From: Candidatus Bathyarchaeota archaeon
GTDB taxonomy: Archaea > Thermoproteota > Bathyarchaeia > Bathyarchaeales > Bathycorpusculaceae
Reading direction: 5' to 3'
DNA: 64,000 bases
Assembly: GCA_026414485.1 (NCBI GenBank)
Contig: JAOAIX010000001.1
Span: 27,502 to 91,501 of the forward strand
Below, one piece after another: positions 1 through 64,000 of this stretch (position 1 is its first letter; every line of letters starts with the position of its first letter). Under the pieces are notes generated by a model. That model had not been told where the DNA came from. It ran no database searches and was given only the letters and a program-made list of their open reading frames with translations. The position numbers and the translations under genes were made by a program.

Positions 1-40
1 TATACCCCCTGTATAGTGACTGTTTCAGAGGCTCGCTGTT

Positions 41-1639
41 ATGAGCGAAGAAATAATAGGACACGGCACATGGTATGACATGATGGCCCAGAAAGTCATC
101 CAACGGGAAAAGAAACTGGGCAGAAATCTAAGTTTAATCAGGACTGAAATGGGGTTAGGCGCTTCAGGGTTCCCCCACATCGGCAGCCTCGGCGACGCAG
201 CCCGCTCCTACGCAGTTACCCTAGCCCTCAGAAGTATGGGCTTCAACTCGGAGCTGGTAGCGTACTGCGACGACAAAGACGGTTTACGCAAGGTTCCCGC
301 AGGCTTACCTAAATCGCTGGAGAAGTATCTGGGTTTTCCGGTTTCCAGTATACCTGACCCTTTTGGGTGCCACGAAAGCTTCGGCAAGCACATGAGCTCG
401 CTTCTGCTGGACGCTTTAGACAAGTGTGGCATAGAGTACCGCTACATGTCCGCCAAAGAGGTTTACGATAAAGGCTTAATGCTCAACGAAATCCGCACAA
501 TCCTGCTCAACGCAAAGAAAGTGGGCGAAATAGTCAAAGAAGAAGTAGGCCAAGAGAGGTACACCGAGGTTTTACCATTTTTCCCTGTTTGCGAAAAGTG
601 CGGTCGCATCTACACCACCAAGTCGGTTTCCTTCGAACCCAAAACCGACAAAGTCCTCTACGCATGTGAAGGTTTAACCATCAGAAACAAACCGATCGAA
701 GGCTGTGGTCACAGAGGCGAAGCCGACATAGCCCACGGCTCAGGCAAACTAAGTTGGAAGAGTGAATTTGCAGCACGCTGGAAAGCTTTTGACATCAGGT
801 TTGAAGCCTACGGCAAAGACATTGCCGATTCTGTCCGTGTTAACGACCGTATATGCCGCGAAGTTCTGTGTTATGAACCCCCCTCACACGCAAAATACGA
901 AATGTTCCTCGACAAAAGCGGAAAGAAAATCTCCAAATCCGCAGGTAACGTTTTCACACCACAAGTCTGGTTCAAATACGGCTCCCCTCAATCACTGCTA
1001 CTGCTCATGCTAAAACGATTCGTAGGCACCCGCACCTTGGATGTCTCAGACATCCCATCATACATGAACGAACTAGACGCCCTAGAGGACATTTACTTCG
1101 GAAAAAAAGCAGTTCAAGACAAAAAAGAACTGACAAGACTACGAGGTCTATATCTCTACTGCTGGGTCATGAAACCACCTACCAAACCCAGCACCCACGT
1201 TCCCTACAATTTGCTGGCTTTTCTGGCGAAGATGGCGCCCAAAGACTGCGCTGAATCCTTCATCACAGAGAAACTGCAAAGCTACGGCTACCTCCAGAAG
1301 AGTCAACCCATAGATTCGGACTTGAAAAAACGCGTCGAATACGCATTCAACTGGATAACTGACTTTGAAGAAATCAAAGAAACCACCACAACTCTCACAG
1401 CGGAGGAGAAAAAAGCAATCGAAGCTTTAATTACAGTTTTAGAAACTGAAGAAAACCCAGACAAAATCCAAAACGCAATATTCAACGCTGCAAAGGATAA
1501 CAATCTTAAACCAGCTGCCCTCTTCAAAACTCTCTACAGCATCCTGCTAGGTGCGCCGCAAGGCCCACGCCTAGGTCCATACGTGCTGGCAATGGGTCGA
1601 CAAAACGTAATAGCAGCATTGAAACGGGCCTTGTCTTAA
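41..1639 (+). CDS. lysS: Lysyl-tRNA synthetase, class I
   Basis: Charges tRNA-Lys with lysine in the cytoplasm. The 532-residue protein has the class I signatures: a HIGH-type motif (PHIGS, about residues 45-49) and a KMSKS-type motif (KISKS, about 295-299). A Cys-rich zinc-binding part lies between them (CEKCG near 182, then a CEG and CGHRGE stretch). This is the class I LysRS of most archaea, not the class II enzyme of bacteria and eukaryotes. It appears to be a single-gene unit; the next gene is convergent. The ATG start is the first plausible one and gives the usual family length. The left edge of the window leaves only 40 bases of upstream sequence. Confidence 0.96.
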   Translation: MSEEIIGHGTWYDMMAQKVIQREKKLGRNLSLIRTEMGLGASGFPHIGSLGDAARSYAVTLALRSMGFNSELVAYCDDKDGLRKVPAGLPKSLEKYLGFPVSSIPDPFGCHESFGKHMSSLLLDALDKCGIEYRYMSAKEVYDKGLMLNEIRTILLNAKKVGEIVKEEVGQERYTEVLPFFPVCEKCGRIYTTKSVSFEPKTDKVLYACEGLTIRNKPIEGCGHRGEADIAHGSGKLSWKSEFAARWKAFDIRFEAYGKDIADSVRVNDRICREVLCYEPPSHAKYEMFLDKSGKKISKSAGNVFTPQVWFKYGSPQSLLLLMLKRFVGTRTLDVSDIPSYMNELDALEDIYFGKKAVQDKKELTRLRGLYLYCWVMKPPTKPSTHVPYNLLAFLAKMAPKDCAESFITEKLQSYGYLQKSQPIDSDLKKRVEYAFNWITDFEEIKETTTTLTAEEKKAIEALITVLETEENPDKIQNAIFNAAKDNNLKPAALFKTLYSILLGAPQGPRLGPYVLAMGRQNVIAALKRALS

Positions 1640-1746
1640 GTCCACTTTTCTCCACTTCCCTTTTTAATTTAACTTTTCAAAAGGCACCCTGTTACCACTA
1701 TCAAAATTTAAAATAAAAAAAGGTGGATTAAGGCTTAGAAAGCGCC

Positions 1747-2301
1747 CTAATTTAGCTGGTTTCCGCAGTGAGGACAGAACTTCACGTTCTCGTTAACGAC
1801 ACGTCCACATTTGGGGCAAATTCTTGTTATGTTCTGTGGTCCGCTTGGCGGTGCATATTGTGGCGGTGGAGCATATGGCTGCTGTGGAGCATAACCGTAT
1901 GGTTGCCCCGCAACAGGTATTGGCTTATAAACCAAGGCTAATATGCCACCTATGAACGCTAACAGCCCGCCTACTCCAATGATGGAGAAGACCAGAATCA
2001 ACGCGCCCCATTTCGTGTGCTCCATCGGATTTGAATTCAGTTTCACAGCGAAAGCCATGATGAGTATAGACGTTATGAGCATCCATACGCCCAAACCCAC
2101 CAACGTAGTCCAGCCCCAGCCAAACATGCCCAAGTCAATGCCGTAGTAATAGCCATAATAGTCTGAATAGGAACTTAACGCCATATAAGCCATGATGCCG
2201 AAGGCTAAAAACGCTAACGAAGCAAGCAAACCAATTATCCCGCCGAGCAATGAAAGCACATACGCAGCTGTTGGTTTATTTTGAACTTGTTGATACACCA
2301 T
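1747..2301 (-). CDS. Small membrane protein with C-terminal zinc ribbon
   Basis: Function unknown. The 184-residue protein has three hydrophobic segments (about 12-40, 58-82 and 95-120). A Pro/Tyr/Gln-rich linker (125-155) follows, and a C-terminal zinc ribbon of two CxxC pairs (CPKCG and CPHCG). Archaea carry many membrane proteins of this build, with a cytosolic zinc ribbon on a flexible Pro-rich tail; their roles are not known. A good ribosome binding site (GAGAGGGA) precedes the ATG, and a TATA-like TTTTATATC lies near 2345-2354. It resembles the small Pro-tailed membrane protein at 38237-38677 in general architecture, though not clearly in sequence. Confidence 0.8.
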   Translation of the reverse strand: MVYQQVQNKPTAAYVLSLLGGIIGLLASLAFLAFGIMAYMALSSYSDYYGYYYGIDLGMFGWGWTTLVGLGVWMLITSILIMAFAVKLNSNPMEHTKWGALILVFSIIGVGGLLAFIGGILALVYKPIPVAGQPYGYAPQQPYAPPPQYAPPSGPQNITRICPKCGRVVNENVKFCPHCGNQLN

Positions 2302-2522
2302 TTCAAATTTCCCTCTCTATAGCTTAACATCTCTATTAGAAATTGATATAAAAGATTTGTCACATAAACCCTGCAAAGACCAGACTAGCAACAAGCAGCA
2401 ACAAAAATGAAACTGTTTAGGCGCTTAATCTTGATTTTATCGATTTGTTTTTTTAGGTTTGAACTTCTAAGTTTTAATAGGACCCCTGCGATTTTGTCTA
2501 AAAGAAAACAGAGTTGCTGGTT

Positions 2523-2601
2523 GGGCTCGTAGTCTAGTACGGATTATGACACCGGCCTGCGGAGCCGGAGGCCCTGGGTTCAAATCCCAGCGGGCCCGCC
2601 A
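2523..2601 (+). tRNA. tRNA-Arg (anticodon GCG), CCA encoded
   Basis: A full cloverleaf can be drawn. The 7-bp acceptor is GGGCUCG with CGGGCCC (one G-U pair). The anticodon stem is CCGGC/GCCGG around the loop CUGCGGA, giving anticodon GCG at 2559-2561, which reads CGC and CGU. The T arm is CUGGG-UUCAAAU-CCCAG. Discriminator G is at 2598, and CCA is encoded at 2599-2601. No intron is seen. Confidence 0.95.
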
Positions 2602-2847
2602 CTTTTAAAAGTAATCTTCGCGGACACATTTGGTGTAACTCTTTAAATTGACATGGTAGTTGATAAAAAATTATGGAGTTTATGAACTGTGACGGAATGT
2701 AAATTCTATCAAAACCCCTTTTACTCATAAAATCAGATTCAAAAATGAAGACTCTTTAGTTAGAAATCTTAAATTATAAATTATAAAAAAGCAGTCTTAG
2801 AAAAGACGTGAATTACATTTTTTAAAATATTCAAAACATTTTTAATT

Positions 2848-3852
2848 ATGATTTTAACTACTTTTTCTGTGTTTAATATGCCTCAAAAAGTAGCCAAAAA
2901 GGCTTCAACTTTTCGAATTCGCTTGCAAGACATTGGAACGTTACTAGGAGCAGATTACTCTATTGCTTGGGCAATAAACAATAACAGCCAAATTGTTGGA
3001 GCCTCTGGAGGTCGTGCGTTTTTATGGTCTGCTGAAGACGGTATGGTTGACATCGGAACATTACCCGGAGTCACGTCTGCTATAGCTATGGGCATAAATA
3101 ACAGGGGTGAAATAGTTGGCTCATCTGGTGGACATGCATTTCTTTGGACAGCCAAAGGTGGTATGGTGGAACTTGGTGTTCCCTACGGCTCCACATCCAG
3201 CAATGCCACCAGTATCAATGATAAAGGAGAGGTTGTCGGCTACTATAGAGTTGATGGACTCCAACGCTCGTTTATGTGGTCACCTAAGGATGGTGCTACC
3301 GACATTGGAACACTACCAGGAGAAACCATGTGTTATGCTGCAAATATTAATGACAAAGGTGAAGTAACAGGTTCTACTCATTCTACCAGTTTTCCGTTTG
3401 GACGAGCCTTTTTATGGTCAGCAAAACATGGGATGAGGGAAATCGGGATCCTTCCTGGAACAACAACAAGTGTCGGTCTCGGCATTAACAATAAGGGTCA
3501 AGTTGCCGGAATCTCTTCTGCAAAGCCTTTATCCTCAGGGAATGCCTTTATGTGGTCTGCCAAAAACGGCATGGTCGATTTAGGCGTTCAAGAAGGTGCA
3601 ATTTTTAGCGCTGCAAGAAGCATTAATGAAAAGGGACAAATTGTTGGGCACTCTGCTTACGGGAGTACCAAAACACAGCGTGCGTTTTTGTGGACCAGCG
3701 AAAAAGGATTCGTGGAATTGCCAGGATTGCCAAACTCAATGTCCAGTTATGCTTATGCTATCAACAATAAAGGACAAGCGACCGGGGCGTCACAAATTAT
3801 CCTCCCCACAGGTGGAATAACCACTCACGCAGTCATGTGGACCACGCAATAA
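2848..3852 (+). CDS. HAF-repeat protein, predicted seven-bladed beta-propeller
   Basis: Made almost wholly of seven tandem units of about 40-46 residues, each following the pattern D-I-G-T-L-P-G, then I-N-N-x-G-x-V-G, then A-F-L-W-S-A-x-x-G-M. This is the HAF repeat (named for the His/Ala/Phe core), usually annotated as a probable extracellular repeat in bacteria. Seven such units would close a seven-bladed propeller. Unlike most family members it has no convincing signal peptide from either the ATG at 2848 or the ATG at 2878. A TATA-like tract near 2817-2829 would place the transcript start close to 2850, which favours the second ATG. The gene sits alone next to a tRNA in an AT-rich stretch. 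Role unknown; ligand binding or protein scaffolding is a guess. Confidence 0.85.
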   Translation: MILTTFSVFNMPQKVAKKASTFRIRLQDIGTLLGADYSIAWAINNNSQIVGASGGRAFLWSAEDGMVDIGTLPGVTSAIAMGINNRGEIVGSSGGHAFLWTAKGGMVELGVPYGSTSSNATSINDKGEVVGYYRVDGLQRSFMWSPKDGATDIGTLPGETMCYAANINDKGEVTGSTHSTSFPFGRAFLWSAKHGMREIGILPGTTTSVGLGINNKGQVAGISSAKPLSSGNAFMWSAKNGMVDLGVQEGAIFSAARSINEKGQIVGHSAYGSTKTQRAFLWTSEKGFVELPGLPNSMSSYAYAINNKGQATGASQIILPTGGITTHAVMWTTQ

Positions 3853-4091
3853 ACCTTAATTTTCAATCTTCAATTAAGACGCTAAAACTACCAAAATACG
3901 CGGGTTTGCCTTCGCTAACTCAAAGAAGCAAGAAAACTGTTTCTCCTTGAAACCTAACGTACCCACCATAACAGCATTACCCATAGCCGGCCACATAGGG
4001 TACTTTCGACTTTTCCTTTCTGACGTTAAGCCTAGGGTAATTCTTAAATCACTTCAAAACCCCTATTACTCAGCTTTTATGAGGCTACCTT

Positions 4092-5342
4092 ATGGCAACG
4101 GATCATACCCCTCTGGCGGTGGCGCAAGCCCAACTTAACCTCGCCGCAAAAAAGTTGAATTTAGATCCTAGAATTCACAAGATCCTAAGTGAACCCAAAC
4201 GTTCCATAATAGTCAGCGTCGACATCAAGTTAGATAACTGCTCCGTGGGCGTTTTTCGGGGCATACGTGTCCAACACTGGGACGTGCGGGGACCTTTCAA
4301 AGGCGGAATCCGCTATTATCCAAACATCACCATGGATGAGGTGACGGCGTTGGCTATGTTGATGACTTGGAAATGCGCCATAGCCGACATACCATATGGA
4401 GGAGCCAAAGGCGGAGTCTGTGTAGACACAAAAAAATTAAGCAAAGGCGAACTAGAAAGACTCACCCGCCGCTATATCAGTCTAATTGTTGACTACCTCG
4501 GCCCACACCGTGACATCCCCGCACCTGATATGTACACAGACGCACAGACAATGGCATGGATAATGGACACCTACAGCCAGCTTAAAGGCTACAGTGTACC
4601 TGAATGCGTCACAGGCAAACCCGTAGAAATCGGTGGTTCAGAGGGTAGAACCGAAGCCACAGGCAAGGGCGTAATTCACTGCGTAAAAGAAGCAGCTTCA
4701 AAAATTGGCTTAAAACTGAAAGGGGCAAAAGTAGCTATCCAAGGGTTTGGCAACGTCGGCTTCCACGCAGCACAATTAGCACATGAACAGGGCTGCAAAA
4801 TCGTAGCTATCAGCGACTCTGTAGGCGGAGTTTACTCTTCTCAAGGCTTGGATCCTCAAGCTGTTTTAGTACATAAAGAAAAAACCGGCTCAGTCCAGAA
4901 CTTTAACGGCGCCACAAACATCACAAACGAGGAACTGCTCGAAACCAACTGTGACATACTCATACCCGCCGCACTTCAAAACCAGATAACCAGAAAAAAC
5001 GCAGATAAAATCCAAGCCCGCATGATCGCAGAAGCCGCCAACGGACCAACCACTCCTGAAGCAGACAAAATCCTCTCTGAAAGAGACATATGCCTAATTC
5101 CCGACATCCTCGCCAACAGCGGCGGCGTGATTGTAAGCTACTTTGAATGGGTACAAAACCTCACCCGCGAACACTGGACACTAGAAGAGGTAAACAAGAA
5201 ACTGGAAGCCAAAATGACCAAGGCATTCAACGACGTTTACCTCATCACCCAAAAAGAAGAAAGTGACATGCGCACCGCCGCCCTCACGCTCGGAGTGGGT
5301 AGAGTGGCTGATGCCATAAAAACACTAGGACTGTGGCCATGA
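4092..5342 (+). CDS. gdhA: Glutamate dehydrogenase
   Basis: Interconverts glutamate and 2-oxoglutarate plus ammonia, linking nitrogen and carbon metabolism. The 416 residues match the hexameric Glu/Leu/Phe/Val dehydrogenase family. The dimerisation and substrate domain has the lysine motif PYGGAKGGV (about 100-108). The Rossmann domain has GFGNVG (about 219-224), with an Asp (AISDS) at the end of the second strand, which leans towards NAD rather than NADP; cofactor choice is not certain. The start is supported by GAGG 7 bases upstream of the ATG. It appears to be a single-gene unit. Leucine or phenylalanine dehydrogenase is less likely given the close match to archaeal GDH. Confidence 0.95.
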   Translation: MATDHTPLAVAQAQLNLAAKKLNLDPRIHKILSEPKRSIIVSVDIKLDNCSVGVFRGIRVQHWDVRGPFKGGIRYYPNITMDEVTALAMLMTWKCAIADIPYGGAKGGVCVDTKKLSKGELERLTRRYISLIVDYLGPHRDIPAPDMYTDAQTMAWIMDTYSQLKGYSVPECVTGKPVEIGGSEGRTEATGKGVIHCVKEAASKIGLKLKGAKVAIQGFGNVGFHAAQLAHEQGCKIVAISDSVGGVYSSQGLDPQAVLVHKEKTGSVQNFNGATNITNEELLETNCDILIPAALQNQITRKNADKIQARMIAEAANGPTTPEADKILSERDICLIPDILANSGGVIVSYFEWVQNLTREHWTLEEVNKKLEAKMTKAFNDVYLITQKEESDMRTAALTLGVGRVADAIKTLGLWP

Positions 5343-5547
5343 CACAACCTAAATAATTGCCGCAAAAATCTAAAATTACGGTACTATTTCTCTGCAGTTT
5401 TTGTTTAAGTGCACCTTTCTTATTGTTAAACAGAAAAATAAACATCCAAATTGCCTTAGTATACATGTACCTCCGCGCCTAGTATAGTCAAAAACAACAA
5501 AAGAGAATAAGACGTCTAGACGCCGTTTTGCCGTGTTCAGAGTAACC

Positions 5548-5558
5548 AAATACTTTTA
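5548..5558 (+). promoter_or_regulatory. Candidate TATA element for the GINS-mcm operon
   Basis: The A/T-rich AAATACTTTTA lies about 66 bases before the proposed GINS start. It would place transcription start near 5580, with a leader of some 35 bases containing the binding site GAGGGAG at 5602-5608. The match is weak and rests on spacing. Confidence 0.4.
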
Positions 5559-5613
5559 ACAGTTATTCACATACTCTTCAACTCCACAACAGCATATATC
5601 TGAGGGAGAGTAA

Positions 5614-6177
5614 ACGCCAACACCCAAACTTGCAAACCTCGACTTCCAATTCGAAAACTCAACAGTAAAAGTCATAGCCAACAAAAACCACCCGCAAATT
5701 AACCTTGCAGGCTTAACAATTGGGCCATTCCAAGAAGGCAACGAATACGACCTCTACTACTGGGTAGCCAAAGAACTCTTAGACACAGGAATAGTGCACT
5801 TCCGACAAGAAGACATCTTAGATGCAACTAAACTCTACAAAATCCAGTGGAAAGAACGAGTACAAATCGCAGGGCAAATCAGTGAACTGCCTGAAGATTT
5901 CTACCCGCAACTCCGAAGATACCTCCAAACAGCAAAAACCCAAATCACCAAACAACCCGATCCAGCCAAAGTCCAAGACTACCAAAAAATCAAGCAGACC
6001 GCAAATGACATCGTCAATTCCCGACTCAAAAAAATCGTCACTCTCTCTTCAGGACCCACCCACATTGACCAAATAATAAAAAAACTTACACCTGAAGAAA
6101 AACAAATCTTCAACCAACTCGCAAAGATCATTCACGACTGGAGAAGCCGCATCCTTAACCATGAAACCGAGGAATAA
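5614..6177 (+). CDS. GINS replication factor subunit (Gins23 type), apparent ACG start
   Basis: A GINS subunit binds MCM and Cdc45/GAN to form the replicative helicase complex. It lies 5 bases before mcm, as gins23 does in Crenarchaeota, which is the reason for the Gins23 call. The only usual start in frame is GTG at 5794, which would give 127 residues. The frame, however, stays open and clearly coding for 60 codons upstream, with GINS-like sequence (strand-rich N-terminal part, then DLYYWVAKELLD). It ends at TAA 5611-5613. Directly after that TAA is ACG at 5614, preceded by GAGGGAG with 5-base spacing. Starting there gives 187 residues, close to the other GINS in this window (181). No ATG, GTG or TTG occurs in this extension. 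Either ACG is the initiator or the base is a mutation or assembly error. Confidence 0.8.
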   Translation, partial: TPTPKLANLDFQFENSTVKVIANKNHPQINLAGLTIGPFQEGNEYDLYYWVAKELLDTGIVHFRQEDILDATKLYKIQWKERVQIAGQISELPEDFYPQLRRYLQTAKTQITKQPDPAKVQDYQKIKQTANDIVNSRLKKIVTLSSGPTHIDQIIKKLTPEEKQIFNQLAKIIHDWRSRILNHETEE

Positions 6178-6182
6178 AAAAT

Positions 6183-8219
6183 ATGGCGCGAAAGCAAGAA
6201 ACCATAGACCCTCAAGAACGCTTCTTAGACTTCTTCAAAAAAGAAAGGTACCGCCAAAAAATCAGCCAAATGGCCATACAAGGTAAAGAATCCATAACAG
6301 TAGAATTCGAAGACCTCTTCGCGTTCGACCAGACCCTCGCCGAAGCCCTATTAGACAAACCTGAACAGTTTCTTCAATACGCAAACAACGCCGCTTACGC
6401 CCAACTCGGAATTGAAGACAGCGAATACGCCCAAAAAATCGACAAAGTCACAGTCCGCATAACTAAACTCCTCGGACACGAACAACTCCGCAAACTCGGC
6501 AGCAAACAAATGGGCAAACTCGTCATGATAGAAGCCATAGTTGTCCGAGCCACACCCGTCAGACCAATGGTCATGAGAGCAGCATTCAAATGTAAACGAT
6601 GCGGCACCATAAACCAAGTCGAACAAAAAGGCCAATTTCTCAAAGCACCAACCGTCTGCGCAGGACCAGACTGCGGAAAAGACGGCCCCTTCGACTTTGT
6701 ACAGGAAGAATCCACGTTTATAGACAGCCAAGACCTCAGACTCCAAGAACGCCCAGAAGACCTGCCACCAGGCCAGTTACCCCGCACCCTCGCTGCAAAA
6801 CTTGTCGGCGAAGACGTCGTCGACGTCGCCAGACCAGGAGACCACGTCTCCATAGTCGGCATAGTCCAAGCATTCGCACCCTCAAAACCCGGCATCGGCA
6901 AACTCCGCACCTTCGTTTTACAACTCGACGCCAACAGCGTCGAAGTTTTAGGCAAAGAACCAGAAACCTCCCCCCCAACACCGGAAGAGCAAGAAAAAAT
7001 ATTCGCGCTCGCCAAAGACCCACAAGTCCACCGTAAACTCACAAACTCAATCGCGCCATCAATATATGGCTACGACCACATCAAAGAAGCCATACTCTAC
7101 CTGCTCTTCGGAGGCGTCTCCAAAACCCTTCCAGACGTCAACGTCAGAGGCGAAATGAACGCCCTCCTCATCGGCGACCCAGGCACAGCAAAATCACAAC
7201 TCCTACAATACGTCGCACGTATAGCCCCACGAGGACTCTACACCTCAGGTAGAGGAACAACAGCCGCTGGCCTCACAGCCGCAGTCATAAGAGAAAAAGG
7301 CGGCTCCATGAGTCTTGAGGCAGGAGCACTCGTGCTAGCCGACAAAGGAATCGCCTGCATCGACGAGATGGATAAAATGCGCCCAGAAGACCGCGTTGCC
7401 ATACACGAAGCCATGGAACAGCACACAGTCTCCGTAGCTAAAGGCGGCATCGTCGCCACCTTAAACGCACGCACCGCCGTCCTAGCAGCAGCAAACCCTG
7501 CACTGGGCAGATACGAACCCCACCGGACAGTCGCCGAAAACATCAGCTTACCCGTTACTATCCTTTCCAGATTCGACATAATTTTTGTACTGCGAGACGT
7601 TCCAAACAAAGACGCCGACGGCAAAATGTCACAACACATCCTAGAGATCCACAGACGCGGCAGAACCCCTGTAGAAGCACCTGTGGACGCCGAACTGCTA
7701 CGTAAGTATATAAGCTACGCCAAAACAATCCAGCCTGAACTTAGCGACGATGCCCTCAACAAGCTTCGAGACTTCTATTTAGCCATGCGCGCCGCCAGCG
7801 AATCCGAAGGTTCACCAGTAGCTATAACGGCTCGCCAACTTGAGTCTTTAGTTCGAGTCGCGGAAGCCAGAGCGCGGGCAGCGCTGCGCAAAGAAGTCAC
7901 TGGCGAAGATGCAGACGCCGCAATAGCCTTGATGAAACGGTCGCTAGAAGAAGTAGGCATAGACATGTCGTCGTACAAGATGGACATCGACATTATCATG
8001 ACCGGCAAACCGAAAAGCGTCCGAGACAAGCTTCAACTTGTTCTGTCAACAGTTATAGCCATGGAAAAAGAAACAGGCACAGTTGAACGAGACGCCCTAG
8101 TTACAGAGTTAGAGGAGAAACATAAACTGTCCAGAGCAGAAATCGAACGCATGATAGGGCAGCTTCTAAAAGAAGGCACACTTTATGAACCTGGAGAGGG
8201 ACGACTAAAGAAAACCTAA
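6183..8219 (+). CDS. mcm: Replicative DNA helicase MCM
   Basis: An ATP-driven 3'-5' helicase that unwinds DNA at the fork as a hexamer. The N-terminal domain carries a zinc site (CKRC near 139, then a second Cys pair about 27 residues on) and the OB fold. The AAA+ domain has Walker A GDPGTAKS (about 331-338), Walker B CIDEMD (about 392-397) and arginine finger SRFD (about 462). A winged-helix tail follows from about 600. The 678 residues are normal for archaeal MCM. It starts 5 bases after the GINS stop, so the two are almost certainly cotranscribed. No intein is present. Confidence 0.98.
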   Translation: MARKQETIDPQERFLDFFKKERYRQKISQMAIQGKESITVEFEDLFAFDQTLAEALLDKPEQFLQYANNAAYAQLGIEDSEYAQKIDKVTVRITKLLGHEQLRKLGSKQMGKLVMIEAIVVRATPVRPMVMRAAFKCKRCGTINQVEQKGQFLKAPTVCAGPDCGKDGPFDFVQEESTFIDSQDLRLQERPEDLPPGQLPRTLAAKLVGEDVVDVARPGDHVSIVGIVQAFAPSKPGIGKLRTFVLQLDANSVEVLGKEPETSPPTPEEQEKIFALAKDPQVHRKLTNSIAPSIYGYDHIKEAILYLLFGGVSKTLPDVNVRGEMNALLIGDPGTAKSQLLQYVARIAPRGLYTSGRGTTAAGLTAAVIREKGGSMSLEAGALVLADKGIACIDEMDKMRPEDRVAIHEAMEQHTVSVAKGGIVATLNARTAVLAAANPALGRYEPHRTVAENISLPVTILSRFDIIFVLRDVPNKDADGKMSQHILEIHRRGRTPVEAPVDAELLRKYISYAKTIQPELSDDALNKLRDFYLAMRAASESEGSPVAITARQLESLVRVAEARARAALRKEVTGEDADAAIALMKRSLEEVGIDMSSYKMDIDIIMTGKPKSVRDKLQLVLSTVIAMEKETGTVERDALVTELEEKHKLSRAEIERMIGQLLKEGTLYEPGEGRLKKT

Positions 8220-8402
8220 CCTTTAGGGTTTAAATCAAAGAGTAGTGACGACTACTCAAGTTATTGAAACCCCAAAAAGAGAAATCTCTTCTATACTTCA
8301 ATTTACTTTGAAAATCAAAATTGCGGTTACTGCTTCCCTTTTCGGTGACTGTAAAGCAACAACATAACAAGCAGTGAAAATAATAGAGGGCGCAGTTATA
8401 AC

Positions 8403-9176
8403 CTAAGAAATATAGGTTGTTTTCTTGTCTTCTTCTTTGCGGATTTCCTCAGCCTGTAAAACTCTCTGCTGCTCAATTTTCTGCAAACGCGCCATCATCT
8501 TTTCTGCTTTCGCTATGTCCTCATCCAGACCTTTTAGATCCAACTCAACGTTAAACATTGCGCATAAAACCTCTAGAACACTTTTTGCAGAAAGCGGATC
8601 AGGTAAATAACCCCGTGTCTCCCCCAGCAGGCAGAGTGCATTAATTTTTTGGAAGCGAGCTAAACCCAAAATCAACCCTGCGGTTCCCACTATTGGGCTT
8701 CCAGAAGGACTCAACGTGGCGCCTGCACGCAAGGCTTTGTCAAGAATTTCCTGGTTTGTACCTGCAACTATCACTTTTGGTTTATCTTTGATTTCCATGC
8801 GGTATCCGCCGATGGTGACGATTGTTTGCACGTTATGCTTCTTGCTGTATTCAACCATGCAGTCAGCAATTTCATATTGCCCTTCGATGGTTTGGCTTTG
8901 GCTGTCCCCTGTGAATAACAACAGATCATTCGCGCCGCCAGTGTTCTTTGCGTAGTAAAACGTTCCACGTAGTAATCTAACTTTGCCCTTTTTGTTGACA
9001 AGCACAAAATATGGAAAATGTGGCGAATAAAGATACCCAACTTTCTGAGCTTTAAGCCGCTTTATAAGGTAGCGGATTGCTATTTTGCCAACTAAACCTA
9101 AACCTGGTAAACCCTCTATGAGAACAGGGTTATTCGCTTGGATTTTGTTGATTTCTTTAACGTACGTTTCCTTCAT
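8403..9176 (-). CDS. PAC2 family protein, proteasome assembly chaperone-like
   Basis: The 257-residue protein belongs to the PAC2 family, whose archaeal members (PbaB type) bind 20S proteasome alpha subunits or act as ATP-independent chaperones. N-terminal signature: VLIEGLPGLGLVGKIA (about 19-34). The middle carries TIGGY and GETRGYLPDP motifs. The C-terminal 40 residues are charged and predicted coiled coil. It is the last gene of the L44e, S27e, aIF2-alpha, Nop10, PAC2 operon, a layout conserved in many archaea. Its ATG overlaps the Nop10 stop (ATGA), implying translational coupling. Confidence 0.9.
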   Translation of the reverse strand: MKETYVKEINKIQANNPVLIEGLPGLGLVGKIAIRYLIKRLKAQKVGYLYSPHFPYFVLVNKKGKVRLLRGTFYYAKNTGGANDLLLFTGDSQSQTIEGQYEIADCMVEYSKKHNVQTIVTIGGYRMEIKDKPKVIVAGTNQEILDKALRAGATLSPSGSPIVGTAGLILGLARFQKINALCLLGETRGYLPDPLSAKSVLEVLCAMFNVELDLKGLDEDIAKAEKMMARLQKIEQQRVLQAEEIRKEEDKKTTYIS

Positions 9177-9343
9177 TTCGTCTGTTGCTCCTTTCTAAGA
9201 GCTAAACGATATTTGAGATATTTGTCGTCAGGCGAAAACTTCGGAGGATGAGGACTGTGAACGGCGCCGCCACAGTGTGGGCATTTATCTGTTTTCAAAG
9301 TGTAGGCGCTACATCTCTCGCATCGACGCAGTAACCACACCAC
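9173..9343 (-). CDS. nop10: H/ACA RNP protein Nop10
   Basis: A 56-codon gene. Nop10 is a core part of the H/ACA ribonucleoprotein (with Cbf5, Gar1 and L7Ae) that makes pseudouridine in rRNA. The protein reads MVWLLRRCERCSAYTLK at the N terminus. It has two zinc-binding pairs (CERC and CPHC) and the family motif HSPHPPKFSPDD, then a basic tail. The GTG start overlaps the TAG of aIF2-alpha by one base, and its TGA overlaps the ATG of the PAC2 gene. Both overlaps, and the known aIF2-alpha/Nop10/PAC2 order in archaea, support the call. Confidence 0.93.
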   Translation of the reverse strand: MVWLLRRCERCSAYTLKTDKCPHCGGAVHSPHPPKFSPDDKYLKYRLALRKEQQTK

Positions 9344-10131
9344 TATTTCTCCCTTCTAAAGGAGCCTTGCCCGCCTGCTTTAGTTATAAATGTGACTACG
9401 TTTTGACCAACTTTTTGCAGCACATCTTCGGCGCGTTTGTAGTTCTCAGCTGAAACTTCAATGCTGTATTTCGGCGCGGCTATTACGTAGAATTTCACAG
9501 TGGCGTCTTTGGATTTCTCTGTCTTTTTGGCGTTGGCAAATGCTTCTTGTATACATTTTACACCGTTCGGTTTCATGCAGCGAATTTCAAGGACACCTTT
9601 TACCTTGACCATCTTTAGTTGGATGCGACCCTGCGCTACTTCCGCAAACGCCTGCGCCACCTCTTGAGTTATGCCTAGTTTTGTTAGAACTTCAGGTCCC
9701 TCAAGAGCTGTTTTTTCTAGTCCCTCATACAAACCGTATTTTTCCTCTATCAAAACACCTGCTTTCTGGTAAACTTCGTCAGGCGTAATTTTGAGTTTTT
9801 CTGCCACACCTTTCAAAAGCGCTTCAGCTTTACGTTCTTTTTTCCAAGACTTTATCTTTTCAATTTTCTCTCGCTTTGTCACGCGCCTAAGCGAAAGATC
9901 CACATGCCCTTTTTCTTGGTCGACCCTAAGAACTTTAAGCACAACTTTTTGGTTCTCACGAACAAAATCGCGGATGTTCCTTATCCACGAAGAAGAAATT
10001 TCGGAGACGTGAAGCAAGCCTCTTTTTTCGTACTCATCAAGTTTTGCATATGCACCATAATCAGTAACCGTTTCTATCGTAGCAATGACTAAGTCGCCAA
10101 CTTCAGGCCACTGAGGCTTCCTTTCCGCCAT
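9343..10131 (-). CDS. eif2a: Translation initiation factor aIF2 subunit alpha
   Basis: The alpha subunit of the heterotrimer that delivers initiator Met-tRNA to the small ribosomal subunit. The N-terminal S1/OB domain (about 8-85) has the typical VTDYGAYAKLDEY and GLLHVSEIS stretches. A helical middle domain and the C-terminal alpha/beta domain that binds the gamma subunit follow. The 262 residues are the usual length. The position corresponding to the regulatory Ser51 loop of the eukaryotic factor holds ISSSWIRNIRD. It sits between S27e and Nop10 in the conserved translation operon. Confidence 0.96.
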   Translation of the reverse strand: MAERKPQWPEVGDLVIATIETVTDYGAYAKLDEYEKRGLLHVSEISSSWIRNIRDFVRENQKVVLKVLRVDQEKGHVDLSLRRVTKREKIEKIKSWKKERKAEALLKGVAEKLKITPDEVYQKAGVLIEEKYGLYEGLEKTALEGPEVLTKLGITQEVAQAFAEVAQGRIQLKMVKVKGVLEIRCMKPNGVKCIQEAFANAKKTEKSKDATVKFYVIAAPKYSIEVSAENYKRAEDVLQKVGQNVVTFITKAGGQGSFRREK

Positions 10132-10160
10132 CTCCTTTACGCTTCCACTTTTCTAACTTG

Positions 10161-10358
10161 TTATTCTAGAACTGCCTGTATGTCCCCTTTGATTTTCGCT
10201 TTTCCACCTGTTGGTTCAGCTAACACAACACTGCAAACGTTGCAAGTAACTTTGTTAACGGCGTTGCTGAATATCAGCTGCTCGTTGCCACATTTTGGGC
10301 ACTTAACACGTAGAAAAGTGCTTCTTGGTTTGGGAACTAGCTTATTCCATTCACTCAT
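10161..10358 (-). CDS. rps27e: Small ribosomal subunit protein S27e
   Basis: A 65-residue zinc-ribbon ribosomal protein. The four metal ligands are visible as CPKCG (about 20-24) and CNVC (about 39-42). N-terminal basic and C-terminal AEPTGGKAKIKG match the family. It lies between L44e (16-base gap) and aIF2-alpha (29-base gap) in the same leftward operon. Confidence 0.95.
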   Translation of the reverse strand: MSEWNKLVPKPRSTFLRVKCPKCGNEQLIFSNAVNKVTCNVCSVVLAEPTGGKAKIKGDIQAVLE

Positions 10359-10374
10359 TGCGACTTCACCTAAA

Positions 10375-10674
10375 TTACCCTATTGTCAACTTTCTGAGCC
10401 GTATGCCCTCTTTATGCCTCATGTAATTGCAAACCTTGCATTTGAGGCGGAGTGTTTGCTTCTTAGTAGTTTTTGCGAATTCTTTTTGCAGAGGATATTT
10501 TTGTCCACCGTAACCTTCTTTTTCACGTTTGTGGTGGCGTTCACCCTTAGCTAGTGCCCTTCGTTTCCCAGCTTTATATAAAGATACTGCGTGAACTTGA
10601 TGTGATTTACACTTGGGGCAGTACGTTGTTACTTCTTTAGGAACATTCACGTTTATCACACTACCAGACTCCAT
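10375..10674 (-). CDS. rpl44e: Large ribosomal subunit protein L44e
   Basis: A 99-residue zinc-ribbon protein of the large subunit near the E site. It has CPKC (about 19-22) and CKVC (about 79-82) as metal ligands, the basic GKRRALAKGERHHKREKEGYGGQ stretch in part, and the C-terminal GIRLRKL. It is the first gene of the leftward translation operon. The upstream TATA element is so close that the message may be leaderless or have a very short leader. Confidence 0.96.
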   Translation of the reverse strand: MESGSVINVNVPKEVTTYCPKCKSHQVHAVSLYKAGKRRALAKGERHHKREKEGYGGQKYPLQKEFAKTTKKQTLRLKCKVCNYMRHKEGIRLRKLTIG

Positions 10675-10690
10675 AAAGAAAACAAGCAGA

Positions 10691-10705
10691 CTCTTATACT
10701 TTTTT
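10691..10705 (-). promoter_or_regulatory. TATA/BRE element of the L44e operon
   Basis: On the minus strand this reads AAAAAAGTATAAGAG, a purine-rich BRE followed by a good archaeal TATA box. Its centre is about 22-25 bases before the L44e ATG at 10674, so transcription should begin at or just before the start codon. Confidence 0.6.
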
Positions 10706-10923
10706 CACTTTACAAACAAAACTTGCCCTTTTAATAGGCTTTAAAGCACGTTGCCCCTCTTAGTCCCAAAAACTACCAGTAACTTCCCCTGTTTTAAACC
10801 CACCACAGAACTTTAATGCTCTCTCAGCTATAGTTACCTCAAAAATATCCTGTTTGTTTTAGTTTACGTTTACAAAGCAACGTTTATTTCGAAAATAAAG
10901 AAAACTGAAAAAAGAAAAGTGTT

Positions 10924-12270
10924 TTAGCGTAGTTTCATGAGAACCATTTCAGCAGCTAAAACCAGAGGATCCCATGTTTCGTTTAGCGGCGGTGCATATG
11001 CAGTATCTGCTTTTGCAAGTTCACGTACAGTCATTTGTTTCTGTATGGCAAACGACAGAGCATTTATGCGTTGAGTGATTTCTTCGCCCCCTACTACTTG
11101 CCCGCCAATTATGCGTTGAGATTCCTTTTCCACAACAAGTTTGACTCTCACAGGTTTAGCTGAAGGATAATAGTCAGCTTTAGTTTTACTGGTAATGGCT
11201 CCTGTAACTACTTCAATACGGTTCCTAGTAGCAGCGTTTTCTGTAAGACCTGTTACACCTGCTTCAATTTCAAATAACCTTGTGACTGCAGAAGCTAAAA
11301 CTCCTGTGAACTGAGAATAATCGCCTGCAGCGTTTGCACCTGCAACCTTGCCTTCTCGTACAGCTATAGTGCCTAACTGTGGGCAGACTGCCTTGTGGGT
11401 GATTATATTAGGCGCTTCAGCACAGTCGCCTACGGCGTAAACGTCCCTCACATCGGTCTCCATGCGTGAATTCGTTTTTATCGCGCGGCTCTCACCGAGT
11501 GGTATACCTGCATCTACAGCAAGTTTGGTGTTTGCGCGTACACCAAAAGCGCTTATAAACAGGTCAGCTTCGATTTTTTCACCGCTAGCCACAATCGCTG
11601 TTACTTTGTCTTCTCCAAGGAACTCCTCAACTGTTTTTCCTGTAAGGATAACCATGCCCTTCTCTTGTAAGTGTTCTTGAACAAGCTTCGCCATGTCAGC
11701 ATCAAGCATCTGCGGCAAAATCTGAGGTAGCATCTCTACAATTGTAACTTTTAAGCCGCGCTCCACTAAAGCGACCCCAGTTTCTAGACCAATTAAACCT
11801 GCGCCCATTATCACCGCGGACTTGGCACCGTTTTGGACAGCTTGGCGTATTCTTTCTCCGTCTTCGATTGTACGTAGGCTGTATATGCCTGCTTTTTCTC
11901 TACCTTTAATAGGCGGCATAAAAGCGTCTGCGCCAGTAGCAATGATGAGGCTGTCGTAGGGCAGAGTTAACGTCGCCCCACTATTGTCTACACAAGTTAC
12001 GCTTTTGGTTTTTACATCTATAGCGATGACTTTTGTTTCTGTTTTCAAGTTGAGTTTCAGCATCTGGAAGTACGCAGGTGGATAAACAATCAAATTTTTG
12101 AAGTCAGGTATTTGTCCACCTATAACAAAAGGTAAGCCACATCGGGAGTAACCAGCAATTTTTTCCTGAGTCAACAAGGTGATTTCAGCAGCGCGATCTT
12201 TTTTGCGGGCAGCTGAAGCAGCTTCTACACCTGCAGCGTTGGCGCCAATAACAATTATGCGTCTTGCCAT
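10924..12270 (-). CDS. FAD-dependent pyridine nucleotide-disulfide oxidoreductase (CoA-disulfide reductase/NADH oxidase type)
   Basis: A 448-residue flavoprotein with an N-terminal FAD fold (GANAAGVEAA), a second NAD(P)H fold (GAGLIGLETG, about 155-164) and a C-terminal dimerisation domain. YSRCGLPF places a single redox cysteine at residue 44, as in CoA-disulfide reductases and related NADH oxidases. Dihydrolipoamide dehydrogenases instead have two cysteines (CxxxxC), so this is not a classic E3/L-protein. The GcvH-like lipoyl carrier gene ends 12 bases upstream and the two are likely cotranscribed, which hints that a lipoyl thiol or other small thiol could be a partner. That link is inference from position. 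Confidence 0.88.
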   Translation of the reverse strand: MARRIIVIGANAAGVEAASAARKKDRAAEITLLTQEKIAGYSRCGLPFVIGGQIPDFKNLIVYPPAYFQMLKLNLKTETKVIAIDVKTKSVTCVDNSGATLTLPYDSLIIATGADAFMPPIKGREKAGIYSLRTIEDGERIRQAVQNGAKSAVIMGAGLIGLETGVALVERGLKVTIVEMLPQILPQMLDADMAKLVQEHLQEKGMVILTGKTVEEFLGEDKVTAIVASGEKIEADLFISAFGVRANTKLAVDAGIPLGESRAIKTNSRMETDVRDVYAVGDCAEAPNIITHKAVCPQLGTIAVREGKVAGANAAGDYSQFTGVLASAVTRLFEIEAGVTGLTENAATRNRIEVVTGAITSKTKADYYPSAKPVRVKLVVEKESQRIIGGQVVGGEEITQRINALSFAIQKQMTVRELAKADTAYAPPLNETWDPLVLAAEMVLMKLR

Positions 12271-12282
12271 TAGGTTTGCCCT

Positions 12283-12699
12283 TCATTTAGATTGAGCTTG
12301 ACTCTTGTGCCATTCAACTGCAGCGTTGAAATCCATGAGGTTAGCAAGTTCTGCCTGTAAGTTTGTGGGTTTAACTACAAGCAACCAACCCTTCATAAAG
12401 GGGTCTTCATTAAGTAACTCAGGCTTGGATGAAACTTCGCCGTTGACTTCCTCGATTCTACCACTAAGAGGCGCAACAAGGTCAGAAACGGCTTTAACAG
12501 ACTCAACGGTACCATATGGCTCGTTCTGTTTAATTTCGCCGCCGGCGCTGGGTAACTCAGCGTAGACAATTTCACGCAATGATTTCTGAGCATAATCAGT
12601 TATGCCAATGCGAACTTTGTCGCCTTCAATTTTGACCCATTCAAAATCTTTAGAGAAGTAAAGTCCTTCAGGTACTTCATATCCCTCTACATTTACCAT
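12283..12699 (-). CDS. gcvH: Lipoyl carrier protein, glycine cleavage H-protein family
   Basis: The H-protein carries an aminomethyl or other group on a lipoyl arm. The 138 residues form the lipoyl (biotinyl/lipoyl hammerhead) domain, with the modification motif ESVKAVSD placing the lipoylated lysine at residue 69. No P- or T-protein genes are in this window. Its only operon partner is the FAD disulfide reductase downstream. It may serve glycine cleavage with genes elsewhere, or act as a stand-alone lipoate-binding carrier as seen in some sulfur systems. The sequence looks like true GcvH. Confidence 0.92.
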   Translation of the reverse strand: MVNVEGYEVPEGLYFSKDFEWVKIEGDKVRIGITDYAQKSLREIVYAELPSAGGEIKQNEPYGTVESVKAVSDLVAPLSGRIEEVNGEVSSKPELLNEDPFMKGWLLVVKPTNLQAELANLMDFNAAVEWHKSQAQSK

Positions 12700-12945
12700 T
12701 TAATATGCCACCTTTTCTGGTGAATACTGTGGATTACATTGATGCTTAAAAGTCTTCACAAAAATATAAAATGTTAACCATGGATTAAGTAAAGCCCCCA
12801 CTTCAATATTATAACTGCCGACAATTATATCACGGCGTGACTCCACAATATCCTCCCAGGCATAATACACTTAAGAAAGAAATAGAAGGGTAAGCAGAGC
12901 CTGATTTTGGGCACAAATATTATTTTTAACAATAAACACCTGAAC

Positions 12946-14031
12946 TCAACGTTCTCTTTTACCTTGAATGAATTCCTCGGTCCACTGTCTTGCTTGTGAA
13001 TCAGGTACTTGAATGGGAGGATGCTTGAAGGCGTACGCAGAAATACTGAGAAGTGCGCCTGCAACTTTGCGGTCTAACGCAATTTTAGCTGCCCGTATCA
13101 AATCTATAACGACGCCTGCGCTGTTGGGTGAATCTTCAACTTCAAGTTTGACGCTTATGTTTAATGGCCGGTCACCAAATTTGCGGCCTTTAAGCGATAT
13201 GTAGCAGATTTTTTTGTTCCTCAAAAATGGCACGTAATCTGAAGGACCAATACGTGTAGGAAGCTCATAAGGCACCAAACTTGTGACTGCCTCAGTTTTG
13301 CTAATACGCTTGGACTTCAGTCGGTTTTCCACAGTCATATTTTGGAAGTCAGTGTCTCCACCGAGGTTAAGCTGATAAGTTTCATCCACAATCACACCCC
13401 GATCCAAACAAAGTCGCACAAGATTACGATGCAAAATAGTTGCCCCCACTTGACTTTTTATATCATCTCCAAGCACGGGTAAACCAGCCGACTCAAATTT
13501 CTTGCTCCACACCTGCGTTTTATCTGAAGCGATAAATTCAGGCATACAATTTACAAAGGCGCAACCCGCGTCTATGGCAGCTTGGGCATAAAACTGTGTA
13601 GCTTCGTGACTGCCCACAGGTAAATAGTTAACAAGCACTTGCGCCTTAGTTGCCTTAAGAATTTTAACGACGTTAGCCTTGTCATAGTTGCTGTCGTCAT
13701 AAACATTAAAAGCCTCACGCATATGTGGCGCTACGCCGTCTAGAATAGGCGCAGGCGAAACCACTACGCCCAATTTTGGTACATCCGCGAATTTCTCGCA
13801 GCAATTGGGCGCGGTGAAGATGGCTTCAGAGAGGTCTTTGCCAATTTTATTCTTGTTGACTTCAAAGGCAGCAACAAATTTTATGTCTCGGATATGGTAG
13901 CCACCGAAATTAACATGCATAAGTCCAGGCACGGCCGTGTCTTCTTTTGCATCCTTATAATACTGAGTTCCCTGTATGAGGGCTGACGCGCTGTTGCCCA
14001 CCCCCACAAGTGCTACGCGAATTTCTGCCAA
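12946..14031 (-). CDS. ino1: Myo-inositol-1-phosphate synthase
   Basis: Converts glucose 6-phosphate to L-myo-inositol 1-phosphate using NAD, the first step to inositol head groups of archaeal ether lipids and to inositol solutes. The 361 residues have the N-terminal Rossmann motif GVGNSASALIQG (about 10-21), the family stretch VNYLPVGS (about 134-141), and the conserved GDDIKSQVGAT (about 191-201), which contributes active-site lysine. The ATG gives a normal archaeal length. Together with the CDP-alcohol phosphatidyltransferase at 35717-36322 it suggests archaetidylinositol lipids. It appears to be transcribed alone; a TATA-like element (AAAAAGTTATAGATT on the minus strand) lies near 14070-14085. 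Confidence 0.95.
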   Translation of the reverse strand: MAEIRVALVGVGNSASALIQGTQYYKDAKEDTAVPGLMHVNFGGYHIRDIKFVAAFEVNKNKIGKDLSEAIFTAPNCCEKFADVPKLGVVVSPAPILDGVAPHMREAFNVYDDSNYDKANVVKILKATKAQVLVNYLPVGSHEATQFYAQAAIDAGCAFVNCMPEFIASDKTQVWSKKFESAGLPVLGDDIKSQVGATILHRNLVRLCLDRGVIVDETYQLNLGGDTDFQNMTVENRLKSKRISKTEAVTSLVPYELPTRIGPSDYVPFLRNKKICYISLKGRKFGDRPLNISVKLEVEDSPNSAGVVIDLIRAAKIALDRKVAGALLSISAYAFKHPPIQVPDSQARQWTEEFIQGKRER

Positions 14032-14377
14032 GTTATTAACCTTCTGTTGCTGATGCTTACGTTTGTCTAATCTATAACTTTTTCCTCTAATGGTCGCTAC
14101 CGTTCCATGTTGAGTTTAACTTTACTAGATTTGTAGCTTTTATTGGTGATAGACATGTTTTTAGATTCAATTTAAGCCTACCCCGTCAAAAGGATACCTG
14201 TTTATCTTTCATGTTGCCTTTTGCTCTTCAAGAGTCAACTTTGTTGCTTTACTGTTTTCTGTAAACCTTCTAAACGTCTGCTGTTACATAGCATTGGAAA
14301 GATTTGGCGATTAGCCATTTTGTCTGACAAGGTTAAAATGGAGCAACCCCTAAACTAACCACAGGAGAAGCCAAAGC
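14032..14377. other. Gene-free intergenic stretch between divergent ino1 and an unknown gene
   Basis: About 346 bases with stops in all frames and no recognisable RNA gene. It must hold two promoters: a TATA-like AAAAAGTTATAG on the minus strand near 14070-14085 for ino1, and a weaker GGTTAAAATGG near 14331-14341 for the rightward gene, whose binding site AGGAG is at about 14363-14367. I see no strong inverted repeat in it. Confidence 0.5.
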
Positions 14378-14746
14378 ATGAACAAAAGCGACGTCACCAT
14401 AAAATATGAACCCTTCAAAGAAATCATAATTATGGAGCAAACCCGATTCAATAATCCTGATGATATGGCCCGTTTTACCTCTGTTATTGCAGGCGGCAAA
14501 CTCGCCGGTCTATATTGGGCAGAAGGCGTTGTTTTTCTGTACTTCCCCTTGCCCCCGTCAAACGCCACTGTTGCTCGTATGTTAATAGAAAGCGGCAAAG
14601 TTTTCTGGACCTTTGTTGGATACGCACTTATGCCAAAATATGAACCTACAATTGAAACTAAAGAAAAGATGATTGTCCCAGTCATAGATATCTCTTCTAA
14701 TCCTCTACTCAGAAAAGTTGCACAATGGCTCAAAGAACAAAAATAG
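14378..14746 (+). CDS. Unknown protein coupled to riboflavin kinase
   Basis: I do not recognise this 122-residue protein. It is soluble, with a central Gly/Ala/Leu segment (AGGKLAGLYWAEGVVFLYFPLP, about 47-65 in part), an alternating hydrophobic pattern suggesting a small alpha/beta fold, and a charged C-terminal helix. A ribosome binding site (AGGAG) stands about 10 bases before the ATG. Its 3' end overlaps, or abuts by one base, the start of the CTP-dependent riboflavin kinase gene, so the two are probably translated together. A role near flavin or FMN metabolism is a guess from position. Confidence 0.75.
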   Translation: MNKSDVTIKYEPFKEIIIMEQTRFNNPDDMARFTSVIAGGKLAGLYWAEGVVFLYFPLPPSNATVARMLIESGKVFWTFVGYALMPKYEPTIETKEKMIVPVIDISSNPLLRKVAQWLKEQK

Positions 14747-15150
14747 TGTCTCCTCACATGACAAACTGTTTGGTATTAGACGGAAAAGTTATCTCTGGAA
14801 GCGGCGAAGGAAAAAAATACCTCAAACTGGGTTGGGTAAAAAAACAAATCAAACAGAAACTTGGTTTTACGCCTTTCTTGGGGACATTAAACTTGCAGCT
14901 TTCAGCTGAAAGCCAAAAACGCCGCAAAATTCTTGAAACACAAAAATCTGCACTTAAGATTAATCCTGTTGAAGGCTACTGCATCGGTTTAATTTTTCCA
15001 GCAAACATCGGAGAAACACCTTGCTGTATTGTTCTACCTCAAGTTGAGGGGTACCCACAGAACCTTTTAGAAGTTATTGCACCTGTGAATTTGCGTGAAT
15101 TCCTTCACTTGAACGACGGCGACGCTCTTGCAGTAAGCATAAAACTTTAA
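14725..15150 (+). CDS. ribK: CTP-dependent riboflavin kinase
   Basis: Phosphorylates riboflavin to FMN using CTP rather than ATP, the archaeal type (formerly DUF120). Motifs seen are GKVISGSGEGKKY (about 20-32), GFTPFLGTLNLQL (about 47-59) and the C-terminal LNDGDALAVSI. The fold is a cradle-loop beta barrel. The archaeal RibK without an N-terminal helix-turn-helix is about 130-140 residues, as here. Three starts are possible: ATG 14725, GTG 14746 (one-base overlap with the upstream TAG) and ATG 14758. The family alignment would fit any of them. Confidence 0.92.
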   Translation: MAQRTKIVSPHMTNCLVLDGKVISGSGEGKKYLKLGWVKKQIKQKLGFTPFLGTLNLQLSAESQKRRKILETQKSALKINPVEGYCIGLIFPANIGETPCCIVLPQVEGYPQNLLEVIAPVNLREFLHLNDGDALAVSIKL

Positions 15151-15151
15151 G

Positions 15152-16648
15152 TTATAACTTACTTTTATTCTGAAGAAATTCTTCAATGTACTTTTCTAGG
15201 CACTCCTGTTTTTTCAAGTAAGCGCCATAAACATAAAGAGCCCGCATAGCTCGCGCAGCATCCTCAGGAGAGGTGTAAGAGGGAATTCCCAACTTGTCAA
15301 ATCGACTGCGTGTGTAAAGAGCCATTTCAGTTTCACCTATGTCACACATAACAATAGGCTTATTGTACTTTTTAGAAACCTCCACCACACCGTCTATATA
15401 TTTTTCCCGTAGCCCCGGCATATGGTGCAAACCTAGCAAGATTATGCCATGAATATCTTTATCTTGAAACATTATGTCTGCAGCTTTCACAAACATATCA
15501 TCAGTAACAGACCCTGTCAAATCCACAGGGTTCGAAGTTGCCGCTATTTTAAGTATGACGCCCTCTTCTTTGAGTTTCTGGAATTTTTGACTCGTTTCTT
15601 CCGAGAAATGCTCTACAGTTAATCCCTGAATCTCACATTCATCCACCGTCATGACTCCAGGTCCACCTGCATCGGTAAGTATCCCCACGTTCTTGCCCAT
15701 AGCTGGCGGCTGAAGAGCTAAAGCTTTGCCGACATCAAAAAATTCTTCCATGTCGCGAGCGCGTATAACTCCTGCCTGTTCAAAAGCCGCGTCATAAATT
15801 TTGTCCGATCCTGCAATGGCTCCCGTGTGAGACGCTGCCGCTCGAGCTCCTGCAGCGCTTTTTCCCGATTTAAGCACGACAACTGGTTTTTTCTGGGTCA
15901 CTTTTTTGGCTATTCTGACGAATTCTCGTCCATATTTGATATCTTCAAGGTAAGCAAGAATCACTTTGGTTTCTTTATCATGCAAGAAATAATGAATAAT
16001 GTCCGATTCGGTGACATCACATTTGTTGCCGAAACTGACAAACTTACTGATACCCATTTGTCGCCCAGTCAAATAGTCTAACGCTGCAACACCGAAAGCA
16101 CCACTCTGGGTGACCATAGCTATGTTGCCAGGTAAAGGTCTAGGAGTAGCAACTACGTCATCTCCCGTTGTGAGAACTTTCGTTTCAGGGAGAAAAAGCG
16201 TATCCACACCTGTTTTAGAGTAGAAAACGCCAAGACAGTTTGGACCCAATAGGCGTATGTTACCCTGCTTGGCTATATTCACTACTTGTTCTTCAAGTTC
16301 TGCGTTTCCTACTTCGCGGAAGCCCGAACTTATTATGATTGCCGCTTTGGCTTTCTTTGAGACGGCTTCTTGCATAACTGTGGGCACAACTTTTGCTGGA
16401 ACAATAATTACAATGAGATCCACAAGATCAGGAATTTCGGTGATGGAATGGTAGCATTTGAAGCCCAAAATGGAGTCTTCATTTGGGTTTACAGGGTAGA
16501 GTTCGCCTTTGAAAACTCCGCGTATTTTGTTTGTTGCGAAGTTTTTGAATATGACGTGTCCTGCTTTGTCAATTTTCTTTGTGGCACCTATAACTGCCAC
16601 GGAATGTGGATTAAAAAAAACATCCATCTTTTTTATGGCTGCCTCCAT
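15152..16648 (-). CDS. ADP-forming acyl-CoA synthetase, alpha subunit
   Basis: Makes ATP from acetyl-CoA or other acyl-CoA thioesters, releasing the free acid; the main substrate-level phosphorylation of many anaerobic archaea. The 498 residues hold the CoA-binding Rossmann domain (SVAVIGAT, about 17-24), then two ligase-CoA domains. The phospho-acceptor histidine lies in ASHTGAIAGSD (about 270-280). There is no ATP-grasp (beta) domain, so the beta subunit must be encoded elsewhere. The substrate (acetate, aryl acids, 2-methyl acids) cannot be read from the sequence. It converges with ribK with only one base between the stops. Confidence 0.92.
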   Translation of the reverse strand: MEAAIKKMDVFFNPHSVAVIGATKKIDKAGHVIFKNFATNKIRGVFKGELYPVNPNEDSILGFKCYHSITEIPDLVDLIVIIVPAKVVPTVMQEAVSKKAKAAIIISSGFREVGNAELEEQVVNIAKQGNIRLLGPNCLGVFYSKTGVDTLFLPETKVLTTGDDVVATPRPLPGNIAMVTQSGAFGVAALDYLTGRQMGISKFVSFGNKCDVTESDIIHYFLHDKETKVILAYLEDIKYGREFVRIAKKVTQKKPVVVLKSGKSAAGARAAASHTGAIAGSDKIYDAAFEQAGVIRARDMEEFFDVGKALALQPPAMGKNVGILTDAGGPGVMTVDECEIQGLTVEHFSEETSQKFQKLKEEGVILKIAATSNPVDLTGSVTDDMFVKAADIMFQDKDIHGIILLGLHHMPGLREKYIDGVVEVSKKYNKPIVMCDIGETEMALYTRSRFDKLGIPSYTSPEDAARAMRALYVYGAYLKKQECLEKYIEEFLQNKSKL

Positions 16649-16742
16649 AGTCTACCCCAGCTTTTCGGTTAGAATGAATTCATTATGTTTTATGTTTTAC
16701 TGTTTAAATAACCAAGTATAATAACGCTATGTGGCAATTCTA

Positions 16743-17615
16743 CTAATTTTCACTATTCTGTTGCCGCGTGAAAGCACCTTCTCTTCTCACTATAACTATT
16801 GGTTTATGATTAATTTCGCTCAGCATGTTCCAACTCACTTCAGTTGGAGAGACATTGAACCGCGCCGCCATATCCCAAACTGTAGCCCCTGCGCCAGGTC
16901 CCCTTGCCCTATCTGCAACGTTAGCAATTGTCAAAGCCGTCTCAGCATCTAGTGGGCATCCAGCAACCGCTAAGGGGGTGGATCGGCGACGGAGCTTCAC
17001 AGACTTTCCCACAACATAAGAAACCACACCACCGTTGGAGTGGATACCTTTCATAGCTTTAGGTCGAGGAGTAAAATGGAAATTTCGAAACGTGTAGGTC
17101 TTATCCGTGTCAACAACAATAACGGTGACTCTCTTGTTAAGTTTACTTTGGATTTGTTGGCGAATTTGCTCAGCAACCTGTTGCGCATCGTTCAAAGGCA
17201 AACTCACATAGGCATAAGGTAGGTTTGAACCGTCAATGCCGCCTTCAGAACCGAACATCAAAGCCTGTAAAAGTCCACCGCGCCATAATGCAACTTGTTT
17301 GTGTCTGCTCCCCATCTCGATAGGGTATTCTCTGAGCCTAAATAGGAGTCTATGCCCGAAATGGCAAATCACACCTAAAAAATATCCCCACATGAACTTC
17401 ATCCAGAACACAGCAAGAAACTTTGAATTAACAGTGGGAATAATCTTGTTTTCATCTATGATATTACCGGCCGCTGTTGAAATTGCCTTTTCAGAAACCA
17501 CTACAAAATCGCCGTTTTTTACCCTTTTTTTTAAAGCTTCACCAATTTCATAGAGGTAACTGGTTTTTGGTCTCCAGTATTTTGTGGTTACCGCCAACGC
17601 GTAATATTTGACCAT
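16743..17615 (-). CDS. CofE-like protein (coenzyme F420-0:L-glutamate ligase family)
   Basis: CofE adds gamma-linked glutamates to F420-0 using GTP. The family match is seen in the N-terminal GDFVVVSEKAIST (about 35-47), in GGIDGSNLP (about 122-130) with the following LP stretch, and in VIVVDTDKTYTFRN (about 153-166). The C-terminal metal and GTP part departs from textbook CofE, and the middle (about 65-110) is unusually hydrophobic and aromatic. It may therefore be the diverged paralogue common in archaea rather than the main ligase. At 290 residues it is longer than typical CofE (about 250). CofD, the preceding enzyme, is at 52967-53890. Confidence 0.78.
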   Translation of the reverse strand: MVKYYALAVTTKYWRPKTSYLYEIGEALKKRVKNGDFVVVSEKAISTAAGNIIDENKIIPTVNSKFLAVFWMKFMWGYFLGVICHFGHRLLFRLREYPIEMGSRHKQVALWRGGLLQALMFGSEGGIDGSNLPYAYVSLPLNDAQQVAEQIRQQIQSKLNKRVTVIVVDTDKTYTFRNFHFTPRPKAMKGIHSNGGVVSYVVGKSVKLRRRSTPLAVAGCPLDAETALTIANVADRARGPGAGATVWDMAARFNVSPTEVSWNMLSEINHKPIVIVRREGAFTRQQNSEN

Positions 17616-17673
17616 TGAGTGTATTGTCTGGCGCTTTTCTATTTAGCTTTCTAAAAATAGAACCTAAATTTGT

Positions 17674-18465
17674 TCAGGTAGGAGACAAAATAATTCTGTC
17701 GCCAACTTTTACTCGGAATTTGGCGGCCGCATTGCCTTGGTTTAAAGCTATTTCAAGGTAATTATGGCTTCCAATTAGCGCTAATGGCTCATGAGGTTTA
17801 GCTTCTGCGTAAGTTTTGGCAAAAATCACCTTCATCTTTAAATTTGATAAACTAATCGATAGGCTGACTGGTTTAAGGTGTTCAAAATCTTTGGTATGTA
17901 TGTTTGTGATTATGTTTCCAAAGCTGTCCACATGCAGCACTTCACCGACTAAACCACCCTCAGTTTGCCTCGCTTTAGAGAACTGGGGTTTTATGGCGTC
18001 ATTTATTTCAGGACCAAATTCTTCCAACCTTGCGTCGCCATTGGCTATATGCGCTACAACAGGCGCAAAAACGTCACGCCCGTGGAATGTGTTTGAAACG
18101 TTATTCGGTAGGAATCTTTGTTCTTCGATTTTGTAAACGTGTTTTATGCCTTCTGCTTCAGCTGCCAGCATTAACACGCCGTTGTCGGGACCTACAAAAA
18201 CGTTGTGTTCGGTCTGCACAATTATTGGGCGTCTTTGAGTGCCCACTCCAGGATCTACCACTGCTATGTGGATCGTACGTGGTGGGAAGTATGGTGCGGC
18301 GGAAGCTAACATGAAGGCGCCTTGGCGTATGTTAAATTTTTCCACGTTATGGGTGATGTCGACTATAACCGCGTTTAAGCAAATGCCAAGAATAACTCCT
18401 TTCATTTCCGCGACATAAGGGTCATGTAGACCAAAGTCTGTTGTTAAAGTCACTATTTTAGGCAT
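17674..18465 (-). CDS. SAM hydroxide adenosyltransferase (DUF62 family)
   Basis: Hydrolyses S-adenosylmethionine to adenosine and methionine; a relative of fluorinase and chlorinase. Motifs seen are TTDFGLHDPYVAEMKG (about 7-22), VVDPGVGTQRR (about 69-79) and GPDNGVL (about 91-97). An Arg/Asp/His set typical of the hydroxide-activating members is present. The 263 residues are standard, and the C-terminal beta domain is complete. It lies between the CofE-like and MoaD-like genes on the same strand but with gaps of 58 and 204 bases, so cotranscription with MoaD is doubtful. Its role is probably SAM turnover. Confidence 0.93.
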   Translation of the reverse strand: MPKIVTLTTDFGLHDPYVAEMKGVILGICLNAVIVDITHNVEKFNIRQGAFMLASAAPYFPPRTIHIAVVDPGVGTQRRPIIVQTEHNVFVGPDNGVLMLAAEAEGIKHVYKIEEQRFLPNNVSNTFHGRDVFAPVVAHIANGDARLEEFGPEINDAIKPQFSKARQTEGGLVGEVLHVDSFGNIITNIHTKDFEHLKPVSLSISLSNLKMKVIFAKTYAEAKPHEPLALIGSHNYLEIALNQGNAAAKFRVKVGDRIILSPT

Positions 18466-18669
18466 GGCAAATTATTCCGTTTCTTTGTGCTTCTGGTTTG
18501 TTTTTCTTCCTCTTCCAAATGTTTCTCTGGTAGTAGACTAGCTAAGCGCTGCTTTGACCCTTATTCCCCCTACTCAATTAGAGTCGATTATTGTATTAAA
18601 TTTTGTGAAATTCAAGTTATACGCGAATTAATGATTCTTCTAAGAATAACTGTTCTTTATTAGGAAAAA

Positions 18670-18954
18670 TTAGCCTCCATGCACAACTGGAATAAAAACT
18701 ACTTCGTCTCCGTCTCTTACTTTTGTTTGTAGACCGTTAAGAATGCTAATTTCTTTACCGTTAACAAGAACTAACGCATTAGATTTAGGCGGCTTCAAAC
18801 GCTCATCTAGTAGACTACTTCTCAGAAGAGGCAAATCTCTGGTTAAATTGTTAACTAAGTCAATGAGCAACACCTCGTTTTTACATTCCAATGTAATTTG
18901 ATCTTTTCCTGAGTCTCGCCGTAATGCACCAATGAACTTTAAAGTTACTCCCAT
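18670..18954 (-). CDS. MoaD/ThiS-like ubiquitin-fold protein (SAMP type)
   Basis: A 94-residue beta-grasp protein ending in VVHGG. The C-terminal Gly-Gly is adenylated by an E1-like enzyme, so the protein acts as sulfur carrier for molybdopterin or thiolated tRNA, and in archaea can be conjugated to other proteins. The motif GDEVVFIPVVHGG is characteristic. MoaE is 33 kb away at 52420-52887, so the partner is not fixed by context. It lies 18 bases after the glycerate kinase stop, likely in one operon with it. Confidence 0.92.
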   Translation of the reverse strand: MGVTLKFIGALRRDSGKDQITLECKNEVLLIDLVNNLTRDLPLLRSSLLDERLKPPKSNALVLVNGKEISILNGLQTKVRDGDEVVFIPVVHGG

Positions 18955-18972
18955 CTCTTTTTTCGCTCATTA

Positions 18973-20349
18973 TTATAAAATTACAATCACTGATATATCG
19001 TTAACATTTGTGCCTGTTTGACCCACAAAAATCAGATCACCCAACCTTGAAAAGAAAGAGTAGGAATCATTATCCGCCAAAAACCTCTTAGCGTCCAAAC
19101 GTGCTTGTTCCGCTCGCATTAATGTGTAACCGTCTGCGATTGCCCCCGCGGCATCAGTTGGTCCATCTACTCCATCTGTACTCAAAGAAGCAAGGACGCA
19201 CGACCCTAATCCCTTCAGCTTCAGCGCTGCAGCCAAAGTTAATTCTTGGTTCCTGCCTCCTGACCCTGTACCAGTAACTTTCACGGTTGTTTCTCCACCT
19301 ACAACTATGCCTGCTGGTCGGCGTAAGGGATTGCCTGAAACAAAAATTTCTCGGCAAATGGAAGCCATAATAGCCCCTGCTTGCTTTGCTTCACATTCTA
19401 AACTGGACGTCAGCAAAAATGTATTCACGCCTTCGGTCTTCAGATAGTTAACGGCGGCGTTGCTTGCAATACGGTTGTTTCCAACAATTACATTGTAAAC
19501 TCTCTCAAAAATAGGGTCTCCTTTTTTTGGTGTATCAGCAATTTTGCCCTCTATTCCTTCGGATAAAACTTTCTGAATTGAGGAGGGTACATCTTCCCAT
19601 ATACCATATTTTTTCAAGATATGCTTCGCATCAGTAAAGGTGGAGGGATCTGGTGCTGTGGGTCCTGAAGCGATTGAAGATAAATCGTCGTCCACAACAT
19701 CTGAAAGAATCAAGTTCAAAACAGTTGCGGGATAAGCATGCTTAGCTAATAATCCTCCCTTGAAGCCTGAGACATGTTTTCGTACAATGTTCACCTCGTT
19801 GATCGTGGCGCCGCTTTTTAAGAGAGCCTCTGTAAGTCGTTTTTTGTCCTCTAAAGATACTCCTTCACGGGGCAAGGCCATGAGGCTAGAGCCGCCCCCA
19901 GAAATTAAACATATGAGCAGATCATCTTTTTCCGCACTCTGGGCAATTCTAACTATCTGTTTAGTACCCTCCACCCCTGCCTCATCTGGAACAGGGTGAC
20001 TAGCCTCGTGTAGTTTGACGATGTGGGTTTTGCTTTGGTTCCCGTAGGGCACATTAACTATGCCAGACTTAATGTGTTTGCCTAAAATTTCTTCTATAGC
20101 TTCAGCCATAACTCCACTGGCTTTTCCTCCCCCAATCACATAGATATTTCTGAATTTTTCCAAATCAAAAGTTATCTGGTCAATACAAAAAGACGAATGG
20201 TTTAGCACAACCTTGTTTTTAAGTAAAGCTTTCGGGTCAACCGCTTTCAAGGCAACTTGAAGGCTTTCCAAAACTATTTTCCGCGCTTTTTTTGTTAAGT
20301 CAGTTTTTCCGTTTGCCACTAAAACATCAAGATTTTTTACTTCTTTCAC
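18973..20349 (-). CDS. gck: Glycerate 2-kinase (GckA, MOFRL family)
   Basis: Phosphorylates D-glycerate, giving 2-phosphoglycerate in archaea. The 458 residues show the N-terminal DUF4147 domain with GGGKASGVMAEAIEE (about 69-83) and CLISGGGSSLMALP (about 143-156). The C-terminal MOFRL domain has GGETTVKVTGTGSGGRNQEL in part and LSTDGVDGPTDAAGA (about 389-403). This is the usual archaeal glycerate kinase, a substitute for part of the Entner-Doudoroff branch or for serine/glycerate use. It is followed at 18 bases by the MoaD-like gene. Confidence 0.94.
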   Translation of the reverse strand: MKEVKNLDVLVANGKTDLTKKARKIVLESLQVALKAVDPKALLKNKVVLNHSSFCIDQITFDLEKFRNIYVIGGGKASGVMAEAIEEILGKHIKSGIVNVPYGNQSKTHIVKLHEASHPVPDEAGVEGTKQIVRIAQSAEKDDLLICLISGGGSSLMALPREGVSLEDKKRLTEALLKSGATINEVNIVRKHVSGFKGGLLAKHAYPATVLNLILSDVVDDDLSSIASGPTAPDPSTFTDAKHILKKYGIWEDVPSSIQKVLSEGIEGKIADTPKKGDPIFERVYNVIVGNNRIASNAAVNYLKTEGVNTFLLTSSLECEAKQAGAIMASICREIFVSGNPLRRPAGIVVGGETTVKVTGTGSGGRNQELTLAAALKLKGLGSCVLASLSTDGVDGPTDAAGAIADGYTLMRAEQARLDAKRFLADNDSYSFFSRLGDLIFVGQTGTNVNDISVIVIL

Positions 20350-20436
20350 AGAATTGACCCTTTTATGTAATTAAGATATAATCTTCTTTTAATAAAACCT
20401 GATGACCGCTCACTAGCCCCACAGGGGAACTTTAGT

Positions 20437-20820
20437 TTAAAACTTTTCCTCTGTAAGAGTTTCTACAAACTCGGAGGCAACTTGAACGAACGTATCTGCC
20501 TGCTTCATCATGGCATCACTGTTCACTTCTTCAATTTGCCCAAGTTGCTGCACTGTTTCTTCAATTTCAATCAAAAACCGCAAGATAGCATCATTTTGTG
20601 GTTTAGGCTTGCCTAACTCTTCACGGATGAGAATTTCTATAAACGCAGGTTCACCTATGCTATAGTATATGGCATTTCGGGCTTTGCGTATCGCTTCCAC
20701 CATTAGACTTGGCGCCATGTAAGGTATTTTCCGTGCTGCTTCTAATTCAGCTTTGGCTTCACGGAGATAACGTAGAGCCCAGCCGCGCCTGTATGCATCC
20801 ATCATTTTTTCAAAGCTCAT
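20437..20820 (-). CDS. Unknown helical protein linked to rps17e
   Basis: I do not recognise this 127-residue protein with certainty. It is predicted all-helical. The first half (RYLREAKAELEAARKI, then MVEAIRKARNAIYYSIGEP) has the spacing of a HEPN-like or tetratricopeptide-like helical bundle with small residues on one face, but the catalytic RxxxxH of HEPN nucleases is not present. Its start lies 9 bases after the S17e stop on the same strand, so the two are almost certainly cotranscribed. A ribosome-linked or housekeeping role is possible from position only. Confidence 0.75.
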   Translation of the reverse strand: MSFEKMMDAYRRGWALRYLREAKAELEAARKIPYMAPSLMVEAIRKARNAIYYSIGEPAFIEILIREELGKPKPQNDAILRFLIEIEETVQQLGQIEEVNSDAMMKQADTFVQVASEFVETLTEEKF

Positions 20821-20829
20821 TTAGCCTTT

Positions 20830-21069
20830 TTATTCTTCGCTGGTTTCTTCTTCCAGAACGTCCTCTTCAAGTACCGTGCCATGTTGAGCAAGTGTTACAG
20901 TTCGTGTTATGTAGCCTGCTACTTGATTTCGTACTCTAGTTGTTGTGCCTTCCGTAAGTTCATCTACCATGCGTTTGTTGTCGTCAAAGTTTGTGGTAAA
21001 TTTGTTGGGATACTTCGCGATGAGCTCTTTAGCTAGATGTTTTATCTGTTCAGTCTTTACTTTTCCCAA
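20830..21069 (-). CDS. rps17e: Small ribosomal subunit protein S17e
   Basis: A 79-residue protein matching archaeal S17e: MGKVKTEQIKHLAKELI at the N terminus, then FTTNFDDNKRMVDEL and the conserved RNQVAGYITR, ending in an acidic tail. It is the leading gene of a short leftward unit with the unknown helical gene. Confidence 0.95.
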   Translation of the reverse strand: MGKVKTEQIKHLAKELIAKYPNKFTTNFDDNKRMVDELTEGTTTRVRNQVAGYITRTVTLAQHGTVLEEDVLEEETSEE

Positions 21070-21203
21070 GTTGATTCCTCCATACTACATATGACTATGA
21101 TTTTTGTCTTTTGACGCTTTGAAAGCGCAAAAGCACCTTTCAATAGAAGCGAAGCTCAATTTAAGTTTACGCCTTACAAATAACCCTTTGGAAGGCTATA
21201 TCG

Positions 21204-21992
21204 TCACTTCACTTTGCTAATTTTGAGGTTGAAAAACGTTTCAAAGTTTTGTACAATCTGGTTTGCAACTTCTTCTACGTCGGTTTTTTTAATGTCTGCT
21301 ATTGCTTGCACAACTTCTTTTATGAAAGAGGGTTTAGTCATTTGACTGTTAAACGGTGGTTTACGGAAAAGTACAGGGCCATCGGTCTCTGTCAACAAAT
21401 TGGTCAGTGGTGTTTGCATAACGACCTCCCGAATACCATTTGAATACACCACTGGTGGGCCTTCCGTAATGTAGTAGCCATAATCTATGGCTTTTTGAAG
21501 TGCGCTAAGGGGGTGACTGAACCAATGTAGTAAAACTCTCTTTAAATTATAAGACGGCAACATATCTACTATAAACTCGGTTGTCCCACGTGAATGAATA
21601 ATAACTGGCAAGGAAAATTTTTCTGCTGTTTGCAGCATTTTGTCGAAAACTGCAAGTTGTTTTTCCCATACGACTTCATATTTACAGTCTAACCCAATTT
21701 CTCCAATGGCCACAACTGATCTCCTGTGATGATGTTTTTCGATTAAGCTTAGTGTTTCTTCCAGTTCGTTAGGTTTGAGCACATTCACATTCCAAGGGTG
21801 AATTCCTAACGCAACGTAAATCAGTTCAGGATGTTTCTCTGCCAGAAGCAGTGCTTCGGTACTGCTTTCAAAATCCATAGCGTTTGAAACCAAAGCAACC
21901 ACGTTTGCGGTTTTGGCGTTATTTACAAGTTCATCAACGTATCCCCTGTATTCCTTGTCTGAAAGATGAATATGTGCGTCAATAAACTGCAA
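21204..21992 (-). CDS. TatD family metal-dependent hydrolase
   Basis: A TIM-barrel metal-dependent hydrolase of the TatD family (DNases and related phosphodiesterases). Metal ligands are visible: HxH in FIDAHIHL, Glu in GEIGLDCKY, His in IIHSRGT, and Asp in TETDGP near 210. I place the start at TTG 21992. The protein then begins with two residues before FIDAH, as in relatives, and AGGTG stands 8 bases upstream. The ATG at 22022 would add ten residues with no family counterpart. Substrate unknown. Confidence 0.88.
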   Translation of the reverse strand: MQFIDAHIHLSDKEYRGYVDELVNNAKTANVVALVSNAMDFESSTEALLLAEKHPELIYVALGIHPWNVNVLKPNELEETLSLIEKHHHRRSVVAIGEIGLDCKYEVVWEKQLAVFDKMLQTAEKFSLPVIIHSRGTTEFIVDMLPSYNLKRVLLHWFSHPLSALQKAIDYGYYITEGPPVVYSNGIREVVMQTPLTNLLTETDGPVLFRKPPFNSQMTKPSFIKEVVQAIADIKKTDVEEVANQIVQNFETFFNLKISKVK

Positions 21993-22144
21993 TCGGAAGA
22001 CACCTGCCCGCCATATAACCAACAGAGCTTGGTTTAAAATTTTCTTTTTTCAGAGAAGACAAGTTAATCGATAAATTAAAAAAATAAAAGACAATAAAGG
22101 TTAAATATGGCTTTAAAAAGAAAAAGAAGCCGCAGAGGGTCTTT

Positions 22145-22366
22145 ATGACCGATTTAGAAATCGCAGTAGCTCCCATGCATAGGCTGTGTAAAAAAGCAGG
22201 TGCTGACAGAGTAAGTGAAGCAGCCGCAAAAGAACTTGCCAAAGCACTTGAGGAAGTGGGCGTTAAAATCGCCAAGGAAGCTTTGGATTTTGCAATGCAC
22301 GCAGGAAGAAAAACAATTAAATCTGAAGATATAGAAATTGCAGCTAAGAAAGTCATGGGAAAATAA
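22145..22366 (+). CDS. Archaeal histone
   Basis: A 73-residue single histone fold of the HMf type. It begins with [20 protein letters not shown] and ends with [19 protein letters not shown]; the RKTI and D-I-x-x-A pattern is typical. The cysteine at residue 15 is less usual. There is no tail. The protein wraps or bends DNA as dimers that stack into fibres. A TATA-like GGTTAAATATGG lies near 22099-22110 and GAGGG before the ATG. The window also encodes Alba, so two chromatin protein families coexist in this organism. Confidence 0.96.
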
Positions 22367-22395
22367 CAACTATTTCTCTTTCTCTCTTTTTTGTT

Positions 22396-23172
22396 TTAAG
22401 TCTTAGTTTTAGTTGAAGAATCCCAGAGAAACTGGAAATACTCCCTTGCAAATCCAACTAAACCAACATGATTACTCCAAATGACAAGACTGGGTTTATC
22501 TTCTCCAAGAAACAACATGGCTTCTCTCCCGTCTGCTATTATTCCGCCGCCGAACATGTGATCTCTGACCCTCAACTCGTTTACCCCTGCATTTTTTCTC
22601 AACACTTGCCACTCTTCCCCTTCACCTGCTACCATCAGCTTAACCAAAACGTTTTTCTTCAAACTTGATAGCCACTGGTCTGCAGAAGTAATTATGGGCC
22701 GAGCAAAAACAGGTGCGGCTATCATGAGCTCTTTGGTGGCTTTCTTAAGGACCTCTTCAAGTTTAGTCACTACTGCTTGCTGTCCATGTAAAATCAAAAT
22801 ATCGGGTCGTTCTACCAATTCACGTTTTTCGTAAAGTGGTTGCAATGCCTCATTTACAATTTGCTTCCAATTCTCAAATTTTTCTTCCAAGCGTTGTTTT
22901 GTTAACGCCGTCGCCTCAATAGGTGCCACAGGATAATACCTGAATGGTCGGCTTTCAGAGCTTTTAACCCAGCCTTTCTCTTTAAGCATATTTAAAACCT
23001 CGTAGATTTTGCTGTAAGGTACCTTGGCTTCGTGGCTTATCTCCATGGCAGTCATATGTCCAGTTCCGATCAACGCAAGGTAGGCGTCAATTTCATAGGC
23101 GTTCAAACCCATTTCTCGTAACGTTTCACGAATATTTTCGCTTATTGTCAAGGCTGCTTTCCCCTTATTCAC
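22396..23172 (-). CDS. TrmB family transcriptional regulator
   Basis: The N-terminal winged helix-turn-helix (about 12-85) reads MGLNAYEIDAYLALIGTGHMT, then EISHEAKVPYSKIYEVLNML, typical of TrmB/sugar-specific regulators. The C-terminal domain (about 110-258) is of the phospholipase D-like effector fold seen in short TrmB proteins, with no obvious sugar-binding extension. The target is unknown. It is divergent from the tetraether lipid synthase gene with 78 bases between the starts, so control of that gene or of itself is the simplest hypothesis. Confidence 0.9.
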   Translation of the reverse strand: MNKGKAALTISENIRETLREMGLNAYEIDAYLALIGTGHMTAMEISHEAKVPYSKIYEVLNMLKEKGWVKSSESRPFRYYPVAPIEATALTKQRLEEKFENWKQIVNEALQPLYEKRELVERPDILILHGQQAVVTKLEEVLKKATKELMIAAPVFARPIITSADQWLSSLKKNVLVKLMVAGEGEEWQVLRKNAGVNELRVRDHMFGGGIIADGREAMLFLGEDKPSLVIWSNHVGLVGFAREYFQFLWDSSTKTKT

Positions 23173-23250
23173 CTTAGTAAACGTTTGGAAAACTTATTAT
23201 TTAATACATTTGTTCCTCTCTAAACTGCTCACGCTTATGTAGTGGTAATA

Positions 23251-24741
23251 ATGAACGTAATTAAAAACACAAAAAGCATCTGCCCTGAATGCCTCAAAAC
23301 GTTGGACGCCACAATATATGAGGAAAACGGCAAAGTTTACATAAAAAAGGCATGCCCTCAACATGGGTCTTATGAGGAACTTTACTGGTCTGATTATGAG
23401 CAGTACTCACGTGCAGAAACTTTCAGATACGATGGTGACGGCGTAGAGAATCCAAGGACTCAAAAAATCAATGGGTGTCCTCTTGACTGTGGTATCTGCC
23501 CAGAGCACAAATCCCACACTGCACTTGCCATAATTGACATCACAAATCGTTGCAACCTTACCTGCCCTGTATGCTTTGCTAACGCAGCAGCCGCAGGGTA
23601 TGTCTATGAACCCACAAAAGAACAAGTTACAGCTATGCTTGAGAATCTGCGTGCCACTAAGCCTGTTCCAGCTACGGCATTACAGTTCTCAGGCGGAGAA
23701 CCTACAATCCGCAATGAACTACCTGATTTTGTTCGCAAAGCCAAAGAGCTTGGCTTTCGTCACGTTGAAGTCAACACTAATGGTGTTCGTATTTCCAAAA
23801 GTGTAGAATATGCCAAGCAGCTTAAAGAAGCAGGCGTAAGTACAATCTATTTACAGTTTGACGGTCTAACTTCTGACGTTTACAAATTCATACGGGGAAT
23901 TGACCTGCTCGATGTTAAACTGAAAGCTCTTGAAAACCTACGGCAGGCAGGCATAAAAAGCGTTGTGTTGGTTGTCACCTTGGTGAAAGGCGTTAATGAT
24001 AACCAGCTTGGCGAAATCATAAATTTTGCTGCAAAAAATTTTGACATCGTCAGGTGTATAAATGTTCAACCCGTCTCCCTTTGCGGCAGATTACCACAGA
24101 AAGAGCGCGACAAAATGCGTGTCACAATACCTGACTTTATGCGCGCCGTGGAGGAACAAACAAAGGGAGAAATCAAAGTTTCAGATTTCTATCCTGTACC
24201 AACAGTGGTGCCTGTATCTAAAGCCGTAGGCGCCCTACAAGATAAGCGGTACGTAGAATTTACGGCACATCCACACTGTGGTATGGCAACTTATTTGTTT
24301 GTAGAAAAAGGCAAAATTGTTCCTATCACCCGTTACGCTAACGTAGAAAAATTCTCCATCGCTATGAAAAAAGCATTCGGCGATGCATCCAAAGGCAACA
24401 AAACCAGAGCTAAACTACGTTTGTTGGGCGCTGTGAGGCATGTGAAATTTAGTTTCTTGCGCAAATATGTTCTTCGTGTGTTAACAAAAGGTGACTACAA
24501 AAGCCTTGGTGATCTGCAGAGAAAAGCGATTTTGCTTTCCTCTATGCATTTTATGGATCCGTACAACTTTGACTTAGAGCGTGTCCAACGATGTGTTATA
24601 CACTACGCAGTGCCTGACGGTCGTATAATCCCCTTCTGTACTATGAATAGCATCCACCGAACTGCTGTGGAGAAAAAATTGGGCATGCCAATTAAAGAAT
24701 GGCAAAGCAAGCATAAGGTTGAAATAACTCAGCCTTCCTAG
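23251..24741 (+). CDS. tes: Radical SAM tetraether lipid synthase (Tes family)
   Basis: Tes joins two archaeal diether lipid chains tail to tail, making GDGT membrane-spanning lipids. The 496 residues (ATG at 23251; GTG 23242 is an alternative) match the MJ0619/Tes group. An N-terminal zinc- or iron-sulfur-binding part has CPEC and CPQHG, then CPLDCGICPEHKSHT (about 76-90). The radical SAM cluster motif CNLTCPVC (about 104-111) and the SAM site SGGEPT (about 145-150) follow. The C-terminal part has more cysteines (around residue 455-470). The divergent TrmB gene and the downstream S25e gene frame it; S25e follows 21 bases later. Confidence 0.87.
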   Translation: MNVIKNTKSICPECLKTLDATIYEENGKVYIKKACPQHGSYEELYWSDYEQYSRAETFRYDGDGVENPRTQKINGCPLDCGICPEHKSHTALAIIDITNRCNLTCPVCFANAAAAGYVYEPTKEQVTAMLENLRATKPVPATALQFSGGEPTIRNELPDFVRKAKELGFRHVEVNTNGVRISKSVEYAKQLKEAGVSTIYLQFDGLTSDVYKFIRGIDLLDVKLKALENLRQAGIKSVVLVVTLVKGVNDNQLGEIINFAAKNFDIVRCINVQPVSLCGRLPQKERDKMRVTIPDFMRAVEEQTKGEIKVSDFYPVPTVVPVSKAVGALQDKRYVEFTAHPHCGMATYLFVEKGKIVPITRYANVEKFSIAMKKAFGDASKGNKTRAKLRLLGAVRHVKFSFLRKYVLRVLTKGDYKSLGDLQRKAILLSSMHFMDPYNFDLERVQRCVIHYAVPDGRIIPFCTMNSIHRTAVEKKLGMPIKEWQSKHKVEITQPS

Positions 24742-24762
24742 TGTAGCGGAAAGTGACAAATT

Positions 24763-25095
24763 ATGGGTGGAAAAAAGAAACTTGGCTTGAAGCAGATGGA
24801 AAAACAACAAGAGAAAACAGACGAAGCTGCCGCTCAAAAAGAAAAGAAAGAGAAAAAGGGGCCTCCGACCAAAGAGAAACGGACAGTTATAGGCGTAATT
24901 CCTCCGGATGCAAAAAACGACAAAATAATCGCTGAAATAAAGAAAATGCCTGTTTTGACGCCTTATACCATAGCCACAAAATACAATGTGCGTATCAGTG
25001 CTGCTAAACAATTTTTGGCTCAACTAGAACAAAACGGCGCAGTGCAATTGGTTTCCGGAAGTCATAACCTCAAAGTTTACAAGCCTTGCGCTTAA
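24763..25095 (+). CDS. rps25e: Small ribosomal subunit protein S25e
   Basis: A 110-residue protein with a Lys/Glu-rich N-terminal extension and a winged-helix core (MPVLTPYTIATKYNVRISAAKQFL, in part), then LEQNGAVQLVSGSHNLKVY. S25e is found in TACK archaea and eukaryotes and is generally missing from Euryarchaeota, so it helps place the organism. It starts 21 bases after the tetraether synthase stop. Confidence 0.93.
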   Translation: MGGKKKLGLKQMEKQQEKTDEAAAQKEKKEKKGPPTKEKRTVIGVIPPDAKNDKIIAEIKKMPVLTPYTIATKYNVRISAAKQFLAQLEQNGAVQLVSGSHNLKVYKPCA

Positions 25096-25151
25096 TTTCC
25101 CACTTGTTTCAGTTCTTTTGACATTCGGCTACTAGAAGGAGCTACATTGTA

Positions 25152-25631
25152 TTGACTTATCCAGAAAGAGTTTATACTGAAGAAGAAGTAAAAAAAGCAA
25201 AGCACCTTGTAGAAGCAGGCTATAAACATAACCTTACAGTTCAGGGGGGAGATTTGTTCACAGAGAAAGTTAGTCAAGCTCTTGAATTGTTAAAAACCGC
25301 AGGGTACTACGACTTCATACGTACCTACATCCGTAAAATAAAAGAAATTGACGGTTTAACTCAACTTCGCGAGACCGAAGCGGCCATCTGGGCAAATAAA
25401 TTTGCCGTGGAGAACCCTGTTGATTTTGCGAGTCTTGTGGTGCAGAAGGCTCATCACATGAAAGAATACCTAGACGGTGAAATCTACTACGGCGGGAACT
25501 CTGAAAAACGTACTGTACAAAAACGCATAGACTTCTTGGGTGTTCTTAAAGAAAAAAGCCAAGACGCCAAAGTAAAAGACGAGTGTACGCGACTGTTGGA
25601 ACTATGGCATGAAAGCTCCCTAGCTTATTAG
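25152..25631 (+). CDS. Unknown helical protein downstream of S25e
   Basis: I do not recognise this 159-residue protein. It appears soluble and mostly helical, with an invariant-looking GYYDFIRTYIRKIKEIDGL stretch (about 51-69) and a charged C-terminal half. It starts at TTG, with GGAG 10 bases upstream, about 56 bases after S25e. Its 3' end overlaps the convergent cyclophilin-like gene by 12 bases. Base and residue use are like the neighbours, so it looks like a resident gene. Confidence 0.72.
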   Translation: MTYPERVYTEEEVKKAKHLVEAGYKHNLTVQGGDLFTEKVSQALELLKTAGYYDFIRTYIRKIKEIDGLTQLRETEAAIWANKFAVENPVDFASLVVQKAHHMKEYLDGEIYYGGNSEKRTVQKRIDFLGVLKEKSQDAKVKDECTRLLELWHESSLAY

Positions 25632-26054
25632 TGCTTCAACTCGGATTCTGGTTCCACTTCTTATCTGTTTAAAAATTTCAAGATTTTTAGTAATTCTGCC
25701 TAGGACGCTAACAGGACTGTACGGTTGTGATTGACCATAGAAGACGCACAATGCACTTCCCATAGGCCAAAACGCTATGGCGCCCGTTTCTACAGTTGGT
25801 TTGGCTTTTTCCTCCCCCATCTTTACTGGAATTTCAAAATAAATTTCCTCTTTCCACAGGGCAGCTCGACCTTCCAAGGGAAGTTTTCTAGCTAAGGTAT
25901 CTACTGTTCGGGGTGCCAAGAAGCGCACAAGCTCACCTTCGGCTTCGCCTAAGCCCTCTATTAAGAATTTTATTTTTATACGGGAAACATCTTCAGTCAA
26001 TCGTTCTTTTCCTCCTGTGTTATCCAGAAATGAGCGTCGCTTTCTACGAAACAA
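25620..26054 (-). CDS. Cyclophilin-like fold protein (TM1367/DUF369 type)
   Basis: The 144-residue protein resembles the small cyclophilin-like family (Cyclophil_like, formerly DUF369). The core includes RFLAPRTVDTLARKLPLEG (about 43-61), EIYFEIPV (about 69-76) and GAIAFWPMGSALCVFYG (about 88-104). Family members share the cyclophilin beta barrel but lack proven prolyl isomerase activity. The first 25 residues are basic and not conserved-looking, so the true start may be downstream. Confidence 0.75.
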   Translation of the reverse strand: MFRRKRRSFLDNTGGKERLTEDVSRIKIKFLIEGLGEAEGELVRFLAPRTVDTLARKLPLEGRAALWKEEIYFEIPVKMGEEKAKPTVETGAIAFWPMGSALCVFYGQSQPYSPVSVLGRITKNLEIFKQIRSGTRIRVEALIS

Positions 26055-26145
26055 GCTGTCATAGTGTACAAGTCGCTATTTAACTCTTACAGTAACGTTT
26101 ACCTAACCCTTTAAAAACAGAGAAAAAACAAAAAAAGGTTTAGCT

Positions 26146-27252
26146 TCAAGATAGAAGCTGCAGCAGTGATTCTCCTATTTCACTAATTTGTTCTTCAGTG
26201 ACACGTGGGTGAATGGGCAATGAAAACACTTGTTTTGATGCTTTTTCGGTTTCAGGAAGCTTTCGAGCACCAAAACTTTTCTGGTAATACGGCATATGAT
26301 GCACTGGATTTGAATAATATGCTTCTGCCCCTATTCCTCTCTTTTTCAATTCATCCAAAAGGCGGTTTCTCTCTTTTTCTTCGCCGTTGATAAGTCTAAC
26401 CGTGTAAAGGTACCAGCTATGTGCTCCCCCTTTTGGTTCACGAGGCAGTTTGAGGTGCTTATTTTTTGAGAGAACTTTGCTTAGTCTTTCTGCGTTTGCG
26501 CGCCGCGTTGCCACAAAACTGGGCAATTTTTCCAGTTGAACAAGTCCTATAGCTGCCTCAATTTCGGGCATGCGGTAGTTGTACCCCAGCATCTCCGAGT
26601 AATACTTCGATTTTTCGCCATGAGTACGTAACATTCGCAATTTTTCTGCCAAATCATCATTATTAGTGGTTACGACGCCTCCTTCACCTGTAGTCATATT
26701 TTTGCTTGCGTAAAGACTCCAGCATGCCATATCCGAATCGGCGCCTGCAGGTTTACCATTTCGAGTTGCACCATGTGCTTGTGCCGCATCCTCTATAATT
26801 GCTAAGCTATGCTTATCAGCGATTTCCCTAAGGGGTTTAATTTCAACAGGCCAGCCGTAAAGATCCACAGGTAGAATAGCTTTTGTTTTTTTTGTTAACG
26901 CTTTTTCTACAGCAACAGGCGATAGGCAATAATTTTCAGGATCTATGTCAGCAAACACAGGTTTGCCACCTGCCATGACGACTGCTTCTGCGGTGGCCAC
27001 AAAAGTGAAGCTTGGTAAAATCACTTCGTCGCCTGACTTTACACCTGCTGCCACAACTGCCATGTGTAGTGCCGCTGTGCCAGTGTTAACTGCTATTGCA
27101 TGTTTAACGCCTGCGAATTTAGCATAGTTTTTTTCAAAAGCAGAGACCATGGGTCCTGCACCCAGTGCGTTTGTGATGATACCGCTTCTTAGGACCTTAA
27201 CTACAGCTTCGACTTCTTCTTCCCCAAGTTTTGGAATGTTGATTGGAATCAT
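26146..27252 (-). CDS. DegT/DnrJ/EryC1/StrS family sugar aminotransferase
   Basis: A PLP-dependent aminotransferase of the sugar nucleotide type that makes amino sugars for surface glycans. The 368 residues have the N-terminal MIPINIPKLGEEEVEAV, the PLP-contacting AIEDAAQAHGA (about 150-160) and the PLP lysine in YASKNMTTGEGG (Lys near 185). The family often sits in glycan clusters, but here it is alone between a cyclophilin-like gene and an NAD-kinase-like gene. The substrate cannot be told from the sequence. Confidence 0.93.
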   Translation of the reverse strand: MIPINIPKLGEEEVEAVVKVLRSGIITNALGAGPMVSAFEKNYAKFAGVKHAIAVNTGTAALHMAVVAAGVKSGDEVILPSFTFVATAEAVVMAGGKPVFADIDPENYCLSPVAVEKALTKKTKAILPVDLYGWPVEIKPLREIADKHSLAIIEDAAQAHGATRNGKPAGADSDMACWSLYASKNMTTGEGGVVTTNNDDLAEKLRMLRTHGEKSKYYSEMLGYNYRMPEIEAAIGLVQLEKLPSFVATRRANAERLSKVLSKNKHLKLPREPKGGAHSWYLYTVRLINGEEKERNRLLDELKKRGIGAEAYYSNPVHHMPYYQKSFGARKLPETEKASKQVFSLPIHPRVTEEQISEIGESLLQLLS

Positions 27253-27339
27253 TTTTTTAGCCTCAATTTACGGAATAGTTTTTGTGAACTAGTATATTTC
27301 TATTTGTCGGGGTCTTACATGAAAAAGCTCTATCTTTTT

Positions 27340-28506
27340 TTATTCAACTTGCATAGTCTGCTCAATTTTGTAGTCCGAAATGACTCTAAACGAGTGTGCT
27401 CTGAGGATCTTGTCCATATCTGGGTCGCCTGTATCCACTCTCAAACTTTTTAAACCCCGAAGTTTACTTGCTGTGGCGACAACAATAACATTGTCTAAAC
27501 CCACTTGTCGGATAACTTTGGAGCTTATCTGCTGGTTTCCCCTCCCAAAAATGAAGCCTTGTCCCCCAATAGGTGTAACTATGACTCGTGCAGTTTTGTC
27601 TTTTATGTACTCAAGTATTTGTTTCTCGTTTACGTCTTTAGCAACAATTTTCTTGTTTTGAAAGAGGTCTACCCCTAACAATGTTTTCTTCTCGTCCAAC
27701 AAGTCACCAATAGTTCGAGTTGTCGTTCCAGGACCGACAACGTAAACAACGTCATGTTCCATGTTTTCGATGATATGAAGCGCTATAGCCGCTTGATTAC
27801 GTATTTCGTCTTCGGTTATTGGGCTGGACAGTTTGCTTTCTTGAATCAGACGCGGCTCATAAGGCGTTAAAACATAGCCATAAAGCTTCGCTGACAAGTG
27901 GTCTTCTCTGAAAGCTGCTTCGTCAATATCCATGACCTCGACTTCTTTTAGGGGTAGAGCCTCTTCTAAAAAACGCATGACAACTCTTGCTGCTGCATCT
28001 GGTGTAACCGCAAACACCGTGCTGTGCATCTTGACACCAGTAGGGACTCCAAGAACTGGGAGCTCCTCATCAATGACAGACAATATGTCTCTGGCTGTAC
28101 CGTCTCCACCGCAGAAAACAATAAGCTCAACGCCGGCGTTTTTGATATATTTAGCGACAGCTTTGGTGTCTTCAGCATTAGTTTTCTCCTTCTTTTCTCC
28201 AACAACGGTGTATTCAAAGCCGCATTGCTCTGCTTCATCTTCTCCCATTGCACCTGCACCAACTACTAATTTGAGGTGAGCTTTGACGGGGCTCAGTGCA
28301 GAAAGGAATAATTCTGCTCGTGCAGGTGCAACAGGTTTAGCTCCCAAACATAAAGCTTTGATGAGTGTTGTTTCCCCATCTGTTCCTTTTAGACCTACAG
28401 CGCCACCCATTCCTGCTATAGGGTTTACGACTAATCCAACCTTTTTTTGATGTAATGTCTTTTCAATTTTAGACCGAGTTTGACTCTGTGGTTTTTGGTA
28501 AACCAT
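27340..28506 (-). CDS. ATP-NAD kinase family protein (COG3199)
   Basis: A 388-residue protein of the NAD kinase/AcoX family. It has LVVNPIAGMGG (about 25-35), the nucleotide-binding FCGGDGTARDIL (about 121-132) and GVPTGVKMHS (about 146-155), where ordinary NAD kinase has a similar loop. The C-terminal part has TPIGGQGFIFGRGNQQIS. This group is longer than classic NadK and is often annotated as a predicted polyphosphate/ATP-NAD kinase; a kinase of some sugar or cofactor is also possible. It stands apart from its neighbours by about 90-100 bases each side. Confidence 0.88.
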   Translation of the reverse strand: MVYQKPQSQTRSKIEKTLHQKKVGLVVNPIAGMGGAVGLKGTDGETTLIKALCLGAKPVAPARAELFLSALSPVKAHLKLVVGAGAMGEDEAEQCGFEYTVVGEKKEKTNAEDTKAVAKYIKNAGVELIVFCGGDGTARDILSVIDEELPVLGVPTGVKMHSTVFAVTPDAAARVVMRFLEEALPLKEVEVMDIDEAAFREDHLSAKLYGYVLTPYEPRLIQESKLSSPITEDEIRNQAAIALHIIENMEHDVVYVVGPGTTTRTIGDLLDEKKTLLGVDLFQNKKIVAKDVNEKQILEYIKDKTARVIVTPIGGQGFIFGRGNQQISSKVIRQVGLDNVIVVATASKLRGLKSLRVDTGDPDMDKILRAHSFRVISDYKIEQTMQVE

Positions 28507-28607
28507 AATTTTTTCCTGTATGCTGTTTTGGGGGGTTAATTAATAAGATCTACATATTAAAAAAACAAAAAATGGAAAGTTATCAGAGCAGTTGCTTAAG
28601 ACTTGGC

Positions 28608-30020
28608 CTACACTGGTTCACAGTTGATGAATTTTTTGTTCACAGAGTCCAACCAGGGATAGAGCTTTCGAAGTTTTTCCATGGATTCCGCAACTTTCTC
28701 TGTTGGATATTCGTAAGGCTTAAGGTTGCCGCTGAAGTATTCATCATAGGCAGCCATGTCAAAGTGACCGTGACCGCAAAGTACAAAGAGTATGGTTTTT
28801 GCTTCACCTGTCTGTTTACACCGCAAAGCCTCATCAATGGCGCCTTTTATGGCGTGTGAGGGCTCGGGGGCAGGAATTATGCCTTCAGTTTGAATAAAAA
28901 GTTTTGCTGCATCAAACACGTCTATCTGGTTATAGGCTTCTGTAGTCATCTGTTTTGCTTGAGTAAGTATACTTATTGTAGGAGCGATTCCGTGATAACG
29001 TAAACCGCCTGCATGTATCGGCGCAGGTATAAAATCGTGACCTAAAGTATGCATTGGAACTAGCGGCGTTATTCTTGCAGTGTCGCCGTGGTCATAGATG
29101 TATTGTCCTTTGGTGACTTTTGGACACGCTGTCGCTTCAGTGGCGACAAACTTGGTTTCTTTAGGGGCCTTCTTGGCAACTTTATCATAGTAGAATGGCC
29201 AGATGAGACCTGAATAGCTGCTTCCTCCGCCTATACAACCATAAATCACGTCGGGGTAATCATCAACTAGTTCAAGCTGTTTCTTGGCTTCTAACCCTTC
29301 AACGGTTTGGTGCATCAACACATGGTTAAAGACACTACCAATGGCGTAGTTTGCTTCCTCTTCATTAACTAACGCGTCTTCCACTGCTTCACTGATGGCT
29401 ATGCCTAGGCTGCCTCGATTGTTTGGGTCTTCTTTGAGAATTTTCCTACCTGCTTCTGTTCTATTACTAGGGCTTGCGAAACATTCTGCGCCAAAGGCTT
29501 TCATCATCATTTTGCGATAGGGCTTCTGGTCAAAACTTGCTCGAACCATGTAAACCGTAGCTTTTAAACCAAACATTGCAGCCGCAAACGATAAAGCAGA
29601 GCCCCACTGGCCGGCGCCTGTTTCTGTGGTTAATCTCTTTGTGCCCTCTTTCATGTTGTAGTATGCTTGAGGCACAGCGGTGTTCGGTTTATGACTTCCT
29701 GCTGGGCTGACCCCTTCATATTTATAGTAAATCTTGGCAGGTGTTTTCAGCGCTTTTTCCAAGTTTATGGCTCGATAAAGCGGTGTGGGACGCCATAGTC
29801 TGTAGACTTCTCTTACTTCTTCTGGAATGTCGATCCATCTTTCTTGACTTAGCTCCTGAGCAATAATTGCTTTTGGGAAAATACGAGGGACAATTCCGAC
29901 TCCAGGTTCTTTTGTAGCAGGGTCGATGAAAGGCGGCAAAGGTCTTGGAAGATCAGGGGTTATGTTATACCATTGTTTTGGCAACTCGTCTTCCGGTAAA
30001 AAAATCTTCCTGTCTGGCAT
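28608..30020 (-). CDS. trpB2: TrpB2-type PLP enzyme, tryptophan synthase beta-like
   Basis: TrpB2 makes tryptophan from indole and serine, or acts without TrpA as an indole salvage or other beta-replacement enzyme. The 470 residues are the long TrpB2 length. Seen are the N-terminal [15 protein letters not shown], the PLP lysine in GSHKPNTA (about 108-115), TETGAGQWG (about 132-140) and the phosphate-binding [12 protein letters not shown]. It carries insertions typical of TrpB2 and has no trpA neighbour. AGGTG precedes the ATG. It is divergent from an ACT-domain regulator gene, which may control it. Confidence 0.93.
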
Positions 30021-30077
30021 GCTTTACACCTTTTACGGGGTTGATTTTTTATGTGGGATACCAACACTTGTGGGAAC

Positions 30078-30108
30078 ATATTTATACGTTACTGTACAAA
30101 AATATACA
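30078..30108 (+). promoter_or_regulatory. Promoter of the ACT regulator with a small inverted repeat
   Basis: ATATTTATACG at 30078-30088 is a good TATA box for the rightward gene at 30126, giving a leader of about 15 bases. Just downstream, TGTA at 30093-30096 and TACA at 30105-30108 form a short inverted repeat with an 8-base spacer, placed where a repressor would cover the start site. The repeat is short and could be chance. Confidence 0.45.
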
Positions 30109-30125
30109 TTAGAGTAGTGCCGTCC

Positions 30126-30629
30126 ATGTGGAACACCATTAAAAAGCACTTTGAGGAGTACCCTGAGCGTCTTAAAGTTGTTCGTGTGCTTGTGGAGAAC
30201 GGTTTGTGTGTAAAAAATAGCAAAATCTGCCTCAACCAAATTGAAATTCCACCAGTACGAATAGCCCGGGTCGCTAACGTGGATAGACGTACTGTTAACG
30301 AAACTGTTAACGTAATAAAAGCTAACCGCGAACTTAGAATAATTTTTGAAGACCTGCGTTCTGCGGGTCACTCTCTGAAAGAAATAGCTAAACACCTCAA
30401 TTTAGGCGTAGTTGAAATTACGCCTGTAGACGCAAGAGCACATGGAATATTAGCCAATTCGGCCATGATTCTTACCAACAGTGGCTTAAGTATCCGCCAA
30501 GCAATTGTTGATGATCCTGAGCTTTCCCCTGAACCGAAGCTAACCTTAATTGTGGAGAAAAAAATTCCAGGTGATCTGATTAATGAGTTACTAACAATTA
30601 AAGGCGTAGCTAAAGTGGCGGTTTACTAG
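30126..30629 (+). CDS. ACT-domain regulator of amino acid metabolism
   Basis: A 167-residue protein with an N-terminal helix-turn-helix-like part (MWNTIKKHFEEYPERLKVVRVLVENGL, in part, then PVRIARVANVDRRTVNETV). A C-terminal ACT domain of the COG2150 type follows (GLSIRQAIVDDPE, then LTLIVEKKIPGDLINELLTIKGV in part). ACT domains bind amino acids. It is divergent from trpB2, so tryptophan or another amino acid may be sensed; that is inference. I place the start at ATG 30126, behind the TATA at 30078-30088; an upstream in-frame ATG at 30051 precedes that TATA and is rejected. Confidence 0.85.
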   Translation: MWNTIKKHFEEYPERLKVVRVLVENGLCVKNSKICLNQIEIPPVRIARVANVDRRTVNETVNVIKANRELRIIFEDLRSAGHSLKEIAKHLNLGVVEITPVDARAHGILANSAMILTNSGLSIRQAIVDDPELSPEPKLTLIVEKKIPGDLINELLTIKGVAKVAVY

Positions 30630-30727
30630 TCACACAATATTTTTTGAGGAACCACACGCATTAATGGTTGAAACATAAGTCAACCGTCGCTTTCCAGCAT
30701 AAGCAATCGTGTAATGCTTAGAAAAAC

Positions 30728-30733
30728 TTATAT
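30728..30733 (+). promoter_or_regulatory. TATA box of the thermosome gene
   Basis: The purine-rich GAAAAAC followed by TTATAT at 30728-30733 is a good BRE/TATA pair. Transcription would begin near 30757, leaving a leader of about 23 bases that includes GGGGGT before the TTG start. Confidence 0.55.
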
Positions 30734-30779
30734 GTTAATTATGTTTTGTTCTAAGTTCGCATCAGGGGGTTTATAGGAT

Positions 30780-32450
30780 TTGTCTTCAAGTACACAAGCT
30801 GGCGGTGTGCCAGTTCTCATATTGAAAGAAGGTTCAACTCGCTCTCGTGGAAGGGAGGCTCAGAATACTAATATAACTGCTGCAAAAATCGTGGCTGAAA
30901 GTGTTCGAAGTGCGCTAGGTCCAAAAGGTATGGACAAAATGCTAGTTGATAGCTTTGGCGACGTGACAATAACTAGTGACGGACGCACTATTTTAGATGA
31001 GATGGATATACAAAATCCAGCAGCAAAAATGTTGGTTGAAGTGGCCAAAACACAAGATAACGAGGCAGGAGACGGAACTACCTCAGCAGTTGTCATCGCA
31101 GGCGAGCTTTTAAGTAAAGCTCAAGAGTTAATTGAGAAAAATGTTCATCCCACAGTAATCATAGACGGTTACACATTAGCTCAAGCAAAAGCGCTAGAAA
31201 TTCTAGAAAAAATCGCCATACCAGTCGATTTGGGAAAACAAGACCTCCTCAAAAAAGTTGCTGTAACCTCCATGGCCAGCAAACTTGTAGCCGAGCACAA
31301 GGAATATCTTGCCGACATGGTTGTGAAAGCCGTGCTTTCTGTTGCTGAAAAAGAAAATGGCGGTTACAAAGCAGACGTCGATGACATCTTGGTGGAAAAG
31401 AAAACAGGTGAATCCCTGCGTGACACAACTCTAATAAACGGCATCGTTCTGGACAAAGAGATTGTTCACTCTGGTATGCCTAAGCGTGTAGAGAAAGCTA
31501 AAATTGCCTTGCTTGACGCATCCCTAGAAATTGAAAAAACCGAGTTTGACGCTAAAATCAACATTGAAAGCCCTGAACAAATTGAAGCCTTTTTGCAACA
31601 AGAAGAAGATATGCTCAAGAAGATGGTGGACAAGATAGCTGCTACAGGAGCAAATGTCGTCATATGTCAGAAAGGCATAGATGACATGGCACAGCACTTT
31701 TTGGCGAAAAAGAATATTGTTGCAATCCGTAGAGCCAAAAAATCAGATATAGAAAAGCTCTCCAAAGCTACAGGAGCAAAAATCATCACGAATTTAGATG
31801 ATATGTCTGCAGCAGATTTGGGCTACGCAGCTCTTGTTGAAGAACGCAAAATTGCCGACGACAAAATGACTTTTATTGAAGGATGCAAAAATCCTAAAGC
31901 AGTTACAATTCTTATCCGTGGTAGCACGCCTCGTATGAACGCAGAGACTGAGCGCTCTATTCATGACGCATTATGTGTTGTCCGAGACGTTCTCCGCGAG
32001 CCAAAAATTGTGGCAGGGGGTAGCGCTCCTGAAATCGAAGTTTCCCGAGTTCTTAGGCAGTATGCTGAGACTCTGCCTGGTAGAGAGCAACTTGCTGTAA
32101 AAGCCTTCGCTGAAGGGTTAGAAGCAATTACTGTAGCCCTCACAGAGAATGCAGGTTTGGACCCCATTGACATACTGTCAGAACTACGGTCAAGACACGA
32201 AAAAGGTGAAACGTGGTCTGGAATCGAAGTTCTATCAGGTAAAGTTCAAGACATGACCAAAGCAGGCGTTTTTGAACCACTTACTGTCAAGAAACAAATA
32301 ATCAAATCTGCAGCTGAGGCAGCCATGTTGATAATTAAAATTGACGATGTGATAGCAGCAGAAAAAATGAAGACACCTCCAACTCCCCCAGGCGGCGGTA
32401 TGCCTCCAGGTGGTGGCATGGGCGGCATGGGTGGGATGGGGGGCTTCTAG
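30780..32450 (+). CDS. thsA: Thermosome subunit (group II chaperonin)
   Basis: Forms the double-ring ATP-driven chaperonin that refolds proteins. The 556 residues show [14 protein letters not shown] (about 44-57), [15 protein letters not shown] (about 78-92) and the late [11 protein letters not shown] with [10 protein letters not shown]. The C terminus is the flexible Gly-Met tail (GGMGGMGGF) that projects into the ring cavity. It starts at TTG. The family is called with confidence; whether other subunits exist elsewhere cannot be known here. It is followed after 2 bases by rpoK. Confidence 0.97.
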
Positions 32451-32452
32451 AT

Positions 32453-32710
32453 ATGGAATCCCCTCAAAACAAGGTTTTAGTTGGTCCACCAAAAGCAACA
32501 CGGTTCGAAAAAGCCAGAATTGTAGGGGCCCGTAGTCTTCAAATTAGTATGGGTGCACCGATTCTGGTTGAACTTACGGAGGATCTTTCCAGTCCGATTG
32601 ATATTGCGCTCGCGGAGTTAGAAGCAGGGATCTTACCTATCACAATAAGGCGCACATTGCCTGATGGTACTTACCAAGACATACCGCTTAAGTGGCTCAA
32701 CATAAGTTAA
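32453..32710 (+). CDS. rpoK: RNA polymerase subunit K (Rpb6/omega)
   Basis: An 85-residue protein matching archaeal Rpo[20 protein letters not shown] (about 18-36), then [24 protein letters not shown] in part. It helps assemble and stabilise RNA polymerase. Its start lies only 2 bases after the thermosome stop, so the two share a message. In many archaea rpoK instead lies by rpoN and ribosomal genes, so this pairing with a chaperonin is unusual. Confidence 0.94.
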
Positions 32711-33180
32711 CTTTTCATTTTTTCTTCTGCTTTTTTGAAAGTGTCCCAGATATTGATCCAGTGTGCACCTTGCCAGTACACTTTTCCGCAGTTGAGGCAT
32801 AGCCAGAATTTATCGTAGTATTTAAGAGTGTTCTTTTTAACTTTATTTGTAATTTCATGTTTAGTCACAGGTCGAAGATTTGTGTTGCATTTTGGGCATC
32901 TTGACTTTTCTAAATCAATTGTTAATTCAATTTTGAATCGTTGGGCGAGTTCCGCTAGTCTTTCCGGCTCATTTTTTCCTTCCACATAGTACACCTCAAC
33001 TCCTTTGCCCGTAGCCTGCCGATAAAGCATCAGATCTCTTGTAAGAAGAACCCGATTCTCAATTTTAGCTGTATAAAGCAATTCCGTGTCTCTCAGTTCA
33101 GTGAAGTATTTGACGTTGTGTCCCATCATTCTAAGCCATCTGGCGAGTTTTCCAAGCATACAGTCTACAATAAAATTCAA
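32707..33180 (-). CDS. Mut7-C RNase-domain protein
   Basis: A 157-residue protein of the Mut7-C family (formerly DUF82). It begins with [19 protein letters not shown], a PIN-like nuclease signature with the acidic residue Asp6. It ends with a zinc ribbon (CPKCN near 97, CLNCG near 129) that may bind RNA. Predicted to cut RNA; the target is not known. Its ATG overlaps the stop of the dihydroorotase gene by four bases, so the two are coupled. Its own stop overlaps the convergent rpoK stop. Confidence 0.9.
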
Positions 33181-34523
33181 ATTTGTACTCTCCGAACTAC
33201 GTGACCGCAGCCGGGTTTTGCAACTATTTCTTGCTCATCCATTACCAATTGCCCATTAACAAAAGTTTTCACAGGTTTTCCTTTCACTTCCCAACCGTTG
33301 AACGGGGAAAATTTTGCCTTCGAGTGAAATTTTGCGGCTTCTATGTTAAAACACTTATTAAAATCAATAACCACCAAATCTGCGTTCTTCCCTTGCTCCA
33401 TCACTCCGCGATCTTTCAAGCCAAAAATCCCTGCAGGTCTTTCAGCAAGTAGCTGAACCACTTTGTCTAGACTTAACTGTTTTTTATGTACTAGGGTCAA
33501 CATGAGCGGAAGTGTTGTTTCCAAGCCAGGTACGCCAGCTTTGACTTCCCAGATACTGTTCGACTCTTTTTCCTCCAACGTGTGAGGCGCATGGTCAGAA
33601 CCGACGGTGTCAACAGTGTTTTCTTTTATTCCTTCCCAGAGGGCTTCCATGTTTTCTTTACTGCGAAGTGGTGGCACAGTCAATGCTTTTACTCCCAATT
33701 CTTCGTAGCTGTCTTTTGTCAAAAGTAAATGGTGCGGTGTAACTTCACAGGTGACTTTTTGGTTCAAGTGTTTTGCTTCAGCCACTGCATGTAAAGCTTT
33801 TTTTGTGCTCAGATGACAGAAATGCAGTTTGTTGTGCACTTGCAAATTTATATCAAGCAAACGCTTGACAGCCATATATTCCACTTCTTCATTGTGGGCT
33901 TTTAAGAAATCTCGAATTTTATCCTGCTTATTGAGTCTAAATTTTTCTACGTTTTTTTTCAAGCAGTTATGATCTTCGGCGTGAACTGCAACAGGAACAG
34001 CTAAATCTGCTAATTTTCTGAACGCCTCCTTCAACGCTTCATCATCGTCGATGACTAGTCCGCCGACTTGTTCAGCCATAAAAAGTTTGAAACCTACTGC
34101 TCCCAAGGCAACTATATCTTTGACTTCAGCAAGTTTAGAGGGAAATTCTGAGTAAAAACCAACATTAACTAGTATACTGCGTCTAGCAAGGCGTGTGCGG
34201 TTCTGTAGCGCTTCTGCACTCATAGTAACAGGCGTATTATTCGGCATGTCCAACACTGTGGTAAAGCCGCCCGCAGCCGCCGCGGCGGTTCCTGTTAGAA
34301 AAGTCTCTTTATAGGCTTTCGCTTCATCCCGCAAGTGGACATGCGCGTCAATTAAGCCGGGTAGAACCAGAAGGTTGTGGAGATCCAGTTTTTCATCAGC
34401 TTTTGGCATGTTTACCTCTTTGCCGATTTTGAAAATCTTGCCTTCTTCAATAGCCAAGCTGCATTCCACAATATCCTGTTTTAGATATACTTTAGCATTG
34501 TTTAGTACAGAATCAACAGTCAA
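33177..34523 (-). CDS. pyrC: Dihydroorotase (PyrC type amidohydrolase)
   Basis: Closes the dihydroorotate ring in pyrimidine synthesis. The 448 residues form the amidohydrolase TIM barrel. Metal ligands are seen in GLIDAHVHLRDE (HxH near 60), the lysine in GAVGFKLFMAEQ (about 150-161), HAEDHN and FCHLST, and the catalytic Asp in GSDHAPHTLEEKE. Allantoinase is a close relative, but no other purine-breakdown genes are near. It overlaps the Mut7-C gene at its 3' end. Confidence 0.9.
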   Translation of the reverse strand: MTVDSVLNNAKVYLKQDIVECSLAIEEGKIFKIGKEVNMPKADEKLDLHNLLVLPGLIDAHVHLRDEAKAYKETFLTGTAAAAAGGFTTVLDMPNNTPVTMSAEALQNRTRLARRSILVNVGFYSEFPSKLAEVKDIVALGAVGFKLFMAEQVGGLVIDDDEALKEAFRKLADLAVPVAVHAEDHNCLKKNVEKFRLNKQDKIRDFLKAHNEEVEYMAVKRLLDINLQVHNKLHFCHLSTKKALHAVAEAKHLNQKVTCEVTPHHLLLTKDSYEELGVKALTVPPLRSKENMEALWEGIKENTVDTVGSDHAPHTLEEKESNSIWEVKAGVPGLETTLPLMLTLVHKKQLSLDKVVQLLAERPAGIFGLKDRGVMEQGKNADLVVIDFNKCFNIEAAKFHSKAKFSPFNGWEVKGKPVKTFVNGQLVMDEQEIVAKPGCGHVVRRVQI

Positions 34524-34602
34524 CTTTAGGTGCTCTCTTTTTATTATGGATAAGGTGAGAAGTAGTTTATTTGCTTATTCAGGAATGAGGCATTAGGTTC
34601 TT

Positions 34603-35184
34603 TTATTTTTCGCTCTCTATTTCTATACGGCAGTCCTCGCATAGGAATTGGCCATTTTTATCTTTGAGGTTCTCAGAGTAAACTCCACATCGATCACAGT
34701 AACCTGAGAGCGGCGTCTCTTCTTCTACATCTTCGCTTGCCGTTGCATTTTCTATGCGTGATTTTTCCTGTATTATTTCTATTAACTCTGGCATTATGCC
34801 CAGGATGTCTTTATTAGAAACTAAACCGACAAGGTCACCTTTGTAGATCACGCCGAGTCTCCTTATGTCTAGCCTGCTCATGCGTCTTGCAGCTTCGGTT
34901 ATTGTCGCATCAGGCTCTATCGTAGCTAAAGGCGTGGTCATAATATCTTTGGCTTTAACCATGTCCGGTTGCAGATTTTTAGCGAGAACTCGGATAACGA
35001 GATCACGTTCAGTTATTATTCCTAAGGGTTTTCCATCGCGGTTGGTGACTATAACGCAGCCTAAATTATTTTCATCCATGATTTTAGCAATTTTGTCCGT
35101 AGTAGCATCTTCGTCCGTCGTCACCACGGGACTACTCATGGCGTCTTTGACTAGCATTCTTGTTCTTAAACCGATTTCTGACAT
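34603..35184 (-). CDS. CBS-domain protein with C-terminal zinc ribbon
   Basis: The 193 residues hold two CBS domains (about 10-65 and 75-130), each with the typical TTDEDATTDKIAKIM and IEPDATITEAARRM start. A C-terminal zinc ribbon (CDRCGVYSENL, then CEDC) follows. CBS pairs bind AMP, ATP or SAM and sense energy state. Whether the zinc ribbon contacts nucleic acid or a protein partner is unknown. The gene stands alone. Confidence 0.9.
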   Translation of the reverse strand: MSEIGLRTRMLVKDAMSSPVVTTDEDATTDKIAKIMDENNLGCVIVTNRDGKPLGIITERDLVIRVLAKNLQPDMVKAKDIMTTPLATIEPDATITEAARRMSRLDIRRLGVIYKGDLVGLVSNKDILGIMPELIEIIQEKSRIENATASEDVEEETPLSGYCDRCGVYSENLKDKNGQFLCEDCRIEIESEK

Positions 35185-35364
35185 TGCTTACAACACGCTC
35201 TTTCAGCCAACTCTTGTTCCTTGCCAAAAACAATGAGGAACGAGAAATTTAAGAGTTTGCTAAAATTCTGATACCCTCAATCTAGCAAGCTCTCAGTTGT
35301 TTCTAAGCCAAAAATTTCTTCAGTCAAAGTTGATGACATTGTTTTTCTTTTGAATCTAAGAGCA

Positions 35365-35374
35365 GATATATAAG
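35365..35374 (+). promoter_or_regulatory. TATA box of the S26e gene
   Basis: GATATATAAG at 35365-35374, a strong archaeal TATA box, would place transcription start near 35397. That leaves a short leader carrying GAGG at 35409-35412 before the TTG start at 35423. Confidence 0.6.
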
Positions 35375-35422
35375 TTAGTAGATTGACTATTTGGTAATGA
35401 ACCGAAACGAGGTTCCTAAAAA

Positions 35423-35713
35423 TTGCCATTCAAGCGAAAAAGCAGAGGAAGATCAAAAGGAAGCAAAGGAAGCAGCAGTCTAGTTCAATGTGCCAACTGC
35501 GGACAGCAAGTGCCTAGAGATAAAGCTAAAAGGTCAACTCGTCGTGTGTCTTTTGTAGAACCACAGTTGGCCAAGGAATTGAGGCAGAAAGGTACGTATA
35601 TTGCTTCATGGGTGGACACAAAGTGGTACTGTGTTTCTTGCGCAGTACATAGAGGTATTGTAAAGGTTAGGGCAGAAAGTGAACGGCACTCTCGTGGAAG
35701 GCGCCGATACTAA
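35423..35713 (+). CDS. rps26e: Small ribosomal subunit protein S26e
   Basis: A 96-residue basic protein matching S26e: KRKSRGRSKGSKG at the N terminus, a zinc site of CANCG (about 23-27) and CVSC (about 71-74), and the family stretch QVPRDKAKRSTRRVSFVEP. It starts at TTG behind GAGG. S26e occurs in TACK archaea and eukaryotes and not in typical Euryarchaeota. It converges with the CDP-alcohol phosphatidyltransferase gene. Confidence 0.95.
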   Translation: MPFKRKSRGRSKGSKGSSSLVQCANCGQQVPRDKAKRSTRRVSFVEPQLAKELRQKGTYIASWVDTKWYCVSCAVHRGIVKVRAESERHSRGRRRY

Positions 35714-35716
35714 TTT

Positions 35717-36322
35717 TCAGCTTATTTTTGATTTTTTACATTTCTTGTAAAAATATAGTCCTCTTTGCAGTACTGTGAAGTTCGCAAGCACCGCCAGTAC
35801 AATTATTCCAATGTTCATTGCTGAAACCCAGAAAATCGCGCCTAAAGTTGACGCAGCCAAGATTATGATGCGTTCTGGGCGTTCAGCTATACCTATGGTC
35901 TCCATTTTTATGCCTGTGGCTTCAGCTCGTGCACGACTGTAACTCACCATCAGTGAACCTGCCAAGGCAATTAATCCTACAACTGGGTCACAAAGTCCAC
36001 CTATAATAATCCCCATATAAACTGCAGCGTCAGCGTACCTGTCTAATACTGAATCAAGAAAACCGCCAAATACGCTGATCTGATTAAAAGTTCGTGCCAT
36101 CACCCCATCTAACGTGTCGCAAAACCCTGATGCGATAAGTAAAATTAAACCTACAACAAGCCTGAGCGGTTGATTCTCATACACTGCATAAGCCGCTGCG
36201 GAGAGAAAAGCCAATACAAAGCCCATAATGGACACAACATTAGGTGTCAAACCTATTTTATGTGCAACTTTTGCTTCTATGGATAGTGCATCTTGGACTT
36301 TCTTTTTGAGTTTGGTCAGCAT
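35717..36322 (-). CDS. CDP-alcohol phosphatidyltransferase, probable archaetidylinositol-phosphate synthase
   Basis: A 201-residue integral membrane enzyme with about six hydrophobic segments. It carries the exact family signature D-x2-D-G-x2-A-R-x8-G-x3-D-x3-D (about 68-90, starting DTLDGVMAR), which binds CDP and metal. It joins an alcohol phosphate head group to CDP-archaeol. Inositol phosphate is the likeliest acceptor because ino1 is in this window and short archaeal members of this family are AIP synthases. Glycerol phosphate or serine remain possible. Confidence 0.88.
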   Translation of the reverse strand: MLTKLKKKVQDALSIEAKVAHKIGLTPNVVSIMGFVLAFLSAAAYAVYENQPLRLVVGLILLIASGFCDTLDGVMARTFNQISVFGGFLDSVLDRYADAAVYMGIIIGGLCDPVVGLIALAGSLMVSYSRARAEATGIKMETIGIAERPERIIILAASTLGAIFWVSAMNIGIIVLAVLANFTVLQRGLYFYKKCKKSKIS

Positions 36323-36499
36323 AGACTGATTCTTAGCTTTCTATGGTTGTTCTTGTTATTAAAGTTGGATCTCAGATTTCGTATAGTAAACTTGGAGCAA
36401 ACGCCTGATTTTCTCTTCAATTGACGGGAAACGCAGAGTAAAATTTAGTGAGACTTAAAATACTACTTTAGATTTAACCCAAAAATTTTTACACGTATA

Positions 36500-36550
36500 C
36501 CTTATAAAGGAGATAATAGACTACTATGACCCAGTAACGTACCGTAGTAG
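36500..36550 (+). promoter_or_regulatory. Alba promoter with inverted repeat across the predicted start
   Basis: TATA-like CCTTATAAAGG at 36500-36510 would give transcription start near 36531. An interrupted inverted repeat, CTACTATG at 36521-36528 and CGTAGTAG at 36543-36550 (one T-G pair if folded as RNA), spans that position. It could be a repressor operator or, if the start is upstream, a leader hairpin. AGGAG stands just before the ATG. Confidence 0.5.
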
Positions 36551-36602
36551 ACAAGTGCATACATAAACGGCAACGTTACACAACAACAAAGGAGTAAAGA
36601 AA

Positions 36603-36887
36603 ATGACTGAAAACGCTGATGTTATCTTCATCGGGAATAAACCACCAATGAGTTATGTTCTGGCAATAATCACGGCTCTCTCCTCCGGTGCTTCCAAAGA
36701 GATTACCTTGAAAGCTCGTGGCCAAGCAATAACCACCGCAGTTGACGTGGCTGAAATAGCTCGAAATCGCTTCGTAAAAGACCTCAAAGTCACCAAAATT
36801 GCCATTGGAACTGCTGAGATGCCACCACGTGAAGGCGAGACCAAATCCAGAATGGTTTCCACGATGGAAATAACATTAAAGAAATAA
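36603..36887 (+). CDS. alba: Alba chromatin protein
   Basis: A 94-residue dimeric DNA/RNA-binding protein. The signature GNKPPMSYVLAIITALSSG (about 9-27) includes the lysine that can be acetylated in relatives. The body continues with ITLKARGQAITTAVDVAEI and ends with SRMVSTMEITLKK. It coats and bridges DNA. The leader of about 70 bases and the inverted repeat over the promoter suggest regulation. It is transcribed alone. Confidence 0.96.
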   Translation: MTENADVIFIGNKPPMSYVLAIITALSSGASKEITLKARGQAITTAVDVAEIARNRFVKDLKVTKIAIGTAEMPPREGETKSRMVSTMEITLKK

Positions 36888-37085
36888 ATAACAAAAAAAT
36901 TATCAAAACCTCTTTTTCCAATTTCTTTACATTTTTTGAACAAAGTTCCACATTTAATCTAACAATAGGTTGCAATCACTGCTTTGATAAAACATATTTT
37001 GAGCCTTTAACTACGTTTAACTTGTAACATCAACCCAAATCTTAAAAGCGTTATCTCTACCTTAGGGGTTTGTGAAGGCGAGGTT

Positions 37086-37679
37086 TTGAGTCGTCGACCC
37101 TTGCGTATGATTAAACCAGAAATTCGCGTAGTTGGTATTGATGACGGCAGATTTACTCCCCATTCCAAAGATCAAGTATTAGTCGTGGGAGTGGTGTTCA
37201 GAGGAGGAGACTACGTTGACGGCATAATGAGTACCGTCGTCAGAGTAGATGATTTTGATGCCACAGCAAAACTGGCTCACATGATAATTTCTTCCCGTCA
37301 CTATAAGCAACTCCGAGTAATTTTACTCAACGGTATAACTATTGCAGGTTTTAACATAGTAGACATAAAAACTCTCAATATTGAAACCCATCTTCCTGTT
37401 ATAGCAGTAACTACTAGAAAACCTAACCTTGCTAAAATATACAAAGCTCTGCAGAACTTGCCTAACAATCAACAACGCTGGAATGCAGTGCTTAACGCAG
37501 GTGAAATCTATCCGATGAAAGCCCGTAGTGGCAACAAAACAGTGTATGTTGAAATTGCAGGCATAAACAAAGAGGTAACCCAAAAAATTCTATCCGCGAC
37601 ATCTCCGAGAAGTAATATTCCTGAGGCTCTTCGAGTTGCACACTTGATTGCCTCCGGCATAAACCTATATAGGTCTTAA
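37086..37679 (+). CDS. DUF99 family protein (endonuclease V-like fold)
   Basis: The 197 residues match the archaeal DUF99 family: IRVVGIDDGRF (about 14-24), VVGVVFRGGDYVDGI (about 35-49) and LLNGITIAGFNIVDI (about 81-95). The fold is related to endonuclease V, with GIDDG holding a candidate metal-binding Asp, but activity is unproven. It begins at TTG 37086; ATG 37107 is an alternative that starts MIKPEIRV like many relatives. The gene before TFS, with a 70-base gap. Confidence 0.9.
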   Translation: MSRRPLRMIKPEIRVVGIDDGRFTPHSKDQVLVVGVVFRGGDYVDGIMSTVVRVDDFDATAKLAHMIISSRHYKQLRVILLNGITIAGFNIVDIKTLNIETHLPVIAVTTRKPNLAKIYKALQNLPNNQQRWNAVLNAGEIYPMKARSGNKTVYVEIAGINKEVTQKILSATSPRSNIPEALRVAHLIASGINLYRS

Positions 37680-37749
37680 CCGTTTAGTCTATGAAAAAGT
37701 TTAAGAGACACCCCTGCAAAGGGAAAAGCGAAACGGAGTAACTTAAGCA

Positions 37750-38103
37750 ATGGAATTCTGCCCGAAATGTGGTTCTCGTCTTGAACCGAAGAAAGCCAAG
37801 AGTGGCAAAGAAGCTTCTTTAGCATTGGTGTGCCCAAAATGCAACTACAAAAAAGCTGAAGTAGGCAAAACAATTGAACCAAAAATCGCCAAAGTCATCC
37901 AGCATAACCCTCAACAATTCGTAGCCGTAATCGGGAAGGAAGAGCAGAAGCTAAATACTTTACCTACAGTGCGAATAGAATGCCCAAAATGCGGTAATAA
38001 CACCGCGTATGTATGGCAAGTTCAGACACGCGGTGCTGACGAATCTTCAACACAGTTTTTGCGCTGCACCAAGTGCAACTACACGTTCAGAGAATACAGC
38101 TAA
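37750..38103 (+). CDS. tfs: Transcription factor S (TFS, TFIIS/RPB9-like)
   Basis: Stimulates transcript cleavage by backtracked RNA polymerase. The 117-residue protein has an N-terminal zinc ribbon (CPKCG near 4 and CPKCNYKK near 31). The C-terminal zinc ribbon (CPKCGN near 79, CTKCNY near 108) carries the catalytic loop RGADESSTQF with the Asp-Glu pair. So it should be a cleavage factor rather than an inactive paralogue. Confidence 0.95.
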   Translation: MEFCPKCGSRLEPKKAKSGKEASLALVCPKCNYKKAEVGKTIEPKIAKVIQHNPQQFVAVIGKEEQKLNTLPTVRIECPKCGNNTAYVWQVQTRGADESSTQFLRCTKCNYTFREYS

Positions 38104-38236
38104 TATTATCTTTTCTATCTCTCACTTTACCTTCTCGTGAAGTGGCTGCTCCCTCATATAGCCATTTTCATCTATAAAACATTAGACTTTTATAAAGTTA
38201 AAAAAAGAAAAAAGGATTCTTCAGGATCGATTGATT

Positions 38237-38677
38237 TTAGGTTGGTGGGGGCGGTGGAGGATAGACCGGGGCTGCTTGACCTATTTCGTTAATTGGGCCT
38301 GTTACCATAATCAGTAGTATGCCTGGGATTACGCCTGCAAAGATAAGTGCCAAGATTGACCACGTCATATTATTGAGTTGTTTAAGTGTAGCGATGTCTC
38401 CACGGTTAACTGCTGAATACATGTTGCGTACTCTCATGAAAACTATCAATGACAGTACAAAGAATACCAGAAAGACTATTCCTGTTATCAGTATGCTGAT
38501 GGGGGCGCTAACTGTATAGTAGTAATAAACATATGATTGAAATGTGACATAAGCTATTATTTGGGACAGTGCAGCGAGTATCCATGCGACAAGGGCAATT
38601 ATGTTGAAGACAAAGGCAATAGTTATGTATGACTTGATGGTTGCGAGTTTACTTGGGTCATAATTGGGGGTTGTCAT
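38237..38677 (-). CDS. Small multi-pass membrane protein, Pro-rich tail
   Basis: Function unknown. The 146 residues hold three to four transmembrane segments (about 16-40, 55-82 and 105-128) and end with a run of prolines. There is no zinc ribbon, unlike the 1747-2301 gene. ATG 38677 has no strong binding site upstream. Likely a real resident gene given its membrane-protein codon pattern and lack of competing frames. Confidence 0.7.
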   Translation of the reverse strand: MTTPNYDPSKLATIKSYITIAFVFNIIALVAWILAALSQIIAYVTFQSYVYYYYTVSAPISILITGIVFLVFFVLSLIVFMRVRNMYSAVNRGDIATLKQLNNMTWSILALIFAGVIPGILLIMVTGPINEIGQAAPVYPPPPPPT

Positions 38678-38947
38678 AGTTTTTATTTCAGTAAATATTC
38701 AATTTAAGACTTTCGCAACAGCTTCACTGCTGTTCGCTGAACTGCTAAATTTTAGATTTACTTGGAGCTTCCTTCTTTTGAACTCCCACAAAAAATGAAA
38801 AATTCTAAAACCACACCGTGCTTTTTGAATATATTTTGTGCTCCGACTTCCCCCCTGCTTCCTTAATAAATTTTGACGTTGTTGCTTTTATTCCATGGTG
38901 AAAGCTTATTAGCTTAGTTCTGGGAAATATTGCTGAAGGTGGTTTCA

Positions 38948-39340
38948 TTGTCTAAATCACAGAAGGATAAGAGCCTGACCAAAGACAAACTCATCGGCAT
39001 GAAAGTTATTAATGCTGACGGAAAACTCGTAGGAACAGTCAAAGATGTTGGCTTCACCGTCGGAAAAGTGGGAATCTTTTTAAACGTTGAAGACGAAGAT
39101 GGCGAAATTCAAGACATACCATGGGAAAACATCCAAGGCGCGGCTGATTTTGTGGTTTTAAAACCTCCAGCTTCTCGGACGACTGAATCTATACCCGTCG
39201 TGCAAACTGCCCAACCAGTTCAACAAGTACACCAAGCCTCACATACACAACAACCTGTATGCCCAACATGCAGAAACCCGCTAAGCTACATCCAACAATA
39301 TCAAAGATGGTATTGCTACAGCTGCAAGAAATATGTCTAA
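38948..39340 (+). CDS. PRC-barrel protein with C-terminal zinc ribbon
   Basis: The PRC-barrel (about 10-75: KLIGMKVINADGKLVGTV, then IPWENIQGAADFVVL) is a small beta domain for RNA or protein binding, as in RimM and photosynthetic reaction centre H. A Gln/Thr/Pro-rich linker follows, then a zinc ribbon (CPTC and CYSC). The start at TTG 38948 is set by GGTGG six bases upstream; TTG 38930 in frame lacks a site. The gene stands alone before pcna. Role unknown. Confidence 0.82.
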   Translation: MSKSQKDKSLTKDKLIGMKVINADGKLVGTVKDVGFTVGKVGIFLNVEDEDGEIQDIPWENIQGAADFVVLKPPASRTTESIPVVQTAQPVQQVHQASHTQQPVCPTCRNPLSYIQQYQRWYCYSCKKYV

Positions 39341-39484
39341 CTTCTGATAAATCCATTCTTTTTTCTTTTCAATACGCTAAATAGTGGCACCTGTAGTGAG
39401 AACATTATTTATTTATTGGCAATGTGCTTAAGTGCGTAAGTCTTTAAAGCATTAGCTGTAATATGCATTAGTGAGGAAGCTGAG

Positions 39485-40240
39485 ATGTTTAAGCTCAAAG
39501 TTACTGATGCCAAACTCCTGAGAGATATGGCAACTGCGATTTCTATTCTAGTTGATGAAGCTACTTTCAAAATTGACCCTGAAGGATTAAAACTGAGAGC
39601 TATGGATCCTTCACGTGTTGCCATGATTGATTTTGAGTGGCCAAAGGTAGTTTTTGAAGAATACATATGTAATGAGCCAACTAAGATGTGTATAAACATA
39701 AGCGAGTTGCTTAAACTTTTAAAACGTGCCGGGAAAGATGAGGCGGTGGAGTTGTCTCTTGACGAGAAAACAGGTCGTTTACAAGTTAAAATCACTGGGA
39801 AATATGTTCGCAACTTCACAATGCCCACTTTAGAGGCTTCAGAAGACGAGGTACCGACACCAAAGATCACTTTCAACGTTAAAGCTAAAACCACAACTCA
39901 GGGTTTAAGCCAAGCAATCGAAGACGCTCAATTGGTGAGTGACCATGTGCGAATCGAAGCTGACCCTGATAAGCTAGTTCTTACCGCTTCGGGTGACCTG
40001 ATGGGTGCAACAATCACTCTGCAAAAAGGAAATGATGCCCTGTTAGAGCTGGAAGCCAAAGAAGGTTCAAAGGCAACTTTCAGCTTAAGCTATCTCGCTG
40101 AGATAATAAAGGCCGCTTCCGCGACATCTGATATAGCAACACTCGAGTTTTCTACAGACATGCCTATACGTATTGATTTCCAGCAAGCAAAAGAGGGCAA
40201 ACTAACTTTCTTCTTAGCTCCTCGGATCGAGACAGACTGA
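39485..40240 (+). CDS. pcn: DNA sliding clamp PCNA
   Basis: The processivity clamp for DNA polymerase, ligase, FEN1 and others. The 251 residues are one full two-domain PCNA, with AMDPSRVAMIDFEWP (about 38-52), the interdomain linker near 120 and the C-terminal APRIETD. Only one PCNA is present here, whereas Sulfolobales have three. GAGG precedes the ATG. It begins the replication cluster pcna, priL, GT-C gene, priS, gins15. Confidence 0.97.
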   Translation: MFKLKVTDAKLLRDMATAISILVDEATFKIDPEGLKLRAMDPSRVAMIDFEWPKVVFEEYICNEPTKMCINISELLKLLKRAGKDEAVELSLDEKTGRLQVKITGKYVRNFTMPTLEASEDEVPTPKITFNVKAKTTTQGLSQAIEDAQLVSDHVRIEADPDKLVLTASGDLMGATITLQKGNDALLELEAKEGSKATFSLSYLAEIIKAASATSDIATLEFSTDMPIRIDFQQAKEGKLTFFLAPRIETD

Positions 40241-40253
40241 TGAGAACTGTGGT

Positions 40254-41324
40254 ATGCAACTTGAAACGGTGAAGTTCACCTCAAGCGAGGTGGCGAAGTA
40301 CCCCTTTTTGAAAGAAACCACAGCACATGTACAAAAAATAGGTTTAGACGTAGAAGATTTCAACAGCCCTGAACTGACCAAAATTCTAAACAGAGCTGAA
40401 GAAAGAGTTAAAGCCGCTATTCTCGACGTCTCTGTAGGTGACCGTAGTTCTGATGATGTGAAAATTCCCGATGATGTGGAAATTCCCTCTTTTCCGGTTG
40501 CTATAATAATAGCCCTTGCAACTAAAAACAGCTTCATCAAAAAACGTTATGCACTCGCCGAAGCAAAGCAAGCTCATAGTCATTTTCAACTGGAATCAAA
40601 GCAACGTCTGCTGGCGATAGCACGAAATTTTGGGTGGAACATCGAATTAAATGGGGCTTCTCAGCCTCCTTCAGAGTTTATTTTAAATTTTGCTGATTAC
40701 CTGCGTAATATTACGCACCTTCGGGATGAAAAGTGGAAACTAATAAATCGATTTTTGGTTAATGGGAAAGTTTACCTTAATCACCACGATGTTGCAAGGT
40801 TGTTGCAGGAAGAAGTACAACGCCGCCTCGAAAAACGCCTAGACGCTAAAGAGTTGCCACCTTTTCCACGGAAAATCATGGACATAGCGGAGCAACTAAA
40901 CAGTTTAGCTAAAGAGAAACTCGGTGAAGTCGAAATGGAAAGTTTCCCAAAAGTTGTTTCTCAGTCTGCTTTTCCACCTTGCATTGTGGCTCTCCATGAA
41001 GCCGCTACTAAAGGTCGCCACCTGTCACATGTGGGGCGATTCACGTTGACCTCTTTTCTATTGGCTGTTGGGATGCCGCCTGAAAAAGTAACTGAAGTTT
41101 TCAAAACTTTTTCTGACTACAACGCGCGGTTAACCCGCTATCAAGTGGAACATATTGCTGGCGAAAAAGGTTCTGGGACGCATTACACGCCTCCAAGTTG
41201 CTCTACGCTTCAGACGCATGGTGTCTGCGTGAACAGCGATGGACTATGTAGAAGAATTAGGCATCCCTTAGCTTATTATAAACAGAAAACAATTTCTGCT
41301 CAACCAACTGCCGGCCGTGTATAG
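40254..41324 (+). CDS. priL: DNA primase large subunit PriL
   Basis: With PriS, makes RNA/DNA primers. The 356 residues have the helical N-terminal domain and the C-terminal 4Fe-4S domain with cysteines in FPPCIVAL (about 243), YTPPSCSTLQTHGVCV (about 318-333) and GLCRRIRHPLAYY (about 337-349), four in all. The GRHLSHVGRFTLTSFLLAVG stretch (in part) is characteristic. It starts 13 bases after pcna and is probably in the same operon. Confidence 0.95.
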   Translation: MQLETVKFTSSEVAKYPFLKETTAHVQKIGLDVEDFNSPELTKILNRAEERVKAAILDVSVGDRSSDDVKIPDDVEIPSFPVAIIIALATKNSFIKKRYALAEAKQAHSHFQLESKQRLLAIARNFGWNIELNGASQPPSEFILNFADYLRNITHLRDEKWKLINRFLVNGKVYLNHHDVARLLQEEVQRRLEKRLDAKELPPFPRKIMDIAEQLNSLAKEKLGEVEMESFPKVVSQSAFPPCIVALHEAATKGRHLSHVGRFTLTSFLLAVGMPPEKVTEVFKTFSDYNARLTRYQVEHIAGEKGSGTHYTPPSCSTLQTHGVCVNSDGLCRRIRHPLAYYKQKTISAQPTAGRV

Positions 41325-41375
41325 CGTTTTTATAAAATCCATTAATCATTAAAACAATAGCTCTCAAAAACACAG

Positions 41376-43127
41376 GTGAAGACAAAAGCTTTGAAACTTA
41401 AGAATGCCCAGTTAAGTTTCCGTGGGTTCTCAGGAAGAAAGTTGCTACTTTCAGTAGTAATTGTGCTATTTGTGGTAAGTATCATTTTGTCACTTGTCAG
41501 CTTTTTTACGGTTGAGACCTATGAATCGCAGAGTAGTCTTATCATTAATGATTCGTTCAGGTTGACTCCAAATGAAACCTACCGACAAGGCTTAGGCTCC
41601 TTTCGGGGCGGCGAAAACGTCTCAATCACTGTGAAGAGTCAAGGTTCAGGAAACTTTAATTTTTCACTGTTAACCTACGGCGGTGCAAGTTACAAAAACT
41701 ATTCAATTACAGGATTCAGATTCACTTTTACGGCTGGCTCTGACTATTACGAAGCTTCCTTCTTGGCAAATTCCGCAACTTCACGAGATGTCCAATTTGA
41801 AGTTTCTGTTCAGAAGACTCGGGTGTATTTTCCACTTTCTTGGCTTGCACCTTTTGCTAAAGTATTGTTTTTTGCAGGCGGGGGAGCCTTGTTAGGTATA
41901 TTGTTATTAGAATCTAAAAACAAAAGAGTTGAGGCTACCATGCAGCGTCTGTATGTTTTGAGTCAAAGGGACTACAGAAAGCTACAGATTTTTCTGATGC
42001 TTTCATTGATGTGCTGGTTATCACTTTTAGTTCTTAACAATTATCCCTTGGCAACTTTTGAAAACTGGTACACCGACCATGCTCGAAACTCTTACTCTGC
42101 ACAATTGTTCAGCAAGGTTGGCTTCTCTCTTTTTAACACACCACTGGGAGAACTATCCAGTGATGATAACTCCTTTTTCAAGTTTGTGACGTGGGCTGAC
42201 ATGCCTCATCTGTACCCTTTGGGCAGTGTCTTATTGTTTTTTCCCTTTGGATGGTTGTTGCAGAGTGGTGTAATGCAGGCGATAGTTTTCAAATTAGAAA
42301 TTGGTCTTTTCTTGGTTATTTCGCATATTTGTATGTACTTTTTTTTGAAGAGCTATTGGACCCATGAAGTAAGCCTCAGTTTTATCCAATATCCTTGGAG
42401 ACAAAATTTCAGTTTAGCTCTGAAGATTGTAAGCGTCTATTTATTGTATATTGTGCTTGTGGTTTACTCTGCAAATGGCATGTTCGACACGGTAGCGTTT
42501 CTTTTTACATTATTCGCTGTAAGCAGGTTTTTTGAAAAACGATTTGACCTGTTTTTACTGTTTGGTGCGATTGCACTATTTTTCAAATATCAAGTCGGGA
42601 TTTTCTTGCTGCCGCTAGTAGTGGTGAGCATAGTTCAGCTTTTGCAGCAAACGTCCATTAAAATTATGCTTAGAAAAAAGGCGGTGTTATTTGCTGTTGC
42701 ATTGGCTAGTTTTAGTCTTTTAACTGCTTGCTTGAGTTTACCTTTTTTGGTTGCTGTAAAACCAGAATTTATAATGAATACGGTAAATGCTTTCAATTTA
42801 CATGCTCAGGTACCTTGGGCTTTTCAGGCTTTTGTGGTTTTGCTGACTGTTTTTGTAACCTTGATTTGCGCGGTTTATCTGCTGAATCGCAGCAGCTTAG
42901 TTTCGTTGTTCATGTTTTTCTCGTTATTCCCCTGTTTTTCTATGCCCTACTTTCAGGTGTGGTATCTGCCGTCTTTTTTCGTCTACCTGCTTTTCCCAAG
43001 GGAGAAGCGGACATTGGAAGTTACAATCATTTGGGTGATATTTATGGCGGTTGTGTTGACGTTCGGAGGTTTTGTCTACAGCCCTTTAACGCTGTTTGAG
43101 AATATACGGCAAGTTATCGGTATCTGA
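41376..43127 (+). CDS. GT-C type membrane glycosyltransferase-like protein
   Basis: A 583-residue polytopic membrane protein. After TM1 (about 23-44) it has an external beta-rich part (about 45-150, with PNETYRQGL and SVQKTRVYFP). A helix near 156-178 and about ten more hydrophobic segments follow. The first long external loop contains WYTDHARNS (Asp near 234), matching the acidic site of GT-C enzymes that use lipid-linked sugars. ANGMFDTVAFLFTLFA and FKYQVG are also GT-C-like. The donor and acceptor are unknown. Start at GTG 41376, 51 bases after priL. Its place between priL and priS is odd: the only non-replication gene in the cluster. Confidence 0.7.
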   Translation: MKTKALKLKNAQLSFRGFSGRKLLLSVVIVLFVVSIILSLVSFFTVETYESQSSLIINDSFRLTPNETYRQGLGSFRGGENVSITVKSQGSGNFNFSLLTYGGASYKNYSITGFRFTFTAGSDYYEASFLANSATSRDVQFEVSVQKTRVYFPLSWLAPFAKVLFFAGGGALLGILLLESKNKRVEATMQRLYVLSQRDYRKLQIFLMLSLMCWLSLLVLNNYPLATFENWYTDHARNSYSAQLFSKVGFSLFNTPLGELSSDDNSFFKFVTWADMPHLYPLGSVLLFFPFGWLLQSGVMQAIVFKLEIGLFLVISHICMYFFLKSYWTHEVSLSFIQYPWRQNFSLALKIVSVYLLYIVLVVYSANGMFDTVAFLFTLFAVSRFFEKRFDLFLLFGAIALFFKYQVGIFLLPLVVVSIVQLLQQTSIKIMLRKKAVLFAVALASFSLLTACLSLPFLVAVKPEFIMNTVNAFNLHAQVPWAFQAFVVLLTVFVTLICAVYLLNRSSLVSLFMFFSLFPCFSMPYFQVWYLPSFFVYLLFPREKRTLEVTIIWVIFMAVVLTFGGFVYSPLTLFENIRQVIGI

Positions 43128-43224
43128 CTTGGTTATATGTTTCAAAATGCTTAACTGTTAAATTCACGGAGCTCATCTCATTTATACAATAAACTACAGG
43201 TATGCGAAAAAGGAGAAGCTATTT

Positions 43225-44457
43225 GTGTCTTCTAGAGATTTTGTGTATGAAAAATTTCGTGAATTCTACAGTAGTTCCTCATTTAAAATCCCTGCACCTG
43301 TAGGTTTTAGTCAACGTGAATTTGCTTTCCTTCTATTCAAAGAAAGGATAATGGCCCGGCACAAAGGTTTTGCAAGTCCTCCCCTTTTGGGTAGTTTTAT
43401 ACGGCAGCATGTACCATCAGACGTTTATTATTCATGCGCCTACTACGAAACTCCCGAAGCTGAAATGGATAAGAAAGGCTGGGTAGGTGCCGATTTAGTT
43501 TTCGACATAGACGCTGACCACATACCCACTAGATGTAATAAAATTCATGATTCATGGGTGTGCAGCAATAAATCATGCGGTTTCGGCGGCAAAGGTATCA
43601 CTCCAGAAGCTTGTCCTATCTGCGGGGGAGTAAAATTTGACGTTAAAAGTTGGCCCTGTGATGTGTGCATCGACACGACACGAGCAGAAGTGCGAAAACT
43701 TGTGGATATGTTGGAGAACGATTTTGGATTTGCAGCGTCTGAAATCCACACCTTTTTTTCAGGTCACCGCGGTTTTCACGTGCAGATTGAAAATGAGTCA
43801 ATTCGCGATTTAGATGCAATGGGGCGCCGAGAAATTATAGATTACGTCTCAGGCACAGGTTTGGCGGTGTTTCAGAAAAAAACGCGGCAGCCAAAGCAGA
43901 AGACAGGCGTAAAGATTTTCAAATTGAGTGATTATGGATGGCATCGTCGTCTCAAAAATGGTATACGACGATTTCTTTTAAACGCGACGAAGGATGATTT
44001 AAAGGAAATTGGGGTAAAGAGCCGAATTGACGTTATACTGCAGAATCGGGAGCGCATCTTACAGCGTTGCCTCGAAGAAAACAGGTGGGATGCTGTGAAA
44101 GGAGTTGGTTTTGAAACGTGGATTAAAATTGCTGAACACATACGGGAAGTGGAAGCAGCAAAAATTGACACAGTAGTCACTAGTGACATACATCGTTTGA
44201 TCCGCGCAGAAAATACATTGCATGGCAAAACCGGTTTATTAAAGATCAAGTTTCCTGTTTCACAGCTAGATGAGTTTGATCCTTTCTCGGAAGCAGTAGC
44301 TTTTAAAGAGGGCACGGCAAAAGTTTTGGTCTCGGACGCACCTGAATTCAGGTTAGCTGGGCAAACGTTTGGGCCCTTCCAAAACAAGAGCGTGGAGTTG
44401 CCGACTGCAGCGGCTATATTGCTCATCTGTAAAGGTCGAGCAGAAGTGGTGACTTAG
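43225..44457 (+). CDS. priS: DNA primase small (catalytic) subunit PriS
   Basis: The primer-synthesising subunit. The 410 residues have the catalytic metal motif DLVFDIDADH (about 92-101), then an extended Cys-rich zinc insert (CSNKSCGFGG near 112-121, CPICGG near 131, CDVC near 143) and the nucleotide-contacting SGHRGFHVQI (about 179-188). GTG start behind AGGAG. The downstream gins15 begins 2 bases after its stop, so they are coupled. Confidence 0.95.
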   Translation: MSSRDFVYEKFREFYSSSSFKIPAPVGFSQREFAFLLFKERIMARHKGFASPPLLGSFIRQHVPSDVYYSCAYYETPEAEMDKKGWVGADLVFDIDADHIPTRCNKIHDSWVCSNKSCGFGGKGITPEACPICGGVKFDVKSWPCDVCIDTTRAEVRKLVDMLENDFGFAASEIHTFFSGHRGFHVQIENESIRDLDAMGRREIIDYVSGTGLAVFQKKTRQPKQKTGVKIFKLSDYGWHRRLKNGIRRFLLNATKDDLKEIGVKSRIDVILQNRERILQRCLEENRWDAVKGVGFETWIKIAEHIREVEAAKIDTVVTSDIHRLIRAENTLHGKTGLLKIKFPVSQLDEFDPFSEAVAFKEGTAKVLVSDAPEFRLAGQTFGPFQNKSVELPTAAAILLICKGRAEVVT

Positions 44458-44459
44458 GG

Positions 44460-45005
44460 ATGTATGATGAATTGTACACGGCATGGCGAGTGGAAATTGA
44501 GTACCGACAACTGAGTAGTTTACCTTCAGATTTTTACGTAAGAGTTGCTCATTACCTCAAAAAACTCAGAGAATATCAATTGTCTGAAAAGAAAAGTGTT
44601 GAGGAAAAACTTATGGAGCATGAGCTGCTCAATGTCCAACGCATGGTTGAAGAGTTGTTGCAGGTGCGTTATCAGAAGATCATGAAGAGTCTGGTTGCAG
44701 GAGATAGGGTTCCTCTGGAGTCTTTGACCGCAGAAGAAACTAGTTTGTACAACGGTGTTTTACCCTCTGCTGTAACCTACAACAAGTTCATGCAGAGTCT
44801 TCTTGGCGGTCAAGTCTCCAAAATTGAGGCGGGGTCGCCGGTGCATAAGCGAGTGACCTTACGCTTTTTGAAGCAAGTACCACAAATTATAGGGGCTGAC
44901 ATGAAAAGTTATGGTCCATTTATGGTGGAGGATGTAGCTTCGATTCCGATTGAAAATGCAAAGATTCTGGTGAAGCAAGGTTTGGCTAAACAGATAGAGT
45001 TGTAG
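44460..45005 (+). CDS. GINS replication factor subunit (Gins15/51 type)
   Basis: The second GINS in the window, 181 residues. It begins with the helical A-domain (MYDELYTAWRVEIEYRQL, then SLPSDFYVRV, similar to the SELPEDFYPQL of the other GINS) and ends with a small B-domain near 150-181 (SYGPFMVEDVASIPIENAKIL in part). A C-terminal B-domain and position after priS are the reasons to call it the Gins15 type. Its last 20 bases overlap the convergent archaeosortase gene. Confidence 0.88.
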   Translation: MYDELYTAWRVEIEYRQLSSLPSDFYVRVAHYLKKLREYQLSEKKSVEEKLMEHELLNVQRMVEELLQVRYQKIMKSLVAGDRVPLESLTAEETSLYNGVLPSAVTYNKFMQSLLGGQVSKIEAGSPVHKRVTLRFLKQVPQIIGADMKSYGPFMVEDVASIPIENAKILVKQGLAKQIEL

Positions 45006-46032
45006 TAGTAGCGTGGTGTGATTTGGGCCGTTTACGTTTACTCCAGTATTTTTGAATTAAAATTATGATGAGTGGGTACGAAACTATCCATGTGACAGCG
45101 TATAGTGGTCCATAATAAAAGTGGAACACGTCGACTTCTAACGAGTTCACACCATAAGTCATGCCCAGAAGGAAAATGTTTACTATCCGCAAAGCATTAA
45201 CTAAATAGGTGACAGCTGCGCCGAACACGAAAAACCCAATTTTCACTTTCTTTGGAAGGTTAATTCGTTTAAGGAACAACAAAGAAACCACGGTGAATAT
45301 GAGTAAACTTTCGACGCCTGCGCATGGCCAAGCTATGGCAAAGGTGATGGATGGTGCCCCTGTTATGTTAGGGTTGATAGCAGTTAAGAATGGCATATTG
45401 CCTCCAAGATTGTTTTGTCCGTAGCTTATGGTAGTAGGGTAGCCTAGCAAGTTGAGAATAACTGCTGAGAGCGCAGTGGTGGTGGGAACTACAATCTGAA
45501 ATGGCGCAAACTGTCCATAGGGAAAAACATTGTCCACCATGTAAAGTAATCCTACAAGACTGAGAAAAAAAATGGGCAGCAAGTAGAACTTTAAGCCTTT
45601 TAGACCAAATGACAGGTAAACCATGAGGCAAAATAAAAATGTGAAAACAAGATACTCCGCTGAGAGGGGTACAGAGCTTGCCCATGGGATGCGGCTTTTG
45701 GTTGCCCACTCTGTAATGGCTGTATTCAAACCTCCGTAAAAGGAGATGGCAACATAAAATGTAGGTGAGGTTAAAGCTGTAAAGAAACTGAGCGCCCGCG
45801 CCGAAGTTAACTTTGAAATTTTTGTCAAAGAAAGTTTTTCATGATTCAAAATTAGCTCTAGACCCACAAGCCATATGAAAAACAGTTGGAATGTTCTTCC
45901 TTTCCACATGAGTTCAAATGACGCCGCGTCTAATCCATACAACCACAACAAGGCCGCTGAGAAGGCAAGAAGCGGCGACAATTTTACCAATGTGTCCGAG
46001 TGTTTTTTTATGCACCTTACCACGTTTCGCAT
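44986..46032 (-). CDS. Archaeosortase (exosortase family transpeptidase)
   Basis: A multi-pass membrane peptidase that cleaves a C-terminal sorting signal and moves the protein to a lipid or glycan anchor. The 348 residues have about eight membrane segments. The catalytic triad is complete: Cys237 in WPCAGVESLL, Arg282 in NALRIVNI and His304 in FHFYYGP. No target with a C-terminal sorting tail is visible in this window. It lies convergent to gins15 with a 20-base overlap. The nearby GT-C gene may belong to the same surface pathway; that is inference. Confidence 0.9.
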   Translation of the reverse strand: MRNVVRCIKKHSDTLVKLSPLLAFSAALLWLYGLDAASFELMWKGRTFQLFFIWLVGLELILNHEKLSLTKISKLTSARALSFFTALTSPTFYVAISFYGGLNTAITEWATKSRIPWASSVPLSAEYLVFTFLFCLMVYLSFGLKGLKFYLLPIFFLSLVGLLYMVDNVFPYGQFAPFQIVVPTTTALSAVILNLLGYPTTISYGQNNLGGNMPFLTAINPNITGAPSITFAIAWPCAGVESLLIFTVVSLLFLKRINLPKKVKIGFFVFGAAVTYLVNALRIVNIFLLGMTYGVNSLEVDVFHFYYGPLYAVTWIVSYPLIIILIQKYWSKRKRPKSHHATTTTLSV

Positions 46033-46235
46033 AAGATAATCCTTAGCATTTAGGTGGGTATAACTTAGATTCTTTATAAAAAGTCTGTTGTACTTCTTGC
46101 AACCCTTTTTTTGAATCGATGTTTTATTTTAGAGCTCTTTGATATTCACAAAGATAATATTTAAGGAAAGCAATTGTTTTATACTCTATGCGCCGCTTAC
46201 ACGCTGATACGTGTGAGCTGCGGAGGTTTGTTGAC

Positions 46236-46886
46236 ATGAGTTTAATACCTGACGAGAAAAAAATCTCTATCCAAAGTGAACTTAAAGAAAAAATGATAGA
46301 CCCTGTAAAAATTGTTATGTTCACACAGGAGGTTGAATGCCGTTTTTGCTCAGATACACGGCAACTCATACAGGAATTGACAAAACTGACAGAAAAACTC
46401 ACTGTAGAAGTTTATGATTTTCTAATAAACGCCGATAAAGCAAAACAGTATGGCGTAGACAAGATTCCTGCTTTGGCAATAATTGGAAAAAAAGATTACG
46501 GCGTGAGAATTTACGGTATACCGTACGGCTATGAGTTACAGACGCTTATTGATGCGGTTATTAATGTCTCGCGGGGTAAAACAGATCTTTCTGACAAAAC
46601 AAAAGACATAATTGCCGATATAGCTTCGCCTGTTCACATCCAAGTTTTCGTTACCTTGACCTGTCCACACTGTTCTGTGGCGGCTTCCATAGCGCACAAA
46701 CTAGCTATTGAAAGCGACCTAATACGTGCCGACGTCATCGATGTTACCGAGTTTCCCCATCTATCTCAACGGTACTCTGTTATGGGTGTTCCTAAAGTGG
46801 TGATTAACGAAAAAGTTGAATTTGTAGGTGCGTTCAACGAAGATCTTTTCGCAGAATACGCTTTACTAGGTGCCTACCAAACCTAA
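46236..46886 (+). CDS. Protein disulfide oxidoreductase, glutaredoxin-like
   Basis: Forms or reshuffles disulfides in the cytosol. The 216 residues are two thioredoxin folds. The first has VECRFCSDT (CRFC) and the second LTCPHCSVA (CPHC). Each has a cis-proline near DKIPAL and MGVPKV. This is the PDO type of thermophilic and other archaea. The start at ATG 46236 is set by GGAGG upstream; a longer start at 46188 has none. A TATA-like TTTTATACTC lies near 46176-46185. It converges with the YHS/copper ATPase operon, with 63 bases between. Confidence 0.92.
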   Translation: MSLIPDEKKISIQSELKEKMIDPVKIVMFTQEVECRFCSDTRQLIQELTKLTEKLTVEVYDFLINADKAKQYGVDKIPALAIIGKKDYGVRIYGIPYGYELQTLIDAVINVSRGKTDLSDKTKDIIADIASPVHIQVFVTLTCPHCSVAASIAHKLAIESDLIRADVIDVTEFPHLSQRYSVMGVPKVVINEKVEFVGAFNEDLFAEYALLGAYQT

Positions 46887-46949
46887 AAAGAGTCAAAAAC
46901 TAAAATAACAAAGATTGTGGGAGAGGTTAAACAACCTCTATGCACCTTT

Positions 46950-47132
46950 TTAGTGTCCTCCACAACAGCAGCAACCGCCTGAACTTGAGCTTTTCGCGAA
47001 TTTTGCAGGGTTTTTGTCGAATGTTGATTTGCAGGAGGCGGCACAGAAGTAATAGGTTTTGCCTTGATAGTCGCTTTTGTGTTTGGCGGTTTTCTCATCA
47101 ACCATCATGCCGCAGACTGGATCTTTAGCCAT
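46950..47132 (-). CDS. Small YHS-domain protein with Cys-rich tail
   Basis: A 60-residue protein, almost all one YHS domain (about 1-45): AKDPVCGMMVDEKTA, then YYFCAASCKSTF. It ends with a Ser/Gly run and GGCCCCGGH, which gives seven or more cysteines and a His, a strong metal-binding look. GGAGGTGA stands six bases before the ATG at 47132. It is downstream of the P-type ATPase in the same unit, with a 31-base gap. A copper or silver chaperone or sensor, in place of CopZ, is a reasonable hypothesis. Confidence 0.85.
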   Translation of the reverse strand: MAKDPVCGMMVDEKTAKHKSDYQGKTYYFCAASCKSTFDKNPAKFAKSSSSGGCCCCGGH

Positions 47133-47163
47133 ATTTTTCACCTCCCTTACACAGGGCTTTTTC

Positions 47164-49266
47164 TTAAGAGTTAAATTTTTCGAAATTTAATTTTGCTATC
47201 TTCAATAAAGCTGAATTGCTGACCACCGTTAAAGAGCTTATAGCCATGGCGCCAGCTGCATACATTGGATTCAACAGCCCCGCTGCGGCAATGGGAATCA
47301 TGACGACGTTATAAGCGAATGCCCAAAACAAGTTTGTGTTAATTTTCCGCATGGTTCGTTTACTCAATTCCACGCCAAGTGCTACATCGCGTAAATCATC
47401 TTTTATAAGTACTATGCCTCCCGCCTCTTTGGCTATGTCGGTTCCGCTTCCAATAGCGATGCCTATGTCTGCCTGCGCTAATGCTGGTGCGTCGTTGACA
47501 CCGTCGCCAACCATAGCAACCACTTTGCCTTCGCTTTGCAGTTTTTTGATAGTGTCTACTTTTTGCCACGGCATCACGTTTGCTATAACTTTGGTTATAC
47601 CTAACTGTTTTGCTACTGCTTGAGCTGTTTTTTCGTTGTCGCCCGTCAACATGACTACTTCTAGGTTCATGCTTTTCAGTTGTTCTATAGCTTTGGCGGC
47701 GCTGTCTTTTGGAGTATCCATCACTGCAATGATACCTGCTACCTTATTTTCCACTACCAGTATCATGACGGTTTTTCCCTGCTCTTCTAAGGTTGCTAAA
47801 TCCTTTTCTAAGCCGGCTAGTGAAATGTTTTCTTCCAGCATCAGTTTGCGGTTTCCCAGTAGAACTTTTTTCCTTTTCACTGTACCTTTCACTCCTCTGC
47901 CAGGCATAGCCTCAAACGCTTCTGTCTCGACGAGTTTCACTTTATCTACACTCGCTTTCTTAACAATAGCTTCTGCCAATGGGTGCTCAGAATTTTTTTC
48001 TACCGAAGCCGCAAACATCAGCACCTCTTTTTCTGTGAAGCCACTGTAAGTTTTGACGTCGGTTAGAACAGGTTCCCCTTTTGTTAAAGTTCCAGTTTTA
48101 TCAAAGACTACCGTGCTGAGTTTCCGAGCTTTTTCAACGTATTCTCCACTTCTCAGCAAAACGCCGTACTCGGCACCTTTACCGACACCCGCAAGTATGG
48201 CGGTGGGGGTGGCAATACCTAAGGCACAAGGACAAGCTATCAGAAGCACTGCAAGTAAAGCAAAAAATGCTTTTGCGAAACCGCTTGTTAGAAACCAAAA
48301 CGTGAATGAAATTGCTGCCACTGTAAAAACTATTGGTACAAACCAAGCAACAATATGATCCGCGAATTTTTGAACAGGTGCATTTGATGCTTGAGCTTCT
48401 TCAACTAGATGTATTATTTGGGATAGTGCTGTGTCTTCCCCTACTTTGGTGGCTTTAATTTTCAGAAGTCCGGTTTTGTTGATTGTAGCTCCAATAACCT
48501 CACTGCCAACATTTTTCTCTACAGGTATGCTTTCTCCTGTGATGAGTTTTTCATCCACTGAAGAGTACCCTGCTATTACGACTCCGTCGGTGGGGATTTT
48601 TTCTCCAGGTCTCACTACTATAACATCGTTTACTTGAAGTTCATCTGCTGAAACTTCAATCTCTTGTCCGTTGCGTATAATCGTGGCAACAGTGGGTTTG
48701 AGCTCCAAGAGTTTACGTATCGAGGCAGCTGATCTGCGGCGTATTAGTTCTTCGATGTATTTGCCAAGGAGGACAAACGCTAGGATTCCTATAGCCACCT
48801 CTAAATATCCTGGTTCCGTTGCAATTGTTGGAAAAAACGCGTTTAATGCGCCGTACATCCAACCTGCTAAAACCCCTGTAGCCACCAGGACATCCATGTT
48901 AATCTTGCGGTTGCGGAGCGAAAAGTACGCCCCTTTTATTATACTGAAACCTGCAATCCAAACTATGGGTGTGGAAACAAGAAATATCGCCAAAGAGTAA
49001 ACGGATAAGCCGCCCACTACTTCTAAGGCCATTATTGCAGCAACCAAGCCGAATGTAGCTACCACCCTTAACCCCAACGTTGCTACAACACCAACAAGCG
49101 TTAAGGTTACTCGACGTTTCATAGCTCTTAATTCACGTTCTGGCGCTTCATAGACATCGGCACACTGTTGACTGCAGAAATAGTACCATCTATCGCCTAT
49201 CTTTCGTTTTATGGCTGTTTCTTTGTCAACCGTCATTCCGCAGACAGGGTCTCTTGCAGTTGCCAT
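47164..49266 (-). CDS. copA: Copper-type P1B ATPase with N-terminal YHS domain
   Basis: Pumps Cu(I) or Ag(I) out across the membrane. The 700 residues begin with a YHS domain (about 4-45: [14 protein letters not shown], then YYFCSQQC) in place of the usual HMA domains. The pump follows: TGES (near 233), membrane metal site CPC (about 345), phosphorylation site DKTGTLT (about 387), HP motif (SEHPLAEA near 435) and GDGVNDAP (about 580). Eight membrane helices are expected. The CPC site predicts monovalent copper. It leads an operon with the Cys-tailed YHS protein. Its promoter has direct repeats (49299-49327). Confidence 0.94.
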
Positions 49267-49298
49267 AAACCATACTTACCTATTCTATTACTTTGTTG

Positions 49299-49327
49299 TT
49301 CACGTATAAAACCTTGTAAATTCACGT
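49299..49327 (-). promoter_or_regulatory. copA promoter with direct repeats flanking the TATA box
   Basis: On the plus strand TTCACGT occurs at 49299-49305 and again at 49321-49327, 22 bases start to start, about two helix turns. Between and partly within them, on the minus strand, is GGTTTTATACGTG, the TATA box of copA. Repeats on the same face around the TATA box are a typical archaeal repressor site, so metal-responsive control is likely. The regulator is not in the window. Confidence 0.5.
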
Positions 49328-49694
49328 GACTACATAATTACTCAAATCTATGAGGAACCTGTATGTGGCTATTAAATAATAAGTAAATTTAGAAAAGTTC
49401 CTTGTCAAAGAGATAAGCCCAAGTTTAATGTATACATTTCTGAGGAAACTTGAACAGAGAAATCTAGTCAAGGGCAGTTTGAAGCCTGTTGGGTCTAAAA
49501 AAGAAAAATTTTAAAACTGACGACCGAGGGTTGGCGTTTTTCGCAAAAACTCTTCAAACGTTTTTCTGATTTACTCTGAATCAAGTTAGAGACTATCCTT
49601 GTAATTTTTGCTCATTGCGGCTGAGTCTACCAAGGCGACATGAGGAAAAAATTAGAGGTGAGAACGAGTTGTTGTTTTGCTGGTACCATTGATC

Positions 49695-49732
49695 CGCGTC
49701 TCAAACAAAGTTTAGGCTTAACATGAGACGCG
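49695..49732 (-). terminator. Stem-loop immediately after ppiC, candidate terminator
   Basis: CGCGTCTC at 49695-49702 and GAGACGCG at 49725-49732 form a perfect 8-bp stem with a 22-base loop. It begins one base after the ppiC stop codon when read leftward. There is no long T run after it, so it is either a processing and stability hairpin or a weak terminator. Confidence 0.45.
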
Positions 49733-49733
49733 T

Positions 49734-50009
49734 TTACTCTATCCGTTTAATTATGTGGTATCCAAACTGTGTCTTTACAGGCGCTGAAATTTCACCTTTT
49801 TGTAATGCAAAGGCTACAGCCTCAAATTCTTTCACCATTTTTCCTCTAGTGAAGGTTCCCAGATCTCCTCCTCTTTTGCCTGAGGGGCAAAGAGAAACTG
49901 ATTGGGCAATGGTAGCAAATTTTTCGCCCTTATCAAGTCGGGCTTTGATATTATTGGCCTCCGTCAATGTTTTGACAAGTATGTGAGCACATCGAACTTT
50001 ATCTGGCAT
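49734..50009 (-). CDS. ppiC: Parvulin-type peptidyl-prolyl isomerase
   Basis: A stand-alone 91-residue parvulin domain that speeds prolyl cis-trans isomerisation. The motif CAHILVK (about 7-13), SLCPSGKRGGDLGTFTRGKM (about 39-58) and the C-terminal QFGYHIIKRIE carry the two active-site histidines and the usual Cys/Ser. No signal peptide is seen, so it is cytosolic. It appears to be transcribed alone. Confidence 0.95.
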   Translation of the reverse strand: MPDKVRCAHILVKTLTEANNIKARLDKGEKFATIAQSVSLCPSGKRGGDLGTFTRGKMVKEFEAVAFALQKGEISAPVKTQFGYHIIKRIE

Positions 50010-50344
50010 ACTTGCTATTGTACATTTAACACTTAATAACCCTTTGCCGGCGTCACCTTAAGATTTTAATTTTTGATCCTTTATCCTGTATTTTTATGCG
50101 CGTATGAGATTTGCTGTAGCAAATCTTTTACCTGTTATGTCTTATCCACAAACGCCGCATCCTCTCGGGACACAGGAGAACCTGTAAATAAACTGCAGAT
50201 TGAAGACGTTTGAGTTGAGTTTGATACTTACGTATAACGTTTTTCTTAGAGAAAGAAGTGTCTTCCATAAGTGATTGTTGGAATCAACATCGCAAGTTTT
50301 TAAATAACCAACAGCTATAAAATGAATTTAGCTCTGTGACTAAC
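50010..50344. other. Gene-free stretch between ppiC and serS
   Basis: About 335 bases with no convincing gene. It must hold the ppiC promoter on the left and the serS promoter on the right, where TTTTTAAATAA near 50294-50304 is the likely TATA, about 45 bases before the serS ATG. A perfect short hairpin lies in the middle (50107-50126). Confidence 0.45.
50107..50126. repeat. Perfect 8-bp inverted repeat with 4-base loop
   Basis: AGATTTGC at 50107-50114 and GCAAATCT at 50119-50126 flank TGTA. The rightward strand continues TTTTA, like a short intrinsic terminator. No gene ends here, so it may terminate a small RNA, or be a protein-binding palindrome. Confidence 0.5.
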
Positions 50345-51634
50345 ATGTTAGACATCAAACTTATCCGTGAAAACCAAGAACTAGTGAGAAAAAACATAGC
50401 TCTCAGAGGAAACTCTGAAAGTCTCAAAATTTTTGAGGAATTGATAGAAACTGACAAAACTTGGCGCCAAAACCTGTCCAGACTCAACGATCTTAGACAC
50501 GACCGAAAGGTTTGTACTATAGAAATTGCAACACTAAAAAAATCAGGCAAAAACCCAGATACCGAAGTTCAAAAAGCTAAGACCATAGACATCGAAATAA
50601 CCCGTCTTGAAAAAGAAGTCACCCAACAAGAAGAAAAAGCTCGCAGTCTACTCATGCAACTTCCGAACATACTACACGAAACTGTACCTATAGGTCAAAG
50701 CGACGCCGACAACGTAGAAATAAAACGATGGGGAAACATTCCCAAATTTAATTTTTCCGTCAAAAATCATATCGACCTTGGCATAAACCTCGACATAATT
50801 GACATAGAAAGAGCAAGCAAAGTTGCAGGCGCCCGCTTTTTCTTTTTCAAAGGCGCAGGCGTACTTCTCGACATGGCACTCATGCAGTTTGCACTGGAAA
50901 CTCTCAGTAAAAAAGGCTATACTCTCATCGAACCTCCTTACCTCATGAAACGTGAACCCTACGAAGGCGTTACCGCCCTTGCAGATTTTGCTGACGTTCT
51001 CTACAAGATCGAAAACGAAGACCTCTACCTCATAGCCACTAGTGAACACCCCATGGCAGCGATGTACATGAACGAAGTTTTCAAACAAGAAAACTTGCCG
51101 CTGAAACTTGCGGGTGTAAGTGCATGCTTCCGTAAAGAGGCAGGAGCTCACGGTAAAGACACGCGGGGAATTTTCCGTACTCATCAATTCAATAAAATCG
51201 AGCAATTCATTTTCTGCACGCCTGAAGAGTCATGGAAAATGCATGAAGAACTGAAAGCCAACGCGGAGGAGCTTTTCCAGAAACTTGAAATTCCTTACCG
51301 CATAGTTAACGTTTGCACAGGAGACATAGGCACAGTTGCAGCTAAGAAGTACGACTTTGAAGCTTGGATGCCTGCACAAGGTACCTACAGGGAAGTTATC
51401 TCCTGCAGTAACTGCACCGACTACCAATCTAGGCGCTTGGGGATCCGCTACAGAGAAAAAGAAGGCGCGCCACCGAAAGGGTTTGTTCACACTTTAAACT
51501 CGACTGCCATAGCTACCGGTCGAACAATTGTAGCCATCATGGAGAACAACCAACAAGAGGATGGTTCAATTGTTGTGCCTAAAGTTCTGAGAAAATACAT
51601 GGGCGACATAGAGAAGATAACATTCAAACGGTAA
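50345..51634 (+). CDS. serS: Seryl-tRNA synthetase
   Basis: Charges tRNA-Ser (and tRNA-Sec where present). The 429 residues are the standard type, not the rare methanogen form. The N-terminal coiled-coil arm (about 1-110) binds the tRNA long arm. The class II motifs follow: motif 2 in CFRKEAGAHGKDTRGIFRTHQF (in part, about 260-280) and motif 3 in NSTAIATGRTIVAIMENNQ (about 387-405). The start ATG 50345 gives the family N terminus MLDIKLIRENQELVRKN; GTG 50336 would add three residues. The message is probably short-leadered. Confidence 0.96.
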   Translation: MLDIKLIRENQELVRKNIALRGNSESLKIFEELIETDKTWRQNLSRLNDLRHDRKVCTIEIATLKKSGKNPDTEVQKAKTIDIEITRLEKEVTQQEEKARSLLMQLPNILHETVPIGQSDADNVEIKRWGNIPKFNFSVKNHIDLGINLDIIDIERASKVAGARFFFFKGAGVLLDMALMQFALETLSKKGYTLIEPPYLMKREPYEGVTALADFADVLYKIENEDLYLIATSEHPMAAMYMNEVFKQENLPLKLAGVSACFRKEAGAHGKDTRGIFRTHQFNKIEQFIFCTPEESWKMHEELKANAEELFQKLEIPYRIVNVCTGDIGTVAAKKYDFEAWMPAQGTYREVISCSNCTDYQSRRLGIRYREKEGAPPKGFVHTLNSTAIATGRTIVAIMENNQQEDGSIVVPKVLRKYMGDIEKITFKR

Positions 51635-51684
51635 AGCTTTTAATATTGCCTTGAGAATGTTGAAGGCGCATTCGGAGGATAAAC

Positions 51685-52326
51685 TTGTCTTCAAAATCGA
51701 AGCACGTTCGCGACAAATGGCGAAGTAAAACGTGGTATATGATAGTTGCACCACCATACTTTGGCAGTGTTGAGTTGGGTTCTGTTCCTGCCGCCGAGCC
51801 GCAGCAGCTCATAGGCAGGGTTGCCGAAGCTACCCTCTACGACATAACAGGTGATTTTTCGCATCAGTATCTGAAGTTGTTTTTCCAAGTTAACCAGTTG
51901 GACGGCAAAACTGCACGTACCGTCTTTAAAGGTCACGAGTACAGCCGTGATTATTTGCGAAGTTTAGTGAGAAGGCGAACAACTAAGGTAGATGGGCTTT
52001 TCAATTTAACCACAAAAGATGGTTACAAATTGCGTGTTGCCATTTCTGCTATGACGCTCTCACGAATTAAAACTTCTCAAGAACATCAAATTCGCCAGAT
52101 AATGTCAAAGATAATTAAAGAAAAAGCTGTTCTTCTTTCGCTGGATCAGTTTGTGCAGGAAATGGTTCTCGGCAAAATTGCTTCAGACATATACAACGAG
52201 GCAAAACTTGTTGCGCCATTGAGACATGTGGGCATCCGTAAATCTAAGCTTGTTGCGCAGCCTACACAGTTGTCAGAGGCACCGCCAGCAGAAGTTGCAC
52301 CTGCAGAAGTCGAAGCTAAACCCTGA
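51685..52326 (+). CDS. rps3ae: Small ribosomal subunit protein S3ae
   Basis: The 213 residues match archaeal S3ae (eS1): DKWRSKTWYMIVAPPYF (about 10-26), then GRVAEATLYDITGDFSHQYLK in part and the SLVRRRTTKVDGLF stretch. It ends with an Ala/Glu/Pro-rich tail. TTG start, with GGAGG seven bases upstream. It follows serS by 51 bases on the same strand. Confidence 0.96.
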   Translation: MSSKSKHVRDKWRSKTWYMIVAPPYFGSVELGSVPAAEPQQLIGRVAEATLYDITGDFSHQYLKLFFQVNQLDGKTARTVFKGHEYSRDYLRSLVRRRTTKVDGLFNLTTKDGYKLRVAISAMTLSRIKTSQEHQIRQIMSKIIKEKAVLLSLDQFVQEMVLGKIASDIYNEAKLVAPLRHVGIRKSKLVAQPTQLSEAPPAEVAPAEVEAKP

Positions 52327-52419
52327 ATTGTAAACGTTACTTTTTCTTTTTGCTACTTTTCTACGAAAGCATCTTTAGAATGAACTCTATAGATTAACGT
52401 GTTCACAGAGAGTGCAATA

Positions 52420-52887
52420 ATGACCCTCCACACTGGTGTTCATCAAAAGGGCAACTTCACCCTTACCGAGCTGATTGAAAGCATAAAAGATAATGACAAG
52501 TTAAAAAAAACAGGCGCCATTGCGTTGTTTATAGGTGTTGTCCGTGGGGAAAGTTCTGAAGGAGAAAAAGTGGAGAAAATCACTTTGGAGGCTTACGAGG
52601 AAAAAGCAAATGAGACGCTGAAGCAGATCTGCGACGACTTAAAAAATAAGCCTGGCATTGTTGACGTTCAGATTCATCATCTACTGGGAGACTTTCGCGT
52701 CGGTGAGGACATGGTTTATGTAGCTGTTGCTGGTTCCCATCGGACCGATGTTTTTCCAGTGTTACAAGAAGCGGTCGAGCGGTACAAACATGAAGCTGCC
52801 GTGTTCAAAAAAGAACGTGTCATAGATGTGAATGGTTCTGTAAAAGAAACATGGATTTCAGAGAAAGACCCTGATAAGAACAAATAA
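52420..52887 (+). CDS. moaE: Molybdopterin synthase catalytic subunit
   Basis: Adds sulfur from MoaD thiocarboxylate to precursor Z to make molybdopterin. The 155 residues have GAIALFIGVVRGESSEGEKV (about 31-50), LEAYEEKAN (about 55-63), and the later AGSHRTDVF (about 104-112) and KERVIDVNGSVKETWIS, which holds the active-site lysine. ATG 52420 is chosen; GTG 52399 is an in-frame alternative without a binding site. The MoaD-like gene is 33 kb away. Confidence 0.93.
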   Translation: MTLHTGVHQKGNFTLTELIESIKDNDKLKKTGAIALFIGVVRGESSEGEKVEKITLEAYEEKANETLKQICDDLKNKPGIVDVQIHHLLGDFRVGEDMVYVAVAGSHRTDVFPVLQEAVERYKHEAAVFKKERVIDVNGSVKETWISEKDPDKNK

Positions 52888-52966
52888 AGGTTCACCTTCT
52901 CTTTTTGAGGCTATTTCAAATAGAACTGGTAAACAATATTTTTCTAGCATCTGTATGGTGAGTATC

Positions 52967-53890
52967 ATGATTACAGCTTTGGCGGGTGGAGTAGGTGCAG
53001 CTAAGTTTCTCAGCGGACTCGTAAAAATTGTTGATCCAAAAGACCTCTCAGTGGTTGTTAATACAGGTGATGACGTTGAGATGTATGGTTTACATGTGTC
53101 ACCTGATTTAGATATTGTTTCTTACACGTTGGCGGGGATAGTTGATGAAACAAAAGGGTGGGGAATTGGAGGCGACACCTTCAATTTTCTTGATGCACTT
53201 CAAAGGTTGGGTTTTGAAGCATGGTTTAAAATTGGCGACCGAGACTTAGCTACTAACGTCTATAGGACTGTAAGGTTGAAACAAGGATTCAAGTTGTCCC
53301 AAGTTACAGCTGAAATTAGCAAGTCACTGGGGCTTACAACAAAAATCTTGCCTATGACCGATGACAACTTTGTAACCAACATTGTAACTACAGAGAAAAC
53401 CATGCATCTTCAGGAGTATTTGGTGAAAAGAGGAGCCAGAGATGAGGTGTTAGGAGTGGAGTTTGTTGGGGCAGCAACTGCCCAACCTGCGGACGGCGTG
53501 TTAGAAGCTATTGAAAACTCGGACCTAGTGGTGATTTGCCCCAGTAATCCTGTGGTGAGCATAGGCACCATTCTCCAAGTTGGGGGTATTAGAGATGCTC
53601 TAAAACGCAGTAAAGCACAAAAAGTTGCTATAAGCCCTATCGTGGCTGGTGCCCCACTTAAAGGTCCTGCAGATAAGTTGTTACGTGGGTTAGGTTTTGA
53701 AGTTTCAGCGTCTTCAGTTGCCAAACTATACGCCGATTTTCTTGACTGCTTTGTTATTGATTTGAATGATGAGCAAGAAAAAGAACGTATAGAACAAATA
53801 GGTCCGCAGGTGAAGGTTACAAACATTGTCATGAAAAACTTGGAAGATAAGGTTCAATTAGCCAAATGTATTCTAGAGCTTTTGCATTGA
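52967..53890 (+). CDS. cofD: CofD, 2-phospho-L-lactate (or enolpyruvate) transferase
   Basis: Joins the phospholactyl or phosphoenolpyruvyl unit to the deazaflavin Fo, making F420-0. The 307 residues begin MITALAGGVGAAKFL, as in the family. They contain NTGDDVEMYGLHVSPDLD (about 35-52) and GWGIGGDTFNFL (about 67-78), and end with an extra helical domain. ATG 52967 is supported by GGTGA five bases upstream; ATG 52955 would add four residues. Its presence with a CofE-like protein and Ftr supports F420-dependent C1 chemistry. Confidence 0.96.
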   Translation: MITALAGGVGAAKFLSGLVKIVDPKDLSVVVNTGDDVEMYGLHVSPDLDIVSYTLAGIVDETKGWGIGGDTFNFLDALQRLGFEAWFKIGDRDLATNVYRTVRLKQGFKLSQVTAEISKSLGLTTKILPMTDDNFVTNIVTTEKTMHLQEYLVKRGARDEVLGVEFVGAATAQPADGVLEAIENSDLVVICPSNPVVSIGTILQVGGIRDALKRSKAQKVAISPIVAGAPLKGPADKLLRGLGFEVSASSVAKLYADFLDCFVIDLNDEQEKERIEQIGPQVKVTNIVMKNLEDKVQLAKCILELLH

Positions 53891-54168
53891 GCGTTCTTCT
53901 ATATAGAACATATGGTTGTTCATAGGTTATTTGGAGATTCTAAATAATTCAAAACACAACAATTATCCTCCGGGGTTAGTCGATGCAAAAAGAAGTAACT
54001 GAAAACAGAATAACCACAAAAAATAAGGATCAGAATTCTCTGTGCACAGAGATAGATTGGTTTCTAGCAATTGATGCCTGTTTGGCGTGAACTGGGGCAA
54101 CTATTTTGGGGTTGTTGAGAAGAAGGGTTATATCTGAACAATCCAATAATGTAAAGGGGGGCTTGGTC

Positions 54169-54837
54169 GTGGAAAAAAGAAGCTATAACTGGTTCGAAAA
54201 ACGCCGCAAAACTAAAGGTCTGGAACTTGCACATGAACAAATAACCAAGGCGTTTGACACTGTAACTTTGCTTTATAAGGCAACGCAGAGTTTTGCAGAG
54301 GGCAAACCTGATGAGGCAAAGAAACATGTGGAAAACCTCTACAATGCAGAAGAGGAAGTAGACAAATTGCGAACAGCAGTTTTCACGGAGTTAAGTAAAG
54401 GTTCAGCTCTAGTAGCAGATTACCGCGAAGATCTTTTACACTTAGTGAAGAGGTTGGACACGTTAGCAGATCACACTAAGGACGCTGCTCGATGTTTAGA
54501 AATGCTCAGAGATGCCAAAATTCCAGATGAATTGTGCCAGAAGACAGTTTTCATGACATCAAAACTCGTAGAGACCGCGCAAGCTTTGCGTGGAGGTATA
54601 GAAAAGATTTCTTCAAGCCCAAACGAAGCCGTGGCTGAAGCGAGAAAAGTTGAAAGTAGCGAGCATGAATTAGATGAGGAGTACCTAAAGGCCAAGGCCT
54701 TATTTGTGAAGTACGGCGAAAAAATTAACCCTGGCGCATTGGTTATTTATGACGATTTAATCGAGTTCATTGAGCACGCCGCAGACATGTGCGCAGACAC
54801 GGCAGACTACATTGTTGTGCTTTCAAGCCGAGAATAA
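54169..54837 (+). CDS. DUF47 family protein (PhoU-like)
   Basis: A 222-residue all-helical protein of the DUF47/PhoU-like family that often pairs with PiT phosphate transporters. It has an acidic helical core (KKHVENLYNAEEEVDKLRTAV, in part), LLHLVKRLDTLADHTKDAARCLEM and a final bundle ending IEHAADMCADTADYIVVL. No transporter gene is beside it. The start is placed at GTG 54169, eight bases after GGGGGG; TTG 54106 would add 21 unlike residues. Confidence 0.88.
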   Translation: MEKRSYNWFEKRRKTKGLELAHEQITKAFDTVTLLYKATQSFAEGKPDEAKKHVENLYNAEEEVDKLRTAVFTELSKGSALVADYREDLLHLVKRLDTLADHTKDAARCLEMLRDAKIPDELCQKTVFMTSKLVETAQALRGGIEKISSSPNEAVAEARKVESSEHELDEEYLKAKALFVKYGEKINPGALVIYDDLIEFIEHAADMCADTADYIVVLSSRE

Positions 54838-54935
54838 TTCTTTCTTTTCCAAAAATTAGTTTTGTTATTTAGGGCTCTAACAAAAAATACCAAAACTCTA
54901 CTTGCCTTTTTTGTCTTTTTAGTTTTGATGCATAA

Positions 54936-55009
54936 TGCGGTCTCCGGGATTTGAACCCGGGTCGTCAGGTTGGGAACCTGGTGTCCTAACCAAGCTGGAC
55001 TAAGACCGC
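54936..55009 (-). tRNA. tRNA-Gly (anticodon CCC), no CCA encoded
   Basis: Read on the minus strand: acceptor GCGGUCU pairs perfectly with AGACCGC, the D stem is GUCC/GGAC, and the T arm is CCGGG-UUCAAAU-CCCGG. The anticodon stem is CCAGG/CCUGA, with a mismatch at the top pair, around loop UUCCCAA. The anticodon CCC (54972-54974) reads GGG. Discriminator A, as expected for archaeal tRNA-Gly. CCA is not encoded, unlike the tRNA-Arg in this window. Confidence 0.94.
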
Positions 55010-55150
55010 AGTTGGGTACACATATCTCAAGAGAAATTAAACTTAAACTTTTACCTTAAGACGAGCTTTTTAGCCCTGTTTTTAAGGTTTTATTGGTTTG
55101 AGGAATTCATTTGTGAATACATGAACTGTTTTTACTTTTCCTCTAAGAAT

Positions 55151-55444
55151 TTAGTCGATAACAACTTTTTTGTCTGGATGATTTGCAATTTCTTCCCTGT
55201 TTGACAAGGCCAGTTTTCTACAGTATTCATATGACCAAAAAATTACCACACGTGCTGTCTTCTCAGGTTGAACCAGTTTTCCGCAAAACCAGAATGGATT
55301 GCCAGTGTTGTATGGTGTTGCAATTATACGCACAAGTTCTTCTCTAGTTAGGTTGAATTTTATTTCTGGCTTCTCTTTATTGTTGACATATTCGATGTAT
55401 ACATGATACTTGGGCAGATCCACTTCTAACCTACCATCAGCCAA
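55151..55444 (-). CDS. Unknown small protein
   Basis: I do not recognise this 97-residue protein. It reads as a compact alpha/beta protein with aromatic core residues (IEYVNNKEKPEIKFNL, then NPFWFCGKLV and VVIFWSYEY) and two cysteines. It lies divergent from purM, with about 125 bases between starts. Its coding pattern looks real, but no partner is obvious. Confidence 0.6.
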   Translation of the reverse strand: MADGRLEVDLPKYHVYIEYVNNKEKPEIKFNLTREELVRIIATPYNTGNPFWFCGKLVQPEKTARVVIFWSYEYCRKLALSNREEIANHPDKKVVID

Positions 55445-55568
55445 GTCAAGGTTAACGTTTACCCAAAAACTTTGTCTTCTTACAACAGCCGCCTCTAATT
55501 CTTAAAAATAACAGTAATTGTTATCTCATACTAACCCAAATAACAGGACACAGGAGAAATTTAAACTC

Positions 55569-56648
55569 ATGCCGAAAGAGTTTACTTATACTGATGCAGG
55601 TGTAAACCGTCAGCAACGTCACGAATCCAAAAAAGCTCTTGAATTGTTAAAGGAAACCTATCAGTTTAGCCACTTTGGTCGGGTAATGCATCTGCCCTAC
55701 AGCAACATATTCCAGTTTTCAACCGACAAATTTTTGGATTTAACAATCGAAGGTGTCGGAACAAAAGTTCTTCTTGCACAACTTGCAGGCAAATACGACA
55801 CAATAGGTGTAGACGCTGTCGCCATGGCTGTAAATGACGTCATAAGGTCAGGAGCAATGCCGCTGGCTATTTCGGATAATATTCATGCTCAAGCCAGTAA
55901 TCCAAAACTTGTAAGAGCGTGGTTGGAAGGTATAATTGAAGGAGCTAAGCAGTCTCTCTGCCCTGTTGTCAGCGGCGAGATCGGTGATGTTGCAGAGATA
56001 ATAAATGGCTTATCTGAAGGAACAGGCTTTGACATGATAGTTGCTGCAATTGGTCAAGTCTCAAAAGACAAAATAATCACTGGGCACAACATTAAAGCTG
56101 ACGACCCAATAATTGCCCTGCCAAGTAGTGGTTTACACAGCAACGGAGTCACGCTAGCACGGAAAATTCTCCTCAAAAAATGGGGTGGGAAATATGACCC
56201 AAGCGACAAACCCGAAGGATTAAGTCGTGACTTAATAAGCGAGATGTTGGAACCCACAAAAATCTACGTCCAACCTCTACTCAAAGTTGCCGAAGCTGTG
56301 CGAATCAAGGCGGCAGTACATATAACAGGAGATGCTTACCTCAAATTTACCAATATAGCCAAGTTCTCTACAGGCATCGGTTTTATGTTCGACAATTTTA
56401 AGCCACACCCCATTTTTGGCTTGATTCAAAAAACTGCGATGGCTCTTGGCTACACCATCACGGATGCGGAAATGTTCAAAACTTTCAATATGGGCTGGGG
56501 TTTTGCCATAATAGTTGACAAAGCCGACAAAGACGAGGCGTTAGCTGTTCTAGATAAGGCTCAGGCGAAGCCTGAACAAATCGGCAAAGTCACAGCTGAA
56601 CCTCAAGTCACGATACACTACAAAAACAAGAAAATAAAGTTAGCATGA
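55569..56648 (+). CDS. purM: Phosphoribosylformylglycinamidine cyclo-ligase PurM
   Basis: Closes the imidazole ring (FGAM to AIR) with ATP. The 359 residues have FTYTDAGVNRQQ (about 5-16), EGVGTKVLLAQLAGKYDTIG in part and ALPSSGLHSNGVTLARKIL in part. The ATG 55569 follows GGAGA and gives the family N terminus; an upstream TTG 55518 is rejected. It leads the rightward purM, purS, purL, purQ group. Confidence 0.95.
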   Translation: MPKEFTYTDAGVNRQQRHESKKALELLKETYQFSHFGRVMHLPYSNIFQFSTDKFLDLTIEGVGTKVLLAQLAGKYDTIGVDAVAMAVNDVIRSGAMPLAISDNIHAQASNPKLVRAWLEGIIEGAKQSLCPVVSGEIGDVAEIINGLSEGTGFDMIVAAIGQVSKDKIITGHNIKADDPIIALPSSGLHSNGVTLARKILLKKWGGKYDPSDKPEGLSRDLISEMLEPTKIYVQPLLKVAEAVRIKAAVHITGDAYLKFTNIAKFSTGIGFMFDNFKPHPIFGLIQKTAMALGYTITDAEMFKTFNMGWGFAIIVDKADKDEALAVLDKAQAKPEQIGKVTAEPQVTIHYKNKKIKLA

Positions 56649-56704
56649 AACTTGCCAAGTAAGTGGTGAAAGCGTTTAAATCTACACGATTCAACACTTA
56701 AGCT

Positions 56705-56956
56705 ATGAAATACTGCGTTAAAATTGAAGTCAGTCTCAAACCAGGGCACACTGACCCTGAAGGTAATACTACTCAGAGGCTTCTGAAAGAACTAGGTTAC
56801 AACGTAGATTCTGTTAGTGTAAGCAAAATATACAACGTGCAAATTGAGTCTCAAAATTCGAGAGAAGCAAAAATCAAAGCTGAAGAAATGGCAAAAAGAC
56901 TCTTAGCGAATCCAACGAAGGACAACTACACAATCAAAGTTGAGGAGCAAAAATGA
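56705..56956 (+). CDS. purS: Phosphoribosylformylglycinamidine synthase subunit PurS
   Basis: The small subunit that links PurL and PurQ in the FGAM synthase complex. The 83 residues have the family start (VKIEVSLKPGHTDPEGNTTQ, in part) and the conserved AEEMAKRLLANP. A TATA-like TTTAAAT about 30 bases upstream (near 56671) suggests it also has its own promoter. The stop overlaps the purL ATG (ATGA). Confidence 0.94.
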   Translation: MKYCVKIEVSLKPGHTDPEGNTTQRLLKELGYNVDSVSVSKIYNVQIESQNSREAKIKAEEMAKRLLANPTKDNYTIKVEEQK

Positions 56957-59337
56957 GTCTCAGCCACCTCTTTATACGCGTCAACACAAACTTCAATATT
57001 CACGAAATTGACACTCAAAACGCCACCGACGAGCAACTCCAGCAACTGAGCAATGAACTTGGTTTAGGCTTGAATCTGCAAGAAATGAAACAAATTCAAG
57101 CTTATTTCAAAACCCAAAAACGTAACCCCACTGACGTAGAACTGCAGATTTTAGGACAAACCTGGAGCGAACATTGCTGCCACAAAACTTTCAAAGGCAA
57201 AATCAAAATGGGCGACAAAGAAATCAACAGCCTCTTCAAAACCTACATAGCCAAAGCCACCAAAGAACTTAACCCAAAATGGTGTCTCAGTGTCTTTGAA
57301 GACAACGCCGGTATAATAAGCTTCGACAAAGACTACGCAATAGCCGCCAAAGTGGAAACCCACAACCACCCCTCTGCAGTTGAACCTTTCGGCGGAGCTG
57401 CAACAGGAGTCGGCGGCGTTATCAGAGACATCTTGGGCGTTTGGGCAGACCCAATAGCCTGCACTAACGTACTCGGTTTTGGTCCTCTAGACTACGATTA
57501 CACTAAACTCCCATCAGGAGTGAAGCATCCCAAATACGTCTACATGGGTGTAACTGCAGGTATAGGGGCCTATGGTAACAACATGGGTATCCCAACAGTT
57601 AATGGAGCCATCTATTTTGACGAGTCCTACACAGGCAACGTTGTAGTTTACTGTGGCTGCATAGGACTTTTGCCCCTAAAAAAATTCAAAAAAGAGGCCA
57701 AACCAGACCACATTATAGTAGTGGCCGGTGGAAAAACAGGGCGCGATGGCATTCACGGCGTTACTTTTGCCTCAGCAGAACTTACCGAGAAATCTGAAGA
57801 AGTAAGCCGGCCTGCTGTCCAAATCGCCGACCCCATAGAAGAAGAAAAAGTGAAACGTGCCCTCATAGAAATACGGGACCGCGAACTTGCATCCGCAATC
57901 ACAGACTTGGGCGGCGGCGGCATGTCAAGCGCGGTGGGTGAAACAGCTGAAAGATATGGTTGTGGTGCAACAGTAGATTTAGACAAGGTGCCTCTCAAAT
58001 ATTCGGGATTGGCGCCGTGGGAAATCTATCTATCTGAGTCTCAGGAACGTATGCTCATTACGGTTCCGCCAGAAAATCTTGAAGATGTTTTGGACATATT
58101 CAAAAAAGAAGATGTAGAAGCAACCGCTGTAGGAAAACTAACCAAAGATCGAAGACTTCGACTTCGCTTTTTCGATGTCACAGTTGCAGAGTTGGACATG
58201 GAACTACTTTTCAGTTCAACAACAAGTACAAAAACCGCCAGTTGGATTGCTCCAGAAATAGCTGAGCCAACTTTTTCAGTACCAAAAGATCTTACGGGAA
58301 CACTGCTGCAGCTGCTCTCGACCCCCAATATAGCAAGCAAAGAAAGTGTGATTCGCACCTACGACCACGAAGTCAAAGGAAACACTGCACTAAAACCTCT
58401 GCACGGCGAGTACGCAGGACCTAATGATGCAGCAGTTATTAAACCCGTAGACAATTGTTGGAAAGGCATAGTCATATCTTGTGGTATGAACCCTGCCTAC
58501 GGCAAAATTGACCCTTACTGGATGGCCGCCTCAGCCATAGATGAAGCTATACGAAACAATCTTGCCGTGGGCGGGCGTCGTATAGCTCTGTTGGACAATT
58601 TTGTCTGGGGCAACCCAGAAAAACCTGAGCGCTTAGGCTCACTGGTGAAGGCATGTGAAGCCTGTTACGATTTTGCAACTGCGTTTAAGACACCTTTTAT
58701 TTCAGGAAAAGACAGCCTCTACAATGAATCGCCTCTTGGTCCAGTTACTCCTACTTTGCTCATAACGGCAATAGGGGTTGTCCCAGACATACGTTCCGTT
58801 GTTTCCATGGACTTGAAAGCCCCTAACAATCTGATTTACCTTGTCGGCAACACTTATCCTGAACTAGGCGGCTCAGAATACTATAAACTCCACGGCTACA
58901 TCGGCAAATCTGTACCCCAAGTCCGCAAGGCAGAAGCCAAGAAAAACTTTAAAGTAATCACCCAAGCCATCGACGCGGGACTAATTAAAGCATGCCACGA
59001 CCTGTCAGAGGGTGGGTTGGCAGTGGCTGTTGCCGAGATGGCTTTGGCAGGAGGCTACGGCGCAGAGTTGAACCTGAAGAAAGTTGTTGGAGCGGGACTG
59101 AAACGAGACGATTTTGTTTTGTTCTCCGAATCCAACAGTCGTTTCCTCGTTGAGGTTTCTGAGCAAGACCGCCAAGCCTTCGAAGTTCTCACTAAATGGA
59201 AGGGCTGCAGCTTGATAGGGAAAGTTAGTCGAAACCCGAAACTTGTTATCAACGGCTTAAGCGGCTCCGTTGTTGTGGAGGCGTCACTGGAAAAATTACG
59301 TGAAAGCTGGAAACAAACTTTAAGCGGAGGGGTTTGA
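56953..59337 (+). CDS. purL: Phosphoribosylformylglycinamidine synthase subunit PurL
   Basis: The ATP-dependent subunit making FGAM from FGAR, using ammonia from PurQ. The 794 residues carry the N-terminal SEHCCHKTF (about 73-81), VETHNHPSAVEPFGGAATG (about 134-152), the metal-binding GGGGMSSAVGE (about 318-328) and the late SEGGLAVAVAEMAL (about 683-696). It is slightly longer than bacterial small PurL (about 740). It overlaps purS by 4 bases and ends 4 bases before purQ. Confidence 0.96.
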   Translation: MSLSHLFIRVNTNFNIHEIDTQNATDEQLQQLSNELGLGLNLQEMKQIQAYFKTQKRNPTDVELQILGQTWSEHCCHKTFKGKIKMGDKEINSLFKTYIAKATKELNPKWCLSVFEDNAGIISFDKDYAIAAKVETHNHPSAVEPFGGAATGVGGVIRDILGVWADPIACTNVLGFGPLDYDYTKLPSGVKHPKYVYMGVTAGIGAYGNNMGIPTVNGAIYFDESYTGNVVVYCGCIGLLPLKKFKKEAKPDHIIVVAGGKTGRDGIHGVTFASAELTEKSEEVSRPAVQIADPIEEEKVKRALIEIRDRELASAITDLGGGGMSSAVGETAERYGCGATVDLDKVPLKYSGLAPWEIYLSESQERMLITVPPENLEDVLDIFKKEDVEATAVGKLTKDRRLRLRFFDVTVAELDMELLFSSTTSTKTASWIAPEIAEPTFSVPKDLTGTLLQLLSTPNIASKESVIRTYDHEVKGNTALKPLHGEYAGPNDAAVIKPVDNCWKGIVISCGMNPAYGKIDPYWMAASAIDEAIRNNLAVGGRRIALLDNFVWGNPEKPERLGSLVKACEACYDFATAFKTPFISGKDSLYNESPLGPVTPTLLITAIGVVPDIRSVVSMDLKAPNNLIYLVGNTYPELGGSEYYKLHGYIGKSVPQVRKAEAKKNFKVITQAIDAGLIKACHDLSEGGLAVAVAEMALAGGYGAELNLKKVVGAGLKRDDFVLFSESNSRFLVEVSEQDRQAFEVLTKWKGCSLIGKVSRNPKLVINGLSGSVVVEASLEKLRESWKQTLSGGV

Positions 59338-59341
59338 CAGG

Positions 59342-60160
59342 GTGAAACTGGAAGAAGTTCGTGTCTGCGTTATGCGTGTAGGCGGAACTAACTGCGACAT
59401 CGAAACTGCACGTGCTTTTAAGGAACTAGGCATACAAGCAGAAATACGGCATCTAAATGAGCTGGTGAAGAACCGCAATCTTCTAGACTACCATGTGCTC
59501 GTTTTTCCAGGAGGTTTTTCCTACGGTGACTACGTGCGCGCAGGCGTTATTTTTGCCCGTCGACTTTACGCGAAGCTTGGCAGGGAACTGAAAACTTTCG
59601 TGGAAAATAACCGCCCTATATTGGGTATATGTAACGGTTTCCAAGTTCTTGTCGAAGAAGGTTTATTGCCCGGCTTTGAACTTTTTAGCGCTTATCCAGA
59701 AGCTTCGCTGGCAGCGAACATCCCACAGGGCTACAATTGCCGTTGGATCTACCTCAAACATGAAAGTAAAGGCAACTGCATATTCACCCGCCGCATCCCT
59801 CAAGGTAAAGTATTGTATGTGCCCGTTGCTCACTCAGAAGGTCGGTTTCTTTTTCCCAAAGAAAAAGAAGAGCAGTTTCTCGAACGCCTCTACGAAGAAG
59901 ACATGCTGGTTTTTCGTTATTGCGACAAATTTGGTAACTACGCGGAGGGGCAGTATCCGACGAACCCAAACGGTAGTTTCCACGACATAGCAGGCATCTG
60001 CAATAGTCAGGGCACCATCTTCGGTTTGATGCCTCACCCTGAACGTGCTCTGTATTGGTGGCAGCAACCTGACTGGACCCGGAGGTCGTCGAAGGTTCAA
60101 TATGCTGACGGTAAGCTTTTCTTTGATGGTTTACTAGACTACCTGCTAAAGAAGTTCTAA
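59342..60160 (+). CDS. purQ: Phosphoribosylformylglycinamidine synthase subunit PurQ (glutaminase)
   Basis: A class I glutamine amidotransferase that supplies ammonia to PurL. The 272 residues have FPGGFSYGDYVRAG (about 55-68), the nucleophile Cys in LGICNGFQVLVEEG (about 96-109), and the triad His/Glu in LMPHPERAL (about 230-238). It is longer than typical bacterial PurQ (about 225). GTG start behind GGAGGGG. Its stop overlaps the convergent PfkB gene by 15 bases. Confidence 0.95.
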   Translation: MKLEEVRVCVMRVGGTNCDIETARAFKELGIQAEIRHLNELVKNRNLLDYHVLVFPGGFSYGDYVRAGVIFARRLYAKLGRELKTFVENNRPILGICNGFQVLVEEGLLPGFELFSAYPEASLAANIPQGYNCRWIYLKHESKGNCIFTRRIPQGKVLYVPVAHSEGRFLFPKEKEEQFLERLYEEDMLVFRYCDKFGNYAEGQYPTNPNGSFHDIAGICNSQGTIFGLMPHPERALYWWQQPDWTRRSSKVQYADGKLFFDGLLDYLLKKF

Positions 60161-61057
60161 CTCCCTCTTGTAGGGTAACCCTGCGCGTGCACCCATTTTT
60201 TTGATGCAGCATGAAGCTACAAAGTTCCCTAATTTACCACATTCAAGAAGACTTTTCTTATGTAACAACCCATACAGAAAGCCTGCGTTGAAAGCGTCTC
60301 CTGCGCCTGTCGTGTCTACCACGGGCACCTTTACAGCTTCAATGTAATGGTGTTCATCGCCGTTAGTTACATAACAACCTTTATCGCCTAGCTTCACTGC
60401 TACAACCTCGACACCTTTGCTCTGTAGAAGGGCTGCTCCTTTCTCAGGGTCTTTTTGTTCAGTGATCTGCTCTAGCTCGTGAATGTTGGGCAAAATCACG
60501 TAGACCTTTTCTATTAAGGGCGCTAATTGTTTATATCCCCTCTGGGCATATAGAGCTCCTGGGTCAAAGCTAATTTTGATACATTTTTCGAGTTTTTCAA
60601 GAAGCTTTTTCTGGGTTTGAAAGCTTTGTTCTCCTACAAACGATGTCAAATGCAGAAACTTCGCCTGCGATACATATTCTTCACGTATCTCTTGAAGAGT
60701 TATTGTGTCGTTGACGCCTGAATTAATGTAAAGTGCCCTTTGTCCTTTCTGGTCAACAAAACCCATGACACTGCCGCTTTCGCCATCCTTAACACGAACT
60801 ACTCCTAGGGTATCGACACCTTCTGTGAGAAAATCTTCAAGTAGCAACTCGCCTTCTCTGTCTAATGCTGTTTTGCCTATAAACCCCACTTTGCAGCCGA
60901 GCCGTGCCAATCCAACAATTGTGTTCGCTGCAGAACCACCGCAGGTCACTCTGGAAGATTGTATAAAACTTTCTTGTTCGGCATGGGCAATATGATTCAC
61001 TTTGAAGAGTTTATCCACGTTTAATGCGCCAAAGCCGATGACATCTAATCTCGTCAT
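60146..61057 (-). CDS. PfkB family carbohydrate/nucleoside kinase
   Basis: A ribokinase-fold kinase of 303 residues. N-terminal GFGALNVDKLFKV (about 8-20) and GGSAANTIVGLARLG (about 40-54) form the substrate side. The C-terminal DTTGAGDAFNAGFLYGL (about 251-267) carries the anion hole and catalytic Asp. The substrate (sugar, nucleoside or a pterin precursor) is not clear. Its ATG overlaps the Ftr stop by one base (TAATG), so it is translated with Ftr and shares the operon with the HAD and PurD-like genes. Confidence 0.9.
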   Translation of the reverse strand: MTRLDVIGFGALNVDKLFKVNHIAHAEQESFIQSSRVTCGGSAANTIVGLARLGCKVGFIGKTALDREGELLLEDFLTEGVDTLGVVRVKDGESGSVMGFVDQKGQRALYINSGVNDTITLQEIREEYVSQAKFLHLTSFVGEQSFQTQKKLLEKLEKCIKISFDPGALYAQRGYKQLAPLIEKVYVILPNIHELEQITEQKDPEKGAALLQSKGVEVVAVKLGDKGCYVTNGDEHHYIEAVKVPVVDTTGAGDAFNAGFLYGLLHKKSLLECGKLGNFVASCCIKKMGARAGLPYKRELELL

Positions 61058-61974
61058 TAAAACAACTCACGTAAGTAAATTTTGTATTTGCCCAATTTTC
61101 CTCCATAGTTTCCTGCAGAAACACCTACCACGCCATCTACATCTAATACAGTTTGGATTCCCGCTTTCATAGCGGCTTTCACAGAGTCCATGCTCATACC
61201 ATTAATCACGATTTCAGGAATATAGTTGACGCCTGGAGGCACCTTAGATGCATTGCCTAACTGTTTCTTGAGCGATGGGCAATACAGATGATTTGTAGTT
61301 GGTCCAATAAGAGGGTAACGTGTTTCAGGCTTAGAGCCAGCAGAGCAAATATCAAACGGTGTAATTACACCTTCAATTTTATGGATAGCCTTTAAGGCTT
61401 CTTCTCCTGCTTCTTTTAGGGCTTCTTTTGTTTGACACATAACCCAAAAATTTGCTCCCGTTATTCCATGAGCGTAACCTATTTGTTTTTCAATGATAAA
61501 ATCAGGTACCATAAGTGGAACAACAATAACTTTTCTTCCGTACCTTTTCTCTACACGCTCATATCCGTCACCGCAGTGCCCAACTCTTTCCATCATATCT
61601 ATCTTAGCTTCAGCTTGTGGCAACGCGTCAAGAACCATAGTGAACGGCTTCACTAAAATGTCCTGTCGTATTCTGTAAGACAACTCCTTCTCAAACTTCT
61701 GCAGGGACTCAGAAAAAGGCTTGTTAGAGTTTATTTCTGCCCAAAACTGCAGCAAAGCACCCTTACGTTTGTCAGGTGTTTCTTTTTCGTTAAGATATCT
61801 TTCTATACCGCCTTCTATTCTGCCTATAACTACAGAAGGTGTAGCAGTTGCATCCTCAGCTGCGGCGCGAACTGTTTGTTCATCAGCAGCTGTAACCATT
61901 ACCCTGCAGAAGATCCCGTCAAAAGCCTCAGCGTAGGTGTCTTCAATTTTTGACGTTTTATCCGAGTTTGCCAA
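61057..61974 (-). CDS. ftr: Formylmethanofuran:tetrahydromethanopterin formyltransferase
   Basis: Moves the formyl group between formylmethanofuran and tetrahydromethanopterin, a step of the archaeal methyl branch of the Wood-Ljungdahl pathway. The 305 residues match the family: [21 protein letters not shown] in part (about 11-31), [11 protein letters not shown], then [15 protein letters not shown], and the C-terminal [27 protein letters not shown] region and YLRELF. TTG start, with GAGGGG nine bases upstream. It overlaps the HAD gene stop. No Mcr or other C1 genes are in the window, so direction of use is unknown. Confidence 0.93.
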
Positions 61975-63040
61975 TTGCTTCGCCCCTCACTTTGTTCCTA
62001 AACATGCTGCTTTCTTTAACCAGAGATTCCATATTTTCTGCTGTTACTATTTGAACCTTAGGCAAAGCCTTAGGATACAACTCAACCAGACAATCTAATA
62101 ATGATGAATCTACCATAGAGCCTCTGAGGTGTTCAAGGTTCCAGTTTGAAGCTAACTGAAGAGCTCTTTCTTTTCCATCCTTAACAAAAACGTCAGCTAA
62201 AATTGCAGTAACAATACTGTGTTCCGCCAAAACTGCAACATCTGCGTTTCTCACTGCGTAATTGTTACCGTTGAAGGCCACTGTTAGGCCTCCTCTCTTT
62301 CGGACTAGCTGAAAAGCTTCCACATCAGTTATGCTATCTCCAACATACATCACATTCGACAGAGGAGCACACAATTTTTTCGCAGCGTCGCGGATTGCTT
62401 TGGCTTTTTGTTCACCGCCAATTGTGTTTACTTTGTAAATTTTTTTTCCACACCCCATCCGGGCGATCTCCGTCCAGAATATCTCATCTAGTCTCTGTAC
62501 TGTTCGCTGGTCTCGCATCGCGAGGTCGCTCAAAGACGTAGCTGAGGACGGAATGTTTATGTTTGGCATACTGGCAATTTCTTTTGCTGTTTTTTTTAGG
62601 TAATTTTTTTCTTCGGTGCTTAGAGAGAAATTTTCCATGCTGAGTCTGGTGCAATATGTATTTTCAAAAGGGAACGCTAAAACGTCGCACAGAGCTTTGA
62701 TGTAATGTTCGTAGCTGGTGCTGACTATAAAAGCTTCAGTGATACTTCTGACATGTTTCAAAGTATTATGGATACCTGAAATCAGAATAAGATTACCTGC
62801 AGAGAACTCTTTCATCAGGCTGTCCGTTACGTCGTAGGCTTTCAGAAAAGGCAAAATCATCTTCAGAGTGCTGCCCGCCACGTAACCTTTTTTTTTCACT
62901 ACATCAGCAAGAAAATCGTCGTATTTACTTATCAAAGAAAAAAGTTTATCCCCTTCAGGGACAAAACGCGCTGTTAGTTCAAAGGCATTATCGTTTTTAC
63001 TTATGGGGCCTTCACAATCGGAGACAAAGAAGCGTTTCAA
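61958..63040 (-). CDS. HAD-superfamily phosphatase-like protein, Ftr operon
   Basis: The 360 residues have the HAD core. The nucleophile loop [13 protein letters not shown] (about 4-16) has Glu-Gly in place of the common Asp-Gly two residues after the first Asp. [10 protein letters not shown] (about 245-254) carries the late acidic pair. A helical cap lies between. A protein of this build has been annotated as EhaR-like in methanogens, but I cannot confirm that here. The start is TTG 63040, overlapping the PurD-like stop as TTGA, with GAGG upstream; a longer ATG start at 63076 is less likely. The substrate is unknown, possibly a pterin or sugar phosphate. Confidence 0.8.
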
Positions 63041-63999
63041 AGCTGTGTCCTCAACTGCTTCATATGCTCTACGCATTTTTGTATATGGTGTTTAGCGGCT
63101 ATGTCAGTTCGACTCCAAAGCGCCGCGCCTTTAATAGCGTTTATGCCCTCTAGGCTGATTTGCCGTGCCTCTTCTATGTTTCCGCCAATTCCTAAAACAC
63201 CAACGACTCTCGACTTCAAAGCGAACGTCTTATTGCCTCTAAGCTCCATGGATCCTGGATAAACTCGTATGCGTTCACCATATTTATGTGACAACGAATA
63301 TGCTGCGGCTAGATCAACAGGAGTATCTATTTCTGATTTTTTAACTCTGTTTGGGAAGACATCCGCATAGCCTCCATAGCTAGGAGGGACTTTGTAGGTC
63401 AGAACAGTTGCCACTTTTTCTACATCCACCTTTGTTAAGTTGCCGTCTATAATTTTATAACATATATCAACAAAGTCGTCTTTCAGTACAGGCAGTATGT
63501 TGATTATTTCAGGGTCGCCTGGACGGCTATTATTTTCCAAAATTTTTGGTCCGCTGCTACTATGCATAAATGCCAGATAAAGCGGAACCCCTCGCAGTGC
63601 AGTGTTATCTTGAATTTTTGTGGACCATTTATCAAAAATTTTCTGGGCAATATTCAGCTCGTTTTGGCGGTCGCTTTCGGTCATAAACGGCAAATATTCT
63701 TTTTCGTCTTTGTAGCTGCCCATGCCACCTGTGTTGGGTCCTCTGTCATCGTCAAAGGCACGTTTATGGTCTCGTGTATCCGGTAACGGAACAAGGTGTT
63801 TTCCGTCACAGAAAGCCATGAAGCTTGATTCTTCTCCGTCGATTTTCTCTTCAATTATGACTGTACCATACTGAAAATTAGACATGAAATGCTCAAACAT
63901 TTGCTCTTTTGTGAAGAAGTGGTCTCCCCAGACACCTACGCCTTTACCTGCCGTTGGCTTATCCGGCTTCACAACTGCTTGGTTTTGCAATTCGTCTAC
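63037..63999 (-). CDS. PurD-like ATP-grasp ligase (right-edge partial)
   Basis: The N terminus lies beyond the window; the frame is open to the right edge with no start needed. The visible part (320 or so residues) has the PurD hallmarks VVKPDKPTAGKGVGVWGD, DTRDHKRAFDDDRGPNTGGMGSY in part, and ENNSRPGDPE. It is like phosphoribosylamine-glycine ligase, but some usual residues differ (KPDKPTAGKG for KADGLAAGKG, and NNSRPGDPE for NVRFGDPE). It leads a leftward operon with HAD, Ftr and PfkB. It may be the real PurD, or a paralogue acting on another amine. Confidence 0.75.
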   Translation of the reverse strand, partial: VDELQNQAVVKPDKPTAGKGVGVWGDHFFTKEQMFEHFMSNFQYGTVIIEEKIDGEESSFMAFCDGKHLVPLPDTRDHKRAFDDDRGPNTGGMGSYKDEKEYLPFMTESDRQNELNIAQKIFDKWSTKIQDNTALRGVPLYLAFMHSSSGPKILENNSRPGDPEIINILPVLKDDFVDICYKIIDGNLTKVDVEKVATVLTYKVPPSYGGYADVFPNRVKKSEIDTPVDLAAAYSLSHKYGERIRVYPGSMELRGNKTFALKSRVVGVLGIGGNIEEARQISLEGINAIKGAALWSRTDIAAKHHIQKCVEHMKQLRTQL

Positions 64000-64000
64000 C

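What the first reader, a model, noticed from the sequence alone, without database searches (positions are those of the whole stretch)
5602..5796. GINS gene of the mcm operon appears to start at ACG
The GINS frame stays coding for 60 codons upstream of GTG 5794, ending at an in-frame TAA at 5611-5613. There is no ATG, GTG or TTG in that stretch. Right after the TAA stands ACG, with GAGGGAG 5 bases upstream, and starting there gives 187 residues like the 181-residue GINS at 44460. So either ACG initiates, or one base is wrong or mutated. If real it is a rare non-standard initiator in a core replication gene.
Basis: partly seen in the sequence, partly recalled or inferred. Interest (0 to 1): 0.6.

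Follow-up and report, generated by a model that had tools for sequence, protein, structure and literature searches.

The report
Archaeal replication gene starting at ACG
In this uncultured archaeon (its nearest named relatives are Bathyarchaeota), the gene for a core DNA-replication protein, GINS23, seems to start at ACG instead of ATG, GTG or TTG, and the same gene has repeatedly acquired forbidden-looking start codons (CTG and ACG) in its relatives, so this is probably a real translation quirk rather than a sequencing error.

Summary
The frame is open from TAA 5611-5613; no ATG/GTG/TTG occurs in frame before GTG 5794, nor in any frame at 5534-5629. The gene is single-copy gins23, upstream of mcm. 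The GINS at 44460 is the paralogue GINS51. All six same-genus orthologues start with GTG or TTG at the position aligned with ACG. The closest shares the promoter element, the GAGG-N8-start spacing and start-Pro, so ACG 5614 occupies the true start position. Sampling 208 genomes of the class, 18 gins23 genes lack any canonical start within 45 codons and 22 are called non-canonical: 19 CTG, and 3 ACG in three separate families (window, G058, G195), all GAGG-N8-ACG. Controls give 1 of 385 (mcm, GINS51, PriS, three neighbours). Start codons interchange at one aligned position between related species, and non-canonical starts have stronger Shine-Dalgarno sequences. Best reading: the initiator tRNA (anticodon CAU) initiates at ACG, guided by the Shine-Dalgarno sequence, as part of a gene-specific drift towards weak start codons in gins23. 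A base error or strain variant in this one assembly is the main rival. No expression or peptide data exist here; why gins23 tolerates weak starts is inference.

The parts
5546..5559 (+). CCAAATACTTTTAA, probable archaeal promoter (TATA-like) element of the gins23-mcm operon
   Evidence: Identical in the closest relative G003 (73% protein identity) in the leader alignment. Promoter function is inferred from sequence and conservation.
5602..5608 (+). Shine-Dalgarno sequence GAGGGAG; GAGG (5602-5605) ends 8 nt before ACG
   Evidence: The genome's 16S rRNA ends in GGATCACCTCCT; duplex energy -7.1 kcal/mol, average for this gene. GAGG-N8-start also in G003 (GTG), G058 (ACG) and G195 (ACG).
5611..5613 (+). 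In-frame stop TAA immediately before the ACG; excludes any upstream in-frame start
   Evidence: No ATG/GTG/TTG in any frame at 5534-5629.
5614..5616 (+). ACG, the inferred initiation codon of gins23
   Evidence: Aligned with GTG/TTG starts of all six same-genus orthologues. It is the only codon between the stop and the conserved NLDF motif that differs from ATG at one base.
5614..6177 (+). gins23 (GINS subunit, PSF2/PSF3-like: N-terminal PSF2_N domain, then Sld5 helical domain), 187 codons + stop
   Evidence: Pfam PSF2_N residues 7-55 and Sld5 77-180; matches human PSF2 chains from profile position 4; single copy in the genome.
5794..5796 (+). GTG, first canonical start codon in frame; rejected as the start because it would delete the conserved N-terminal domain
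   Evidence: Codons 1-60 are conserved in all orthologues and coding by codon usage.
6183..8219 (+). mcm, replicative helicase, starts at ATG 5 nt after the gins23 stop
   Evidence: mcm orthologues start canonically in 171 of 172 genomes.
44460..45005 (+). gins51, partner subunit, ATG start, downstream of a primase-like ORF (43225-44457, taken as PriS); used as a control, not part of the anomaly
   Evidence: Sld5 + Gins51_C domains. Canonical starts in 55 of 55 genomes. PriS assignment of the upstream ORF is from gene order and recall, not a family search.

Best explanation
The gins23 gene of this archaeon is translated from ACG 5614. The 30S subunit is positioned by the GAGGGAG Shine-Dalgarno sequence, and the initiator tRNA (anticodon CAU) accepts ACG with a mismatch at the second codon base, giving a 187-residue GINS23, presumably with an N-terminal methionine, at reduced efficiency. 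ACG is the extreme of a gene-specific trend: across this archaeal class gins23 mostly starts at weak codons (TTG, GTG) and has repeatedly moved on to CTG or ACG, while the adjacent mcm and the partner gins51 do not. Shown by sequence: the position of the start, the absence of canonical alternatives, the recurrence, the controls, the stronger Shine-Dalgarno sequences of the CTG and ACG genes. Inferred: that ACG is really used in the cell, that yield is low, and that the reason is a tolerated or selected low dose of GINS23 relative to MCM.
For: Exact reading of the locus. Alignment with GTG/TTG starts of six same-genus species; shared promoter element, GAGG-N8-start and start-Pro with the closest relative. 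Same-gene ACG starts with strong Shine-Dalgarno sequences in G058 and G195, and CTG starts in 19 genomes, among 208. In genus g70 the same aligned codon is ATG, TTG or CTG in different species. Controls 1/385 against 18/208, Fisher p = 5e-8. About 13 changes between canonical and non-canonical on a GINS tree, three separate ACG occurrences. Stronger Shine-Dalgarno pairing for CTG/ACG genes, median -9.1 against -6.9 kcal/mol, p = 2e-5. ATG fraction by one method: gins23 25%, mcm 67%, other genes about 50%.
Against: No reads, RNA, ribosome profiling or peptides. One assembly only for this species. ACG is unique in 224 kb of the genome, so it is not a habit of the organism. The window's own Shine-Dalgarno is only average (-7.1), unlike the two other ACG cases (-11.2, -11.4). 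The genomes sampled are mostly draft assemblies and not independent of each other. A review of archaeal initiation lists only AUG, GUG and UUG starts (PMC7531240).
Confidence: 0.82

Rival explanations
1. The base at 5615 is wrong in the assembly, or is a minor strain variant, and the organism has ATG there.
For: Draft assembly in 33 contigs. ACG differs from ATG by one transition. Only case in 224 kb.
Against: No same-genus orthologue has ATG at this position (GTG or TTG in all six), so one wrong base does not restore the genus pattern. Two other families show ACG at the same place with good Shine-Dalgarno spacing, and CTG starts of this gene recur in clades of independent assemblies: an error would have to hit the start codon of the same gene again and again.
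Confidence: 0.1
2. C-to-U RNA editing turns ACG into AUG before translation, as in plant chloroplasts.
For: Chloroplast rpl2, psbL and ndhD starts are made this way (PMC9845219). It would suit ACG.
Against: It would not explain the CTG starts of the same gene. I know of no mRNA C-to-U editing in archaea (recall, not tested).
Confidence: 0.02
3. Translation starts at GTG 5794 (127 residues) or at another near-cognate codon inside the N-terminal domain.
For: GTG 5794 is the first canonical codon, as most gene finders would report.
Against: Residues 1-60 form the conserved PSF2_N domain present in all orthologues and in PSF2 structures, and are under purifying selection.
Confidence: 0.03
4. A recent start-codon mutation has silenced gins23 and the gene is starting to decay.
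For: ACG is among the weak start codons in other systems (recall).
Against: It is the only gins23 in a 92% complete genome, the frame is fully intact, and 87 of 88 good-quality genomes of the order keep the gene.
Confidence: 0.03

Closest known systems
E. coli infC (IF3) with AUU start and fidelity-dependent autocontrol
   Same: An essential gene with a non-canonical start codon that limits its expression (works on infC AUU cited in PMC9845219).
   Different: gins23 does not encode an initiation factor, the codon is not fixed (ATG/GTG/TTG/CTG/ACG interchange), and no regulation has been shown.
Sporadic CUG and AUU start-codon switches in prokaryotes (Belinky et al. 2017)
   Same: Same kind of event; weak starts tend to go with stronger Shine-Dalgarno sequences (PMC5622118).
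   Different: There CUG and AUU switches were a handful in about 69,000 genes and the passages read mention no ACG; here one gene has CTG or ACG in 22 of 208 genomes.
ACG starts in chloroplast genes (edited) and ACG initiation in mammalian cells (Peabody 1987, cited in PMC9845219)
   Same: ACG in the place of the start codon.
   Different: Archaeal, Shine-Dalgarno-led, and without evidence of editing.
Archaeal gins23-mcm gene pair (Berthon et al. 2008)
   Same: Same conserved neighbourhood (PMC2643942).
   Different: That work discusses gene order; a text search found no mention of start codons.

Membership tests
Archaeal GINS23 (PSF2/PSF3-like GINS subunit) | N-terminal B-type domain followed by Sld5 helical domain | tested here: met
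   PSF2_N 7-55, at its curated cut-off (27 bits), and Sld5 77-180, above cut-off
Archaeal GINS23 (PSF2/PSF3-like GINS subunit) | Similarity to solved GINS chains | tested here: met
   Human PSF2 E = 6.5e-11, archaeal 3anw chain B E = 1.4e-5
Archaeal GINS23 (PSF2/PSF3-like GINS subunit) | Next to mcm | tested here: met
   mcm starts 5 nt after the gins23 stop
Genuine non-canonical start codon | No canonical alternative compatible with the conserved protein | tested here: met
Genuine non-canonical start codon | Aligned with orthologous start codons, with a correctly spaced Shine-Dalgarno | tested here: met
   anti-Shine-Dalgarno confirmed
Genuine non-canonical start codon | Recurs or is conserved in independent genomes | tested here: met
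   3 ACG in three families and 19 CTG calls among 208 genomes; not conserved as ACG within the genus
Genuine non-canonical start codon | N-terminal peptide or initiating ribosome at the codon | not testable with these tools
   No proteome or ribosome profiling data available
infC-like start-codon regulation | Synthesis responds to initiation fidelity factors and the response is lost with AUG | not testable with these tools
   Needs expression experiments; only a resemblance is claimed

The most novel reading that the evidence does not exclude
In this archaeal class the gins23 start codon is kept weak by selection, so that supply of the helicase activator GINS is limited and made sensitive to start-codon stringency (aIF1/aIF2 state), linking replication to translation: an infC-like control of a replication gene, in which ACG is one of several interchangeable weak states.
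Probability: 0.2. Interest if true: 0.75.

Novelty: new variant of a known kind. Interest (0 to 1): 0.52.

Why it matters
ACG is not among the start codons accepted for archaea, so gene finders miss or truncate such genes: here gins23 would lose its first domain. If confirmed, it widens the archaeal start-codon set in a core replication gene. The repeated CTG/ACG starts of gins23, absent from its complex partner gins51 and (with one doubtful exception) from its neighbour mcm, give a natural series (ATG, GTG, TTG, CTG, ACG at one aligned site) to test whether GINS dose is set at translation initiation.

Tried and rejected
Upstream start with frameshift or read-through: no start codon in any frame at 5534-5629. 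Truncated start at 5794: loses a conserved domain. Genome-wide ACG habit: no other clear case in 224 kb. An odd initiator tRNA: the tRNA at L353 has the initiator pattern (A1-U72, GGG anticodon stem, CAU anticodon, with an intron); the tRNA genes found with anticodon CGU are typed as threonine tRNAs. A first audit of all ORFs flagged many false cases from antisense shadow ORFs, reduced. In-frame TAG in gins23 of family f9 looked like recoding but is the normal terminal stop (my notebook entry on this is superseded). Literature searches for archaeal ACG or CUG starts found no precedent in the open papers held, which is weak evidence of absence.

Full report
Observation. The frame runs from TAA 5611-5613 through ACG 5614 to TAA 6177, 187 codons, and the first ATG/GTG/TTG in frame is GTG 5794. 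GAGGGAG lies at 5602-5608. No ATG, GTG or TTG occurs in any frame from 5534 to 5629, so neither an upstream start nor a frameshift offers a canonical alternative.

Identity. The protein carries PSF2_N (residues 7-55) and Sld5 (77-180), and its family profile matches human PSF2 from profile position 4 and the archaeal 3anw chain B. It is the only copy in the genome and lies 5 nt upstream of mcm: this is gins23 of the conserved gins23-mcm pair (PMC2643942). The gene at 44460 is gins51, the other subunit. The nearest named relatives are Candidatus Bathyarchaeota.

The first 60 codons are real. They are conserved in all orthologues, differ from relatives mainly at third positions, and score as coding by codon usage. 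In 224 kb of this genome no other ORF shows such a strong coding stretch before its first canonical start. A start at 5794 would delete a conserved domain.

The position of the start. Same-genus orthologues (60-73% identity) start at GTG (G001, G003) or TTG (G002, G004, G005, G006), followed by proline, and ACG-Pro of the window aligns with them. G005 and G006 also have an ATG three codons further upstream, inside the Shine-Dalgarno region. G003 shares the promoter-like CCAAATACTTTTAA and has GAGG, 8 nt, GTG; the window has GAGG, 8 nt, ACG. Between the stop and the conserved NLDF motif the only codon one base from ATG is ACG.

Not an isolated oddity. Sampling gins23 in 208 genomes of the class, 18 have no canonical codon within 45 codons upstream of the conserved motif. 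With four more (G154, G159, G164, G182), in which the only canonical codons do not fit the aligned start, the calls are 108 TTG, 54 ATG, 24 GTG, 19 CTG, 3 ACG. The ACG genes are the window, G058 (another family, AGGAGGTCCCATTC-ACG) and G195 (another order, AGGAGGTATTTTGG-ACG); all three have GAGG-N8-ACG. CTG starts dominate family f7 and genus g70 and occur alone in G109. In g70 the same aligned codon is ATG in G167, TTG in G165 and CTG in most others, which marks it as the initiation codon. G196 is uncertain (ATT or CTG; counted as CTG), and some calls rest on alignment and Shine-Dalgarno position alone.

Controls. mcm lacks a canonical start in 1 of 172 genomes; gins51, PriS, the upstream dehydrogenase and two further window genes in 0 of 55, 46, 60, 20 and 32. 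18/208 against 1/385 gives p = 5e-8. Genomes are related and the control sets are smaller subsets, so this is not a strict probability; on a GINS tree the canonical/non-canonical state changes about 13 times and ACG appears three separate times. By one start-calling method gins23 has ATG in 25%, mcm in 67%, other genes in about 50%. CTG starts also occur in a few other genes of these archaea, so CTG initiation is not exclusive to gins23.

Mechanism. The 16S rRNA ends in GGATCACCTCCT, so GAGGGAG can pair. A tRNA with the initiator pattern has anticodon CAU, so ACG would be read with a mismatch at the second base. Shine-Dalgarno pairing is stronger for CTG/ACG genes than for the rest (median -9.1 against -6.9 kcal/mol, p = 2e-5), as expected if a strong Shine-Dalgarno compensates a weak codon, a trend known for GUG/UUG genes (PMC5622118). 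The window's own is average (-7.1), so its yield may be low. In E. coli CUG gives under 1% of AUG (PMC11497404); archaeal values for ACG are unknown to me. Low GINS23 demand relative to MCM, or control through start-codon stringency, are both possible and untested.

Error or real? Reads could not be examined. A wrong base remains possible (about 0.1), but no same-genus species has ATG at this position, and the recurrence of ACG and CTG at this codon makes error unlikely. RNA editing would not explain CTG.

Novelty. Non-canonical starts are a known kind (infC AUU, rare CUG). The archaeal setting, the ACG codon, and the repeated gene-specific recurrence in gins23 are, as far as the open literature held here shows, undescribed.

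Noticed in passing
L142 (-) 542..1102; L128 (-) 12582..13166 and L135 (+) 5692..6276; L115 (-) 3515..4534: Other conserved genes in relatives G038, G050/G144 and G078 that also lack canonical starts and show CTG behind a Shine-Dalgarno-like sequence: CTG initiation may be more widely used in this archaeal class.
   Followed up: partly
L125 (-) 8509..10569: mcm of G081 has no canonical start near its conserved N-terminus; CTG or an assembly frameshift are both possible.
   Followed up: no
L353 (G000 contig C32 29929-30026): The initiator-like tRNA gene of this genome carries an intron next to its CAU anticodon.
   Followed up: partly
window 9343-10131 (-): An ORF I read as aIF2-alpha-like (S1-type N-terminus; not checked by a family search) lies close to gins23-mcm and points towards it, in line with reported archaeal linkage of replication and translation genes (PMC2643942).
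   Followed up: no
G093 contig C20 558-1047: gins51 of G093 is split into two overlapping frames, probably a frameshift error or a real frameshift.
   Followed up: no
gins23 of family f9 genomes, e.g. L128, L135, L137: In-frame TAG reported inside the match looked like stop-codon recoding; translation shows it is the ordinary terminal stop.
   Followed up: yes
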